Shown: one piece after another, positions 1 through 45,621 of the stretch
Position numbering within the stretch: the first letter of the stretch is position 1
Layout of the letters: every line of letters starts with the position of its first letter
Source of the DNA: Bacillota bacterium
GTDB taxonomy: Bacteria > Bacillota > Limnochordia > DTU080
Length of the DNA stretch: 45,621 bases
Reading direction: 5' to 3'
Assembly: GCA_012840225.1 (NCBI GenBank)
Contig: DULU01000076.1
Coordinates: 1-45,621 of the forward strand
The notes under the pieces: generated by a model
The model's database searches: none
What the model saw: only the letters and a program-made list of their open reading frames with translations
Told to the model about the DNA's origin: nothing
Program-made: the position numbers and the translations under genes

Positions 1-923
1 CCGCCGTGACCCCGGCCGGCGAGATCCTGGCCGAATGGCGGGAAGCCACCCGGGGCGAAAGCAACGAAGAACTCTCGTCCCAACTGCAAGAGGTGCTCTC
101 CCGCCTTATGGAAATGAGCACGGTGCGGCCGGAAGAGGTGGCGGGCGTGGGGGTGGCGATACCGGGCCGGGTCGATGCCCAGGCCAATAAGGCTATCGGC
201 TGCTCCAATCTGGGTTTCAGGAATCTGGATGTAAACGAAGTGGTCAAAGCGATCACACCGGCTCCGGTGGCATTAGCCAACGACGGCAATGCCGGCGCAT
301 TGGGCGAGAAATGGTTCGGCGCCGGAAAAGGCATAGATAATTTCTGTTATATCTGCGTCGGCACCGGTGTCGGCGGCGGGTTGGTGCTGGACGGCCGGCT
401 CTATATGGGAGAGACAGGCCGGGCCGGGGAGGTGGGCCACGTGGTGGTAGACCCCCGGGGGCCGCGTTGCCGCTGCGGCACGGTGGGATGTCTCGAAGCT
501 ATGGTGTCGGGAGTCGGCCTCCCTATTTTGGCAGAACGCCTTCTGGGAGAGGCGGAGGTCCGGAAGCTGGGCCGAGGCGCTCAAGAGGGAGACGGTGGCG
601 GCAGACTTCCCACGGCGCAGGAGATCTATAGAGCAGCGGCGGCCGGAAATGCGGCGGCGCAAAGAGTGATAGAGGAAGCCGGTCTCCTGCATGCCGCCAC
701 CGTGGTTTCATTGTTGAGGATCCTGGACCTGAGGCGGATCATATATGGCGGCGGCATCACCGCGGCCGGCGCTCTATTCATCCAAGCTGTGTACCAGGGA
801 CTGAAAGAGCTGGGTTATAGAATAACGCAGCCCGACATCGTCCTCTCCCCGCTGGGAGAAAAGGCGGGAGTCTGGGGAGCGGCCGCGGTCATCGGGGAAA
901 GACTGCAGAGCATGAAGGCATGA
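1..923 (+). CDS. ROK family sugar kinase / glucokinase-like (5' truncated by window edge)
   Basis: The reading frame is open from the first base, so the gene starts upstream; the GTG at 6 lies inside the coding sequence, just where ROK proteins continue after their N-terminal phosphate-binding GxDxGGT motif. Visible are the ROK core with an ND.N segment (near base 280), a GTGVGGG glycine loop, the GExGH zinc-binding His (GEVGHVVVD), and the ROK zinc motif CRCGTVGCLE with three cysteines. The family phosphorylates glucose or other hexoses with ATP in the cytoplasm; some members are repressors, but those carry an N-terminal helix-turn-helix that cannot be judged here. The substrate is not readable from sequence. 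It is followed after 27 bases by the decarboxylase gene on the same strand. Confidence 0.85.
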   Translation, partial: AVTPAGEILAEWREATRGESNEELSSQLQEVLSRLMEMSTVRPEEVAGVGVAIPGRVDAQANKAIGCSNLGFRNLDVNEVVKAITPAPVALANDGNAGALGEKWFGAGKGIDNFCYICVGTGVGGGLVLDGRLYMGETGRAGEVGHVVVDPRGPRCRCGTVGCLEAMVSGVGLPILAERLLGEAEVRKLGRGAQEGDGGGRLPTAQEIYRAAAAGNAAAQRVIEEAGLLHAATVVSLLRILDLRRIIYGGGITAAGALFIQAVYQGLKELGYRITQPDIVLSPLGEKAGVWGAAAVIGERLQSMKA

Positions 924-950
924 GCTGAAGCTGAGCAAAAGCAAAAAGTC

Positions 951-2441
951 ATGAGTCAAAAAGAGAGCAGGCAGAAGAACAATAGCTATGACCCGGCTTT
1001 TCTTGCCGGGCTCCGGGCTTATGTGGAGCGAGACATTCATCCCTGGCATACTCCCGGGCACAAACAGGGGAGAGGGGCCCATCCCGGGCTGCGCCGTCTT
1101 ATGGGCAAGGCGCTAGCCTACGACCTGTCGGACGTATTGGGCGGCGAGGGGACGGCCGGCGACTGGGATAAAGCAGTGGCCGAGGCCGAATCCGCCGCCG
1201 CCCGGGTGTGCGGCGCCGCCTATACCAGGTTTCTGGTGAATGGAGCGAGCAGCGGCATCCATGCCATGTTCCTTGCCTTTCTCGGCGAGGAGGATGCCGT
1301 CATCATCCCCCGGCACTCTCATCTGTCCTATGTCGGCGGTCTGGTGTTGAGCGGTGCCCGTCCGGTCTATATTCCGGTTGAGGTGGATGAGGAACTAAAG
1401 CTGCCCATCCCGCCCGGACCGGCGCAATATGCCGCGGCTCTGGCCCAGGCAGGGGGAGGGGCAGTGCGGGCGGCTTTGGTCACCTCCCCGAATTATTACG
1501 GCCTCTGTCCGGATCTGGTGGGCATAGCACGGGTTTTACACCGCCACGACGTAGTGATGATGGTCGATGAAGCGCATGGGGCGCATTTCTCCTGCCATCC
1601 GGAGCTGCCCCTGCCGGCCTTGGCGGCGGGAGCGGATGTGGTGGTGCAAAGCCCCCACAAGACTCTCGGGGTGCTCACCCAGGCAGCCATGATCCATCTG
1701 GGAGCAGGGGTGGAGCCCTCCCTCCTGAAAAGAGCCCTCTTTTTCCTGGGCACCACCAGCCCGTCCAGCCTGCTTTTGGCTTCTCTCACCGCCGCCGCCG
1801 CTCAACTGGCCGCTCCGGGCAACATGGCTTTATGGCGGAGGCTGCTGGCAGAAGCCCGCCGGTTGCGCGCCCGGATCAACAGCTTGCCTGATTGGCGCTG
1901 CCTCACCAGGGACGATCTGCCCAAAAGCGTGGCGGCCATGGACGAAGTGCGCCTGGTATTCGCTCACCGCCGCTTATCCGGCCTGGAGGTGATGGCCGCC
2001 ATGCGCGAGAAATTCGCCATTCAACTGGAGCTCGCCGACCAACACTGGACGGTCGCCCTGGCCGGATTGGGTTGCGACCGGAAAATGCAGCAACGCCTGC
2101 TCCTGGCCCTCTCCGATCCATATTGGCAGGCCGCTCCGCCTGCTGACTGTCTCTCTGCGCCGTCCGACCACTCTCTGTCCGCCGGCCGGCCCTGGCCGGC
2201 GCTGCCACCGGTCATCCTCACGCCGCGCCAGGCTGCCCGGAGAGAAAGTATGCATATTCCCTGGCCGGAAACGGTCGGCCGCATCGCCGCCGGGGTGGTC
2301 TGTCCTTATCCGCCCGGCATACCTTTGCTGGTACCGGGAGAGGAGATCACCGAAGAGATTGTGGAATATATAGGATGGGCTAAAGCCGGCGGCATTCACA
2401 TGCGCGGCGCAGACGACAACGGGATGGATGTGTTGCTTTGA
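951..2441 (+). CDS. speA: PLP-dependent Orn/Lys/Arg decarboxylase family protein (SpeA/YaaO-like)
   Basis: A fold-type I PLP decarboxylase of 496 residues. Near the N terminus it shows HTPGHKQG, then YDLSDVLGG, the NGASSG cofactor loop, DEAHGAHF with the PLP-contacting Asp and His, and SPHKTLG with the lysine that forms the Schiff base. It is shorter than the inducible E. coli enzymes and resembles the Bacillus YaaO/SpeA group. The likely reaction is arginine to agmatine (or lysine to cadaverine); substrate choice is inferred. SpeE and SpeB genes at about 32 kb make arginine decarboxylation attractive. The stop codon overlaps the TTG start of tmk by four bases (TTGA), so the two are probably translationally coupled, as yaaO is next to tmk in Bacillus. 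Confidence 0.85.
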   Translation: MSQKESRQKNNSYDPAFLAGLRAYVERDIHPWHTPGHKQGRGAHPGLRRLMGKALAYDLSDVLGGEGTAGDWDKAVAEAESAAARVCGAAYTRFLVNGASSGIHAMFLAFLGEEDAVIIPRHSHLSYVGGLVLSGARPVYIPVEVDEELKLPIPPGPAQYAAALAQAGGGAVRAALVTSPNYYGLCPDLVGIARVLHRHDVVMMVDEAHGAHFSCHPELPLPALAAGADVVVQSPHKTLGVLTQAAMIHLGAGVEPSLLKRALFFLGTTSPSSLLLASLTAAAAQLAAPGNMALWRRLLAEARRLRARINSLPDWRCLTRDDLPKSVAAMDEVRLVFAHRRLSGLEVMAAMREKFAIQLELADQHWTVALAGLGCDRKMQQRLLLALSDPYWQAAPPADCLSAPSDHSLSAGRPWPALPPVILTPRQAARRESMHIPWPETVGRIAAGVVCPYPPGIPLLVPGEEITEEIVEYIGWAKAGGIHMRGADDNGMDVLL

Positions 2442-3067
2442 CTATATATATCGCCTTTGAAGGTATCGACGGCTGCGGGAAGACCACGCAGGCCAAACTC
2501 CTGGTGCAGCGCCTCCAGAAGTTGGGTCATGCCGCTCTCTATACCCGCGAGCCGGGGGCCACGAGGTTAGGTATGGTTCTCCGGCAATTGTTGCTGAACG
2601 AGGAGGGGCGCATGGCCTGGGAGACGGAAGTGCTGCTGATGGCCGCCGATCGCGCCCAGCACATCAACGAGGTGGTCAAGCCGGCTCTGGAACAAGGCAC
2701 GATCGTGGTCAGCGATCGCTCTATATATTCCAGCCTGGCTTATCAAGGCTATGGGCCGGGAAAAGAGGTTACCGAGATACTCAATATCAACCGCTTCGCC
2801 GTACAGGGCCTCCTGCCCCATCTGACGCTGGTCTTTGCCGTGCCGGCCGGTGAGAGATACCTTTCCCCGGAAAAAGCCGCCGACAGGATCGAGCGCCGGG
2901 GCGAAGATTATCTGGACCGGGTTTACCGGGGCTATTTATCCTTGGCCGCCACGCATCCGCATATGGTCATCCTGCCTGTGGCCGGCCTTGATGTGGAAGC
3001 GACGGCCGCTTTGGTGTGGGAAGCTTGCCTGGCGAGGTTACCGCAGCTGGCCGCCCCACCTGTTTGA
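2438..3067 (+). CDS. tmk: thymidylate kinase
   Basis: A dTMP kinase of 209 residues, the usual family length. It makes dTDP from dTMP with ATP in the cytoplasm. The P-loop EGIDGCGKTTQ is at residues 8-18, the TREPGA segment contacts the dTMP phosphate, and DRSIYSSLAYQG is the DR(Y/S) substrate motif. The lid region carries arginines (DRIERRGEDY). The start is TTG at 2438, inside the stop of the decarboxylase gene. In Bacillus yaaQ and yaaR separate tmk from holB; here only a 77-base spacer intervenes. Confidence 0.93.
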   Translation: MTIYIAFEGIDGCGKTTQAKLLVQRLQKLGHAALYTREPGATRLGMVLRQLLLNEEGRMAWETEVLLMAADRAQHINEVVKPALEQGTIVVSDRSIYSSLAYQGYGPGKEVTEILNINRFAVQGLLPHLTLVFAVPAGERYLSPEKAADRIERRGEDYLDRVYRGYLSLAATHPHMVILPVAGLDVEATAALVWEACLARLPQLAAPPV

Positions 3068-3093
3068 CACCATCTTGGCGTATCTGCTATTCT
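3064..3093 (+). promoter_or_regulatory. candidate sigma-A promoter before holB
   Basis: TTGACA at 3064-3069 and TATTCT at 3088-3093 are separated by 18 bases, with a TG just upstream of the -10. It overlaps the end of tmk and lies about 50 bases before the holB start. It may give holB-ricT-rsmI transcription independent of tmk. This is seen by eye only. Confidence 0.4.
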
Positions 3094-3144
3094 GAGCTTG
3101 ATTTTGGGAACGCTTGAATATGATATGCGGCCGGAGGTTATGCC

Positions 3145-4146
3145 GTGCCTTGGGATATCGTCGGACACAGCAAGGCTGTAGCCGGCCTGAAAAACGCAGC
3201 GACCACCGGGCGTGTCGGGCATGCTCATCTTTTTGCCGGACCTGAGCATATCGGCAAGGCTCGCCTGGCCCTTTTGTTTGCCAAAGCCTTGCTGTGCCTG
3301 GAGCAAAAAGCTGGAGTGCCCTGCGACTCTTGTGCCGGTTGCCGGGCGGTGACGGCCGGAGCCCATAATGATCTCTATCTGTTGACGCCTTCGGGAGCAA
3401 GCATCGGAATTGCCCAGGTGCGGGCCATGCAGGCCTCCCTGTCGCTCAGACCGGTGCTGGGACAATATAAAGTATGCATCGTGGATGACGCCGATCTGCT
3501 CACCGAGCAGGCTCAGAACGCCATGCTCAAGATCATGGAAGAGCCGCCGGCCTATGGGGTGCTGCTTTTGGTGGTGCATAGATTGAGCGCTCTTTTGCCC
3601 ACCATCATCTCCCGCAGCCAGGTGTGGCGTCTGCATCCTGTGGAAACCCAGGCCGCCGTCGCTTATCTGATGCAGGCGAGGGCACTGACCCGGGAGCAGG
3701 CGGAGCTTCTGGCCGCCGTCAGCGAAGGCCGCATCGGCATTGCCTTAGGTATCGATCCGCAGAGCCTTCTGGCCAAGCGGGAGATGGTGGCCGACTGGTG
3801 CCGGGAATTGTGCACCGGCGGGCTGCCGGCCGCCCTGCGTATGGCCACGGCACTGGACAAAGAGGAATCATTGCTGGAATGGTTGGATCTCTTGGCCCTC
3901 TGGCTCAGGGATATCTGGCATGTGCAGATCGATGAAAACGCTCCCATAACCAATATAGATATGAAAGATCGGCTGTTGACCGAAGCGGCGGCCTGGAAAG
4001 GCCGCACCACCGCCGCCCTGACGGCGGTTTTGGAAGCCCGGCGCCGCCTCCTGCAGAATGCCAACAGGCGCCTGACGCTGGACATGATGTGTATTAATAT
4101 GCAGAAGGGAGTCGACTATGATACCGGTCGCCGGAGTCCGTTTTAA
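3145..4146 (+). CDS. holB: DNA polymerase III delta' subunit
   Basis: A clamp-loader delta' protein of 333 residues. After PWDIVGHSKAV it has a degenerate Walker A (GPEHIGKARLA), a four-cysteine zinc site (C.., CDSCAGC), the VDDADLLTEQAQNAMLK sensor/box region and the EEPP motif, then ISRSQ (the SRC-like motif with Ser-Arg). Delta' does not hydrolyse ATP but supplies the arginine finger to the DnaX ring that loads the beta clamp. GTG at 3145 is chosen because GGAGG at 3133-3137 is seven bases upstream; the ATG at 3140 is out of frame. The 3' end overlaps ricT by 29 bases, suggesting coupling. Confidence 0.9.
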   Translation: MPWDIVGHSKAVAGLKNAATTGRVGHAHLFAGPEHIGKARLALLFAKALLCLEQKAGVPCDSCAGCRAVTAGAHNDLYLLTPSGASIGIAQVRAMQASLSLRPVLGQYKVCIVDDADLLTEQAQNAMLKIMEEPPAYGVLLLVVHRLSALLPTIISRSQVWRLHPVETQAAVAYLMQARALTREQAELLAAVSEGRIGIALGIDPQSLLAKREMVADWCRELCTGGLPAALRMATALDKEESLLEWLDLLALWLRDIWHVQIDENAPITNIDMKDRLLTEAAAWKGRTTAALTAVLEARRRLLQNANRRLTLDMMCINMQKGVDYDTGRRSPF

Positions 4147-5506
4147 GCGGGCCGGGAAAATATATCATTTCGATGCCGGGGAAATCCCCGCAGAGGTCGG
4201 TCAAAACGTCATCGTGGAAACAGCCAAGGGCCTGGAACTTGGCGAGGTTATCGAAGCGGTCAAGCCTGTGCCCGAGGAAGAAATCACTACACCGCTGAAA
4301 AAAATCATCAGGATAGCCACCGAAGAAGATCTGGAGCAGCAGAGGAAGAACCGGCTGGACGAGAGGGACGCTTTCGGCATCTGCCAGCAATTTATTGCCG
4401 AACGCGGCCTGGAGATGAAACTGGTGGATGTGGAATACTCCTTCGACCGCAGCAGATTGTTGTTCTATTTTACCGCCGAAAAAAGGGTCGATTTCCGGGA
4501 ACTGGTAAAAGATTTGGCCGTCTGTTTCCGGACGCGCATCGAGCTGCGGCAGATCGGCGTGCGCGATGAAGCCAAGATCCTGGGTGGTCTAGGAGTGTGT
4601 GGCCGCACCTTATGCTGCCATCTATGGATGAACGAATTCGCCCCCGTCTCCATCAGACAGGCCAAAGACCAGGATCTGGCCATGAACCCGAATAAGATCT
4701 CCGGGATCTGCGGGCGGCTCAAATGCTGCCTGCGCTTTGAGTCGGACACATATGAAGATGCCCGCGCCCATCTGCCCAAGGTCGGCGAGCGTTTGCTCAC
4801 TCCCTCCGGGGAAGGAAAAGTGGTAGCCGTCAATTACCTGGGGGAGAGCGTCACAGTGGAGATTGGAGACGGCAAAACCTGCACCCTGAGCGGAGTGGAG
4901 CTGTGCGAATGCTTGGAGAGGCAAGCCGCCCTCGAAGCCGCCCAGACTGCCCGGACGGCAGAGGGAGAGCAGGATGAGCAGATGCTGCAGGAGTTGCCGT
5001 TGGACCTGGAAGGTGCCTGGGACCAGGAGGGGCAAGAGACACCGGCGAAGCTGGCCGCGCCGGCGGCACAGACAGCGCATGCGGCACCAGCAGTGCATGT
5101 TGCCGACCAGCATGCCGCCACGACCGCCAATGGGGAAGGTGAGGAAGCGGGCGCCGAAACCGGACAGCCGGAGCAGAATGATAAAGCGCTTAAGGGACAC
5201 AAAAAACCGCACCATCGCTCGGCCCGTGCCAAAAACGCCAAACACAATCACAATAAAATGAATAAAAAGAACGGCGGCACGCCGCCCGCCGGAAAAGCCA
5301 GGAACCACCAACCGGCCCAAGCCGGCGCACAGCCCCAGGGGCCTCAAGCCGGGAACGGCGGCAAAGAGAACAGCGGCAAAGAGAAGCATAAGCAGCTAAA
5401 AAGGCGGCGACCGAAAAACAAGACCGCCCCGCCGCGTTCTCAGGAACAACCCCGGGAACAGCCGGAGGAACAGCCTTATAAGCAGCCTCATGAGCAGGGG
5501 CGGTGA
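4118..5506 (+). CDS. ricT: RicT/YaaT, PSP1-domain protein of the Ric complex, with long low-complexity tail
   Basis: Residues 1 to about 270 are a PSP1/YaaT protein. Its hallmark is a pair of cysteine clusters, GVCGRTLCC (C161, C166, C167) and GICGRLKCC (C198, C203, C204), which in Bacillus RicT help bind 4Fe-4S clusters. RicT works with RicA and RicF to steer RNase Y mRNA maturation and to promote sporulation and biofilm formation; this role is known from the family. Odd here is a C-terminal tail of roughly 180 residues, first Ala/Glu rich, then Lys/Arg/Asn/Gln rich, ending in four-residue QEQP-type repeats. Bacillus YaaT ends soon after the PSP1 region. The start ATG 4118 has AGAAGGGA just upstream, inside holB; the stop overlaps the rsmI start. 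Confidence 0.88.
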   Translation: MIPVAGVRFKRAGKIYHFDAGEIPAEVGQNVIVETAKGLELGEVIEAVKPVPEEEITTPLKKIIRIATEEDLEQQRKNRLDERDAFGICQQFIAERGLEMKLVDVEYSFDRSRLLFYFTAEKRVDFRELVKDLAVCFRTRIELRQIGVRDEAKILGGLGVCGRTLCCHLWMNEFAPVSIRQAKDQDLAMNPNKISGICGRLKCCLRFESDTYEDARAHLPKVGERLLTPSGEGKVVAVNYLGESVTVEIGDGKTCTLSGVELCECLERQAALEAAQTARTAEGEQDEQMLQELPLDLEGAWDQEGQETPAKLAAPAAQTAHAAPAVHVADQHAATTANGEGEEAGAETGQPEQNDKALKGHKKPHHRSARAKNAKHNHNKMNKKNGGTPPAGKARNHQPAQAGAQPQGPQAGNGGKENSGKEKHKQLKRRRPKNKTAPPRSQEQPREQPEEQPYKQPHEQGR

Positions 5507-6426
5507 TGGGTAAGGTGGAAAAAGCACCCACCGGAGGGGCCGCGGCGGTCGGCGGGACCTTGTCGGGTATTCTGTATATTTGCGGCACTCCCATCGGCAA
5601 TCTGGATGACATTACTCACCGGGTGGAGAAAACGCTTGCCCAGGTAGATATGGTGGCAGCCGAAGACACCCGCCGGACGGGCCTCCTGCTTAAGCATCTG
5701 GGGCTGCACAAGCCCATGCTCAGTTATCATGAATTCAACGAGGCGGAGCGCACGGAAAAACTGCTCCGCCTGTTGCAGGAAGGTCGGAGTATTGCTCTGG
5801 TCGCCGATGCCGGCATGCCTCTCATCTCCGATCCCGGTTATCGCCTGATTTCCCGGGCCGTCGCCGCCGGCATCAGCGTGGTGCCCGTGCCCGGACCGAC
5901 GGCGGTAACCACCGCTTTGGTGGCATCGGGCTTGCCGGCTTTTCGCTATACCTTTGAAGGGTTTTTGCCGGTTGGCAAAAAACAAAGGACCGCTCGCCTG
6001 ACCCAGTTGGCCTCAGAGACGAGGACGATGGTTTTCTACGAAGCGCCGCACCGCATATTGCGCACCTTGGAGGATTTACTGCAGGCACTGGGCGAGAGAG
6101 AAGCCGTCTTGGCCCGTGAACTGACCAAGTTGCATGAAGAATTTATCCGGGGTACCATCAGCAGCCTGATCGCCAGGTGCCGGCGTGAGGAGCTAAAAGG
6201 AGAGATCGTGCTTTTGGTGGCCGGCAGGGCAGAGGCGGAGGCGCCGAGGGCCGGCCTGAGCGACCGCCCGGATATGGACAAAGTGCGGCAACTTTTGACA
6301 ATTATCCTCGCCTCGGGATGGTCGAAACGTGATGCCGTACAACTCTTGGCGGAGGCTACCGCCATACCGCGGCAGGAAATTTACCGCCTGCTTCAGGAGG
6401 AAGCAGGCGACCCGGCGTGGGAATGA
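5506..6426 (+). CDS. rsmI: 16S rRNA (cytidine(1402)-2'-O)-methyltransferase
   Basis: An RsmI/YraL-type tetrapyrrole-methylase-fold enzyme that uses SAM to 2'-O-methylate C1402 in the decoding centre. Diagnostic blocks are GTPIGNLDD, AAEDTRRTG, SYHEFNE, VADAGMPLISDPG and PGPTAVTTAL, followed by EGFLP and FYEAPHRI. A helical C-terminal extension of about 40 residues is typical. ATG 5506 overlaps the ricT stop by one base (TGATG); an in-frame GTG at 5503 is possible. It occupies the place of yabC in the Bacillus order. Confidence 0.93.
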   Translation: MGKVEKAPTGGAAAVGGTLSGILYICGTPIGNLDDITHRVEKTLAQVDMVAAEDTRRTGLLLKHLGLHKPMLSYHEFNEAERTEKLLRLLQEGRSIALVADAGMPLISDPGYRLISRAVAAGISVVPVPGPTAVTTALVASGLPAFRYTFEGFLPVGKKQRTARLTQLASETRTMVFYEAPHRILRTLEDLLQALGEREAVLARELTKLHEEFIRGTISSLIARCRREELKGEIVLLVAGRAEAEAPRAGLSDRPDMDKVRQLLTIILASGWSKRDAVQLLAEATAIPRQEIYRLLQEEAGDPAWE

Positions 6427-6437
6427 GGACGATTATC

Positions 6438-6683
6438 TCAGGAAACTTGGGTTAACTCATCATGACAGGAACGACAGATACTCTTGCCGCGGAAGGAGCT
6501 GATATCGTCGGCACTGCCGCAAAAGATGCAGGCCGGTTCATATTTGCGCAGCACTATGCTGTCGCCGTCGACATATATTTCCATGGGATCGCGGGTGTCT
6601 ATGCCCAAGGTGCGGCGCAGTTCGATAGGAATAACTACCCGGCCCAGCTCATCGACTTTACGCACTATTCCGGTGGATTTCAT
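6438..6683 (-). CDS. abrB: AbrB/SpoVT-type transition-state regulator
   Basis: An 81-residue swapped-hairpin DNA-binding protein: KSTGIVRKVDELGRVVIPIE is the AbrB signature, followed by LRRTLGI and a C-terminal CIFC..CRSC four-cysteine segment common in clostridial AbrB proteins. It should dimerise or tetramerise and repress growth-phase genes. The start ATG at 6683 is fixed by AAGGAGAGG nine bases upstream; a longer frame to 6713 would pass through this ribosome site and is not used. It has its own strong promoter and is transcribed against rsmI, with ends only 11 bases apart. Confidence 0.92.
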   Translation of the reverse strand: MKSTGIVRKVDELGRVVIPIELRRTLGIDTRDPMEIYVDGDSIVLRKYEPACIFCGSADDISSFRGKSICRSCHDELTQVS

Positions 6684-6725
6684 TTCACCTCTCCTTAAGG
6701 GTATCAGTCCCAATGCCTGGTTGAC

Positions 6726-6754
6726 ATTATACTAATTTTTCCAAAGCTGGTCAA
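6726..6754 (-). promoter_or_regulatory. sigma-A type promoter of abrB
   Basis: On the minus strand TTGACC (6754-6749) and TATAAT (6731-6726) are exactly 17 bases apart, with an A/T-rich spacer. The expected transcript start is about 35 bases before the abrB ATG. It also means abrB need not depend on the upstream DUF441 gene. Confidence 0.75.
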
Positions 6755-6791
6755 TCTTGGTATGGCGAAAATTGCCAATTTATTTTCCCGG

Positions 6792-7238
6792 CTAATATAG
6801 GAAACGGTATATAGCAGCCGCCAATCCGGCTGCCACCAGGGGGCCGGCAGGTATGCCGCCCAGGAAAAAAACCCCGAGCACAGAGCCGAACACCATGCCG
6901 GCCATCACTTCAGGTCTTTTGCTCAGCAATGCGACGCCGTCGGCCGCCAGGCAGGCCCCTATGGCACCGATCAGGACGGCGATCACCCCGGTGGAAGTGA
7001 ACAAGGACCTGACGACTGAGGAAAACCCCATTTTCCCGGTGGCGAAAGGCAGGAGAAAGCCGATCAATAGAAAAGTGATTCCCAATCGGCTTGCACATTG
7101 CTCCAGGAAGTTGAAGATGCCGGGCCAAGGACTCAGCTGAAGGAGCAGACACACGCCGGCAGCCAAGGCTACCAGGTCGTTATTACCGAACAGTCCGGCT
7201 GCCAAAATTATAAATAAGATCCACAGGCCGCTATGCAC
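6792..7238 (-). CDS. DUF441 family integral membrane protein
   Basis: A 148-residue, very hydrophobic protein with about four to five membrane segments and the glycine-rich GMVFGSVLGVFFLGGIPAGP segment near the C terminus that marks DUF441 (YtwI/YeaL type). The function of the family is unknown. GTG 7238 is the likely start, with GGAGG upstream in the metG divergent spacer. It is read in tandem with abrB, 108 bases apart, and diverges from metG with only an 84-base shared upstream region. Confidence 0.8.
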   Translation of the reverse strand: MHSGLWILFIILAAGLFGNNDLVALAAGVCLLLQLSPWPGIFNFLEQCASRLGITFLLIGFLLPFATGKMGFSSVVRSLFTSTGVIAVLIGAIGACLAADGVALLSKRPEVMAGMVFGSVLGVFFLGGIPAGPLVAAGLAAAIYRFLY

Positions 7239-7322
7239 GTAGAGATGTGCCTCCCTCTCCGATTTTTATGCATTCCGGCGGCTGAAGCGAACCTTATGGG
7301 TTATCTTAAGGAGGAAAATGCA

Positions 7323-9320
7323 GTGGCAGACAAGACTTTCTATATCACCACACCCATTTATTACCCCAGCAACCGCCTGCACATCGGCCATGCCTACACC
7401 ACCGTCTATTGCGACGCCCTGGCCCGTTGGCACCGCTTCAAAGGCGAAGATGTTTTCTTTCTGACCGGCTCCGACGAACATGGTCAGAAGATCGAAAGAG
7501 CCGCCCAGGAAAGCGGGAAAACGCCGGAGCGCTATGTCGAGGAGATCGTCGCCACCTTCAAAGAGCTGTGGCAGCGGCTGAACATATCCTACGACGACTT
7601 CATCAGGACCACGGAAAAGCGGCATCACCAGGTGGTGCAGGAGATCTTCCGCCGGCTCTATGAAAAGGGCGATATCTACAAATCGACGTATAAAGGCTGG
7701 TATTGCACGCCCTGTGAGACCTTCTGGACGGAGAGCAAACTGGTCGACGGCTGCTGTCCCGACTGCGACCGGCCGGTAGAGATGGTGGCCGAAGAATCCT
7801 ATTTTTTCCGCATGTCCAAATATGCCCGCCCCCTTTTGGACCATATTGCCGCTCATCCCGAATTCATCCAGCCGGCGACGCGGCGCAACGAGATGATCGC
7901 CTTCATCAATCAAGGATTGGAAGATCTCTGCGTCTCCAGGACCACCTTCAACTGGGGCATTCCGGTCCCCTTCGACGAGCGCCACGTCATCTATGTCTGG
8001 ATAGATGCCTTGACCAATTACCTGACGGCTATCGGCTATCTCGCCGACGAGGACAAATTCGGACGCTATTGGCCGGCCGACGTGCATGTGGTGGGCAAAG
8101 ACATTCTGCGCTTCCACACCATCATCTGGCCCACCATATTGATGGCGGCGGGGTTACCTCTGCCCAGGCAGGTCTACGGCCACGGATGGGTGCTGGTAAA
8201 AAGCGGCAAGATGTCCAAATCCAAGGGCAACGTGGTCGACCCGCTGGCCTTGATCGAGCAGTTTGGCGCCGATGCCGTGCGCTACTTCCTCCTGCGGGAG
8301 ATGAGCTTCGGGCAAGACGCCAAATATTCCAAGCGGGCGCTGATGGAGCGGATCAACTCCGACTTGGCCAACGACCTGGGCAACGCTTTCCATCGCACGC
8401 AGACCATGCTGGCCAGATTCTGCCGAGGGCAGGTGCCGGCACCGGATCCGGTGTCCAGCCGGGAGCCGATCGACGCGGACTTGATAAACCTGGCGGCAGC
8501 CGTGGTGGAAAATACTGATCGTGCCTTGACTGAGCTCGACCCCAATGCCGCCCTGATTGAGATCTGGCGCCTGGTGGGAGCGGTCAATAAATATATCGAC
8601 CAGACGGAACCCTGGAGCCTGGCCAAGGATCCGGCCAAAAGCGGCAGGCTGCGGGAGGTCATGTACAATGTCTGCGAAGCGCTGCGCATCACGGCGCTTT
8701 TGGTGGCTCCCTTCCTGCCGGAAACGGGCAAAGCTTTATGGCGCCGCCTGGGCTTGTCCGACCTCGACGGGCAGCGCTTTGCCGATCTCAAATGGGGCGG
8801 TATGGCGCCCGGAGTGGAGATAGGGCGGGGCGAACCGCTCTTCCCGCGCCTCGATATCGACAAGATCCTGGCGGAGGACGAAAGCGGGGACGAAGAAGAC
8901 GAAACCGCCGCAGAAGCGGGGGAGAAGGCTGCCGCCGGGAAAGACCAACAACAGGAGGAGAAGCAAGATATGTCCCAAGAGCCTACAAGTGAAGAACTTA
9001 TATCCATCGACGAATTTGCCAAAGTGAAACTGCGCCTGGCCAAAGTGGAATCCGTCGCCCCGGTGCCGGGGGCCGATAAACTCCTGGCTTTACAGGTCGA
9101 CATGGGCGGGGAAAAAAGGCAGATCGTGGCCGGCATTGCCAAATATTACCAACCCGAGGAACTGGTGGGCAAGACAATTGTGGTAGTGGCCAATCTTAAG
9201 CCGGCACGCCTCAGGGGTATGCTTTCCCAGGGGATGTTGCTCGCCGCCGAGGACCAGGAAGGAAAACTGGGGGTCATCACCGTCGACAGGGACATTGCTC
9301 CGGGTGCGGTGGTCAGGTGA
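7323..9320 (+). CDS. metG: methionyl-tRNA synthetase
   Basis: A class I enzyme of 665 residues charging tRNA-Met. The N terminus has YYPSNRLHIGHAYT (HIGH motif), a zinc knuckle with CTPC and CCPDC, and KMSKSKGN. The C-terminal 100 residues form an OB-fold tRNA-binding domain (FAKVKLRLAKVE.., GIAKYY, SQGMLLAA) joined by a linker of about 45 residues that is strongly acidic and then Gln-rich. GTG 7323 is chosen because AAGGAGG at 7308-7314 is eight bases away; the ATG at 7318 is out of frame, and the in-frame extension to 7233 lacks a ribosome site and overlaps the divergent gene. No T-box leader fits in the short upstream region. tatD follows after four bases. Confidence 0.95.
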   Translation: MADKTFYITTPIYYPSNRLHIGHAYTTVYCDALARWHRFKGEDVFFLTGSDEHGQKIERAAQESGKTPERYVEEIVATFKELWQRLNISYDDFIRTTEKRHHQVVQEIFRRLYEKGDIYKSTYKGWYCTPCETFWTESKLVDGCCPDCDRPVEMVAEESYFFRMSKYARPLLDHIAAHPEFIQPATRRNEMIAFINQGLEDLCVSRTTFNWGIPVPFDERHVIYVWIDALTNYLTAIGYLADEDKFGRYWPADVHVVGKDILRFHTIIWPTILMAAGLPLPRQVYGHGWVLVKSGKMSKSKGNVVDPLALIEQFGADAVRYFLLREMSFGQDAKYSKRALMERINSDLANDLGNAFHRTQTMLARFCRGQVPAPDPVSSREPIDADLINLAAAVVENTDRALTELDPNAALIEIWRLVGAVNKYIDQTEPWSLAKDPAKSGRLREVMYNVCEALRITALLVAPFLPETGKALWRRLGLSDLDGQRFADLKWGGMAPGVEIGRGEPLFPRLDIDKILAEDESGDEEDETAAEAGEKAAAGKDQQQEEKQDMSQEPTSEELISIDEFAKVKLRLAKVESVAPVPGADKLLALQVDMGGEKRQIVAGIAKYYQPEELVGKTIVVVANLKPARLRGMLSQGMLLAAEDQEGKLGVITVDRDIAPGAVVR

Positions 9321-9324
9321 GCTT

Positions 9325-10110
9325 GTGAAGCCGATTTTGGTCGACACTCATGCGCATCTTGGTCACCAGGCTTTTGCCGGCGAACTGCCCGCCGTGCTGG
9401 TGCGGGCCTGGGAGGCGGGGTTGGGATGGGTGCTGAATGTGGCCGACGACATGGTTTCCGCCGCCGCCGGCGCACAATTGGCCGCCCGGGAGCCGCGCCT
9501 TTTCGCCTCCGTGGGTGTACATCCGCATCAGGCCCGAACCTGGAAGGAAGAGACCCGGGAAGAACTCGCTGTGCTGTTGCGCTGCCCAAAAGTAGTGGCC
9601 GTGGGCGAGACAGGTTTGGATTACCATTATGGCTTTTCCAAACCCGCAGTGCAGCGGCAGGTTTTCCGGGAGCACCTAAAGCTCGCCAAAGAGCATAGCC
9701 TGCCCGTGATCATCCATGCCAGGGAGGCGGACGGCGACCTGCTAGAGATATTGAGCACCTTTGCCCCCCTGGAAGGTGTGGTGCACTGTTTCTGGAGCTC
9801 TGCCGATATAGCCCGCCGCTATCTGGACCTGGGCTTATATCTCGGGGTAGGCGGCGCCGTCACTTTCAGAAATTCCGGGGCCTTGCGGGAAACACTGAGA
9901 GAGCTGCCGCTTGAGCGCCTGCTTCTTGAGACCGATGCTCCATATCTGACTCCGCATCCATATCGGGGGCGGCGCAACGAACCGGCTATGGTGAGCCTGG
10001 TGGCAATAGCCCTGGCCGAATTATTTGCCATCGATCCGGAGGAAGTGAGGCGATGTACCAGCCGGAATGCAGCCCGGTTGTTCAAGGTGGATCAGTCGTT
10101 GTTTTGCTGA
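9325..10110 (+). CDS. tatD: TatD family metal-dependent hydrolase (DNase/3'-5' exonuclease)
   Basis: A 261-residue TIM-barrel hydrolase. Metal ligands are visible as DTHAHLGH near the N terminus, ASVGVHPH, VGETGLDYH, IIHAREAD, VHCFWS and LETDAPYLTP. Family members act as Mg-dependent nucleases linked to repair and RNA or DNA turnover; the Bacillus homologue is YabD, also downstream of metS. GTG 9325 is taken as start because it begins the conserved VKPILVDTHAH block and follows the metG stop by four bases. Bacillus rnmV and ksgA, which follow nearby there, are absent here. Confidence 0.9.
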   Translation: MKPILVDTHAHLGHQAFAGELPAVLVRAWEAGLGWVLNVADDMVSAAAGAQLAAREPRLFASVGVHPHQARTWKEETREELAVLLRCPKVVAVGETGLDYHYGFSKPAVQRQVFREHLKLAKEHSLPVIIHAREADGDLLEILSTFAPLEGVVHCFWSSADIARRYLDLGLYLGVGGAVTFRNSGALRETLRELPLERLLLETDAPYLTPHPYRGRRNEPAMVSLVAIALAELFAIDPEEVRRCTSRNAARLFKVDQSLFC

Positions 10111-10167
10111 TTGCTTTTCCGGCAGGTGCCGGTTTAAAATGAAATAGCAAGCCATGGCTTTCTCCAG

Positions 10168-10200
10168 CCGGCCCGGGATGTATCTCAGGGCCGGTTTTTT
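10168..10200 (+). terminator. Rho-independent terminator after tatD
   Basis: CCGGCCC (10168-10174) pairs perfectly with GGGCCGG (10188-10194) across a 13-base loop and is followed by six Ts. It ends the metG-tatD unit and argues against the ATG at 10201 as start of the next gene. Confidence 0.85.
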
Positions 10201-10278
10201 ATGTCCGGCTCCATATACCGCCCCGCCCGACCGGCCGGGGTTGACCGGATGGAGGCGGGAGACGAGAGGAGAGAGACC

Positions 10279-11100
10279 ATGCCGGAAAAACCCAAAGCGA
10301 CCACATCGCTGAACAAGCGGACCGAAGCCCTTGCCAAGCAGGTGCGGGAAGCTGCCGCCACCATACAGGACAGCACGACATATGAAGGATTCTATGTGCA
10401 TATCGACCTCACCGCTCCCCAGGGGCGATGGGAACTGCTGGCGCTGGCCGTGTTGTTGGCCGCCAGAGTCAGTGAAACGGTGGCCGAAATCACCTTTCAA
10501 TCCTTGAAAGACAGGGGGTTGCTCGATTTGTGGCGCCTCTATCAAGCCTCAGCCACCGATATCCAGCAAGTGCACGAAATCATCGCGCTGGAATACCGGG
10601 CCTTTACCCCCAGAGAGAGAAAGGCCGAAGCTCTCATCCACAATGCCGGGCTCCTGATCAACGGTTACGACGGCGATCTGGATAATATCTATCGCTCCTA
10701 CCTGGCCGGCCGTCGCGAGACGGTAGATAACCGGAAAGGTGTCGGCCTGCCGGGGCTGAGCAAAATGATCGCCCAGTTTACCCAGGTGGGGCAGCGTTCC
10801 CGTTGGCTCTGCCGCACGATGCATGAAGCCGGCCTGTGGACCCAGGCAGAGCTGGGGGACCGGTATTTTATCGACAATCATGTCTACCGGGCGGCTTTGC
10901 GCCTGGGTCTTATCACTGCGCATACCCCCTGGACTCTGGCCAAGGAGGAAATAGACGAAGTGGTGGCCCGCCTTTTTGAGGGAGATCCCATTTATTTATA
11001 TAAGCTGGGTCGCTATTTCTGCCTGCCGGCCAAGGGCCAGAAAGAATGCTGGCCTTGCCCCTGCCGGAAAAACTGCCGGGCGAGCGGTGCCTTGTGGTGA
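10279..11100 (+). CDS. divergent endonuclease III-like (HhH-GPD type) protein with C-terminal Fe-S cluster loop
   Basis: A 273-residue protein without a close family I can name. Its layout resembles endonuclease III: ELLALAVLLAARV matches the early helix, GLPGLSK (157-162) lies where the helix-hairpin-helix LPGVGxK should be, IDNHVYR carries an Asp (D199) in the VDTH-like position, and the C terminus has C248-x8-C257-x2-C260-x5-C266, close to the C-x6-C-x2-C-x5-C cluster loop of Nth. Differences are a degenerate hairpin and about 19 extra residues between K162 and D199. A DNA glycosylase/lyase or a catalytically altered DNA-binding relative are both possible. ATG 10279 is chosen for its AGGAGA site; it lies after a terminator, so it has its own promoter. 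Confidence 0.5.
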   Translation: MPEKPKATTSLNKRTEALAKQVREAAATIQDSTTYEGFYVHIDLTAPQGRWELLALAVLLAARVSETVAEITFQSLKDRGLLDLWRLYQASATDIQQVHEIIALEYRAFTPRERKAEALIHNAGLLINGYDGDLDNIYRSYLAGRRETVDNRKGVGLPGLSKMIAQFTQVGQRSRWLCRTMHEAGLWTQAELGDRYFIDNHVYRAALRLGLITAHTPWTLAKEEIDEVVARLFEGDPIYLYKLGRYFCLPAKGQKECWPCPCRKNCRASGALW

Positions 11101-11163
11101 AGATGATAGAGAGGATGGCCCCCGGACTTACCACATGTTGGTAAAATGATTGAGGCGAGGCTG

Positions 11164-11192
11164 TTGACATTCGCCGGCGGCTGAGGTATCAT
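11164..11192 (+). promoter_or_regulatory. promoter of tRNA-Val
   Basis: TTGACA at 11164-11169 and TATCAT at 11187-11192, spaced 17 bases. The expected start is about six bases before the mature tRNA. Confidence 0.7.
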
Positions 11193-11204
11193 AAGGATGT
11201 TTCC

Positions 11205-11281
11205 GGGCAGATAGCTCAGTCGGTTAGAGCGCTACGCTCACATCGTAGAGGTCGGGGGTTCGAGTCCCTCTCTGCCCACCA
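11205..11281 (+). tRNA. tRNA-Val (anticodon CAC)
   Basis: A full cloverleaf: GGGCAGA/TCTGCCC acceptor, GCTC/GAGC D stem, CTACG/CGTAG anticodon stem with loop CTCACAT, T arm with TTCGAGT, discriminator A and encoded CCA. It reads GUG codons. Confidence 0.95.
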
Positions 11282-11287
11282 GCGAAA

Positions 11288-11319
11288 AAGCCCTTCGGAA
11301 GCTGATTTCCGGAGGGCTT
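11288..11319 (+). terminator. terminator hairpin after tRNA-Val
   Basis: A 13-base stem with one mismatch (11288-11300 with 11307-11319) and a six-base loop, preceded by an A-run and followed by a modest T/A-rich stretch. It lies seven bases after the tRNA CCA and probably ends its transcript. Confidence 0.6.
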
Positions 11320-11438
11320 AACATATTTCGTCGGCCGCTTTTTCGGCTGTTGTACTGCCAATGTACTGCCTACCTTTGCGCTGCTGATGAAGGGCTGCCC
11401 GGCTTTAGCGGTGCCGTCAAAGTGCCGGGTGCCGGCCT
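11320..11438. other. intergenic segment with direct repeat TGTACTGCC x2; possible old attachment scar
   Basis: No gene is seen. TGTACTGCC occurs at 11351-11359 and 11362-11370. Read on the minus strand the segment is open into the tRNA-Val gene, a layout also seen where integrase genes end at tRNA attachment sites, but no integrase motif is present. Only the repeat itself is observed. Confidence 0.25.
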
Positions 11439-12029
11439 TTATGTCTCCTGCCGACCACGATGGAGCAACCAGGGAATCTGCCGGCTCAGGACCACGGCGA
11501 TCACGGCCAGGACCGGCCCCAAAAGGTGAGGATCGGTGCCTTTGGTGCACAATATCAACACCACCCCCAGGGGAAATCCCACCACGCCGAGAGCAGGGGT
11601 CCAGCGAAAATAGAAAGCAAAGGGAATGCCGAGAGCCAATGCGATGACGAAAGGCAGAGGGGCAAGGCACAGGAGAGCACCCACACCGGTGGCAAGCCCC
11701 CTGCCGCCCTGAAACCGGTAAAAAAGCGGCCAGTTATGACCGATCACCGGAGCGGCGGCCAACAACACCAGCCACGGTGTGCTCACCCCCAGCCGCAAGG
11801 CCAGGAGAACAGGCAGCGCACCTTTGGCGATATCAAACAAAGCCACCGCCACGCCGGCCAACGGGCCCATCAACCGCCAACTACCGGCCGCCCCGGGGTT
11901 TTCCCTGCTATTCACCTCACCGACCCTTTTGCCCAACCGGCGCCGGGCTAAAAGCTCGGCCGGGAGGATCGAACCTAAGAGGTAAGCGCCGCTCACCAAC
12001 GCCGCAAGGTGGAAATAACCGGTCGGCAT
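11439..12029 (-). CDS. plsY: PlsY-type acyl-phosphate:glycerol-3-phosphate acyltransferase
   Basis: A 196-residue protein with about five to six membrane helices. PlsY blocks are present: AYLLGSILPAE near the N terminus, the ENPGAAGSWRLMG loop, and GHNWPLFYRFQGGRGLATGVG. The enzyme moves an acyl group from acyl-phosphate to the 1-position of glycerol-3-phosphate at the inner membrane, the first step of phospholipid synthesis. The usual GGKG of the third motif reads GGRG, a conservative change. The ATG at 12029 has AGGA upstream. The gene stands alone and diverges from the PAP2 gene. A second PlsY elsewhere, or a paralogue role, cannot be excluded. Confidence 0.82.
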   Translation of the reverse strand: MPTGYFHLAALVSGAYLLGSILPAELLARRRLGKRVGEVNSRENPGAAGSWRLMGPLAGVAVALFDIAKGALPVLLALRLGVSTPWLVLLAAAPVIGHNWPLFYRFQGGRGLATGVGALLCLAPLPFVIALALGIPFAFYFRWTPALGVVGFPLGVVLILCTKGTDPHLLGPVLAVIAVVLSRQIPWLLHRGRQET

Positions 12030-12129
12030 GATTTCCTACCCCACCTTTCCAGGTTAGATAGTTGTAAAAATGTAAGCCCCAAACGATTATTGTGCCCGCC
12101 TCCGCTTTTTTCCGCCTAGACACATATTG

Positions 12130-12135
12130 TATAAT
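12130..12135 (+). promoter_or_regulatory. -10 element (TATAAT) before PAP2 gene
   Basis: A perfect TATAAT at 12130-12135 without a convincing -35. It places the transcript start near 12142, which rules out the ATG at 12140 and supports the TTG at 12173. Confidence 0.45.
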
Positions 12136-12172
12136 GTGAATGCTATACCTGCCTGACAAGGGAGTCGCACGG

Positions 12173-12754
12173 TTGAACCGCCAAAAACAGAGCACAAACA
12201 AAACCAAAAAGGTAAAGAAATGGTTTGTGGCCGGGGATTTATTTCTTTTCCTCTTTCTGAATAATGCCCTGCGCTGCCGTTTGTTGGATGCTTTGATCCC
12301 CAGGTTGACTCATCTGGCCTCAGCGGGGGCAACCATCAGCATCATCCTCGGCACCTACTTTTGGTACCTGGTCACCCGCCAGCCGCAGACCGCCAGATTG
12401 GCCACTACCATGATGATTTCGGCCGGCGGCAGCCATCTCCTGGTGCATTTTCTGAAAAGGCAGGTAAACCGGCCGCGCCCGCACCAGCAACTGCTGCCGC
12501 AGATCCGCATTTTCAATGTCCCGATCTGCGCTTACTCCTTCCCGTCGGGTCACACGGCCGCCGCCTTTGCCATCGGCCTGCCCTTATCCTGGGCGGCTGC
12601 CGCCGGGCTCTGGTCCAATATCGCGCTGTGCTGGGCGGCCATCATCGGTTTTTCCCGCATCTATCTGGGCGTCCATTATCCATCCGACGTCATGGCCGGA
12701 GCCGGCTTAGGGGTGGGCGGCGCCTTGCTCGCCAGGATGATCATGCCAATATAA
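12173..12754 (+). CDS. PAP2-family membrane phosphatase
   Basis: A 193-residue membrane protein with the three motifs of the type 2 phosphatidic acid phosphatase family in order: KRQVNRPRP, YSFPSGHT and SRIYLGVHYPSDVMAG, with the catalytic His residues in the last two. The N terminus is short and Lys-rich, then a hydrophobic helix. Likely substrates are phosphatidate, phosphatidylglycerol phosphate or undecaprenyl diphosphate; sequence alone does not decide. TTG 12173 is preferred because AAGGGAG lies eight bases upstream and a TATAAT sits at 12130. The gene is followed by a terminator shared with the tRNAs coming from the other side. Confidence 0.85.
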   Translation: MNRQKQSTNKTKKVKKWFVAGDLFLFLFLNNALRCRLLDALIPRLTHLASAGATISIILGTYFWYLVTRQPQTARLATTMMISAGGSHLLVHFLKRQVNRPRPHQQLLPQIRIFNVPICAYSFPSGHTAAAFAIGLPLSWAAAAGLWSNIALCWAAIIGFSRIYLGVHYPSDVMAGAGLGVGGALLARMIMPI

Positions 12755-12775
12755 AACAAAAAGCATAAAATAAAA

Positions 12776-12820
12776 ATCCCGCCCACGCCTGCAGACAGAG
12801 GCAGTGAGCGGGATATTTTC
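12776..12820. terminator. bidirectional terminator between PAP2 gene and tRNA-Thr
   Basis: ATCCCGC (12776-12782) pairs with GCGGGAT (12808-12814), extended by CAC/GTG, with A-rich sequence on the left and ATTTTC on the right, so it can stop transcription from both sides. Confidence 0.65.
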
Positions 12821-12823
12821 TTC

Positions 12824-12900
12824 TGGAGCTGATGGAGGGATTCGAACCCTCGACCTGCCGCTTACGAGGCGGCCGCTCTGGCCGACTGAGCTACATCAGC
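12824..12900 (-). tRNA. tRNA-Thr (anticodon CGT)
   Basis: Acceptor GCTGATG/CATCAGC, anticodon stem GCCGC/GCGGC with loop CTCGTAA, T arm GAGGG/CCCTC, discriminator T and encoded CCA. It reads ACG codons. It is the second gene of a Gly-Thr tRNA pair. Confidence 0.94.
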
Positions 12901-12937
12901 AGCCTCGGCAGACCTTTTGGCCGGACGGGCAAAGAAA

Positions 12938-13013
12938 TGGAGCGGATGACGGGTCTCGAACCCGCGGCCCTCAGCTTGGGAAGCTGATGCTCTACCAACT
13001 GAGCTACATCCGC
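12938..13013 (-). tRNA. tRNA-Gly (anticodon CCC)
   Basis: Acceptor GCGGATG/CATCCGC, anticodon stem TCAGC/GCTGA with loop TTCCCAA, discriminator T and encoded CCA. It reads GGG codons. It precedes tRNA-Thr by 37 bases, so both share the promoter at 13041-13069. Confidence 0.94.
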
Positions 13014-13040
13014 CCGCTAACTCGTTGCCGACTAACAGTT

Positions 13041-13069
13041 ATTATACACAATGTGCCATCGCTCATCAA
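13041..13069 (-). promoter_or_regulatory. promoter of the tRNA-Gly/tRNA-Thr pair
   Basis: On the minus strand TTGATG (13069-13064), a 17-base spacer, and TATAAT (13046-13041). The start would fall about 20 bases before tRNA-Gly. Confidence 0.7.
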
Positions 13070-13139
13070 TCCCCGGACCACAAAAATGTAATCCTAAAAT
13101 ATTAAGTGTATAACCGCCCGCCTAAGCTCAAACAAATAA

Positions 13140-13826
13140 ATGGCGGTGATGGCTTTGATGCTGACAGTCCTCCTCCGGACCGTATTTTTCTATTTTTTCC
13201 TTTTACTGGTACTGCGCTTGATGGGTAAAAGGGAGTTGGGTTCCTTGGGTCCTCTGGAACTGGTCATCACTTTCATCATGGCCGAAGCGGCCGCCATCCC
13301 CATCGAAAATCCCGAAAGGCCCCTGGTTTACGGGATCATCCCCATCCTCACCTTGATGGCCCTGGAATTGATCCTCTCCAAGCTGTGCCTGATCAGTGCT
13401 ACCTGGCGCCATCTGATATCCGGCCGGCCCACAGTGGTCATCGAAAACGGCCGCTTTGTGGTGCGGGAGATGCGGCGTCTGCGCTACACCATCAATGATC
13501 TGCTGGAGCAGCTGCGGCAAAAAGGATATGATTCGTTGAGCGATGTGGACACCGCCATCCTGGAAAGCAACGGCGAGCTTTCCGTCTTGCCCAAAGAGGC
13601 GGCGAGACCGCTGCGTCTGGCGGATATCGGCCTGGCCGGGAGCGGCATCAAGCCATGCGTGCTGGTGATCGACGGCCAGGTGCAAAAGGAGGATTTGGCG
13701 AAGTGCGGCATTGATGAAGCGGCTCTGCACGCCCTCCTGCAGCGGCATGGCTGCCGGCATACCGGTGAAGTACTGTTTGCCGGCATGGACAATATGGGAA
13801 AAGTCTTCGTGCAAAGGAAGGAATGA
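13140..13826 (+). CDS. DUF421 (YetF-like) membrane protein
   Basis: A 228-residue protein: three N-terminal membrane helices, with the conserved LRLMGKRELGSLGPLELVI between the first two, and a cytosolic C-terminal part of about 140 residues beginning VVIENGRFV. That arrangement is the YetF/YdfR/DUF421 family; members have been linked to spore or envelope traits in Bacillus, but no reaction is known. The GKRELG and P-L-E motifs are intact. The start is uncertain: ATG 13140 or ATG 13149, neither with a strong ribosome site. It lies between two tRNA loci. Confidence 0.82.
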   Translation: MAVMALMLTVLLRTVFFYFFLLLVLRLMGKRELGSLGPLELVITFIMAEAAAIPIENPERPLVYGIIPILTLMALELILSKLCLISATWRHLISGRPTVVIENGRFVVREMRRLRYTINDLLEQLRQKGYDSLSDVDTAILESNGELSVLPKEAARPLRLADIGLAGSGIKPCVLVIDGQVQKEDLAKCGIDEAALHALLQRHGCRHTGEVLFAGMDNMGKVFVQRKE

Positions 13827-13863
13827 CCAGTTGATTAAATACAACAGGTGAGGCAGAGTTGTA

Positions 13864-13892
13864 TTGCACGGCACCGCCTGCTCTGTTATAAT
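13864..13892 (+). promoter_or_regulatory. promoter of tRNA-Arg
   Basis: TTGCAC at 13864-13869, 17-base spacer, TATAAT at 13887-13892. The mature tRNA begins about 25 bases after the expected start. Confidence 0.75.
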
Positions 13893-13923
13893 AAAACAGC
13901 AGATTGAGAGCACCCGAAAACAT

Positions 13924-13999
13924 GCGCCTATAGCTCAGCGGATTAGAGCGCCGGCCTCCGGAGCCGGGTGCGCAGGTTCGATTCCTGCTAGGCGCACCA
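13924..13999 (+). tRNA. tRNA-Arg (anticodon CCG)
   Basis: Acceptor GCGCCTA/TAGGCGC, anticodon stem CCGGC/GCCGG with loop CTCCGGA, T arm GCAGG/CCTGC, discriminator A and encoded CCA. It reads CGG codons. Confidence 0.95.
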
Positions 14000-14001
14000 T
14001 C

Positions 14002-14026
14002 AGCCCGGCTGAAGAGCCGGGCTTTC
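14002..14026 (+). terminator. terminator after tRNA-Arg
   Basis: AGCCCGGCT (14002-14010) and AGCCGGGCT (14015-14023) form a perfect nine-base stem with a GAAG loop and a short T-run. Confidence 0.65.
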
Positions 14027-14093
14027 GCATGACTATGACTATGCGGTTACTTCTGACTATGCGGTGACTTTTTGGTATGGGGGAGGATGAAGT

Positions 14094-14681
14094 TTGTTCG
14101 ACTGGCTGAGGGGCCTCTTTTCTGCCCTGATGGTGGCGGTCACCCCTTTGAATCTGGCTATATTGTCTTTTATAGAAGCCATTTTCTTTCCCGTGCCGCC
14201 GGACACCTTGCTCATCCCGCTCGCCCTGTCGGACCGGGAACAAGCCCTGCTTTGGGCCGCAGTGGCCACCATAGCTTCGGTAACCGGCGCTGCCGTCGGT
14301 TATGTCGTCGGCCTAAAGGGTGGTCGGCCTCTGCTTTTGCGTTTTGCCTCAGCCGAGACTACCAAAAAGGTAGAAAAGATGTTCCGGCGCTACGATGTCT
14401 GGGCCATCGGCATCGCCGGCTTTACCCCCATACCATACAAAGTCTTCGCCATCGCCGCCGGGGTGTTTGCCCTAAATTTCCGGCGCTTCCTTTTGGCATC
14501 AATCTTCAGCCGGGGAGCCCGTTTCAGCATAGAAGCTTTGCTGATCATGCTGTATGGGCAACTGGTGGTCGGCTTTCTCGACCGGCATTTTGAAGTGCTC
14601 ACCCTGGGCATCACGGCAGCGGTATTGCTGCTCCTGGCCGCCTGGGCGGCCATGAAACGCCGCCAGCGCCGGGAAATTTGA
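14094..14681 (+). CDS. VTT/DedA-superfamily (YqaA-like) membrane protein
   Basis: A 195-residue membrane protein with the SNARE-associated/VTT core: NLAILSFIEAIFFPVPPDTLLIP, a GYVVGLKGG loop, then GFTPIPYKVFAIAAGVF and FSRGARF, with the basic and proline residues typical of the family. DedA relatives recycle or flip lipid carriers at the membrane; the YqaA branch is uncharacterised. TTG 14094 is the start, seven bases after GGAGG (14082-14086). The final ten residues are Lys/Arg rich. It lies downstream of the tRNA-Arg terminator and ahead of a small ORF and folD. Confidence 0.83.
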   Translation: MFDWLRGLFSALMVAVTPLNLAILSFIEAIFFPVPPDTLLIPLALSDREQALLWAAVATIASVTGAAVGYVVGLKGGRPLLLRFASAETTKKVEKMFRRYDVWAIGIAGFTPIPYKVFAIAAGVFALNFRRFLLASIFSRGARFSIEALLIMLYGQLVVGFLDRHFEVLTLGITAAVLLLLAAWAAMKRRQRREI

Positions 14682-14730
14682 TCATCGGAGGCCGTCACCA
14701 TCAGTTGACGGTAATAATAGACATACTGAT

Positions 14731-14748
14731 AGGCATACGATGCCTTTG
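14731..14748 (+). terminator. weak hairpin after VTT gene
   Basis: AGGCAT and ATGCCT form a six-base stem with a three-base loop, then TTTG. Too short to be a sure terminator. Confidence 0.3.
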
Positions 14749-14787
14749 CCGTTTCGAAATACCATCTCCGGCAATAGGAGTGAATAG

Positions 14788-14916
14788 ATGACCGTAAAAC
14801 TAACCGCGCTTTCTCACCGCGATAAAAACGGGCGGGTGATGCGCATTGTCTGGAAAGGGAGCCGGATCGCCAAAGTTATTTTTCCATCCGGCAGGGTAGT
14901 GGAGTTCCAATCCTAA
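14788..14916 (+). CDS. small hypothetical protein, 42 residues
   Basis: An ATG at 14788 follows TAGGAG at 14775-14780 by seven bases and opens 42 codons ending TAA at 14914. The peptide begins MTVKLTALSHRDKNGR and ends SGRVVEFQS; it is basic, without a membrane helix or cysteines, and its alternating hydrophobic pattern (VMRIVWKGSRIAKVIFPSG) suggests a small beta-sheet fold. I do not recognise it. It lies 60 bases before folD on the same strand. A good ribosome site and a sensible composition argue that it is real. Confidence 0.5.
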   Translation: MTVKLTALSHRDKNGRVMRIVWKGSRIAKVIFPSGRVVEFQS

Positions 14917-14975
14917 ATTTAAAATATGAAAATATGAAAAAGCGGCTTGTGATTTTAATACAGCGGAGGTAGGTA

Positions 14976-15860
14976 ATGGGAGCAACTATCATCGACGGCA
15001 AGGCCATTGCCAAAGAGATACGGGCCGGATTGGCCGGGAGGGTGGAGTGCCTGAAACAGAGCGGCGTCTCCCCGGGCCTGGCTGTAGTCCTGGTAGGCGA
15101 CGACCCGGCTTCACAGATCTATGTGCGCATGAAGGAAAAAGCCTGCCGGGAACTGGGCATCACCTTCTTCCGCCACTGCGCTCCCACCGCTGTCGGTGAA
15201 AATTACCTCATCGATCTGGTAAAGGAGCTGAACGCCGACGCCCGGGTCCACGGTATATTGGTGCAGCTGCCCCTGCCGGCCGGTCTGAATCCTTTTACCA
15301 TCGTAAAGCAGATATCGGCGGCGAAAGATGTGGACGGCTTTCATCCGGAGAACGTCGGCCGCCTGTGCACAGGTGTCGGGGGAGGATTCATTCCTTGCAC
15401 TCCGGCAGGGATCCTCAAGCTGTTGGAGATATCCGCCGTGCCCATCAGCGGCGCCAGAGCCGTAGTGATAGGTCGGAGCAACATCGTCGGGCGGCCGACG
15501 GCCATGCTTCTGCTGCACGAGCACGCTACGGTGACCATCTGCCACACCCGCACCGTCAATCTGGCGGAGGAGTGCCGGCGGGCGGATATCTTGATCGCTG
15601 CCGCCGGCTCCCCGCGGCTTGTGACCGGCACCTGGATCAAGCCGGGAGCGACGGTGATCGATGTCGGCATAAACAGGCTGAGCGACGGCCGCCTGGTTGG
15701 GGATGTGGCTTTTGATGAGGCGGCGGCTGTGGCCGGGAAGATCACTCCGGTGCCCGGCGGAGTGGGGCCGATGACCATTGCCATGCTGATGAGCAACACC
15801 GTGCTGGCGGCCGAGCGGAGCCTGGCCAGTCGGGGAGCGGTGGCCGAATCAGAAGCGTAA
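14976..15860 (+). CDS. folD: bifunctional methylenetetrahydrofolate dehydrogenase / methenyltetrahydrofolate cyclohydrolase
   Basis: A 294-residue cytosolic enzyme interconverting 5,10-methylene-THF, 5,10-methenyl-THF and 10-formyl-THF with NADP(H). Family signatures: VLVGDDPASQIYVRMKEKAC with the catalytic Lys after YVRMK, VQLPLP, KDVDGFHPENVGRL, PCTPAGIL, the cofactor loop VIGRSNIVGRP, and PVPGGVGPMTIAML at the C-terminal end. GGAGG precedes the ATG by about six bases. In acetogenic or syntrophic Clostridia this enzyme also serves the Wood-Ljungdahl methyl branch, but nothing nearby shows which. Its TAA directly abuts the stop of the opposite-strand gene. Confidence 0.95.
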   Translation: MGATIIDGKAIAKEIRAGLAGRVECLKQSGVSPGLAVVLVGDDPASQIYVRMKEKACRELGITFFRHCAPTAVGENYLIDLVKELNADARVHGILVQLPLPAGLNPFTIVKQISAAKDVDGFHPENVGRLCTGVGGGFIPCTPAGILKLLEISAVPISGARAVVIGRSNIVGRPTAMLLLHEHATVTICHTRTVNLAEECRRADILIAAAGSPRLVTGTWIKPGATVIDVGINRLSDGRLVGDVAFDEAAAVAGKITPVPGGVGPMTIAMLMSNTVLAAERSLASRGAVAESEA

Positions 15861-16697
15861 TCAGAGGCGTATCTCTAGAATCACCGGCAGGTGATCGGAA
15901 GCATAAGCCCCCGGCACCACCTGATAGGTTATAATATTGGCAGCCAGGTCTCCTGAAGTGAAAATGTAATCGATGCGATAGGTGGGGATCAGCGACGGAT
16001 AGGTAGCCTCATGGACGTGCGGGGCGGGATCCGTCCACATTTCCTTCAGGTAGGCGATTTCCCGGCTGTCGGGCAAGGCGTTGAAATCGCCCGCTAATAA
16101 CTTAGGCAGGGAACTTTCGGCCGCAAGTTCGGCGATGTGCTGCACATGCCGGTACCTTTCCCCGGCATGCAAACCCAGATGGGTGCCGAAAAAGCGCAAG
16201 GTAGTGTTCTCGTTGATATGGATGTCGGCCACGATCAGCGAGCGGCGCTCCATGCGGGGCCATGGCGGCAGGAGTTCCGCCCTGGCGGCGATGATGGGAA
16301 ACCGGCTCAGGAGAGCATTGCCGTAAGCAGAGCTCTGCAGGGACCAATCGGCCACATATGGGCGCCTGATGGCCGGACCGAAGAAAGAGTAGGGCAGGCC
16401 CAGGAGACCGGCCAAATAAGAGGTCTGATCGACCTGCCCGCTGCGCCGATTGTTGAAGTCGACTTCGTTCAGCAGCACAATGTCCGGTTTATACGCTTTT
16501 ATGACCCAAGCCACCCGGTCCAGGTTAACTTCGTCGTCCAAGCCCCGGCCGTGGCGGATATTATAGGTCATCACCTTGATGGTAAGCCGGTCGGATGCCG
16601 GCGGGTCGGCAGCGGCCGCTTCCGGAAAAAAGGAGCAGATGGTGCAAAAAAGAAGGCTGATAAGGATGATGATTTTGCCCGTTCCGGAGCAGGGCAT
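15861..16697 (-). CDS. secreted endonuclease/exonuclease/phosphatase (EEP) family protein
   Basis: A 278-residue protein with a signal peptide (hydrophobic residues 8-26, then EAAAADPP) followed by an EEP domain: MTYNIRHGRG, DIVLLNEVD with the metal-binding Glu, TTLRFFGTHLGLH, LAGDFNALPDS, and YASDHLPV with the terminal catalytic Asp-His. It hydrolyses phosphodiester or phosphoester bonds outside the membrane; substrates may be DNA, sphingomyelin-like lipids or inositol phosphates and cannot be told. It runs convergent to folD with zero bases between the two stop codons and diverges from htrA. Confidence 0.85.
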   Translation of the reverse strand: MPCSGTGKIIILISLLFCTICSFFPEAAAADPPASDRLTIKVMTYNIRHGRGLDDEVNLDRVAWVIKAYKPDIVLLNEVDFNNRRSGQVDQTSYLAGLLGLPYSFFGPAIRRPYVADWSLQSSAYGNALLSRFPIIAARAELLPPWPRMERRSLIVADIHINENTTLRFFGTHLGLHAGERYRHVQHIAELAAESSLPKLLAGDFNALPDSREIAYLKEMWTDPAPHVHEATYPSLIPTYRIDYIFTSGDLAANIITYQVVPGAYASDHLPVILEIRL

Positions 16698-16815
16698 TTA
16701 ACCTTTACCCCCTTGAGGAAATGCGCTCCGGGAGAATTTCGTCGTCACTGCCTTGGCAACCTATTATGGAAGAAATAGGACGCACAATGCGCTATCCGGG
16801 GTGGGTGACGGTTTG

Positions 16816-17925
16816 ATGGGCAGAAAGCCGTTTATATGGTATGTGGTGACGGCAGTGGTGGCACTGGCCGTGGGGACACAGCTCGATATCGACCGGGAGC
16901 GACTGACCCGGGCGCCCGGCGGGGATGATGGGCTGCCGGAGGCTACGCAGACCTCCCAGCGGGTGTACGACGAGTCGGAAAGAGCTATAATCGAGGCAGT
17001 AAACCGGGTGGGGGCCGGTGTGGTAAAGGTGACCGTGGGCGCAGAGGTGCTGCTGGACACCTTTTTCGGTCAGGTGACTTCGCAGGAAAAAGGCGTGGGC
17101 TCCGGCTTCATCATCGATGCCGGTGGTTACATACTCACCAACTACCACGTAATCGAGAACGCCGACACCATAGATGTTTTTCTGCCTGACGGCCGCAGTT
17201 TCCCGGCTGAAGTGATCGGCCACGATCCTTGGAGCGATCTGGCTGTCCTGAAAATTGAGGGAGAGCATTTGCCGGTTGTCGAATTGGGTGATTCCACCTC
17301 CCTGCGCGTGGGCCAGCAAGTGATCGCCATCGGCAATCCGTTCGGCTTCGATTATTCAGTCACGACGGGGATCGTCAGCGCTCTGGGCCGGGAACTGATC
17401 GCCGACGGCGGGTCGGGGCGGGTTTTGCAAAACATGATTCAAACCGACGCCGCCATCAATCCCGGCAACAGCGGCGGGCCGCTGGTGGATCTGCAAGGTC
17501 GGGTGGTAGGCATCAACACCGCCGTGGTGCGCCAGGTGCAGGGTTTTGAAGCCCAGGGCCTGGGTTTTGCCATCCCCATCTCCGCCGCCGCCGACACGGT
17601 GCGACAGATCCTGCGCCACGGCAAACCGCTGCGCCTGGGCATCACCGGCGGCTCTCTGACTCCGGGCATCGCCGAAGCCATTCGCCGGCGCACCAAGATG
17701 GATTTGCCGGTGGACGAGGGCGCCTTCATCACCAGGGTATGGCCCGGTACACCGGCGGCGGCGGCCGGACTGCAGCCGGCAGATGTGATAGTGGCCTGCG
17801 ACAACCGGCAGGTGCGGTCCATCGACGATGTGGCTCAGGCTGTGCTGAAGGCGGGGTTCGGCGGCCGCCTGGAGCTCGCCATCTGGCGGAGGGACAAGCA
17901 GTTGACCGTGCGGGTAAATCTATGA
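16816..17925 (+). CDS. HtrA/DegP-like serine protease with PDZ domain
   Basis: A 369-residue S1C protease anchored by one N-terminal membrane helix (FIWYVVTAVVALAVG, residues 5-19) with the rest outside. The catalytic triad is H111 (NYHVIEN), D141 (SDLAVLK) and S219 (NPGNSGGPL). A single PDZ domain covers roughly residues 285-369 (AFITRVWPGTPAAAAGLQPADVI). It degrades or refolds damaged exported proteins. ATG 16816 starts the hydrophobic anchor; a longer frame to 16753 is possible but would put polar residues ahead of the anchor. It is followed after ten bases by rlmH, as htrA-type genes are near rlmH (yyxA-rlmH) in Bacillus. Confidence 0.9.
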   Translation: MGRKPFIWYVVTAVVALAVGTQLDIDRERLTRAPGGDDGLPEATQTSQRVYDESERAIIEAVNRVGAGVVKVTVGAEVLLDTFFGQVTSQEKGVGSGFIIDAGGYILTNYHVIENADTIDVFLPDGRSFPAEVIGHDPWSDLAVLKIEGEHLPVVELGDSTSLRVGQQVIAIGNPFGFDYSVTTGIVSALGRELIADGGSGRVLQNMIQTDAAINPGNSGGPLVDLQGRVVGINTAVVRQVQGFEAQGLGFAIPISAAADTVRQILRHGKPLRLGITGGSLTPGIAEAIRRRTKMDLPVDEGAFITRVWPGTPAAAAGLQPADVIVACDNRQVRSIDDVAQAVLKAGFGGRLELAIWRRDKQLTVRVNL

Positions 17926-17935
17926 CGACAGGCGG

Positions 17936-18391
17936 ATGGTTTTGTATCGCGTCACCATAATCGCTCAAGGCAAGCTGCGGGAGAGGTTTTGGCGGGAGGC
18001 GGCCGCTCATTATCTGGAGCGTCTGCGCCCCCTGGCCAAGGTGAGCATAGTGGAAATAAAAGAGAAAGAGACCTTGGCCGGGCGGCTCTCCTCCCTGGTT
18101 TCCGGACGCGGCTTCATCGTGGCTTTGGATGAAAGGGGACAACAACAGTCCTCGGAGGAATTGGCGGCCACGGTGGCCACGGTCGCTACCGGCGGGAACG
18201 ATCTATATTTCCTGATCGGGGGCGCAGACGGTCTGCCGGAGGAGGTCATCAAAAGTGCCCACCTGGTGCTTTCCTTCTCCCGGTTGACATACCCCAGTCA
18301 ATTGTTTCGTATTATGTTATTGGAACAATTGTATAGGGTTTTTACAATTATAAATGGTATGCCTTACCATTCCGGCCATCGAGGGTTATAA
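17936..18391 (+). CDS. rlmH: 23S rRNA (pseudouridine(1915)-N(3))-methyltransferase
   Basis: A small SPOUT methyltransferase of 151 residues that methylates pseudouridine 1915 in helix 69 with SAM. Signatures: IIAQGKLRE near the N terminus, FIVALDERGQQQSSEELA, LYFLIGGADGLPEEV (the SAM-knot glycines) and the C-terminal LLLEQLYR..PYH. An N-terminal start at TTG 17942 would give better spacing from AGGCGG; ATG 17936 is the conservative choice. The last 100 bases are unusually A/T rich and hold inverted repeats that may regulate rex. Confidence 0.92.
   Translation: MVLYRVTIIAQGKLRERFWREAAAHYLERLRPLAKVSIVEIKEKETLAGRLSSLVSGRGFIVALDERGQQQSSEELAATVATVATGGNDLYFLIGGADGLPEEVIKSAHLVLSFSRLTYPSQLFRIMLLEQLYRVFTIINGMPYHSGHRGL
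18300..18349. promoter_or_regulatory. nested inverted repeats, candidate operator upstream of rex
   Basis: AATTGTT (18300-18306) pairs with AACAATT (18324-18330), and AATTGTA (18327-18333) pairs with TACAATT (18343-18349). The second has TTGT..ACAA ends like Rex operators, but spans 19 bases and lacks the GA/TC inner bases. It lies inside the 3' end of rlmH. Confidence 0.35.
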
Positions 18392-18392
18392 T
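18364..18392 (+). promoter_or_regulatory. candidate rex promoter
   Basis: TTACCA at 18364-18369 and TATAAT at 18387-18392 with a 17-base spacer, overlapping the rlmH stop. It lies just downstream of the inverted repeats, 80 bases before rex. Confidence 0.5.
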
Positions 18393-18471
18393 CAATTAAA
18401 ATAACCTTGATCCGGTCACCCTCCGGCCGCTGCACCGACTAGGGCGCTATTTTTATCGATGGGTAGGAGGC

Positions 18472-19119
18472 ATGAGATTGCGCTGGCATAAGATATCGGA
18501 CGCCGTTGTGCGGCGCTTACCCCTATACCTGCGGGTTTTGGAAGAGGCCTCACGCGATGAGGACAAACAGCTGATGTCTTCCCAGGAGTTGGGTGATCGC
18601 GCCGGAGTTGCTCCGGCTCTGGTGAGGAAGGATCTGGCCTGGTTCGGTGAGTTCGGCAAACAGGGGGTTGGTTATCAAGTCGACTATCTGAAAACGGAAT
18701 TGCGCCGCATACTGAATCTCGACAGGGAAATCAGGGTCGGCCTGGTGGGAGTCGGCGCTCTGGGGCATGCTTTGGTGCGCTATCACCGCATCCGCTCCAT
18801 GAGAAACAGTTCTTTTCACATCAATCTCATCGCCTTGTTCGACAACGACCCGGCTAAATTCGGCGAGCACGTCGTCGATCTGGAGATCTGGCCCCTGGAA
18901 TTGCTGGCCGAGAAGATCAAAGCCCTGAAACTGGAGATCATCATTGTCACCGTTCCCGCCGCCCATGCCCAGGAAGTGGTAGACCTGGCCGTAGCGGCGG
19001 GCATCAAAGCCATTCTCAATTTTGCCCCGGTGAAACTGACGGTGCCTGAAGGGGTGCACCTGGCCAATGCCGATTTAAGCCTGGAGTTGCAGCGGCTGGC
19101 TTATTATCTTAACGAGTAG
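18472..19119 (+). CDS. rex: redox-sensing transcriptional repressor Rex
   Basis: A 215-residue Rex. The N-terminal winged helix includes VVRRLPLYLRVL and SSQELGDRAGVAPALVRKDLAWFGEFGKQGVGY; the C-terminal Rossmann domain has GVGALGHALV and binds NAD(H). High NADH releases Rex from DNA and turns on fermentation or anaerobic respiration genes. The ATG follows GTAGGAGG. The gene sits after rlmH with its own likely promoter. The hydrophobic C-terminal helix (LSLELQRLAYYL) that swaps between Rex subunits is present. Confidence 0.95.
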   Translation: MRLRWHKISDAVVRRLPLYLRVLEEASRDEDKQLMSSQELGDRAGVAPALVRKDLAWFGEFGKQGVGYQVDYLKTELRRILNLDREIRVGLVGVGALGHALVRYHRIRSMRNSSFHINLIALFDNDPAKFGEHVVDLEIWPLELLAEKIKALKLEIIIVTVPAAHAQEVVDLAVAAGIKAILNFAPVKLTVPEGVHLANADLSLELQRLAYYLNE

Positions 19120-19188
19120 CCTATTGGCGGAGAATTGACGCTCCCAGGTTGGGAAAAGCTTTTTATAGCTCATACTTGGGGGTGCGTC

Positions 19189-20214
19189 ATGCCCACTGTT
19201 ATCGATGCCGAACAGACCGCGGCAAAAGCCGCCGGCGACCGGAAGCCTCCCTTTCTCCCACCCGATTTAGCCGACCAGATCGAGTTGGTCAAGAAATGCC
19301 TCTACCGGGAAGCCCAGAGCATTTCGGACAAAGTGGCCGCCGTCCTCCGCCACCAAATGGAAGGGGGCGGCAAGTTTATCAGACCGCTTCTGGTTTTGCT
19401 CTCCGCCCGGATGTTTTCCGATGATCTGGCTCCTGCCGTGCCCGTGGCGGCGGCCGCCGAAATGATCCACCTGGCCACTTTGGCTCACGATGATGTTATC
19501 GACGGCTCGGATATGCGGCGGCGCCAGGCCACCATCAATGCGCTGTGGGGCAACCAGGCGGCCATTTTGGCCGGAGATATCCTGTTGGCCCGGGCGCTGG
19601 TGATTCTGAGCCGGAGCCGGAGGTTGGATGTGGTGCAGGCTATGGCCGCCATGCTGGGCCAAATGTGCGAAGGAGAGATCGCTCAGCATCTCAGTCTGCA
19701 TTGCCTGGAGCAAAGCGAAAAGGATTATGAAGCCCGCATCGAGCGCAAGACCGCCTGCTTTTTTGCCGCCTGCTGCCGGGTGGGCGCCTTGCTCTCCGGA
19801 GCGGGAGACGAGGATGCCGAAAAGATGTCCCGATTCGGCTCATTGATGGGCATGGCATTTCAGGTGGCCGACGACATCATGGATATCACTTCCGCCCATG
19901 AGGAAGCGGGTAAACCGGTGCGCAGCGACTTGGCCCAGGGCATTCTCACCCTGCCGGTGATCTATGCCTTGAAGCAACCCGAAATCGGCCGCCGCATCAG
20001 GGAATTGCTCGCCGGAGTCCATCGGGAGAAGGACCCGGCCGTTATCAACGAAGTGCTGGCTTTGGTGTGCGCCAACGGCGCTCTCGAATATGCCCGGAGC
20101 AGGGCAAAGGGTTACGTGCGGGAAGCCGAAAAGCACCTGCCGGCGGCCGGCAATGCGGCAGCCAAGGAGGCCCTGCGGGCGCTGGCCGGGTATGCCGTCA
20201 ACAGAGTTTGTTAG
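19189..20214 (+). CDS. polyprenyl (heptaprenyl-type) diphosphate synthase
   Basis: A trans-isoprenyl diphosphate synthase of about 341 residues. GGGKFIRP, LAHDDVIDGSDMRRR (first Asp-rich motif DDxxD with the following arginines) and QVADDIMDI (second DDxxD) are intact; the GKP..SDLAQGILTLP block follows. Small residues before the first motif leave room for a long product, so a quinone side chain precursor (C30-C40) is likely; exact length cannot be read. ATG 19189 is preferred over the upstream in-frame TTG 19135, since family proteins start near PPDLADQIELV. It lies between rex and ndk, away from other quinone genes. Confidence 0.85.
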   Translation: MPTVIDAEQTAAKAAGDRKPPFLPPDLADQIELVKKCLYREAQSISDKVAAVLRHQMEGGGKFIRPLLVLLSARMFSDDLAPAVPVAAAAEMIHLATLAHDDVIDGSDMRRRQATINALWGNQAAILAGDILLARALVILSRSRRLDVVQAMAAMLGQMCEGEIAQHLSLHCLEQSEKDYEARIERKTACFFAACCRVGALLSGAGDEDAEKMSRFGSLMGMAFQVADDIMDITSAHEEAGKPVRSDLAQGILTLPVIYALKQPEIGRRIRELLAGVHREKDPAVINEVLALVCANGALEYARSRAKGYVREAEKHLPAAGNAAAKEALRALAGYAVNRVC

Positions 20215-20215
20215 T

Positions 20216-20243
20216 TTGTCGCTTTTCCATATTATGTTATAAT
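20216..20243 (+). promoter_or_regulatory. candidate ndk promoter
   Basis: TTGTCG at 20216-20221 and TATAAT at 20238-20243, spacing 16, with a TG extension before the -10. It lies directly after the synthase stop and 52 bases before ndk. Confidence 0.6.
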
Positions 20244-20294
20244 GGGCGGCGGAGCAGCCATGCTCTATAGCTTCCAGAAAGAAGGGCATTTATT

Positions 20295-20711
20295 ATGGAA
20301 AAGACTCTGGTGATCATCAAACCGGAGGCGGTAAAGCGCGCTCTGGTAGGGGAAATTCTGTCCCGTTTCGAGAAAAAGGGCTTAACCATCAAACACCTCA
20401 AGGTGGGACAAGTATCCGCCGAAGTGGCCAGGGTGCATTATGGCCACCATGCGGACAAACCCTTTTTTCCCGGCCTGATCGAGGCCATCACAGCCGGTCC
20501 GGTGGTCTTCGCCGTGCTGGAAGGGCCGCACTGCATCCAGCATGTGCGCAACATAATCGGCGCCACCGATCCTCTGAAAGCTACTCCGGGCACGATCAGG
20601 GGCGATTTTGCTCTGGTCAATCCCACCAATATGGTCCATGCCTCCGATTCACCGGAAACGGCGGAAATGGAAATCAGGCGCTTTTTTCCTGAGCTCGGTC
20701 AGGGGGCGTGA
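20295..20711 (+). CDS. ndk: nucleoside diphosphate kinase
   Basis: A 138-residue NDP kinase that moves the gamma phosphate of ATP onto NDPs through a phospho-histidine. TLVIIKPEAV starts the fold, GPHCIQHVRNIIGATDP binds nucleotide, GTIRGDFAL precedes the active site, and NMVHASDS carries the catalytic His. The length is normal. Its last 63 bases overlap, on the other strand, the 3' end of the large vWA gene. Confidence 0.96.
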   Translation: MEKTLVIIKPEAVKRALVGEILSRFEKKGLTIKHLKVGQVSAEVARVHYGHHADKPFFPGLIEAITAGPVVFAVLEGPHCIQHVRNIIGATDPLKATPGTIRGDFALVNPTNMVHASDSPETAEMEIRRFFPELGQGA

Positions 20712-23312
20712 CCAAGCTTCCATCCAGCTTATCAAAAGGCCAGGTGGCAGGTAGCGCAGACAGATATCCAAAAAGAAGAGCACGAAGGCGAAAATGAGCA
20801 AATAGGTCCTGATGGGCACGCTGCCCCGTGCCGGCTTGGGATGCCTGAAGATGGCTTCCAGTCGGGAAGTGGGGGGGACCTCGGGACCGGAGATAACCTG
20901 CCCGCCGGTGCGGGCGGCCAGACGTTCCAGGAGGCTCTGGCCGGCTTGGTTCCATCTGTATTCGGGCGAATAGGGCAACACGGTGCCAATCAGGGCCGGA
21001 GTCTGGTATAGTGGATGGTCGGGCGAGGAAACCGAGACCAGCCACGAACCCTGCTGTCCGGCGCGGAATTCCGCCTGATAACGGCCGGGGGCCGTCTGGG
21101 AAAGCGGCAGAACTTCGCCTGTGCCGTCCGGGGCGGTGATTTCCGCCACCAGGGGGACAAAATTGACAAACCGCCCTTCCTGGTCGATGATATCGACCGT
21201 GATGGTACCGATCCCGGCATGCACATCCAGTACCGGCTTCAGCTCCGACTGCGTGTCCGGCCTCATCACCCAGCGGGAGAGTTGCGCCCAAAACGGAGCG
21301 AACCCCGGCCAGTCGAGCCAGGAAGAGGCCCAGGCGACGGTGGCGCCGGAAGTAAAGGCGGCCGCCCTGCCCAGCCCATAGCGCCAGGAGGCCAGGAGGG
21401 GATGACCCTCGGCCGTCTCTATGTGGATGGCGGCGCTCGCTTTGGGGGTAGTCAAAACATAGCCGTCCAGCTGCGGCAGATCGGTGAGGCTGGGACCGCT
21501 CAGGAAAGAGGCGTATTGCCCAATGACTGGCACGACGGTCTCTTCCACCGCCAGCGGCCTGGAGACCACCAACGCCTCGCCGACGAATATCTGGGGTATG
21601 GCGGCGGCGTCTTCGGTAAAGTGGAAGCGCCCCGCTCCCCAGCGGGCAATATCCTCCAGGAGCCGGACATCCGCCCCTTTGCCCACGGCCACTGTGCTGA
21701 CGGTCACCCCGGCGGAGCGCAGTCGGTTGGTGAGTCCTTCAAAATCGGCTTCGAGAGAAAGCCCGTCGCTCAGGATCACCAGATGTTTCACCATGGCTTG
21801 GGCTTGCCTCAACACCTGATAAGCTTCCTCCATAGCCGGGCCCAGATCGGTGCCGCCGCCGGGGGAAAGCGCCCTAACGTTGCCGGCAATGGCGCTATGA
21901 TTTCTCACCGGCTGCAGTGGTACCGGCCAGATGTTTTCATTATCGAAGGCCAGCACACCAAGGAGATCGTTTTCCGCCAGAACGTCGAGGACGCCCACGA
22001 CGGCTTCCTTGGCTAAATCCAGTTTGGTGTATTGCCCCTGACGCTCGCCCATGCTGCCCGAGCGGTCCAAGACCAGAACCAGTGCCAGCGAGGGCATGAC
22101 GAGGGTTTGCGGGGCGTCCATGGTGACCGGCAAAGCTTCCTCCAGCGGGGTTTTCATATACCCTCCCAGGCCATAGCTCTGGCGGCCGCCTATGGTGAGG
22201 AGGCCGCCGCCCAAATTGCGCACATAAGAGGCCAGGGCCGTCATCTGGGTTTGCGACAGGCGCAGGGCGGATACATCATGCAGGAGCACGGCGGCATAAG
22301 CCGTGAGCAAGGTGGGATTGGCCGGGAGCTGATGCGGGGTGATCACATCCAGGTGGACGCCTTGCCGGTCCAAAGCGCTGATCAAGGCCTGGGAAGCGTC
22401 CAGGCTCTCGGTAACGAAGAGCATCCGGTGCGGACCCTCGGTCACCACCACGGCATAGCCGGCGTTGTTCTCGGTAAAGGTATCGGCGGCCGCTTCCAGC
22501 CGGGCCTCAAAGCGATGCACTCCCGGTTCCTCTTTTATACCCTCATAAACGAATACATTATATCCCTGACGCAGGTTGACGGCGCTGTCGGCAAAGAGCC
22601 GGCCGTCTCGGAAGAGACGCAGGCGAGCCGGTCCGTAATAGGTGGAAATGGCATTGACACGCACCTGAAAAGGTTGGTCCTGGCCGGTACGGGCTGGCGC
22701 CTGCACCTCTTCAATGGCCGCTTCGTTCTCGGGATGAGCCTCCAGCAAAAAGACGTCGATGGGAATATTAAGCTGCTGGAAACGGGGGATGAGCGTCTCG
22801 GCATTCCCCAGCGTCTCCTGGCCGTCGGTCATAAGGACCACTTTGGTGGGGCGCTCCGGATCGGCTTGCGCCAAAAGCAGCTGCAAGGCGGCCTCCAGGT
22901 TGGTATCGGTCTTCGCCGGGATCGACTCTATAGTGCGCAGCTGACGGAGATCGCTCCCCGGCGGCCGGTCGAGATATGCCTGGGCGGCGAAAGCCACCAA
23001 GGCGGTGCGGTCTTTCCGGCCGGCCAGCGCCGCGCTTTGCCGGATGAAATCCATGGAGCGAAGCTGGGCTTCGGCGCTGATGCTGTGCGAGATGTCCAGG
23101 ACAAAGAACACATCGGTGCCTTGCGGCACGGCCAGGCGGGCGCCGGCTAAGGCCAGGATCAAGCTCAGCAAAACCAGGGTGCGCAAATAGGCGACGGCTT
23201 TGGTGGGACCGGCCACTCCCGGGGAGCGGAGGAAGCGGTGCCAGCCGATAAAGGCCGGCGGCAGAGCCAATAGCAAGATCAGCCATATGGGATTTTCAAA
23301 CTGGACGGGCAC
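20649..23312 (-). CDS. membrane-anchored double-vWA protein with glutamine-amidotransferase-like segment (last gene of MoxR operon)
   Basis: An 887-residue protein. Two N-terminal membrane helices (about 10-27 and 42-58) precede a first von Willebrand A domain with DISHS at D73. A beta-rich part and a Rossmann-like segment resembling class I glutamine amidotransferases (YVRNLGGGLLTIGG) follow, then a second vWA with a full MIDAS DRSGS at D416 and SDGLS. A C-terminal beta region ends in one membrane helix (TYLLIFAFVLFFLDICL) and a basic tail. GTG 23312 is the start, with GGGAGGTG in the end of the preceding gene. Such proteins are thought to assemble with MoxR ATPases in the envelope; the role here is unknown. 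Its 3' end overlaps ndk. Confidence 0.8.
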   Translation of the reverse strand: MPVQFENPIWLILLLALPPAFIGWHRFLRSPGVAGPTKAVAYLRTLVLLSLILALAGARLAVPQGTDVFFVLDISHSISAEAQLRSMDFIRQSAALAGRKDRTALVAFAAQAYLDRPPGSDLRQLRTIESIPAKTDTNLEAALQLLLAQADPERPTKVVLMTDGQETLGNAETLIPRFQQLNIPIDVFLLEAHPENEAAIEEVQAPARTGQDQPFQVRVNAISTYYGPARLRLFRDGRLFADSAVNLRQGYNVFVYEGIKEEPGVHRFEARLEAAADTFTENNAGYAVVVTEGPHRMLFVTESLDASQALISALDRQGVHLDVITPHQLPANPTLLTAYAAVLLHDVSALRLSQTQMTALASYVRNLGGGLLTIGGRQSYGLGGYMKTPLEEALPVTMDAPQTLVMPSLALVLVLDRSGSMGERQGQYTKLDLAKEAVVGVLDVLAENDLLGVLAFDNENIWPVPLQPVRNHSAIAGNVRALSPGGGTDLGPAMEEAYQVLRQAQAMVKHLVILSDGLSLEADFEGLTNRLRSAGVTVSTVAVGKGADVRLLEDIARWGAGRFHFTEDAAAIPQIFVGEALVVSRPLAVEETVVPVIGQYASFLSGPSLTDLPQLDGYVLTTPKASAAIHIETAEGHPLLASWRYGLGRAAAFTSGATVAWASSWLDWPGFAPFWAQLSRWVMRPDTQSELKPVLDVHAGIGTITVDIIDQEGRFVNFVPLVAEITAPDGTGEVLPLSQTAPGRYQAEFRAGQQGSWLVSVSSPDHPLYQTPALIGTVLPYSPEYRWNQAGQSLLERLAARTGGQVISGPEVPPTSRLEAIFRHPKPARGSVPIRTYLLIFAFVLFFLDICLRYLPPGLLISWMEAWSRPLTELRKKAPDFHFRRFR

Positions 23313-23316
23313 CGGC

Positions 23317-25173
23317 TCACCTCCCCAGGCGTATGAGTGTCGGGCGCAGGTTAGGCCGGCGCCCTTTGTTGATATATAACCAGCCTTCGGCCAGAAGCAG
23401 GATAAAGGCCGCGGCCACAAGCCACGGCCAGAGCGGGCGGCGGGGCGGAGCGGCTCCCTGAACCGCCTCCCCGGTCTGAGATGTCGGCAGCACCAGCCGG
23501 GAGTGGAGATCCGCTTCCCGGTCCGAGCCGGCATTGACGGCGAACGGCCAGCGACCGGCACCGGAGAGGATATAATATAGACCGGAATAGGCGGCCCGGA
23601 AAGAAGCGGCGGCTGCCGGAATTCCCACCTTTTGTCCTTGCGGGGTCTCAACCGTCCATTGCCCTTTTTCGTTTTTCAGCGCCCCTGGCAGGGCTACTGC
23701 CTCTCCGGCCGCCACTGCCTCCCTTACATAAGCCCAGCCCGGCGGGTGGACCCATTGCAGGAGATGGCTGAGAAAGATGGGAAAAGCCACTTTCAGGGGC
23801 CAGTCGCTGTCTTCCAGCCGGAAGGCCAGCTGCAGGATGGTGGCTTGTTCATTTTCTATAAGCTGCATGAGGGGGCCGGCTTCTGATTCTACCAGCACCT
23901 TGGCTCCTGGATAGGGAGGTAAACGAAAGGCGCGGGCGATGGCGATTTCCGACCAGTCGATGAAGCGGGTGACGGGATGCACCCGGTCATAGCGGACCAC
24001 CTGCGGCCGGGATACCGTCTCCAAACCGGAGCCGGCTACGATCTGCAAGGCGGTACCGGTGAAGTTTTCCGGCACGGGCAGGCGATCGAAAATCACCAGC
24101 GGATATGAGGTCCCTTCAGGATATAGGAGACGCCTCTCCAGCCTGACCTGGGGAAAGATGCGCAGCCCTTGCTCCAGATAGTAATTGCCGGCGCCTATCA
24201 GCAGCACCCGGGTCGGTTCAGGCGGATAGGCCGTGAGGTAGGCGACGTTGTCGTGAGGCAAAGCGTCGGACCACTCCAGGCGGGCTTCCAGCACTTCCTC
24301 CGTGGCAAATTCATACGGAAAGACATGCTGCGCCACCTCTCCCGGCTCGAGCTTCAGGTGCAGGCGCTCGATCACGCCGTTTTTGCCGGCGACTACCAGG
24401 GGAATCTCAGCCGGGCTTTTACCGTGGTTCACCACCCTGACGAAGACATCGCATTCCGAAAGCGAAGACCCGGCCTGCCTGGCGCTGAAAGCGGTGATGG
24501 CGGCATTCTCTCCCTCCCCGGCCGCCACCACCGGAGTGAGAGGGAGGTGCGGGAACATCTCGGCAAAAGGCTGCAGCTCATCGGCAGGAAAACTGCCGTC
24601 CGTGGCGAGAAGCAAACCGGTGGTCTGCGAGGTGGCCAGGGAATGCGCCAAGAGGGCGGCGCCTTCCCAGTCGGGCGCCCCGTGTTTGACCTCGACGCCG
24701 TTGAGCACCCCGGCGAGACGGGAGAGGTCTCCCGGGCCATTGTAGAGCACCTCCGGCAGGGGTCCGGCTTCTATGACGGTGACCAAATGCGGCCGCCGCC
24801 CGGCGAGGGTGGTGGTCAGCTTCTGAACGACCGCCGCCAGGCGATGGGGAACTCCGGGTACATCCGCTGCCGCCATGCTGAGAGAGGTGTCCAGGATCAC
24901 TATATCGTGTCTCAGCGCTTTACCCAGGGAGGTGAATACCGGCTGCATGAGGGCCAGCATGAGAGCGGCCAAGGTCAAAAGTTGCAATATGAGGAGGAGG
25001 TTGGCCGCCAGTCGCCTCCATCCGGCATCTTCGGCCAGCACCCGGCTCACGCGCTGCCAGAGGAGAATGCTGGGCACAATCTCCTCCCGGCGGCGGGGAT
25101 GGCGCTTATGCAGGAGGATGACCAAATACCCCACAGGCAGCAGCAATATCCAGAGGGGGGACAAAAAGCTCAA
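23317..25173 (-). CDS. BatA-like membrane protein with vWA domain
   Basis: A 618-residue protein. It opens with the BatA N-terminal pattern LSFLSPLWILLLPVGYLVI (first helix), a cytosolic stretch and a second helix (LLLILQLLTLAALMLALM), then a vWA domain with MIDAS DTSLS at D95. A beta-sandwich middle and a Rossmann-like part follow, and a single C-terminal membrane helix (LWPWLVAAAFILLLAEGWLYI). TTG 25173 is the start: AAGGAGG lies nine bases upstream, and the TTG overlaps the TGA of the DUF58 gene. The order MoxR-DUF58-BatA-like-vWA is a widespread module; the last gene starts four bases after this one ends. Confidence 0.82.
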   Translation of the reverse strand: MSFLSPLWILLLPVGYLVILLHKRHPRRREEIVPSILLWQRVSRVLAEDAGWRRLAANLLLILQLLTLAALMLALMQPVFTSLGKALRHDIVILDTSLSMAAADVPGVPHRLAAVVQKLTTTLAGRRPHLVTVIEAGPLPEVLYNGPGDLSRLAGVLNGVEVKHGAPDWEGAALLAHSLATSQTTGLLLATDGSFPADELQPFAEMFPHLPLTPVVAAGEGENAAITAFSARQAGSSLSECDVFVRVVNHGKSPAEIPLVVAGKNGVIERLHLKLEPGEVAQHVFPYEFATEEVLEARLEWSDALPHDNVAYLTAYPPEPTRVLLIGAGNYYLEQGLRIFPQVRLERRLLYPEGTSYPLVIFDRLPVPENFTGTALQIVAGSGLETVSRPQVVRYDRVHPVTRFIDWSEIAIARAFRLPPYPGAKVLVESEAGPLMQLIENEQATILQLAFRLEDSDWPLKVAFPIFLSHLLQWVHPPGWAYVREAVAAGEAVALPGALKNEKGQWTVETPQGQKVGIPAAAASFRAAYSGLYYILSGAGRWPFAVNAGSDREADLHSRLVLPTSQTGEAVQGAAPPRRPLWPWLVAAAFILLLAEGWLYINKGRRPNLRPTLIRLGR

Positions 25174-26063
25174 CTGAGGAAACCTCCTTGCCTCAGGCTG
25201 CGCAAGACCAGATCTTCCAGAGATCCCCCGGTATCTACGCTGTAATAATCCACACCATGCTTGTGGCAAAAGGTACGGATCTCTTTGATCCAGGCCTGAA
25301 GTGTTTCCCGGTAGATCTTCATGGTATGGGCATCGACGGCTAAATCCAGGGTCTCCCCGGCTTCCGCATCGATCAGAGTCAGGTCGCCCAACAAGGTAGG
25401 GTTGATTTCCTCCGGAGACAAGAGATGAATGAGGCAAAGGGTGCGCCCGGCTTGCAGGAGGGCTTTGATCCCTTTTTCATATCCTCCGGGATCGAGAAGA
25501 TCGCTGATCAGCACGGCAATGGTGCGGCCTTTGCCGCCGAGAGCCAATCGGGTCAGCGAGTGGTTGATGTCGGTCCCTTTCACCTCATCCTTCATAGCCA
25601 GAAAATGAAAAAGGGCAGCCCACGCCGTGCGTCCCCTGGAAGGGGTGAAGGCGGCTCCCGGATGAGAGCCGAAAAAGCTGGCGCCGGCTCTGTCGCCGTG
25701 TTTCAGAGCGATATAGCCCAGCGCCGCCGCCAGGCGCACGGCAAAGTCGATTTTCGCCGGCCGGCCGAAGTGCATGGATTCGCTGCCGTCCACAATGAGC
25801 TCCAGGTGCCAGTTTTCCTCGGCCTGAAAGAGCTTCACGAATAGACGGTCGAGCCTGGCCAGGAGGTTCCAGTCGATGGTGCGGTAATCGTCACCCGGCT
25901 GATAGGGTCGATAATCGGCGAATTCCACGCTGGCTCCGTGCCTGCGGCTGGGTTGGTCGCCTATCTCGCGGCCGGTCAGCGCCCGCCTGGGAGCCAGGCG
26001 GAGCCGATCCAGTTGACGCAGGAAATCGCCGTCCAGCAAGCTGAGTGCGGCAGAGGCAGGCAT
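25170..26063 (-). CDS. DUF58 family protein
   Basis: A 297-residue cytosolic protein with the DUF58 hallmark VEFADYRPYQPGDDYRTIDW followed by LARLDRLFVKLFQAE, and a degenerate vWA-like domain with DGSESM. DUF58 proteins almost always follow a MoxR AAA ATPase and may act as its adaptor or substrate. ATG 26063 shares a base with the moxR stop (TGATG), with GGGAGG eight bases upstream, indicating coupling. Confidence 0.9.
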   Translation of the reverse strand: MPASAALSLLDGDFLRQLDRLRLAPRRALTGREIGDQPSRRHGASVEFADYRPYQPGDDYRTIDWNLLARLDRLFVKLFQAEENWHLELIVDGSESMHFGRPAKIDFAVRLAAALGYIALKHGDRAGASFFGSHPGAAFTPSRGRTAWAALFHFLAMKDEVKGTDINHSLTRLALGGKGRTIAVLISDLLDPGGYEKGIKALLQAGRTLCLIHLLSPEEINPTLLGDLTLIDAEAGETLDLAVDAHTMKIYRETLQAWIKEIRTFCHKHGVDYYSVDTGGSLEDLVLRSLRQGGFLS

Positions 26064-27133
26064 CAGGCGCCATCCTCCCTGGGCACGGCAGCGATGATCT
26101 CTGCCAACACTTTTTCACTGGTCACCATTTCCGCTTCCGCCTCAAAGTTGAGCAGCAGGCGATGGCGTAAGGCCGGCAGTACCAGGCGCTGGATATCTTC
26201 ATGGCTGACATTGAAACGGCCCGCCATCAAAGCCCAAGCTTTGGCCGCCAGAATGAGGGCCTGAGCACCCCGCGGGCTGGCGCCGAAGCGTACGTAATTT
26301 TTCACCACCGGCAGTGCCTCGGCCCTTTGCGGATGCGTGGCCATCACCAGGCGCAGGGCAAAGTCCCGCACATGAGCGGCCAGCGGCACCTGCCGCACCA
26401 AGGCCTGCAGTTCCAGCAATTTGCCGGCGCCGATCACCGGGCGGGCTTCAGGAACAGCGGCGCCGGTGGTGCGCTCTATGATCTGCCGCAGCTCGTCCAA
26501 ATCCGGCAAGCCGACCTCCAGTTTGAAAAGGAAGCGGTCGATCTGGGCCTCAGGCAGAGGATAGGTGCCCTCCATCTCGATGGGGTTCTGGGTGGCCAGG
26601 ACGAAAAACGGTTGGGGCAACTCATAGCTTTGCCCGCCGACCGTCACCTTCAGCTCCTGCATGGCCTCCAGAAGCGCCGACTGTGTTTTGGGCGTGGCCC
26701 GGTTGATCTCATCGGCCAGGATCACATGGGCGAAAAGCGGCCCGCGCTGGAAGTGGAAAACCCGCTCGCTCCCGACCGGCGACAAGACATTGGTGCCTAA
26801 GATATCGGCCGGCATCAGATCGGGGGTAAATTGGATGCGGGCAAAGGAAAGGTCGAGCACCCGGCCGATGGTTCTGACCAGGAGGGTCTTCCCCAGGCCG
26901 GGCACGCCTTCCAGAAGGACATGGCCTCCGGCCAGAATGGCGGCGATCATCTCGTCGACCAGCTCGTTATGCCCGACGAAGACCTTGCCGATCTCCTGCC
27001 TGATGTGATTGATCACCGTTTTTACCTCTTCGGCAGATGAAAAGGAGGTGGTCGGGATAAATGCCGCCGCTCTTGTGGCCGGCGCCGCCGGTGCGGCGGA
27101 TGAAGCGCCGGGATTGGGACGGGTTGTCACCAT
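26063..27133 (-). CDS. MoxR family AAA+ ATPase
   Basis: A 356-residue AAA+ protein. After about 30 Ala/Pro-rich residues come VFVGHNELVDEMIAAIL, Walker A EGVPGLGKT (75-83), the FTPDLMPADILGT loop, Walker B ILADEINRA, the sensor block LATQNPIEMEGTYPLPEAQ with DRF, and the C-terminal ASPRGAQAL sensor 2 region. MoxR ATPases are chaperones that insert metals or remodel protein complexes together with vWA partners. AAGGTGG precedes the ATG by eight bases. It is the centre of a seven-gene operon and the only ATPase in it. Confidence 0.93.
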   Translation of the reverse strand: MVTTRPNPGASSAAPAAPATRAAAFIPTTSFSSAEEVKTVINHIRQEIGKVFVGHNELVDEMIAAILAGGHVLLEGVPGLGKTLLVRTIGRVLDLSFARIQFTPDLMPADILGTNVLSPVGSERVFHFQRGPLFAHVILADEINRATPKTQSALLEAMQELKVTVGGQSYELPQPFFVLATQNPIEMEGTYPLPEAQIDRFLFKLEVGLPDLDELRQIIERTTGAAVPEARPVIGAGKLLELQALVRQVPLAAHVRDFALRLVMATHPQRAEALPVVKNYVRFGASPRGAQALILAAKAWALMAGRFNVSHEDIQRLVLPALRHRLLLNFEAEAEMVTSEKVLAEIIAAVPREDGA

Positions 27134-27148
27134 CAGCTTTTCCCACCT

Positions 27149-28603
27149 TCAATAGTTGTCTCCGGAATCAGGTTCCAGAGCCTCAAAATACCTTTTTACC
27201 CAGAGCCTGTAGGCCAGGGGAATACTCTCCTGATCCACCGCCCCTTCCACACCGGCAGTGTAGATGGTAGTGGAAGTCTCCCGCGGCCGGCTCCCTCCTT
27301 CATCCGGCCCGGCGGCCGAGCGCAACGGGGCGGGGGCGGTGAACAAGGAACCATCCTCCTGCCACCGGCCGCTCAGGAAGGCCTCTTCCCGCTCCCCGTC
27401 AGGCGGCTCGGTAAAGGACCCATCCTCGCCACCGCCCGGACCGGAACCGGCGGTGGAGCCGACAGCCTGCTCGAGGCTCTCACTCATATATTCCTCATCT
27501 TCACCCCAGCCGCTTTCGCCAGGCAAAGCGGATGCCCCTTCTTCATCGGCACCTTCTCCCGACCGGCCGGAGCGACTGCCACTTGGGTCTTCCTCATAGT
27601 CGAACCCCATTTCGTCCTCGCCGGGATAGCCGCCGTCCTCATCCCACTCCTCCATATCTCCGGAGAAGCGCTCACCGGCCTGCTGTTCATTCCCTCGCCC
27701 TTGTTGCGGCAGGCCACGCTCCCCCGTCAGGCCGGCACCGCTCTCGGGGTTCCGGCTGTAGCGGGAGAGGGCTTCCCGGCTGATTCTCTGCCCCTGGGGC
27801 AGACCGTGACGGTCCTCAATGGTGCGCAGGCGTTGGGCCAGGTTCTGCAGACCGGCCAGATTCGGCCCGGCCTCCAGCCCCTCGTCTCCGGGGGAGAGGG
27901 AGCTATGCTGCATCTCCTTTTCCAGCTCGCTCACCAGTTCCGCCGCCAGTCCGGCAGGCAGTTTCTTGTCCCGCAGGTTTTCTCCCACCCGGCGCAGTTC
28001 GGCTATCACCTCCTGCAACAGGGGATCGTTCAATTCCTCCAGTTGCTCGGCCAGAGCCAACAGCTCCTCCGCCTTCCCGGCCGCCTTCTCCAAAACCTGA
28101 CTGCCCAACTGAAAGGGCAGGCCGCGGGGAAAGATCGGCAGGGACAAGATGACCACCATGGCTAAGAGGAGCGGCAGCCATTTGGTCGCAGGCGGCAGGG
28201 AGATGGGCACCAGCTTCTCAGGAACGAGGCGGGCGGCACAGCGGGCCGCATCGGCAAACAACCAGGTGGTGACGGTATCGGGGCGCAGGTTGGGATCGGC
28301 TTTTTCCACGGCGGTGGCCAGGCGGTCCTCCAGCCCCAGGAGGCGGTCGGCATACTTGGCAGCGCTGAGGCGGGTGTGGCGGATCCTGCCCCGCGCCGCC
28401 GACGGCACCGCCCCTATGGCCAGCGCCAGAGCAAACGCAAACAATAGCCCTCCGCCGCCGGTCAACAAGCCCAAAACAGCCCTGACAACGATAAAAGCGA
28501 CGCAAAACCTGACGAGGCCGTGCACGGCGGCGGCTAGTATCTCCACCAGACTGCGCCGCCGGGCTATCTGGTCCAACTTAGAACGCAAAGCTTCATCCAG
28601 CAC
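27149..28603 (-). CDS. membrane protein with coiled coil and long acidic low-complexity region (MoxR operon)
   Basis: A 484-residue protein I cannot assign to a named family. There are two or three hydrophobic helices near the N terminus (LVRFCVAFIVVRAVLGLL, LLFAFALALAIGAV) and another near residue 145 (LPLLLAMVVILSLPIF). A Leu/Glu-rich coiled-coil-like stretch follows (EKAAGKAEELLALAEQLEEL), then about 200 residues rich in Gly, Glu, Asp and Ser, and a conserved-looking C-terminal segment IPLAYRLWVKRYFEALEP. Similar architectures (DUF4175-like) occur next to MoxR genes. The start is GTG 28603 with GGAGG upstream. It likely links the envelope proteins to the ATPase; that is inference. Confidence 0.6.
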   Translation of the reverse strand: MLDEALRSKLDQIARRRSLVEILAAAVHGLVRFCVAFIVVRAVLGLLTGGGGLLFAFALALAIGAVPSAARGRIRHTRLSAAKYADRLLGLEDRLATAVEKADPNLRPDTVTTWLFADAARCAARLVPEKLVPISLPPATKWLPLLLAMVVILSLPIFPRGLPFQLGSQVLEKAAGKAEELLALAEQLEELNDPLLQEVIAELRRVGENLRDKKLPAGLAAELVSELEKEMQHSSLSPGDEGLEAGPNLAGLQNLAQRLRTIEDRHGLPQGQRISREALSRYSRNPESGAGLTGERGLPQQGRGNEQQAGERFSGDMEEWDEDGGYPGEDEMGFDYEEDPSGSRSGRSGEGADEEGASALPGESGWGEDEEYMSESLEQAVGSTAGSGPGGGEDGSFTEPPDGEREEAFLSGRWQEDGSLFTAPAPLRSAAGPDEGGSRPRETSTTIYTAGVEGAVDQESIPLAYRLWVKRYFEALEPDSGDNY

Positions 28604-28650
28604 CGCGGCGCACCTCCGGAATCAACCTTTTTCTTGTTATATACTGTAGA

Positions 28651-29640
28651 TCATTTATATACACCTTTTTCCTCATCGCCGCTCTTTGCGGCAAAGGTGT
28701 AGCGGCGCTGCCACTTTCTCAGCACCAGAAGGCTCAGCACGGCGAAAATGATGCCGGTGCCGCCGTAGAAAGCCAGGAGATGCCACCAAGGCACCAGGTA
28801 GGTTTCCGCCAGTGAGGTGGCCGCCGCCGCCGGGCCCGGGCTCGTGGCCGCCAGACCGGTCAGGTTCCCGGCTGCCGAGGCGGCAAAAGCATCTTTTGGC
28901 GTCACCCGCAAAAGGCCGCCGATCACATCGAGAGGATGGACGGCCAAAAGCTTCTGGATCTGGGTGGTTTCGAGGGCGAGGGTTTGCCAGAGGCGCTGGG
29001 CGATGGCCGAAAGCGGTCTGATGATCAGGCCCAGAAGGGAAGCGCCGAGATAGGCGGCGACATGGGCGGTGACGCTGGTGCGCAGGACGAGCGTGCCCAC
29101 CATGAGGACAAGATAGGCAATATCCACCAAAAGCAGCCTATAGGTCCTGGCTTCGACGGCGGTGCCGATCCATATACCCACCTGGATGAGGGAAAGAAAA
29201 AGGAGAGTGAAGAAGAGCAGAAGTTCCCTCAGAGTCTCCGCCGCCACCGGGCGCAACAGCAAGCCCAACAACATGATGGGGACGGTGGAGAGGAGCCAGA
29301 AAAAGAGGACGGCCAGGGTGGCAAATAGCAGGGCGGCATATACCGCCAAAGGTGAGGCTCGCTCATATAATATCCACTGTCCGGGGCGGACAAAGTTCGT
29401 TGAGGAAAAGAGCCCGGCCGGAACAGCCAAGGCCAGATAGGAGAGGACGACGGCTTCGGCATATAACCCCCAGGCCAGGGCCGGCGCCCAGTTGGCCGCC
29501 CCGATGGTATAGGCCGCCGGCCAGCCCAACAGCAAGGCTCCCGTCACCAGCGCCAGGTGCACCAGGGTGATTTTCAGCCCGCTTTGAGTCAGGAGAGCCT
29601 CACGCCATTGATGAAGGAAGATGTCGACGAAACCCTTCAT
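28651..29640 (-). CDS. polytopic membrane protein resembling an ABC-2 type permease
   Basis: A 329-residue, strongly hydrophobic protein with about six or seven membrane helices and a 50-residue polar Ala/Gly/Pro segment before the last one. The pattern of an N-terminal helix, a helix pair, a YERASPLAVYAALLFATLAVLFF stretch like the ERE-GTL region of ABC-2 permeases, and a C-terminal helix suggests that fold. No ABC ATPase gene is in the operon. Its ATG overlaps the stop of the preceding 691-residue gene by four bases (ATGA). Function unknown. Confidence 0.55.
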   Translation of the reverse strand: MKGFVDIFLHQWREALLTQSGLKITLVHLALVTGALLLGWPAAYTIGAANWAPALAWGLYAEAVVLSYLALAVPAGLFSSTNFVRPGQWILYERASPLAVYAALLFATLAVLFFWLLSTVPIMLLGLLLRPVAAETLRELLLFFTLLFLSLIQVGIWIGTAVEARTYRLLLVDIAYLVLMVGTLVLRTSVTAHVAAYLGASLLGLIIRPLSAIAQRLWQTLALETTQIQKLLAVHPLDVIGGLLRVTPKDAFAASAAGNLTGLAATSPGPAAAATSLAETYLVPWWHLLAFYGGTGIIFAVLSLLVLRKWQRRYTFAAKSGDEEKGVYK

Positions 29641-31712
29641 AGATATGTATCCTCTCTCAGAATTCCGGCCAAAGGCACCACCACAAAATGATATCCGGAA
29701 CCGGTGTAATCCGAGCGCAAAGGGGGGTCAACCGGCGCATCCAAAAGGGCTATGATCAGCGGCGCTCCCCAGGGAAGATAGGAAGTCTCACCGGGCGTGA
29801 GGGCATAGGAGACGATGCGGCTTAAGGCTTGCAGCTCAGGGCGCTCCAGGGTACTGTCGGCACGGCGGGCCACGGCGCCGACGCTGGCGGCAATCCAGTC
29901 GGGAGAGAGATTCTCGGTGGCGGTGATGAAGCGCTCGGCGGGAAACCTGGTCACCAGGGTTTCACCCGGAGCGGCGCCGCCCAGGGAAACATAGCGCTGC
30001 CGGTCGATAAAAAAGGCGCCCTTAAGCGGCCAGGGAGTGCCGTTGTGGAGGCGCACTTCATAATCGAAATTGTAGCGGGAGATCTCCACCTCGACCGGTA
30101 AATCGAGCAAGGCATGACTGGCCAAGGCCTGCGGGCGCCTGGCCGTCGTCGGCCCGATCACCACTTCCGCCTCCTTTTGCTCGATGAAGAGGAGCGCCGG
30201 TGTCTCGCTGCCGGAAGCCGTCACAGGCGCCATATATTCACCCGGCTTCCTGGCCACCGTCCAATAGCCGCCGTGCATATCCATCACCTGGGCAATGGCA
30301 AAGCTGTGCGCCTTGCCGGCTGCCGGCGGCACCCTGGTGACCCGCACCTCCACATATGCCCGCAGGGCGGCTCTGGCCTGGGGACCGAAAGCCAACCAGG
30401 CGGTCGCCGCTGCCAAGCCCAACCAAACAGCCATAGCTGCCCAACTCCAAAGATGCCGTCCGGCCAGCCACAGCCAGAGGAGAAACCCGGCGCCATAGAC
30501 GGTCAAAAAGAGGAAAAGCCATATATGCCTGGGATAGGGAATAGTCTGCGACAATAGTAGAGGCAATAGCCCTTGCTCCAGGGAGCGGGTGGCCACCTGA
30601 TGCACCACCCTGGCGGGAAAGATGATCTCCCGGCTGAAGCGATCCAGGTCCGGCCAGTCCCGCAAAGCGGCCTGGCTCGGATCAAAGCCCACATAAGTGA
30701 CCCGCCCCGTACCGTACCAGCGGTAAGCCAGGAGGGGGAGGTCGTCGATACTTTGGGAGATGCGCCCAGCTCCAGCGGCCGGAGGCGGAAGAGCCTGCCA
30801 CACCACGAGCTCTCTTGGAGGGGAAAAGGGACTGTAGTCGCTGCCGAGGTCCGTGACGGTGATGATCTCGGTGCTCCCGGTGAGCGCTACCGGCAAAACG
30901 GCCCGCAGGAGCGGAGAACGATAGGCCTCCAAGCCGGGACCACCGGCCACCACCAGGTGACCTCCGGCCTCCACCCAGGATAACAAGGCCTCCAGTTGCC
31001 CGACCGACAGCGCCGCTACCGGGAAGGCATCCGTCAGCACCACCGTGCGGATGGATTCATAGGCCACCCAATCGTTGGGCAGATCCCTTTCCGAGCGGGC
31101 ATGAATGACATAAACCCGCGAGCGCCGGCTTGTCCCCAGGGCGGAGAAGGCCGGCTCCTGCAGCCAGGTCCATTTCTCTCCCGTCGGATCCAGCACCAGC
31201 ACGATGTCTGAGGAGACGCCCACATCCCGCAGGGAAAGGCGGGTAGCCCCAAGCACCGCGCCGTCTTTTTGCACCAGGCGCACGTCGAGGGGGCGGTAGA
31301 TATCCGTCAGCGGCACATTGATGTCCAGCCTTTTCCTGGCGCCGGTGGGCAAGGCCACTTCCTGGCGGTAGATATAGCGATTGGTGTCGGCCGGATAACG
31401 ATACCCGGTATGCACTACCACTTCCACCGCCGCCTCCACCGGGAAGCCTTCATTGGCGATTTCCACTTTGACCGGCACATAGGAACCGGGGCGGAAATAG
31501 CCGCCGAAGCCCAGATTCACCTGAAAGGAGAGGCCACCCACCTCGACGGCCAGCGCTTCTCCGGAAAAGGGCCAAAGCCGGAGCAAGAGGAGTATGAGCA
31601 AGGCAGCCGCTGCCGGAAGAAACCGCCGGATATGCCGGATATATAAGATATAAGTAGGGGGTAGCAAATCGACCGCCATCTCCCTAACGGAAAAAAGTAG
31701 CTGATATTTCAT
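29637..31712 (-). CDS. large membrane-anchored envelope protein with amidotransferase-like fold (first gene of MoxR operon)
   Basis: A 691-residue protein. An N-terminal hydrophobic segment (residues about 30-50) acts as signal or anchor. An extracytoplasmic beta-sandwich follows (SYVPVKVEIANEGFPVEAAVEVVV), then a Rossmann-like part with VEAGGHLVVAGGPGLEAY and GRVTYVGFDPSQAAL, resembling the amidotransferase-like segment of the last operon gene. Two membrane helices come at about 390-440 (IWLFLFLTVYGAGFLLWLWL, WSWAAMAVWLGLAAATAWLAF), and a second beta-rich domain ends the protein. The start is uncertain: ATG 31712 has only a weak site; ATG 31679 follows GGGAG closely. The gene heads the operon and diverges from speE. 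Family not recognised. Confidence 0.6.
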   Translation of the reverse strand: MKYQLLFSVREMAVDLLPPTYILYIRHIRRFLPAAAALLILLLLRLWPFSGEALAVEVGGLSFQVNLGFGGYFRPGSYVPVKVEIANEGFPVEAAVEVVVHTGYRYPADTNRYIYRQEVALPTGARKRLDINVPLTDIYRPLDVRLVQKDGAVLGATRLSLRDVGVSSDIVLVLDPTGEKWTWLQEPAFSALGTSRRSRVYVIHARSERDLPNDWVAYESIRTVVLTDAFPVAALSVGQLEALLSWVEAGGHLVVAGGPGLEAYRSPLLRAVLPVALTGSTEIITVTDLGSDYSPFSPPRELVVWQALPPPAAGAGRISQSIDDLPLLAYRWYGTGRVTYVGFDPSQAALRDWPDLDRFSREIIFPARVVHQVATRSLEQGLLPLLLSQTIPYPRHIWLFLFLTVYGAGFLLWLWLAGRHLWSWAAMAVWLGLAAATAWLAFGPQARAALRAYVEVRVTRVPPAAGKAHSFAIAQVMDMHGGYWTVARKPGEYMAPVTASGSETPALLFIEQKEAEVVIGPTTARRPQALASHALLDLPVEVEISRYNFDYEVRLHNGTPWPLKGAFFIDRQRYVSLGGAAPGETLVTRFPAERFITATENLSPDWIAASVGAVARRADSTLERPELQALSRIVSYALTPGETSYLPWGAPLIIALLDAPVDPPLRSDYTGSGYHFVVVPLAGILREDTYL

Positions 31713-31810
31713 ATTACACTTTACGAAGGAACAGTCGCAACCACCTTTCGGAGCTCTTCTTTCCGAGACGCCCCGGATTGTTGATTGTTGTTTATTTAGG
31801 GAAGGGGCTT

Positions 31811-31819
31811 TGGTATACT
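31811..31819 (+). promoter_or_regulatory. extended -10 element before speE
   Basis: TGGTATACT at 31811-31819 is an extended -10; the -35 region is T-rich but not a clear match. The expected transcript begins about 30 bases before the GTG start of speE. Confidence 0.45.
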
Positions 31820-31852
31820 ACAATCGGTTTATATTGGGAAGGCGGTGACGGC

Positions 31853-32680
31853 GTGGATCTTTGGTTCACCGAAAAGCAAACCCATGGGGCAGGCTTGACT
31901 CTCAAGGTGCGGGAGACCCTCTTGAGGGAGAGGACCCCCTTTCAGGAACTGGTGATCCTCGACACCGAGCAGTATGGCAGGATGCTGGTGCTGGACGGCA
32001 TGATCCAGACCGCGGTGGGCGATGAGTTCATCTATCATGAAATGATCACCCATGTGGCCATGTTCACTCATCCCCGGCCGCGGCGGGTGGTGGTCATCGG
32101 CGGCGGCGACGGCGGGGTGGTGCGTGAGGTGCTGAAGCATCCCACGGTGGAAAAAGTGGTTCTGGTAGAGATCGACGGGCGGGTGATCGAGGCTTGCCGC
32201 ACTTATCTCCCCGAGATCGCCGCTTGTCTGGACGACCCGCGGGTGGAAATCCGGGTGGAAGACGGCATCCGCCATGTCAAAGAGCATCAGGATGCCTATG
32301 ATGTGGCCATTGTGGATTCCACCGAGCCGGTGGGAGCGGCGGTCGGTCTTTTCTCCCCGAACTTTTACGCCGACATCCACGATTGCCTCACCGACGACGG
32401 TATATTGGTGGCCCAGACCGAATCGCCTTTTTATAATCAGGACTTGATCAAGCGCAGTTATGCCGCCATTTCCGCCCTCTTTCCCGTCACCAGAGTTTAC
32501 CTGGCCGCCATACCCACCTATCCCAGCGGTTTGTGGAGCTTCACTCTGGGTTCAAAACAAGAAGATCCCCTTGAGGTCGAGCCGCAGCCGGTGCCGGAGT
32601 TCCGGACGCGGTATTACACCACCAAGCTGCACCATGCCGCCTTTTGCCTGCCCCGCTTCGTGCAGGAACTTTTAGTTTAA
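31853..32680 (+). CDS. speE: spermidine synthase (polyamine aminopropyltransferase)
   Basis: A 275-residue SpeE. Motifs: LDGMIQTAVGDEFIYHEMITH, VVIGGGDGGVVREVLKH (decarboxylated-SAM loop), VLVEIDGRVIEACRTY, and DVAIVDSTEPVGAAVGLFS with the catalytic Asp. It moves an aminopropyl group from decarboxylated SAM to putrescine, or to agmatine in some lineages. GTG 31853 is chosen because the conserved DLWFTEKQT block begins there; the in-frame extension to 31778 crosses the likely promoter. The agmatinase gene follows, and an arginine decarboxylase-like gene lies at 951. No speD (SAM decarboxylase) is in the window. Confidence 0.93.
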   Translation: MDLWFTEKQTHGAGLTLKVRETLLRERTPFQELVILDTEQYGRMLVLDGMIQTAVGDEFIYHEMITHVAMFTHPRPRRVVVIGGGDGGVVREVLKHPTVEKVVLVEIDGRVIEACRTYLPEIAACLDDPRVEIRVEDGIRHVKEHQDAYDVAIVDSTEPVGAAVGLFSPNFYADIHDCLTDDGILVAQTESPFYNQDLIKRSYAAISALFPVTRVYLAAIPTYPSGLWSFTLGSKQEDPLEVEPQPVPEFRTRYYTTKLHHAAFCLPRFVQELLV

Positions 32681-32684
32681 GGCT

Positions 32685-33569
32685 GTGACCTGTCAGATGT
32701 ATTCTTCGACAGTTAAACTGATGCGCGAGGGTGAATATATGGGGAGCGGTCGGCCTGAGGAAGCCGAGGCGGTGATCATCGGCGCCCCGTTCGACAGCAC
32801 GACCAGCTTCCGGCCGGGAGCCCGTTTTGCCCCGCAGCTCATCAGACAGGTTTCCTATGTCCTGGAGGAATACAGCCCGGAGCTTGACGGCAGCCTGGAA
32901 GAAGTCCGCTTTTTTGACGCCGGCAACCTGGACATGCCCGCCGGCGCTCCCGGCCCGGCTCTGTCTCTTTTGCGGGAGGCAGTTGCGGAGCTCGCTTTTA
33001 AGCCGGGACTAAGGCTTTTCCTCCTGGGTGGGGAGCACCTGGTGACGTTGCCGGCCGTGGAAGCGGCCTTGGCGTTTTATCCCGACCTTTGCGTCCTGCA
33101 ATTCGATGCCCATGCCGACCTGCGCCACACCTATGGGGGGGAAAAATTTTCCCACGCCACGGTAATGCGCCGCATAGCCGAAATCGTGGGTCCCAGGCGG
33201 GTTTACCAGTTCGGCATCCGCTCCGGCAGCCGTGAGGAATTCCGGTTCGGGCAGGAGAATACCAGCTTCTTCCCGTATGAAATAACCGGGCCTCTGGAGA
33301 CGGTGCTGCCGGAACTGACCGGCCGCCCGCTTTACGTCACCATAGATATCGATGTGGTCGATCCAGGCTATGCTCCCGGCACGGGCACCCCGGAACCCGG
33401 AGGGGTGAGTGCCGCAGAGATGATCGCCGTCGTCAGGCGCCTCAGCGCATTGACCATCATTGGTTTCGACGTGGTGGAAGTGTGCCCGCCCGCCGACCAT
33501 AGCTGGACAACCGCCGTTTTGGCCGCCAAAATAGTGCGGGAAGCGCTGATCGGGTTGGGAAGCAGGTAA
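32685..33569 (+). CDS. speB: agmatinase (ureohydrolase family)
   Basis: A 294-residue arginase-fold hydrolase with the Mn-binding motifs GGEH, DAHADLRHTY and DIDVVDPGYAPGTGTPEPGG, plus SHATVMRRI. The family splits agmatine into putrescine and urea; the pairing with speE also fits a route through N1-aminopropylagmatine, as known in some thermophiles. GTG 32685 and ATG 32697 are both possible starts; neither has a clear ribosome site, so translation may be coupled to speE, which ends five bases upstream. Sequence before VIIGAPFDSTTSFRPG is variable in the family. Confidence 0.9.
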   Translation: MTCQMYSSTVKLMREGEYMGSGRPEEAEAVIIGAPFDSTTSFRPGARFAPQLIRQVSYVLEEYSPELDGSLEEVRFFDAGNLDMPAGAPGPALSLLREAVAELAFKPGLRLFLLGGEHLVTLPAVEAALAFYPDLCVLQFDAHADLRHTYGGEKFSHATVMRRIAEIVGPRRVYQFGIRSGSREEFRFGQENTSFFPYEITGPLETVLPELTGRPLYVTIDIDVVDPGYAPGTGTPEPGGVSAAEMIAVVRRLSALTIIGFDVVEVCPPADHSWTTAVLAAKIVREALIGLGSR

Positions 33570-33594
33570 AAGGAGTTCTAAGGAGGAATGGAGC

Positions 33595-34371
33595 GTGGCA
33601 GGTGAATCTTTGTTCAGCGCCTGGATGGTGTTGGGCTTGGCATTGCGGCGCACCTATGATCACCTGGGCATGGTGGTGTTCACCAGTATCATCTGGTTCG
33701 TGTTCAGCTTCGGCCCGGCGGTTTACGGCTTCATCGCCGTGTGGAACGCCCCGGTCCTGCCGATCATCATTCTGGCATGCTTAATCATCATCTTCATCTC
33801 CGGGCCGGTGCTGGCGGGCATATACGCCGGCAATCTGAAGCTGATCAAGACAGGCGAAGCCACCATCCGGGACTATTGGCGAGGCTTTCGCGACAACTAT
33901 AAATTGACGGCGGCCACCGGTGCCGCCATGCTTTTTATATTGCTGGTGCTGGCTGTCGATATGGCCTGGTTCATCCGGCACCCCGGGCCTTTCTTCCGCA
34001 TATTGAGCATCCCCTGGGGGTACCTGATCGGTTTCTGGTTCCTGGTGGCCATGTACGTTTTCCCCTTTGCCATATACAAACCGGCCAAGTGGTACAAAGT
34101 TTTGCAGCGAGCTGTATTGCTGGTGCTGGACAACCTGGTGGTCACCTTCATCGTGGCCGTCGCCGGCGGGCTGGCCATCTATTTAAGCCTGCTCACCAGA
34201 GCGCCTTTGGTTTTTTTCCTGGCCGGCTTCATGACCATTCTGCACAACACCACTTTTTGCCAGCTGATGTATAAGTATGAAGACGACGGCGGGCATTCTT
34301 TGGATGGGGAGGAAAAAGAGGCGGGCGGCACGGCCGGTGCCGCCGATTCTATTGACCGGAAAACTACCTAA
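33595..34371 (+). CDS. DUF624-like (YesL-type) membrane protein
   Basis: A 258-residue protein with about five or six membrane helices and a polar Gly/Glu-rich tail. The LGLALRRTYDHLGMVVFTSIIWF opening, GPVLAGIYAGNLKLIKTGEATIRDYWRGFRDNYK loop and following helices resemble the DUF624/YesL family, whose role is unknown. GTG 33595 follows AAGGAGG (33580-33586) by eight bases. It lies between speB and pyrG and may be cotranscribed with speEB. Confidence 0.65.
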   Translation: MAGESLFSAWMVLGLALRRTYDHLGMVVFTSIIWFVFSFGPAVYGFIAVWNAPVLPIIILACLIIIFISGPVLAGIYAGNLKLIKTGEATIRDYWRGFRDNYKLTAATGAAMLFILLVLAVDMAWFIRHPGPFFRILSIPWGYLIGFWFLVAMYVFPFAIYKPAKWYKVLQRAVLLVLDNLVVTFIVAVAGGLAIYLSLLTRAPLVFFLAGFMTILHNTTFCQLMYKYEDDGGHSLDGEEKEAGGTAGAADSIDRKTT

Positions 34372-34388
34372 CCTGCGAGTGCCATGCG

Positions 34389-34439
34389 GGTGTCGGTGTC
34401 GCACCGGTGTAGGTGCAGCACTGGTGTCGGTACAGCAGG
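34389..34439 (+). repeat. three tandem imperfect 17-base repeats upstream of pyrG
   Basis: Three consecutive units start GGTGTCGGTGTCGCACC (34389-34405), GGTGTAGGTGCAGCACT (34406-34422) and GGTGTCGGTACAGCAGG (34423-34439). They share GGTGTnGGTnnnGCAnn. The segment is non-coding and lies 50 bases before the pyrG start. Confidence 0.7.
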
Positions 34440-34465
34440 CGGGGTAGGATGATCTATTTATATAG

Positions 34466-36094
<1,629 letters not shown>

Positions 36095-36154
36095 GAGCGG
36101 CATTGGTCTGAACAATTATGGACATGAGGTCCACTGGTATGAAGCTCTCCGATT

Positions 36155-36163
36155 TGGTATAAT
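36155..36163 (+). promoter_or_regulatory. extended -10 before the BFN-domain gene
   Basis: TTGGTATAAT region: TATAAT at 36158-36163 preceded by TG at 36155-36156. No good -35 is seen. It lies 44 bases before the gene start. Confidence 0.5.
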
Positions 36164-36206
36164 TCAAGTTAAGATCGACCAATTAAGGTCCCAAGGGGGG
36201 TCTAAC

Positions 36207-36689
36207 ATGGTCAGGATGAAAGTGAAAGTTGTGGGCTTCGCTCAAGATACAATGCAGTTGGTAGTGGTTATCACCGATCTTGAGGAAAAAGGATTTATAC
36301 CCATAGTCATCGGACCTGCGGAAGCCTTTGCCATAAACCAGGGCTTGGAAGGACACAAGTCCCCGCGCCCGATGACGCATGACCTGCTGAAGAATATCGT
36401 CGAGGCGCTGAACACCAAAGTGGATCGGATTGTCATCAATGATCTGCGGGACGAGACCTATTATGCCCGCATTTACCTGAAAACCAAAGATGGCGTGCTG
36501 GAAGTGGATTCACGGCCCTCCGATGCCATTGCCCTTCATGTGCGCTGCGGCACGCCGCTTTATGTGTCTGAAGAAGTGGCGGCCAAAGCCATGATTTCCA
36601 AGCCCATCGACGACAAAGAGATGGAAGAGTTCCACAAGTTCGTAGAAGGTCTTACCCCCGACGACTTCATGAAAAATCTTAAGGAATAG
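36207..36689 (+). CDS. bifunctional nuclease domain (BFN/DUF151) protein
   Basis: A 160-residue protein of the BFN family. VVGFAQDTMQLVVVITDLEEKGFIPIVIGPAEAFAI opens the domain, then RPMTHDLLKNIVEAL and the conserved RPSDAIALHVRCGTPLYVSEEVA. Plant and bacterial members have been reported to cleave DNA and RNA, but the normal role is unclear. ATG 36207 follows AAGGGGGG by six bases; an upstream in-frame extension to 35967 lies inside pyrG and is not used. A terminator follows. Confidence 0.85.
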   Translation: MVRMKVKVVGFAQDTMQLVVVITDLEEKGFIPIVIGPAEAFAINQGLEGHKSPRPMTHDLLKNIVEALNTKVDRIVINDLRDETYYARIYLKTKDGVLEVDSRPSDAIALHVRCGTPLYVSEEVAAKAMISKPIDDKEMEEFHKFVEGLTPDDFMKNLKE

Positions 36690-36709
36690 CCCATAGCGAT
36701 CAGGTTTAG

Positions 36710-36748
36710 TGAGGGGCGGCGAGAGCGCAAACCGCCCCACCTCATTTT
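36710..36748 (+). terminator. terminator after BFN gene
   Basis: GGGGCGG (36713-36719) pairs with CCGCCCC (36732-36738), loop 12, an outer TGA/TCA pairing with a bulge, then TTTT. Confidence 0.7.
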
Positions 36749-37034
36749 AATTAAGCCGTCTATGAGAAAAAGGAGCAGCTGGAGTTATCAAGTGTGGCAA
36801 TATTCGCCGGCCCGCTTGGGATTTGCTGAGCCGGGCCATGGAGAAGGCGCCGATTTTTCCGGCAGGTAGTCCCCATAATATCATCCCGCACGGGGGAATA
36901 TATCTTCGAAGCCGGGCCACCTTCCGTATCATCTAATTCTCTGGTATAAACAATTAGTTTTTTGCTTAACCTTGACGCCGTTTACCGGCGCGTCCCAAGA
37001 TTACCGGTATATCTGATTTTCATGGGAGGCAGTG
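36749..37034. other. long non-coding region before rho
   Basis: No convincing gene. It holds a hairpin GGCCCG/CGGGCC (36809-36837), a repeated AGCCGGGCCA (about 36829 and 36911), an extended -10 TGGTATAAA at 36942-36950 and, just after it, an imperfect GACGCCG..CGGCGCGTC hairpin near 36975-36995. The last two suggest a rho promoter about 85 bases before the gene with a structured leader. Small ORFs here lack ribosome sites. Confidence 0.4.
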
Positions 37035-38312
37035 GTGGAATTGACTTTATCTGAACTGGAAAGCATGACCAATGTGGAATTGCACGAATTAGCCAAAAGC
37101 ATGGAGATTACCGGGCTGGCCAAAATGCGCAAGCACGATATCATCATGCGCATCCTGGAGGTGGAAGCCGAGCGGGAAAACCTGGTGCTGACCCAAGGCA
37201 TCCTGGAAATATTGCCCGACGGCTACGGCTTCCTCAGACGGAAGAACTACACCCCCAGCAACGACGATATATACGTGTCGCCTTCGCAGATCCGCCGCTT
37301 CGGCCTGCGCACGGGCGACCAGATTCTCGGCCAGGCCCGGCCGCCCAGGGACAGCGAGCGCTATTTAGCCTTGATCCGGGTGAAGGCGGTCAACATGCGC
37401 GATCCCGATGTCGCCATCACCCGCAAAAATTTCGACGACCTGACGCCCATTTACCCAAACCGCCGGCTGCGGCTGGAAGTGGAAAGCACCAAAGATGTGG
37501 CCACCAGGCTCATCGATGTCATCGCCCCGCTGGGCAAAGGGCAGCGCGGCCTGATCGTCGCTCCTCCGAAGGCGGGGAAGACCACAGTGCTGAAAAAGCT
37601 GGCCAACAGCATCACTGCCAATCATCCCGAAGTGGAATTGATCGTGCTGCTCATCGACGAGCGGCCTGAAGAAGTGACCGATATGGAGCGCTCCGTACAG
37701 GGCGAGGTGGTCAGCTCCACCTTCGACATGACGCCCGAGAACCATGTGCGCATCGCCGATATCGTCCTGGAGAGAGCCAAACGGCTGGTGGAGCACGGCA
37801 TGGATGTGGTGATCCTCCTGGACAGCATCACCCGCCTGGCCAGAGCCCACAACCTGGTGGTCCCGCCCAGCGGCCGCACCCTTTCCGGCGGTGTCGACCC
37901 GGCGGCCTTGCACCGCCCGAAACGTTTCTTTGGCGCGGCGCGTAATATAGAAGAGGGGGGCAGTTTGACCATCTTGGCCACCACGCTGATCGACACCGGC
38001 AGCCGCATGGATGAAGTGATCTACGAGGAATTCAAAGGCACCGGCAACATGGAACTACACCTGGACAGGCGCCTGGCCGAGCGGCGCATCTTCCCGGCCA
38101 TAGACATCTACAAATCGGGCACCCGCAAAGAAGAGCTGCTTTTGTCAGAGAAGGAACTGGATATGACCTGGATATTGCGCAAAGCTCTGGCCTCTCTGGG
38201 CACGGCGGAGACTACCGACCTTTTGATCGACAGGCTCACCCACACCAAATCCAATGCTGAATTCATGGATGTGGTGCTCAAATCCCCCCTTGCTGAAAAC
38301 TTAAGAGCTTAG
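37035..38312 (+). CDS. rho: transcription termination factor Rho
   Basis: A 425-residue hexameric RNA helicase. The N-terminal Rho_N part is [20 protein letters not shown], then the RNA-binding OB fold with [10 protein letters not shown], Walker [10 protein letters not shown], Walker [18 protein letters not shown], and the Q/R loop region. Rho ends untranslated transcripts. GTG 37035 is preferred to GTG 37032 because GGGAGG (37024-37029) is better spaced. It follows a long leader, in keeping with Rho autoregulation known in other bacteria; that is inference here. Confidence 0.96.
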
Positions 38313-38434
38313 GCAAATTAGGCAGGAACATTTATTTCCAGCGCCGAACTGATTCGGCATTCCCATAAATTGCATAAAGCCTGTGCTTACTGCCAAGTCG
38401 GTCGTCAGTCGGAAACGACACGGGGAGGTTGAGA

Positions 38435-39439
38435 ATGAAGTCGGAGCCTGTAATGATATTTGCTTTATTTTGCGCATTATATGCGGTGTGCCTGGGTGGT
38501 CCGCCGACGGCTTCCGGCGGCAACGAAGATTGGTCGGGAACGGGCATGAGTTTCACCCTCGACAACAACACCATGATAGCCTCCATGGCGCGCTTCCCAC
38601 AGTGGGATAATCGTCCTGAAGTCACTGAGCCAAAACCGGAAGAAGAAAACGGAGAAACCGCCGCCAGTGAGGTCGCCCCCGTTGAGGCGGAAGAAGAAAG
38701 CGACCCGTCGCCGATCCTCATACATACGGTGCAAAAAGGGGAGACGCTCTGGGATATCGCCAAAGCCTACAATATTGACATCGACACTATCGCCGCCGCC
38801 AATGATCTCGTAAACCTCAATCAGCTGCGCGTGGGACAAAAGCTGAACATCCTTAAGGTGAAGGGCGTCCTGCACACAGTTGCCAAGGGGGATAATCTGT
38901 GGGATATCGCCAAGAAGTATAATGTCGACGTCAAGGTGATCATTGCCTATAATCGCCTCAGCGATCCGGAAAACCTGCAGCCCAACCAGCAACTGGTGAT
39001 CCCCGGCGCCAAGGTGCCCAAAGCGGCCAACAGGCAGCCGGCGTTGGTGTCTGCCGCCGGCAAGCTGCAGAAGGCGTTTTACTATCCGGTATACGGACGG
39101 GTATCCAGCCGCTTTGGTCCGCGCTGGGGGCGGATGCATGAGGGCATGGACCTTGCCGTGAACACCGGCACGCCGGTGAAAGCGGCGGCCGCCGGGCGCG
39201 TCACCTTTGCCGGCAGTAACAGCGGCTATGGGCTGTTGGTGAAGCTGGATCACGGCAACAGCGTGGAGACCAGATATGCTCACTTAAGCCGCATAAGCGT
39301 TAAGGTGGGCCAGCAGATCGAGGCCGGCCAGGTGATCGGCTACAGCGGCAACACCGGTAATTCCACGGGACCGCATCTTCATTTCGAAATCCGCTACAAA
39401 GGCAAAGCCGTTGACCCATCGCTTTACCTGCTTAAGTAA
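38435..39439 (+). CDS. secreted cell-wall endopeptidase: two LysM repeats plus M23 domain
   Basis: A 334-residue exported protein. The signal sequence is VMIFALFCALYAVCLGG; an acidic linker follows (PKPEEENGE, EAEEESD), then two LysM repeats, HTVQKGETLWDIAKAYNI and HTVAKGDNLWDIAKKYNV, and a C-terminal M23 peptidase with HEGMDLA (first His and Asp), HLS and HLHFEIR (second His pair). LysM binds peptidoglycan and the M23 domain cuts its peptide bridges. ATG 38435 has GGGGAGG six bases upstream. Between rho and rpmE, a place where Clostridia often carry an M23 gene. Confidence 0.92.
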   Translation: MKSEPVMIFALFCALYAVCLGGPPTASGGNEDWSGTGMSFTLDNNTMIASMARFPQWDNRPEVTEPKPEEENGETAASEVAPVEAEEESDPSPILIHTVQKGETLWDIAKAYNIDIDTIAAANDLVNLNQLRVGQKLNILKVKGVLHTVAKGDNLWDIAKKYNVDVKVIIAYNRLSDPENLQPNQQLVIPGAKVPKAANRQPALVSAAGKLQKAFYYPVYGRVSSRFGPRWGRMHEGMDLAVNTGTPVKAAAAGRVTFAGSNSGYGLLVKLDHGNSVETRYAHLSRISVKVGQQIEAGQVIGYSGNTGNSTGPHLHFEIRYKGKAVDPSLYLLK

Positions 39440-39446
39440 AATGCGC

Positions 39447-39475
39447 TTGTGACCTGAGGCGGGATATGGTATATT
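39447..39475 (+). promoter_or_regulatory. promoter of rpmE
   Basis: TTGTGA at 39447-39452, 17 bases, TATATT at 39470-39475, preceded by TGG (extended -10). The start is about 40 bases before rpmE. A TGTGCACA half element like that of the 40902 regulator lies at 39509-39516, next to the ribosome site. Confidence 0.65.
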
Positions 39476-39519
39476 ATCGTAGTGTTGCCGAAAGCGTTTT
39501 GGGAAAGGTGTGCACATAG

Positions 39520-39729
39520 ATGAAAAAGGGAATTCATCCACAATATAACCAAACCACGATAACTTGCGCTTGCGGAGAAAGCTTCGTCACCGGTTCCACG
39601 GGCAAAGATATGCGGGTGGAAGTCTGCTCCAAGTGCCATCCGTTTTATACCGGTACCAAGACCAAGCTGGTGGACACCACCGGACGGGTGGAGCGTTTCC
39701 GCCGCAAATATGCCCGGGACGGCAAGTAA
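39520..39729 (+). CDS. rpmE: 50S ribosomal protein L31 (zinc-binding type)
   Basis: A 69-residue L31 with [18 protein letters not shown] and [10 protein letters not shown]; the CxC and CxxC pairs make this the zinc-binding C+ form, unlike the zinc-independent YtiA type. It closes the rho block as in many Bacillota and is followed by a strong terminator. Confidence 0.97.
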
Positions 39730-39763
39730 GTTTTAGGACGATCCGCCGGCAAAGTGGGCTACG

Positions 39764-39797
39764 AAAAGCAGGAAAAGATCCTGCTTTTTGCTTTTTT
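39764..39797 (+). terminator. Rho-independent terminator after rpmE
   Basis: AAAAGCAGGA pairs with TCCTGCTTTT across AAAGA, then a second run of six Ts. The dus ribosome site begins just after. Confidence 0.9.
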
Positions 39798-39814
39798 ATC
39801 CCGGAGGTTTAATT

Positions 39815-40837
39815 ATGGAAGAGGTATCAGGCTCGTTGAGGTATGGCCGGCAAATCGGGCGGGTAGAGTTGCAAGCCGGAGCCGTGCTGGCGCCAATGGC
39901 CGGCTTTACCGACACCCCCTTTCGCCTGTTATGCAAAAGGTATGGAGCGGCACTGGTCTATGGCCAGCTGGTGAGCGTCAAATCGATCATCTACGGCAAC
40001 TGCCGCGCCGCCGAATTGCTTGATTTCCTGCCGGAGGAGAAACCTATTGCCGTGCAGCTTTTCGGGGCCGAGCCCCGGGAAATGGCCACCGCCATAAAGA
40101 TGATCACGAACCAGATGGCTCCCGACCATCTCCCGGACATCATCGATATCAACATGGGCTGCCCGGTACCGAAAGTGGTGAACAGCGGCGCCGGCTGTGC
40201 GCTGATGCGAGATCCCGGGCTGGCCGCCGCAATGGTGGCGGCAGCGGCGGAAGCCACCGCCATCCCGGTCACGGTAAAGATGCGCTCCGGTTGGGACGCC
40301 CAGCACATCAACGCCCCGGAACTGGCCAAATTGGTCGAGATGGCCGGAGCGCAGGCGGTGACGGTGCATGCCCGCACCAGAGAGCAATTTTACAGCGGCC
40401 GGGCCGATTGGTCGATCATCAAAGAGGTTAAAGCAGCGGTCGACATTCCGGTCATCGGCAATGGAGACGTGGACTCGCCTGACTCCTTTGCCCAAATGCT
40501 GGCTGTCACCAGGTGCGATGCCGTGATGGTGGGCAGGGCCGCCCTAGGCCGCCCCTGGCTCTTCGCCGAGCTGAGCCCTTCCCGCCGGGACAGTTTTTCC
40601 CCTCCTCAGCCGGTTGAGGTGATCGCTCTGGCCATCGAGCACCTAAAGGCGGCGCTGCGCTATCATGGTCCGGAAGCTTTATATAAAATGCGCAAGCATC
40701 TCGCCTTCTATCTCAAAGGTTTGCGGGGTTCCCATCGCATCAAAGCGGCGCTGCTGCAGGCGTCCAATGAAGAACAGGCCCTTTCCCTTCTCACCGAATA
40801 CCAAAAATATCTTGCAGGCCTGGAGCAAAACGGTTAA
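39815..40837 (+). CDS. dusB: tRNA-dihydrouridine synthase (DusB-like)
   Basis: A 340-residue FMN enzyme reducing uridines in tRNA D loops with NADPH. Signatures: LAPMAGFTDTPFR, VQLFGAEP, DINMGCPVPKVVNSGAGCALM with the catalytic Cys of NMGCP, VTVKMRSGWD, VHARTREQFYSG, GNGDVDS, and VMVGRAALGRPWLF. GGAGG precedes ATG 39815; a longer frame to 39788 starts inside the terminator and is rejected. The promoter of the next gene overlaps its end. Confidence 0.93.
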   Translation: MEEVSGSLRYGRQIGRVELQAGAVLAPMAGFTDTPFRLLCKRYGAALVYGQLVSVKSIIYGNCRAAELLDFLPEEKPIAVQLFGAEPREMATAIKMITNQMAPDHLPDIIDINMGCPVPKVVNSGAGCALMRDPGLAAAMVAAAAEATAIPVTVKMRSGWDAQHINAPELAKLVEMAGAQAVTVHARTREQFYSGRADWSIIKEVKAAVDIPVIGNGDVDSPDSFAQMLAVTRCDAVMVGRAALGRPWLFAELSPSRRDSFSPPQPVEVIALAIEHLKAALRYHGPEALYKMRKHLAFYLKGLRGSHRIKAALLQASNEEQALSLLTEYQKYLAGLEQNG

Positions 40838-40840
40838 AAT
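40812..40840 (+). promoter_or_regulatory. promoter of the regulator/AAR-like trio
   Basis: TTGCAG at 40812-40817, 17-base spacer, TAAAAT at 40835-40840, overlapping the dus stop. The expected start near 40847 lies inside the TGTGCACA operator-like repeat. Confidence 0.6.
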
Positions 40841-40843
40841 AGG

Positions 40844-40863
40844 TGTGCACATATTTGTGCACA
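40844..40863 (+). promoter_or_regulatory. paired palindromic operator-like element TGTGCACA-TATT-TGTGCACA
   Basis: Two identical self-complementary 8-mers (40844-40851 and 40856-40863) are separated by TATT, so the whole 20 bases is also an inverted repeat. It covers the expected transcript start of the helix-turn-helix gene, an arrangement typical of a self-repressing regulator. Confidence 0.6.
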
Positions 40864-40901
40864 TTGTCCGGCGGTCAAGGTCGGAACAGAGGAGCCTGCA
40901 G

Positions 40902-41432
40902 ATGGACTTGATCAGGATCGGGGATAAATTGCTCAGCCGGCGCAAGATCATCAACTGCATCGACAGGATCCTGGAATTACGCTCCTCAGGTAAATCGCAA
41001 ATAGAAGTGGCCAATGAGCTCGCTATTGATCGGGCCTGGATCTCCAGGCTGGAGAGCATGGGCGAAGTGCGCAAAGGCGGCCGGGTGGCCGTAATCGGCT
41101 TTCCGGTGCAAAATCCGGCCGAGCTGCAGCAAGTAGCCGTGGAAGAAGAGGTCGAATTTCATCTCCTTTTGACCGACGAAGAGCGCTGGCGCTGGGCAGC
41201 CGGCTTCTCCGGAGCCGATATGTTCAACCGCCTGATGGAGATGATCATCTCCCTGAAAGACTTCGACACGGTCATTTTCCTGGGATCCGATATGCGCATC
41301 AGGCTGGTGGAAGCCATCTTGGGCCGTGACATGGTCATAGGTGTGGAGCTGGGCACCTCGCCGATCAAAGGCGATGTTTATGTCTCGCCGGCCGAATTGC
41401 GGCAAATGATCAAAGCAGTGAAAGGAAGATGA
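40902..41432 (+). CDS. helix-turn-helix transcriptional regulator of the AAR-like trio
   Basis: A 176-residue protein. Residues 13-56 form a helix-turn-helix (LELRSSGKSQIEVANELAIDRAWISRLESMG), and GGRVAVIGFPVQNPAEL begins a C-terminal alpha/beta domain with VIFLGSDMRIRLVEAILG and DVYVSPAELRQMIKAVKGR, which could bind a ligand or subunits. I do not recognise a named family. ATG 40902 is set by AGAGGAG seven bases upstream; the longer open frame to 40665 lies within dus. Genes 41461 and 42431 follow closely on the same strand. The TGTGCACA pair just upstream is a plausible target. Confidence 0.6.
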   Translation: MDLIRIGDKLLSRRKIINCIDRILELRSSGKSQIEVANELAIDRAWISRLESMGEVRKGGRVAVIGFPVQNPAELQQVAVEEEVEFHLLLTDEERWRWAAGFSGADMFNRLMEMIISLKDFDTVIFLGSDMRIRLVEAILGRDMVIGVELGTSPIKGDVYVSPAELRQMIKAVKGR

Positions 41433-41460
41433 GTTACTTTGGCTGGTGAGGAGGCCGGTA

Positions 41461-42369
41461 GTGAAACATGTAGTAAGCGTCAGCATAGGTTCCTCGGAGC
41501 GCAATCACCGGGTGGATCTGAACATCAACGGTTGCCCGTTCATCATCGAGCGCATCGGCACCGACGGTGATCTGCAGCGCGCCATCGAGCTGATCCGGGA
41601 GTTGGACGGTAAAGTTGATGCCATCGGCATGGGCGGCATCGATCTTTATATATATGCAGGCGGGAAGAGATATACTTTCCGTGATGCCCAGCGCATGGCG
41701 CGCGCCGCCGCAAAAACACCCATTGTAGACGGCAGCGGGCTTAAAAACTCCCTGGAAAGATGGGTGGTCGATTACCTGGTCGACGAGCTCAAGATAGAAC
41801 TGAAAGGCAAACGGGTGCTCATGGCTTCCGCCGTGGACCGATTCGGCATGGCCGAATCCTTCGCCCGGCACGGCTGTCGGATGACTTTCGGTGATCTCTG
41901 CTTCGCCCTGGGAGTGCCTATCGGCATCCACTCCCTGAACACCCTCAGAATCATCGCCATGCTTCTGTTGCCCCTGATCACCAGATTGCCTTTTACCATG
42001 CTTTATCCCACCGGAGACAAACAGCATCAGATCACGCCGAAATATCGCAAATATTATGATTGGGCCGACATCATAGCCGGCGACTGGCATTATATCCGCC
42101 GCTATATGCCGGACAGCTTGCCGAATAAGATCATCCTGACCAATACCGTCACCCCGCAAAATGTGGAAGAGCTCCGCCGGCGCGGCGCGGCTATGCTGAT
42201 CACCACCACGCCGAACCTGTTGGGCCGGTCGTTCGGCACCAATGTGATCGAAGCGGCGCTGGTCTGCCTGGCCGCCCGTTCCCCGGATGAGATCAAACCG
42301 GAAGATTATATGCAGCTGTTGAAGGAGTTCAATTTCCGGCCCCGGGTGGAAGTGCTGAACCCTGCCTGA
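41461..42369 (+). CDS. conserved protein of unknown function, Rossmann-like (middle gene of AAR-like trio)
   Basis: A 302-residue protein beginning VKHVVSVSIGSSERNHRVD. Distinct blocks are IDAIGMGGIDLYIYAGGKRY-like (VDAIGMGGIDLYIY), a possible Rossmann turn at about 118-140 (RVLMASAVDRFGMAESFARHG), LPFTMLYPTGDKQHQ and VTPQNVEELRRRGAAMLITTTPNL. From memory such proteins are sometimes labelled quinate 5-dehydrogenase in databases, without evidence I know of; no shikimate or quinate enzyme motif is visible. It has no signal peptide. GTG 41461 follows GAGGAGG by seven bases, 28 bases after the regulator. Its place before the acyl-ACP-reductase-like gene suggests a shared pathway. Confidence 0.55.
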   Translation: MKHVVSVSIGSSERNHRVDLNINGCPFIIERIGTDGDLQRAIELIRELDGKVDAIGMGGIDLYIYAGGKRYTFRDAQRMARAAAKTPIVDGSGLKNSLERWVVDYLVDELKIELKGKRVLMASAVDRFGMAESFARHGCRMTFGDLCFALGVPIGIHSLNTLRIIAMLLLPLITRLPFTMLYPTGDKQHQITPKYRKYYDWADIIAGDWHYIRRYMPDSLPNKIILTNTVTPQNVEELRRRGAAMLITTTPNLLGRSFGTNVIEAALVCLAARSPDEIKPEDYMQLLKEFNFRPRVEVLNPA

Positions 42370-42430
42370 GCTTTTTGTCATCCCGGCTTTGTCGTGCCTC
42401 TTTGCCTAAACATGTATAGGAGGAAGTTTT

Positions 42431-43507
42431 TTGGAGAAATTCGCATTCATCATACACCCGCTCGAGACAAAAGACGTGGCGCGTAAATTCCCCTTCATCT
42501 CCAGATGGCCGGAAGCGCTGGTGGAAAAAGCACTGCAATTCGTGCCGCCCCTCACCGCTTCCCATATCACCGGAGTAAAATCGGCCACCGGCACGGAAGC
42601 GGAAGGCTGGTTCATCGGCGTGCCGCTCACACCCAAGATGATGATGAACGGCATGCCGGAGAAGCAAGTGCTGGCCAAGATCATCGCGGCCGGCAGAAAG
42701 GCGGAAGAGCATGGGGCGCAAATCGTGGGTCTGGGGGCTTTTACTTCCATCGTCGGGGATGCCGGGGTGACGATAGCCAATAACCTCAACATCGCCGTGA
42801 CCACAGGTAACACCTACACGGTGGCCACCGCCCTGCAGGGCGTGCAATACGCCGCCGGATTGATGGAGGTGGATCTGAGCCGCACCAGGGTAGCCATATT
42901 AGGTGCCACCGGTTCCATCGGCAAAGCCTGCGCCCGCATTATGGCCGGTTTCGGCTATCCTATCACCTTGGTGGCCCGCGACAAGAGGCGCCTGGAAGAT
43001 ACGCAGGCCATCATTTATGCCGAGAGCGGGAACCAGGCGAAGATTGAAACCGACTTGCCGCAGGCGGTAAGAGAAGCCGGGGTGGTCATCGCTGTGACCA
43101 GCGCTCTGGAAGCGGTGGTCGATGCCGCCGATCTGCAACCGGGGGCCATTGTGTGCGACGTAAGCCGGCCGCGCAATGTCTCCAAGCTGGTAGCGGAAAG
43201 CAGAAAGGATGTTTTGGTCTTTGAAGGCGGAGTAGTGGCGGTGCCCGGGGATGTGGACTTCCACTTCAATTTTGGTTTCCCGCCGCGCACCTCCTATGCC
43301 TGCATGGCAGAGACCATGATCCTCGCCCTGGAGCAGCGCTATGAAAACTACAGCCTGGGTCGGGACATCGAGCTGGATAAAGTGCGCGAAATCTCCCTTC
43401 TGGCCGAAAAGCACGGCTTTAAGCTGGCCGGTCTGCGCAGTTTTGAACGCGCCCTGACCGAGGCCGACATCATGGCCGTCAAACAGCAAGTCAAGGTGGG
43501 GAAGTAA
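42431..43507 (+). CDS. acyl-ACP reductase-like (AAR-like) NAD(P)-dependent oxidoreductase
   Basis: A 358-residue protein that I align by eye with cyanobacterial long-chain acyl-ACP reductase. Shared blocks are the opening FAFIIHPLETKDVARKFP, VGLGAFTSIVGDAG (cyanobacteria: SALGGFTSIIF), TTGNTYTVATAL (FTTGNTHTAY), the Rossmann loop GATGSIG at 158-164, VFEGGVVAVPGDVDF (NGGVVEHCFDIDW) and SYACMAETM (MFACFAEAM). The last carries C291, matching the catalytic Cys that forms the acyl-thioester in the cyanobacterial enzyme. The expected reaction is reduction of acyl-ACP or acyl-CoA to fatty aldehyde. TTG 42431 starts with AGGAGGAAG upstream, 61 bases after the middle gene. Substrate and partner are not known from sequence. 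Confidence 0.75.
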   Translation: MEKFAFIIHPLETKDVARKFPFISRWPEALVEKALQFVPPLTASHITGVKSATGTEAEGWFIGVPLTPKMMMNGMPEKQVLAKIIAAGRKAEEHGAQIVGLGAFTSIVGDAGVTIANNLNIAVTTGNTYTVATALQGVQYAAGLMEVDLSRTRVAILGATGSIGKACARIMAGFGYPITLVARDKRRLEDTQAIIYAESGNQAKIETDLPQAVREAGVVIAVTSALEAVVDAADLQPGAIVCDVSRPRNVSKLVAESRKDVLVFEGGVVAVPGDVDFHFNFGFPPRTSYACMAETMILALEQRYENYSLGRDIELDKVREISLLAEKHGFKLAGLRSFERALTEADIMAVKQQVKVGK

Positions 43508-43520
43508 TTCGTTTTTCGCC

Positions 43521-43550
43521 TTGACACTATCTCCTGTACTGATATATAAT
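43521..43550 (+). promoter_or_regulatory. strong sigma-A promoter of greA
   Basis: TTGACA at 43521-43526, an 18-base spacer, TATAAT at 43545-43550: both hexamers are consensus. The transcript would begin near 43557, leaving a leader of about 180 bases before greA. Confidence 0.8.
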
Positions 43551-43563
43551 CCTCCCTGAACAC

Positions 43564-43593
43564 GCGCTGATGGAAGTGGATTTCCATCAGCGC
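43564..43593 (+). ncRNA. structured 5' leader hairpin of greA
   Basis: GCGCTGATGGAA (43564-43575) and TTCCATCAGCGC (43582-43593) form a perfect 12-base stem with a six-base loop, starting a few bases after the expected transcript start. No T-run follows, so it is not a terminator. It may be an RNA-stability or regulatory element. Confidence 0.45.
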
Positions 43594-43736
43594 AGCCTGC
43601 TATATGGCCTTCACTAGTCATACCGGCACCGGTTAATACACGCGGTGTCATAGATGTCAAATGGTCCCTGCCATAACTCCAAGAGGGGTTTTGCTGGGGC
43701 TATTCTTTCGATTAAGAAAGGAAGTACGCCCTACAG

Positions 43737-44213
43737 ATGGCAGAAAAGGAAGTATTGCTCACACAAAACGGTTTGTCCAAGCTGGAAAAGGAACTTGAAC
43801 ATCTGAAAACGGTAAAGCGTAGGGAGGTGGCCGCGCGCATAAAACACGCGTTGGAGTTCGGTGATATCTCCGAAAACTCGGAATATGATGACGCTAAGAA
43901 CGAACAGGCCTTTATTGAGGGGCGCATTGCCAACCTCGAGAGGTTATTGCGCAACGCCAGGTTGATCGATGCGGAAGAAACCGACGAGAACGTCGTGACC
44001 GTCGGCTCCAAGGTGAAGCTGAAGGACCTGGAATTTGGCGATGAATATGAATATATCCTGGTAGGATCAGCGGAAGCGGATCCTTCTCATAACAAGATCA
44101 GCAATGAGTCTCCTGTCGGGCAGGCGGTGATCGGCAAGCAGGTCGGGGCGATCGTCGAAGTGAATGCCCCTGCCGGCTTGCTCAAGTTCCAGATCACTTC
44201 GGTTACCAGATAA
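43737..44213 (+). CDS. greA: transcription elongation factor GreA
   Basis: A 158-residue GreA. The N-terminal coiled coil ([24 protein letters not shown]) ends in [17 protein letters not shown], whose Asp and Glu at the hairpin tip enter the RNA polymerase secondary channel to trigger cleavage of backtracked RNA. The C-terminal FKBP-like domain has [22 protein letters not shown]. The ribosome site AAAGGAAG is further from the ATG than usual (about 13 bases), which, with the long leader, may allow regulation. lysS, often next in Bacillota, is not here. Confidence 0.96.
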
Positions 44214-44216
44214 GAG

Positions 44217-44942
44217 ATGAAGATGGAGTTTTTGTCCGGCATAAAGGCAGGTATTCCCATCATGGCGGGATACCTGCCTCTTGCTTTTGCTTACGGGGTT
44301 TTGGCGACGGCCTGGGGGCTGACGCCGGCGGCCACTGTGGCCATGTCTGTTTTTGTATATGCCGGCGCCAGCCAATTCCTGGCCATCGGTCTTCTGGCGG
44401 CTGAGGCTACCCTGTCCACCATTGTATTGTCCACCTTTATCCTCAATCTGCGTCATGTCCTGATGGCGCTGACGCTGAGCGCCGGATGGCGGCATTTTGG
44501 ACGTTGGCGCCTGGTGGTTGCCGCCGCCCACTTGACCGATGAAACCTTCGCCGTCATCACCGCTGCACCGCCCGAGCAACAGCCGCCCTCCTCCGGCTGG
44601 CTATATGGCTTGCAGCTTTCGGCTTATCTTTCCTGGGTTGCCGGCAGCGCCGCCGGAGCCATGCTGGGCCACCTGGCTCCCGAGCCGGCCGTTTATGGCC
44701 TGGATTTTGCCTTGCCCGCCATGTTCCTGGCCTTGATGGTTTTGCAGATCACCGATCGGGCCAAAGCTTTGGCAGCTTTGGCGGCGGTGGTCATTTATCG
44801 CCTATCGTTGCTCTTCTGCGCGTCTCACTGGGCGGTGTTGCTCGCCGCCTGCCTGGCCGGAGGACTGGCCGCCTTCTGGTTCGCCCCCAAGGCGGCCGAT
44901 ACCGGTAATAATAAAAGCTTACATACAAACCCAAGCCGGTAG
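44217..44942 (+). CDS. azlC: AzlC-type branched-chain amino acid exporter, large subunit
   Basis: A 241-residue membrane protein with seven or so helices and the AzlC motif FAYGVLATAWGLTP..SVFVYAGASQF, then LSTFILNLRHVLMALTLS and HLTDETFAV. Together with AzlD it forms a two-part exporter of branched-chain or related amino acids. It starts four bases after greA ends (ATG 44217, or 44223), so it may be cotranscribed from the greA promoter. A polar tail ends the protein. Confidence 0.9.
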   Translation: MKMEFLSGIKAGIPIMAGYLPLAFAYGVLATAWGLTPAATVAMSVFVYAGASQFLAIGLLAAEATLSTIVLSTFILNLRHVLMALTLSAGWRHFGRWRLVVAAAHLTDETFAVITAAPPEQQPPSSGWLYGLQLSAYLSWVAGSAAGAMLGHLAPEPAVYGLDFALPAMFLALMVLQITDRAKALAALAAVVIYRLSLLFCASHWAVLLAACLAGGLAAFWFAPKAADTGNNKSLHTNPSR

Positions 44943-44957
44943 CTGAGTGATGCCTAT

Positions 44958-45290
44958 ATGATTAAGGATATTAATATATGGTTATTGATTGCCGGCATGA
45001 CCCTCGTCACCTTTTTGCCCCGGGTCTTGCCTTTTTTACTGCTGACGGGCCGGCAATTGCCTCCGGCCTTCAGCAGGTGGTTGAGTTTTATCCCGGTGGC
45101 ATTGATGAGTGCCTTGTTGTGCGCCGGCCTCACCGCCGGCGAGGTCGAACCGCAGATCTTCGGCTGGCGGCAGGATTATCTTCTGGCCTGTCTGCCGGCC
45201 GTGGCGGTGGCCGTGTGGCGCAAGAGCATCTTGTTGACGGTAGCGGTAGGCATGGCCGTTCTTTGGCTTTTGCGCTTTTGGCTCTACTGA
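44958..45290 (+). CDS. azlD: AzlD-type branched-chain amino acid transport, small subunit
   Basis: A 110-residue membrane protein with four helices. WLLIAGMTLVTFLPRVLPFLLL is the AzlD opening, with IPVALMSALLCAGLT and a C-terminal LLTVAVGMAVLWLLRF. It partners AzlC, 15 bases upstream. The ribosome site is weak, consistent with coupling. Confidence 0.88.
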   Translation: MIKDINIWLLIAGMTLVTFLPRVLPFLLLTGRQLPPAFSRWLSFIPVALMSALLCAGLTAGEVEPQIFGWRQDYLLACLPAVAVAVWRKSILLTVAVGMAVLWLLRFWLY

Positions 45291-45414
45291 AAAGAGCGGG
45301 CCGGAAATGGAAGAAAAGCGGCGGAAAAAGAGATTTGCGGAGCATAATTAAGATAGGTGGTTTTGGGCACCATATTTTCTGCCTGGTTTTTTCGATTTAG
45401 GGGTTAAAAGGTAA

Positions 45415-45443
45415 TTGACCCCGGACTGCACTCATGCTATTAT
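45415..45443 (+). promoter_or_regulatory. promoter of a probable rRNA operon
   Basis: TTGACC at 45415-45420, 17 bases, TATTAT at 45438-45443 with TG two bases before. It directs transcription into the leader that follows. The 124 bases between azlD and this promoter show no gene. Confidence 0.6.
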
Positions 45444-45621
45444 CAAGAAGTCGCTGCTGCGAGCCGCAGCAAAAGTGCTCGCAGAACGAGTGGCAAGCGG
45501 TCCTTGACAACTAAACAGCGTGGTAAATGAGAAGCCTTGCGAAAAAAATAGGCTTTTTGGAAACCCGGAAAGGAGCTCTTTTGGAGATGCGGGGCGGACA
45601 TGAGTCCGGTCCCGGTGAGAA
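45444..45621 (+). other. probable rRNA operon leader with boxA-like element (16S expected beyond the window)
   Basis: A non-coding segment with hairpins (GCTGCG/CGCAGC near 45455 and CTCG/CGAG near 45480) and TCCTTGACAACTAAACAG at about 45501-45518, closely like the boxA-type sequence of Gram-positive pre-rRNA leaders (CTTTGAAAACTAAA). It is followed by a GCCT..AGGC hairpin with A and T runs (about 45534-45560). No 16S start is in the window, so the rRNA gene is inferred to lie just downstream. Confidence 0.5.

Follow-up and report, generated by a model that had tools for sequence, protein, structure and literature searches.

The paired palindrome at positions 40844–40863 of the stretch of DNA analysed here (45,621 nucleotides, in the following called the window) is very probably the operator of the helix-turn-helix (HTH) protein encoded directly downstream, and this protein most likely acts from it as a repressor. 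Both parts of this reading come from the comparison of sequences. The element lies over the promoter of a three-gene operon (the trio) consisting of the regulator gene, a gene here called gene 2 and an acyl-thioester reductase gene. Comparison with other genomes further indicates that the same site controls genes away from the HTH operon, which are not visible from the window. The features concerned are the following.

40844–40863, plus strand: operator candidate TGTGCACA-TATT-TGTGCACA, that is TGTGCACATATTTGTGCACA (from sequence and conservation)
40812–40817, plus strand: -35 hexamer of the trio promoter, TTGCAG, within the 3' end of dusB (from sequence; 17 bases to the -10 hexamer)
40835–40840, plus strand: -10 hexamer TAAAAT, including the dusB stop codon TAA at 40835–40837 (from sequence)
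40902–41432, plus strand: HTH regulator, 176 aa, proposed repressor (XRE-like HTH at about 13–54, Rossmann-like alpha/beta domain at about 58–176)
41461–42369, plus strand: gene 2, 302 aa (predicted fold nearest acyl-ACP reductase)
42431–43507, plus strand: gene 3, stand-alone acyl-thioester reductase of the AAR family (matches to TIGR04058, 6jzq and 4ppm)

The element, its promoter and its conservation

Sequence, coordinates and the TTGCAG-17-TAAAAT promoter of the paired palindrome are in the window as the first-pass annotation had described them. Three bases, AGG, separate TAAAAT from TGTGCACATATTTGTGCACA, and the expected transcription start at about 40847 is covered by the palindrome, with the start codon of the HTH gene following downstream at 40902. 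The dusB stop codon lies within TAAAAT, so the trio promoter overlaps the 3' end of dusB. It is not among the sites of a sigma-70 scan of positions 40600–43800, since TTGCAG falls under the cut-off of the scan. A perfect sigma-70 consensus promoter, TTGACA-18-TATAAT, is located at 43521–43550 between the trio and greA.

Within the window the 20-mer has one occurrence at up to three mismatches (0.10 expected), and the 8-mer TGTGCACA has four (0.35 expected). Single half-sites lie at 39509–39516, between a LysM/peptidase gene and dusB, and at 15364–15371. In the whole 3.55 Mb genome the exact 20-mer is found at 40844–40863 only; with up to three mismatches allowed there are 10 places, against one for a reversed control pattern. 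A copy with one mismatch (C101:24507, before araB) was taken as chance, as it is located within an Aldolase_II coding sequence, and the inspected places with two or three mismatches have no gene in common.

An HTH protein match was found in 83 of 100 genomes, including that of the window. Upstream DNA was taken from the HTH loci of these 100 genomes and from the best 80 of 114 orthologues found in a scan of named genomes, and the resulting 164 loci yielded 140 distinct ones with at least 100 bases upstream. The element was called where at least 13 of the 16 half-site positions matched at a spacer of 3 or 4 bases. By this measure it is present in 130 of the 140 distinct regions upstream of the HTH gene, counts that are not independent because most of the relatives are kin; the spacer has 4 bases in 98 of these elements and 3 bases in 32. 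Among the named genomes, 72 of the best 80 of 114 loci carry it (L182, with only 53 bases upstream, was counted as a miss), as do 51 of the 57 loci which were new to the analysis, and Markov-shuffled upstream regions of the same set reached this score in 5 of 1600 cases. Among the named genomes with the element are Moorella thermoacetica, Pelosinus fermentans, Anaerospora hongkongensis and Caloranaerobacter azorensis. On the tree of the HTH proteins, presence and absence of the element require at least six changes. A symmetric dyad over a promoter that is kept in this way upstream of the regulator gene is one of the features expected of a local HTH repressor. These results support the earlier view of the element as the best candidate operator in the window, and the comparison of orthologous upstream regions, which had been set beforehand as a check on it, did not refute it.

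Genes associated with the site in other genomes

A strict form of the motif was found in 67 of the 100 genomes (own genome included), the reversed control pattern in none. The motif occupies 98 distinct places at a density of one to three sites per genome. Fifty-eight of them have an HTH match at most 260 bp downstream. Another 36 are at the main second target, a gene for a transaminase/acyl-thioester-reductase fusion of the PtTamH layout: 32 are at most 260 bp upstream of a fusion match, and four (G044, G054, G060 and G064) precede fusion starts whose remainder is on a different contig, both pieces being assumed to form a single gene. One place precedes a gene 2-fusion operon (G007), and three are at no linked gene (G002:C150, G047:C29:29279 and G069:C75). 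Thus, 95 of the 98 places are at the HTH operon or linked enzymes, and the suspicion that such an element might be common at random sites in the genome was not borne out.

The association also holds when starting from the enzyme. A protein search alone detects the fusion in 51 of the 100 genomes at E 1e-130. Of the 50 testable fusion genes (that of G052, cut at a contig end, was left out), 45 have the site at most 250 bp upstream and four more (G007, G019, G040, G079) sit in an operon headed by the site; the fusion gene of G082 has none. The genome of the window has no fusion gene by the same search, and its best fusion-like stand-alone transaminase (on C98, a PigE-like sequence) has no site, so the known regulon here is the trio alone.

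In three genomes with the HTH gene only (G101, G103 and G100), the sole strict motif is located directly after a -10-like box and before fabH (L292, L293 and L294). Over its first 144 residues the L293 gene matches beta-ketoacyl-ACP synthase III (PRK09352, 209.7 bits; TIGR00747 fabH, 197.0 bits); these scores are under the cut-offs for whole proteins (249 and 292), which is to be expected of the fragment that was scanned. The genes at L292 and L294 share 78% identity with the L293 gene. As none of 22 fabH loci from 20 other genomes (own included) has the site, fabH was ruled out as a general target.

A wider draw gave the strict motif in 113 of 299 genomes, against three with the reversed control (G141, G238, G275). 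From it, 28 new loci (L320–L347) were sampled and assigned to genes: 21 are at HTH genes and four before transaminase or fusion genes, at L337 only gene 2 is visible, and nothing was recognised after the motif at L338 and L340. The genes at L321 and L322, with the motif upstream, are class III transaminase genes.

Whether the HTH gene itself carries the site goes along with the gene that follows it. Gene 2 comes next at 130 of the 140 loci, and 126 of these 130 have the site; so do both loci at which the fusion comes next. Without gene 2 or a fusion on the same strand after the HTH gene, the site is present in one of seven loci (one further locus is cut). At this one, L217, a class III transaminase gene is divergent from the HTH gene and the motif lies in between. 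Four of the seven have the order dusB-HTH-greA without gene 2 (L195, L200, L209, L211); three of these belong to the genomes with the motif before fabH, and the fourth genome, G102, has no motif and no fabH match at E 1e-20. Where the HTH gene stands alone without the site, the motif occurs elsewhere in four of six genomes (G007, G100, G101 and G103, but neither G102 nor G104), and in G007 this site is the one at the head of the gene 2-fusion operon. Four HTH promoters lack the site with gene 2 next (L018, L025, L048 and L242). In G048 and G022 (L018 and L025; also L163 and L212) the fusion gene directly after gene 2 has a perfect copy of its own, and G059 (L048) and G105 (L242) have the HTH gene and gene 2 with no strict motif anywhere in the genome. 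Finally, G032 (94% complete) and G070 (79% complete) have the motif and the fusion without an HTH match. With sites at the partner genes and missing at most partnerless HTH genes, the site tends to accompany the fatty-acyl enzymes more than the HTH gene itself, in keeping with a regulator that acts in trans.

The same distribution bears on the identity of the binding protein. The strict motif is present in 65 of the 83 genomes that have the HTH gene (counting that of the window) and in 2 of the 17 without it (Fisher p 4e-7, kinship ignored). This co-occurrence makes it improbable that the element is the operator of another factor, such as a global lipid or redox regulator, with the HTH protein merely co-regulated, although the two genomes with the motif and no HTH match, the 18 HTH-bearing genomes without a strict motif and the persistence of partnerless HTH genes without the site would all speak for such a factor. 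The concentration of one to three sites per genome on the HTH operon and its linked enzymes is unlike a global regulator, and the presence of the site elsewhere in most genomes whose lone HTH gene lacks it likewise points to the HTH product.

Architecture of the element and sense of control

The symmetric paired 8-mer of the first-pass annotation is found in the window, but among the relatives the fully symmetric form (16 of 16 positions) is only one variant. In the 130 elements the distal half is nearly fixed, being TGTGCACA in 110, and the proximal half is TGTGCACA in 24. Variants of the proximal half, which differ at positions 3–5, are TGTGAACA (22), TGTACACA (17), TGAGCACA (16) and TGTGTACA (14); its inner-end ACA is retained, with C at position 7 in all elements and A at positions 6 and 8 in 97–98%. 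A -10-like box stands 1–10 nt before the element in 124 of the 130 (the scan reached back only about 10 nt), most commonly at a gap of 3 nt (40) or 5 nt (38), and the gap is 2–5 nt in 98 of the 130 orthologous regions. At most of the fusion-enzyme promoters inspected the halves are swapped and the nearly fixed half adjoins the -10 box, consistent with a single two-fold operator that is read from either direction.

Spacer length goes along with residue 54 of the HTH protein in 129 loci (spacer 3: 26 Ala and 6 Gly; spacer 4: 4 Ala, 92 Gly and 1 unscored). This covariation of the spacer with a hinge residue was dropped as an inherited association, because the tree has only four well-supported independent contrasts, with residue 54 differing in about 0.7 of them.

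We propose that the HTH protein, probably as a dimer, binds the two TGTGCACA half-sites, which have a centre-to-centre distance of 12 bp (or 11 bp), approximately one helical turn, and that the bound protein would block initiation by RNA polymerase. As the element is located just after the -10 hexamer and over the transcription start, a protein sitting there would keep the polymerase from starting. This would shut off the operon of regulator, gene 2 and acyl-thioester reductase and, in other genomes, also fabH or the transaminase/reductase fusion. Sensing is likely to be the task of the Rossmann-like C-terminal domain, and the repressor may be released by acyl-ACP or acyl-CoA, or by a derived aldehyde or amine; we hold the identity of this ligand with much less confidence than operator and repression. 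The repression mechanism itself is an ordinary one.

That the HTH protein is instead an activator at this element we regard as very unlikely. The sign of control cannot be read from the HTH class alone and the -35 hexamer of the own promoter is weak, but the element lies downstream of the -10 hexamer and over the start site, where a bound protein normally blocks the polymerase. Furthermore, 103 of the 130 element-bearing orthologous promoters have an extended TGn -10, though the own trio promoter is without it.

Least credible of all is a 5' mRNA hairpin for stability or start control, which was considered because the two halves form an inverted repeat around a 4-base loop: the own 20-mer allows an 8-pair stem and is terminator-like on the minus strand (4 sites found against 3.0 expected in the scan of 40600–43800), and the fold of the leader starting at 40847 has -17.7 kcal/mol (z -1.77) and includes 5 pairs of the element, but pairing and compensation are missing, with all eight pairs kept in just 35 of 130 elements, a change on both sides in 3 cells, changes concentrated in the proximal half (133, against 25 in the distal half), the nearly fixed half mostly adjoining the -10 box at the fusion promoters, and transcription expected to begin inside the first half, so that we rejected it.

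Proteins of the regulon and comparison with known systems

Among 43 members of the proposed repressor family, 32 match HTH_3 and 30 match HTH_31 at E up to 0.01, which identifies the HTH domain; the window protein itself has no family match at this limit. Its AlphaFold model (pLDDT 94) has helices at 13–28, 33–40 and 44–54, and the C-terminal domain is Rossmann-like according to the model. A fold search with the protein gave designed Rossmann proteins at the top (Z 7.2) and no informative relative. The recognition-helix region, DR-x-x-IS-RLE, is strongly conserved in the 43 members: R44, S48 and E51 are invariant and D43, R49 and L50 are kept in at least 90%.

Gene 3 matches 6jzq (E 2.8e-30) and 4ppm (E 1.2e-37). 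It resembles the cyanobacterial AAR (6jzq) over residues 14–334: its YACMAET aligns with FACFAEA, which holds the catalytic cysteine (AAR C294), and its GATGSIG with GATGDIG, a GxxGxxG nucleotide motif. In 24 gene 3 sequences the cysteine pattern is found in 22, with C291 invariant in all 24, and the nucleotide pattern in 21. Unlike AAR itself, gene 3 stays under the cut-off of TIGR04058 (137.7 against 449.7 bits), and is therefore AAR-like rather than that equivalog. Gene 2 belongs to no Pfam or NCBIfam family. Its predicted fold ranks nearest to 6jzq (Z 14.3, rmsd 4.4 over 250 residues), followed by a carmabin-pathway domain (13.0) and glutamate dehydrogenases (10.7). Its likeness to AAR is one of fold only: a motif search found the AAR cysteine and GxxGxxG in none of 39 members, and homology to AAR by sequence was rejected, as the profile comparison with gene 3 was not significant. 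An AAR-nearest fold without catalytic cysteine or nucleotide motif suggests that gene 2 is a non-catalytic partner of gene 3.

The fusion enzyme has about 880 aa, with Aminotran_3 at 25–416 (one member scanned) and an AAR-like reductase at the C-terminus, matched in 10 of 12 mapped fusion loci; the stretches of L018 and L021 stop short of this domain. The ACM cysteine motif is present in all 30 loci L252–L281 (29 by eye, one by pattern) and the nucleotide motif in 29 of the 30. An N-terminal class III transaminase followed by an AAR-like domain with the cysteine is the TamH-type arrangement.

A wider reading can be offered tentatively, and we consider it possible rather than probable: an undescribed regulator family of anaerobic Bacillota may sense fatty-acyl thioesters and, through one operator, set the split between fatty-acid synthesis and fatty aldehydes or fatty amines, the branch being formed by the AAR-like reductase, gene 2 and the class III transaminase, with a rewiring to fabH in three genomes. 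If true, this rewiring from the amine branch to fabH would expose the ancestral acyl signal of the regulator. The trio, unnamed, widely conserved and often located between dusB and greA, would gain a regulatory logic and a pathway, and an uncharacterised HTH family would be tied to enzymes with a known role in making fatty aldehydes and amines. The results suggest that many anaerobic Bacillota make a fatty aldehyde or amine product under dedicated control, and the predicted regulon is open to a single binding assay.

In the literature, with most subscription journals not covered, no description of the regulator family, its operator or its regulon was found among the matches listed. Matches to the motif string were unrelated among those listed, and a search aimed at a lipid-type regulator of such enzymes found nothing relevant. 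Archaeal EnfR/Tfx-type and XRE-type regulators (8hnp, which we take to be EnfR or Tfx; 3vk0; R-M controller proteins) show weak similarity to the HTH protein, mostly within the HTH (best E 1e-4), and differ from it in the C-terminal domain and the operator. For EnfR, see PMC10570040.

PtTamH of Pseudoalteromonas tunicata, with the order transaminase then thioester reductase, converts fatty aldehydes to amines (PMC9594044). For the natural fusions TfFusion, TmFusion and TsFusion (Thermaerobacter, Thermincola), transaminase activity was tested and the reductase role predicted (PMC10829540). The fusion of the regulon resembles all of these in its N-terminal class III transaminase, C-terminal AAR-like reductase and ACM cysteine motif, whereas in the window genome the reductase is a separate gene and there is no fusion. 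Both papers are about the enzymes: the word "regulator" is absent from PMC9594044, and "operon" appears once in PMC10829540. A further relative of the fusion enzymes is KecF (PMC6498172), and a revision concerning PigE is given in PMC8341465. In both NCBIfam and PDB the fusion enzyme matches PigE of the prodigiosin pathway (PDB 4ppm, NF053554) best, but PigE has the opposite domain order, reductase then transaminase. The fusion scores 542 and 559 bits, under the NF053554 cut-off of 850, and so is not PigE itself.

FapR, FabT and FadR are autoregulated bacterial repressors of lipid synthesis. The system described here is like them in having a local operator over the promoter, a small HTH regulator and fatty-acyl targets (fabH in three genomes), and small-molecule control is to be expected for this regulator, too. 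It is unlike their architectures in the predicted joining of an XRE-like HTH to a Rossmann-like domain, and unlike them also in its operator, TGTGCACA-N3/4-TGTGCACA, and in its main targets, which are acyl-thioester reductases and transaminases.
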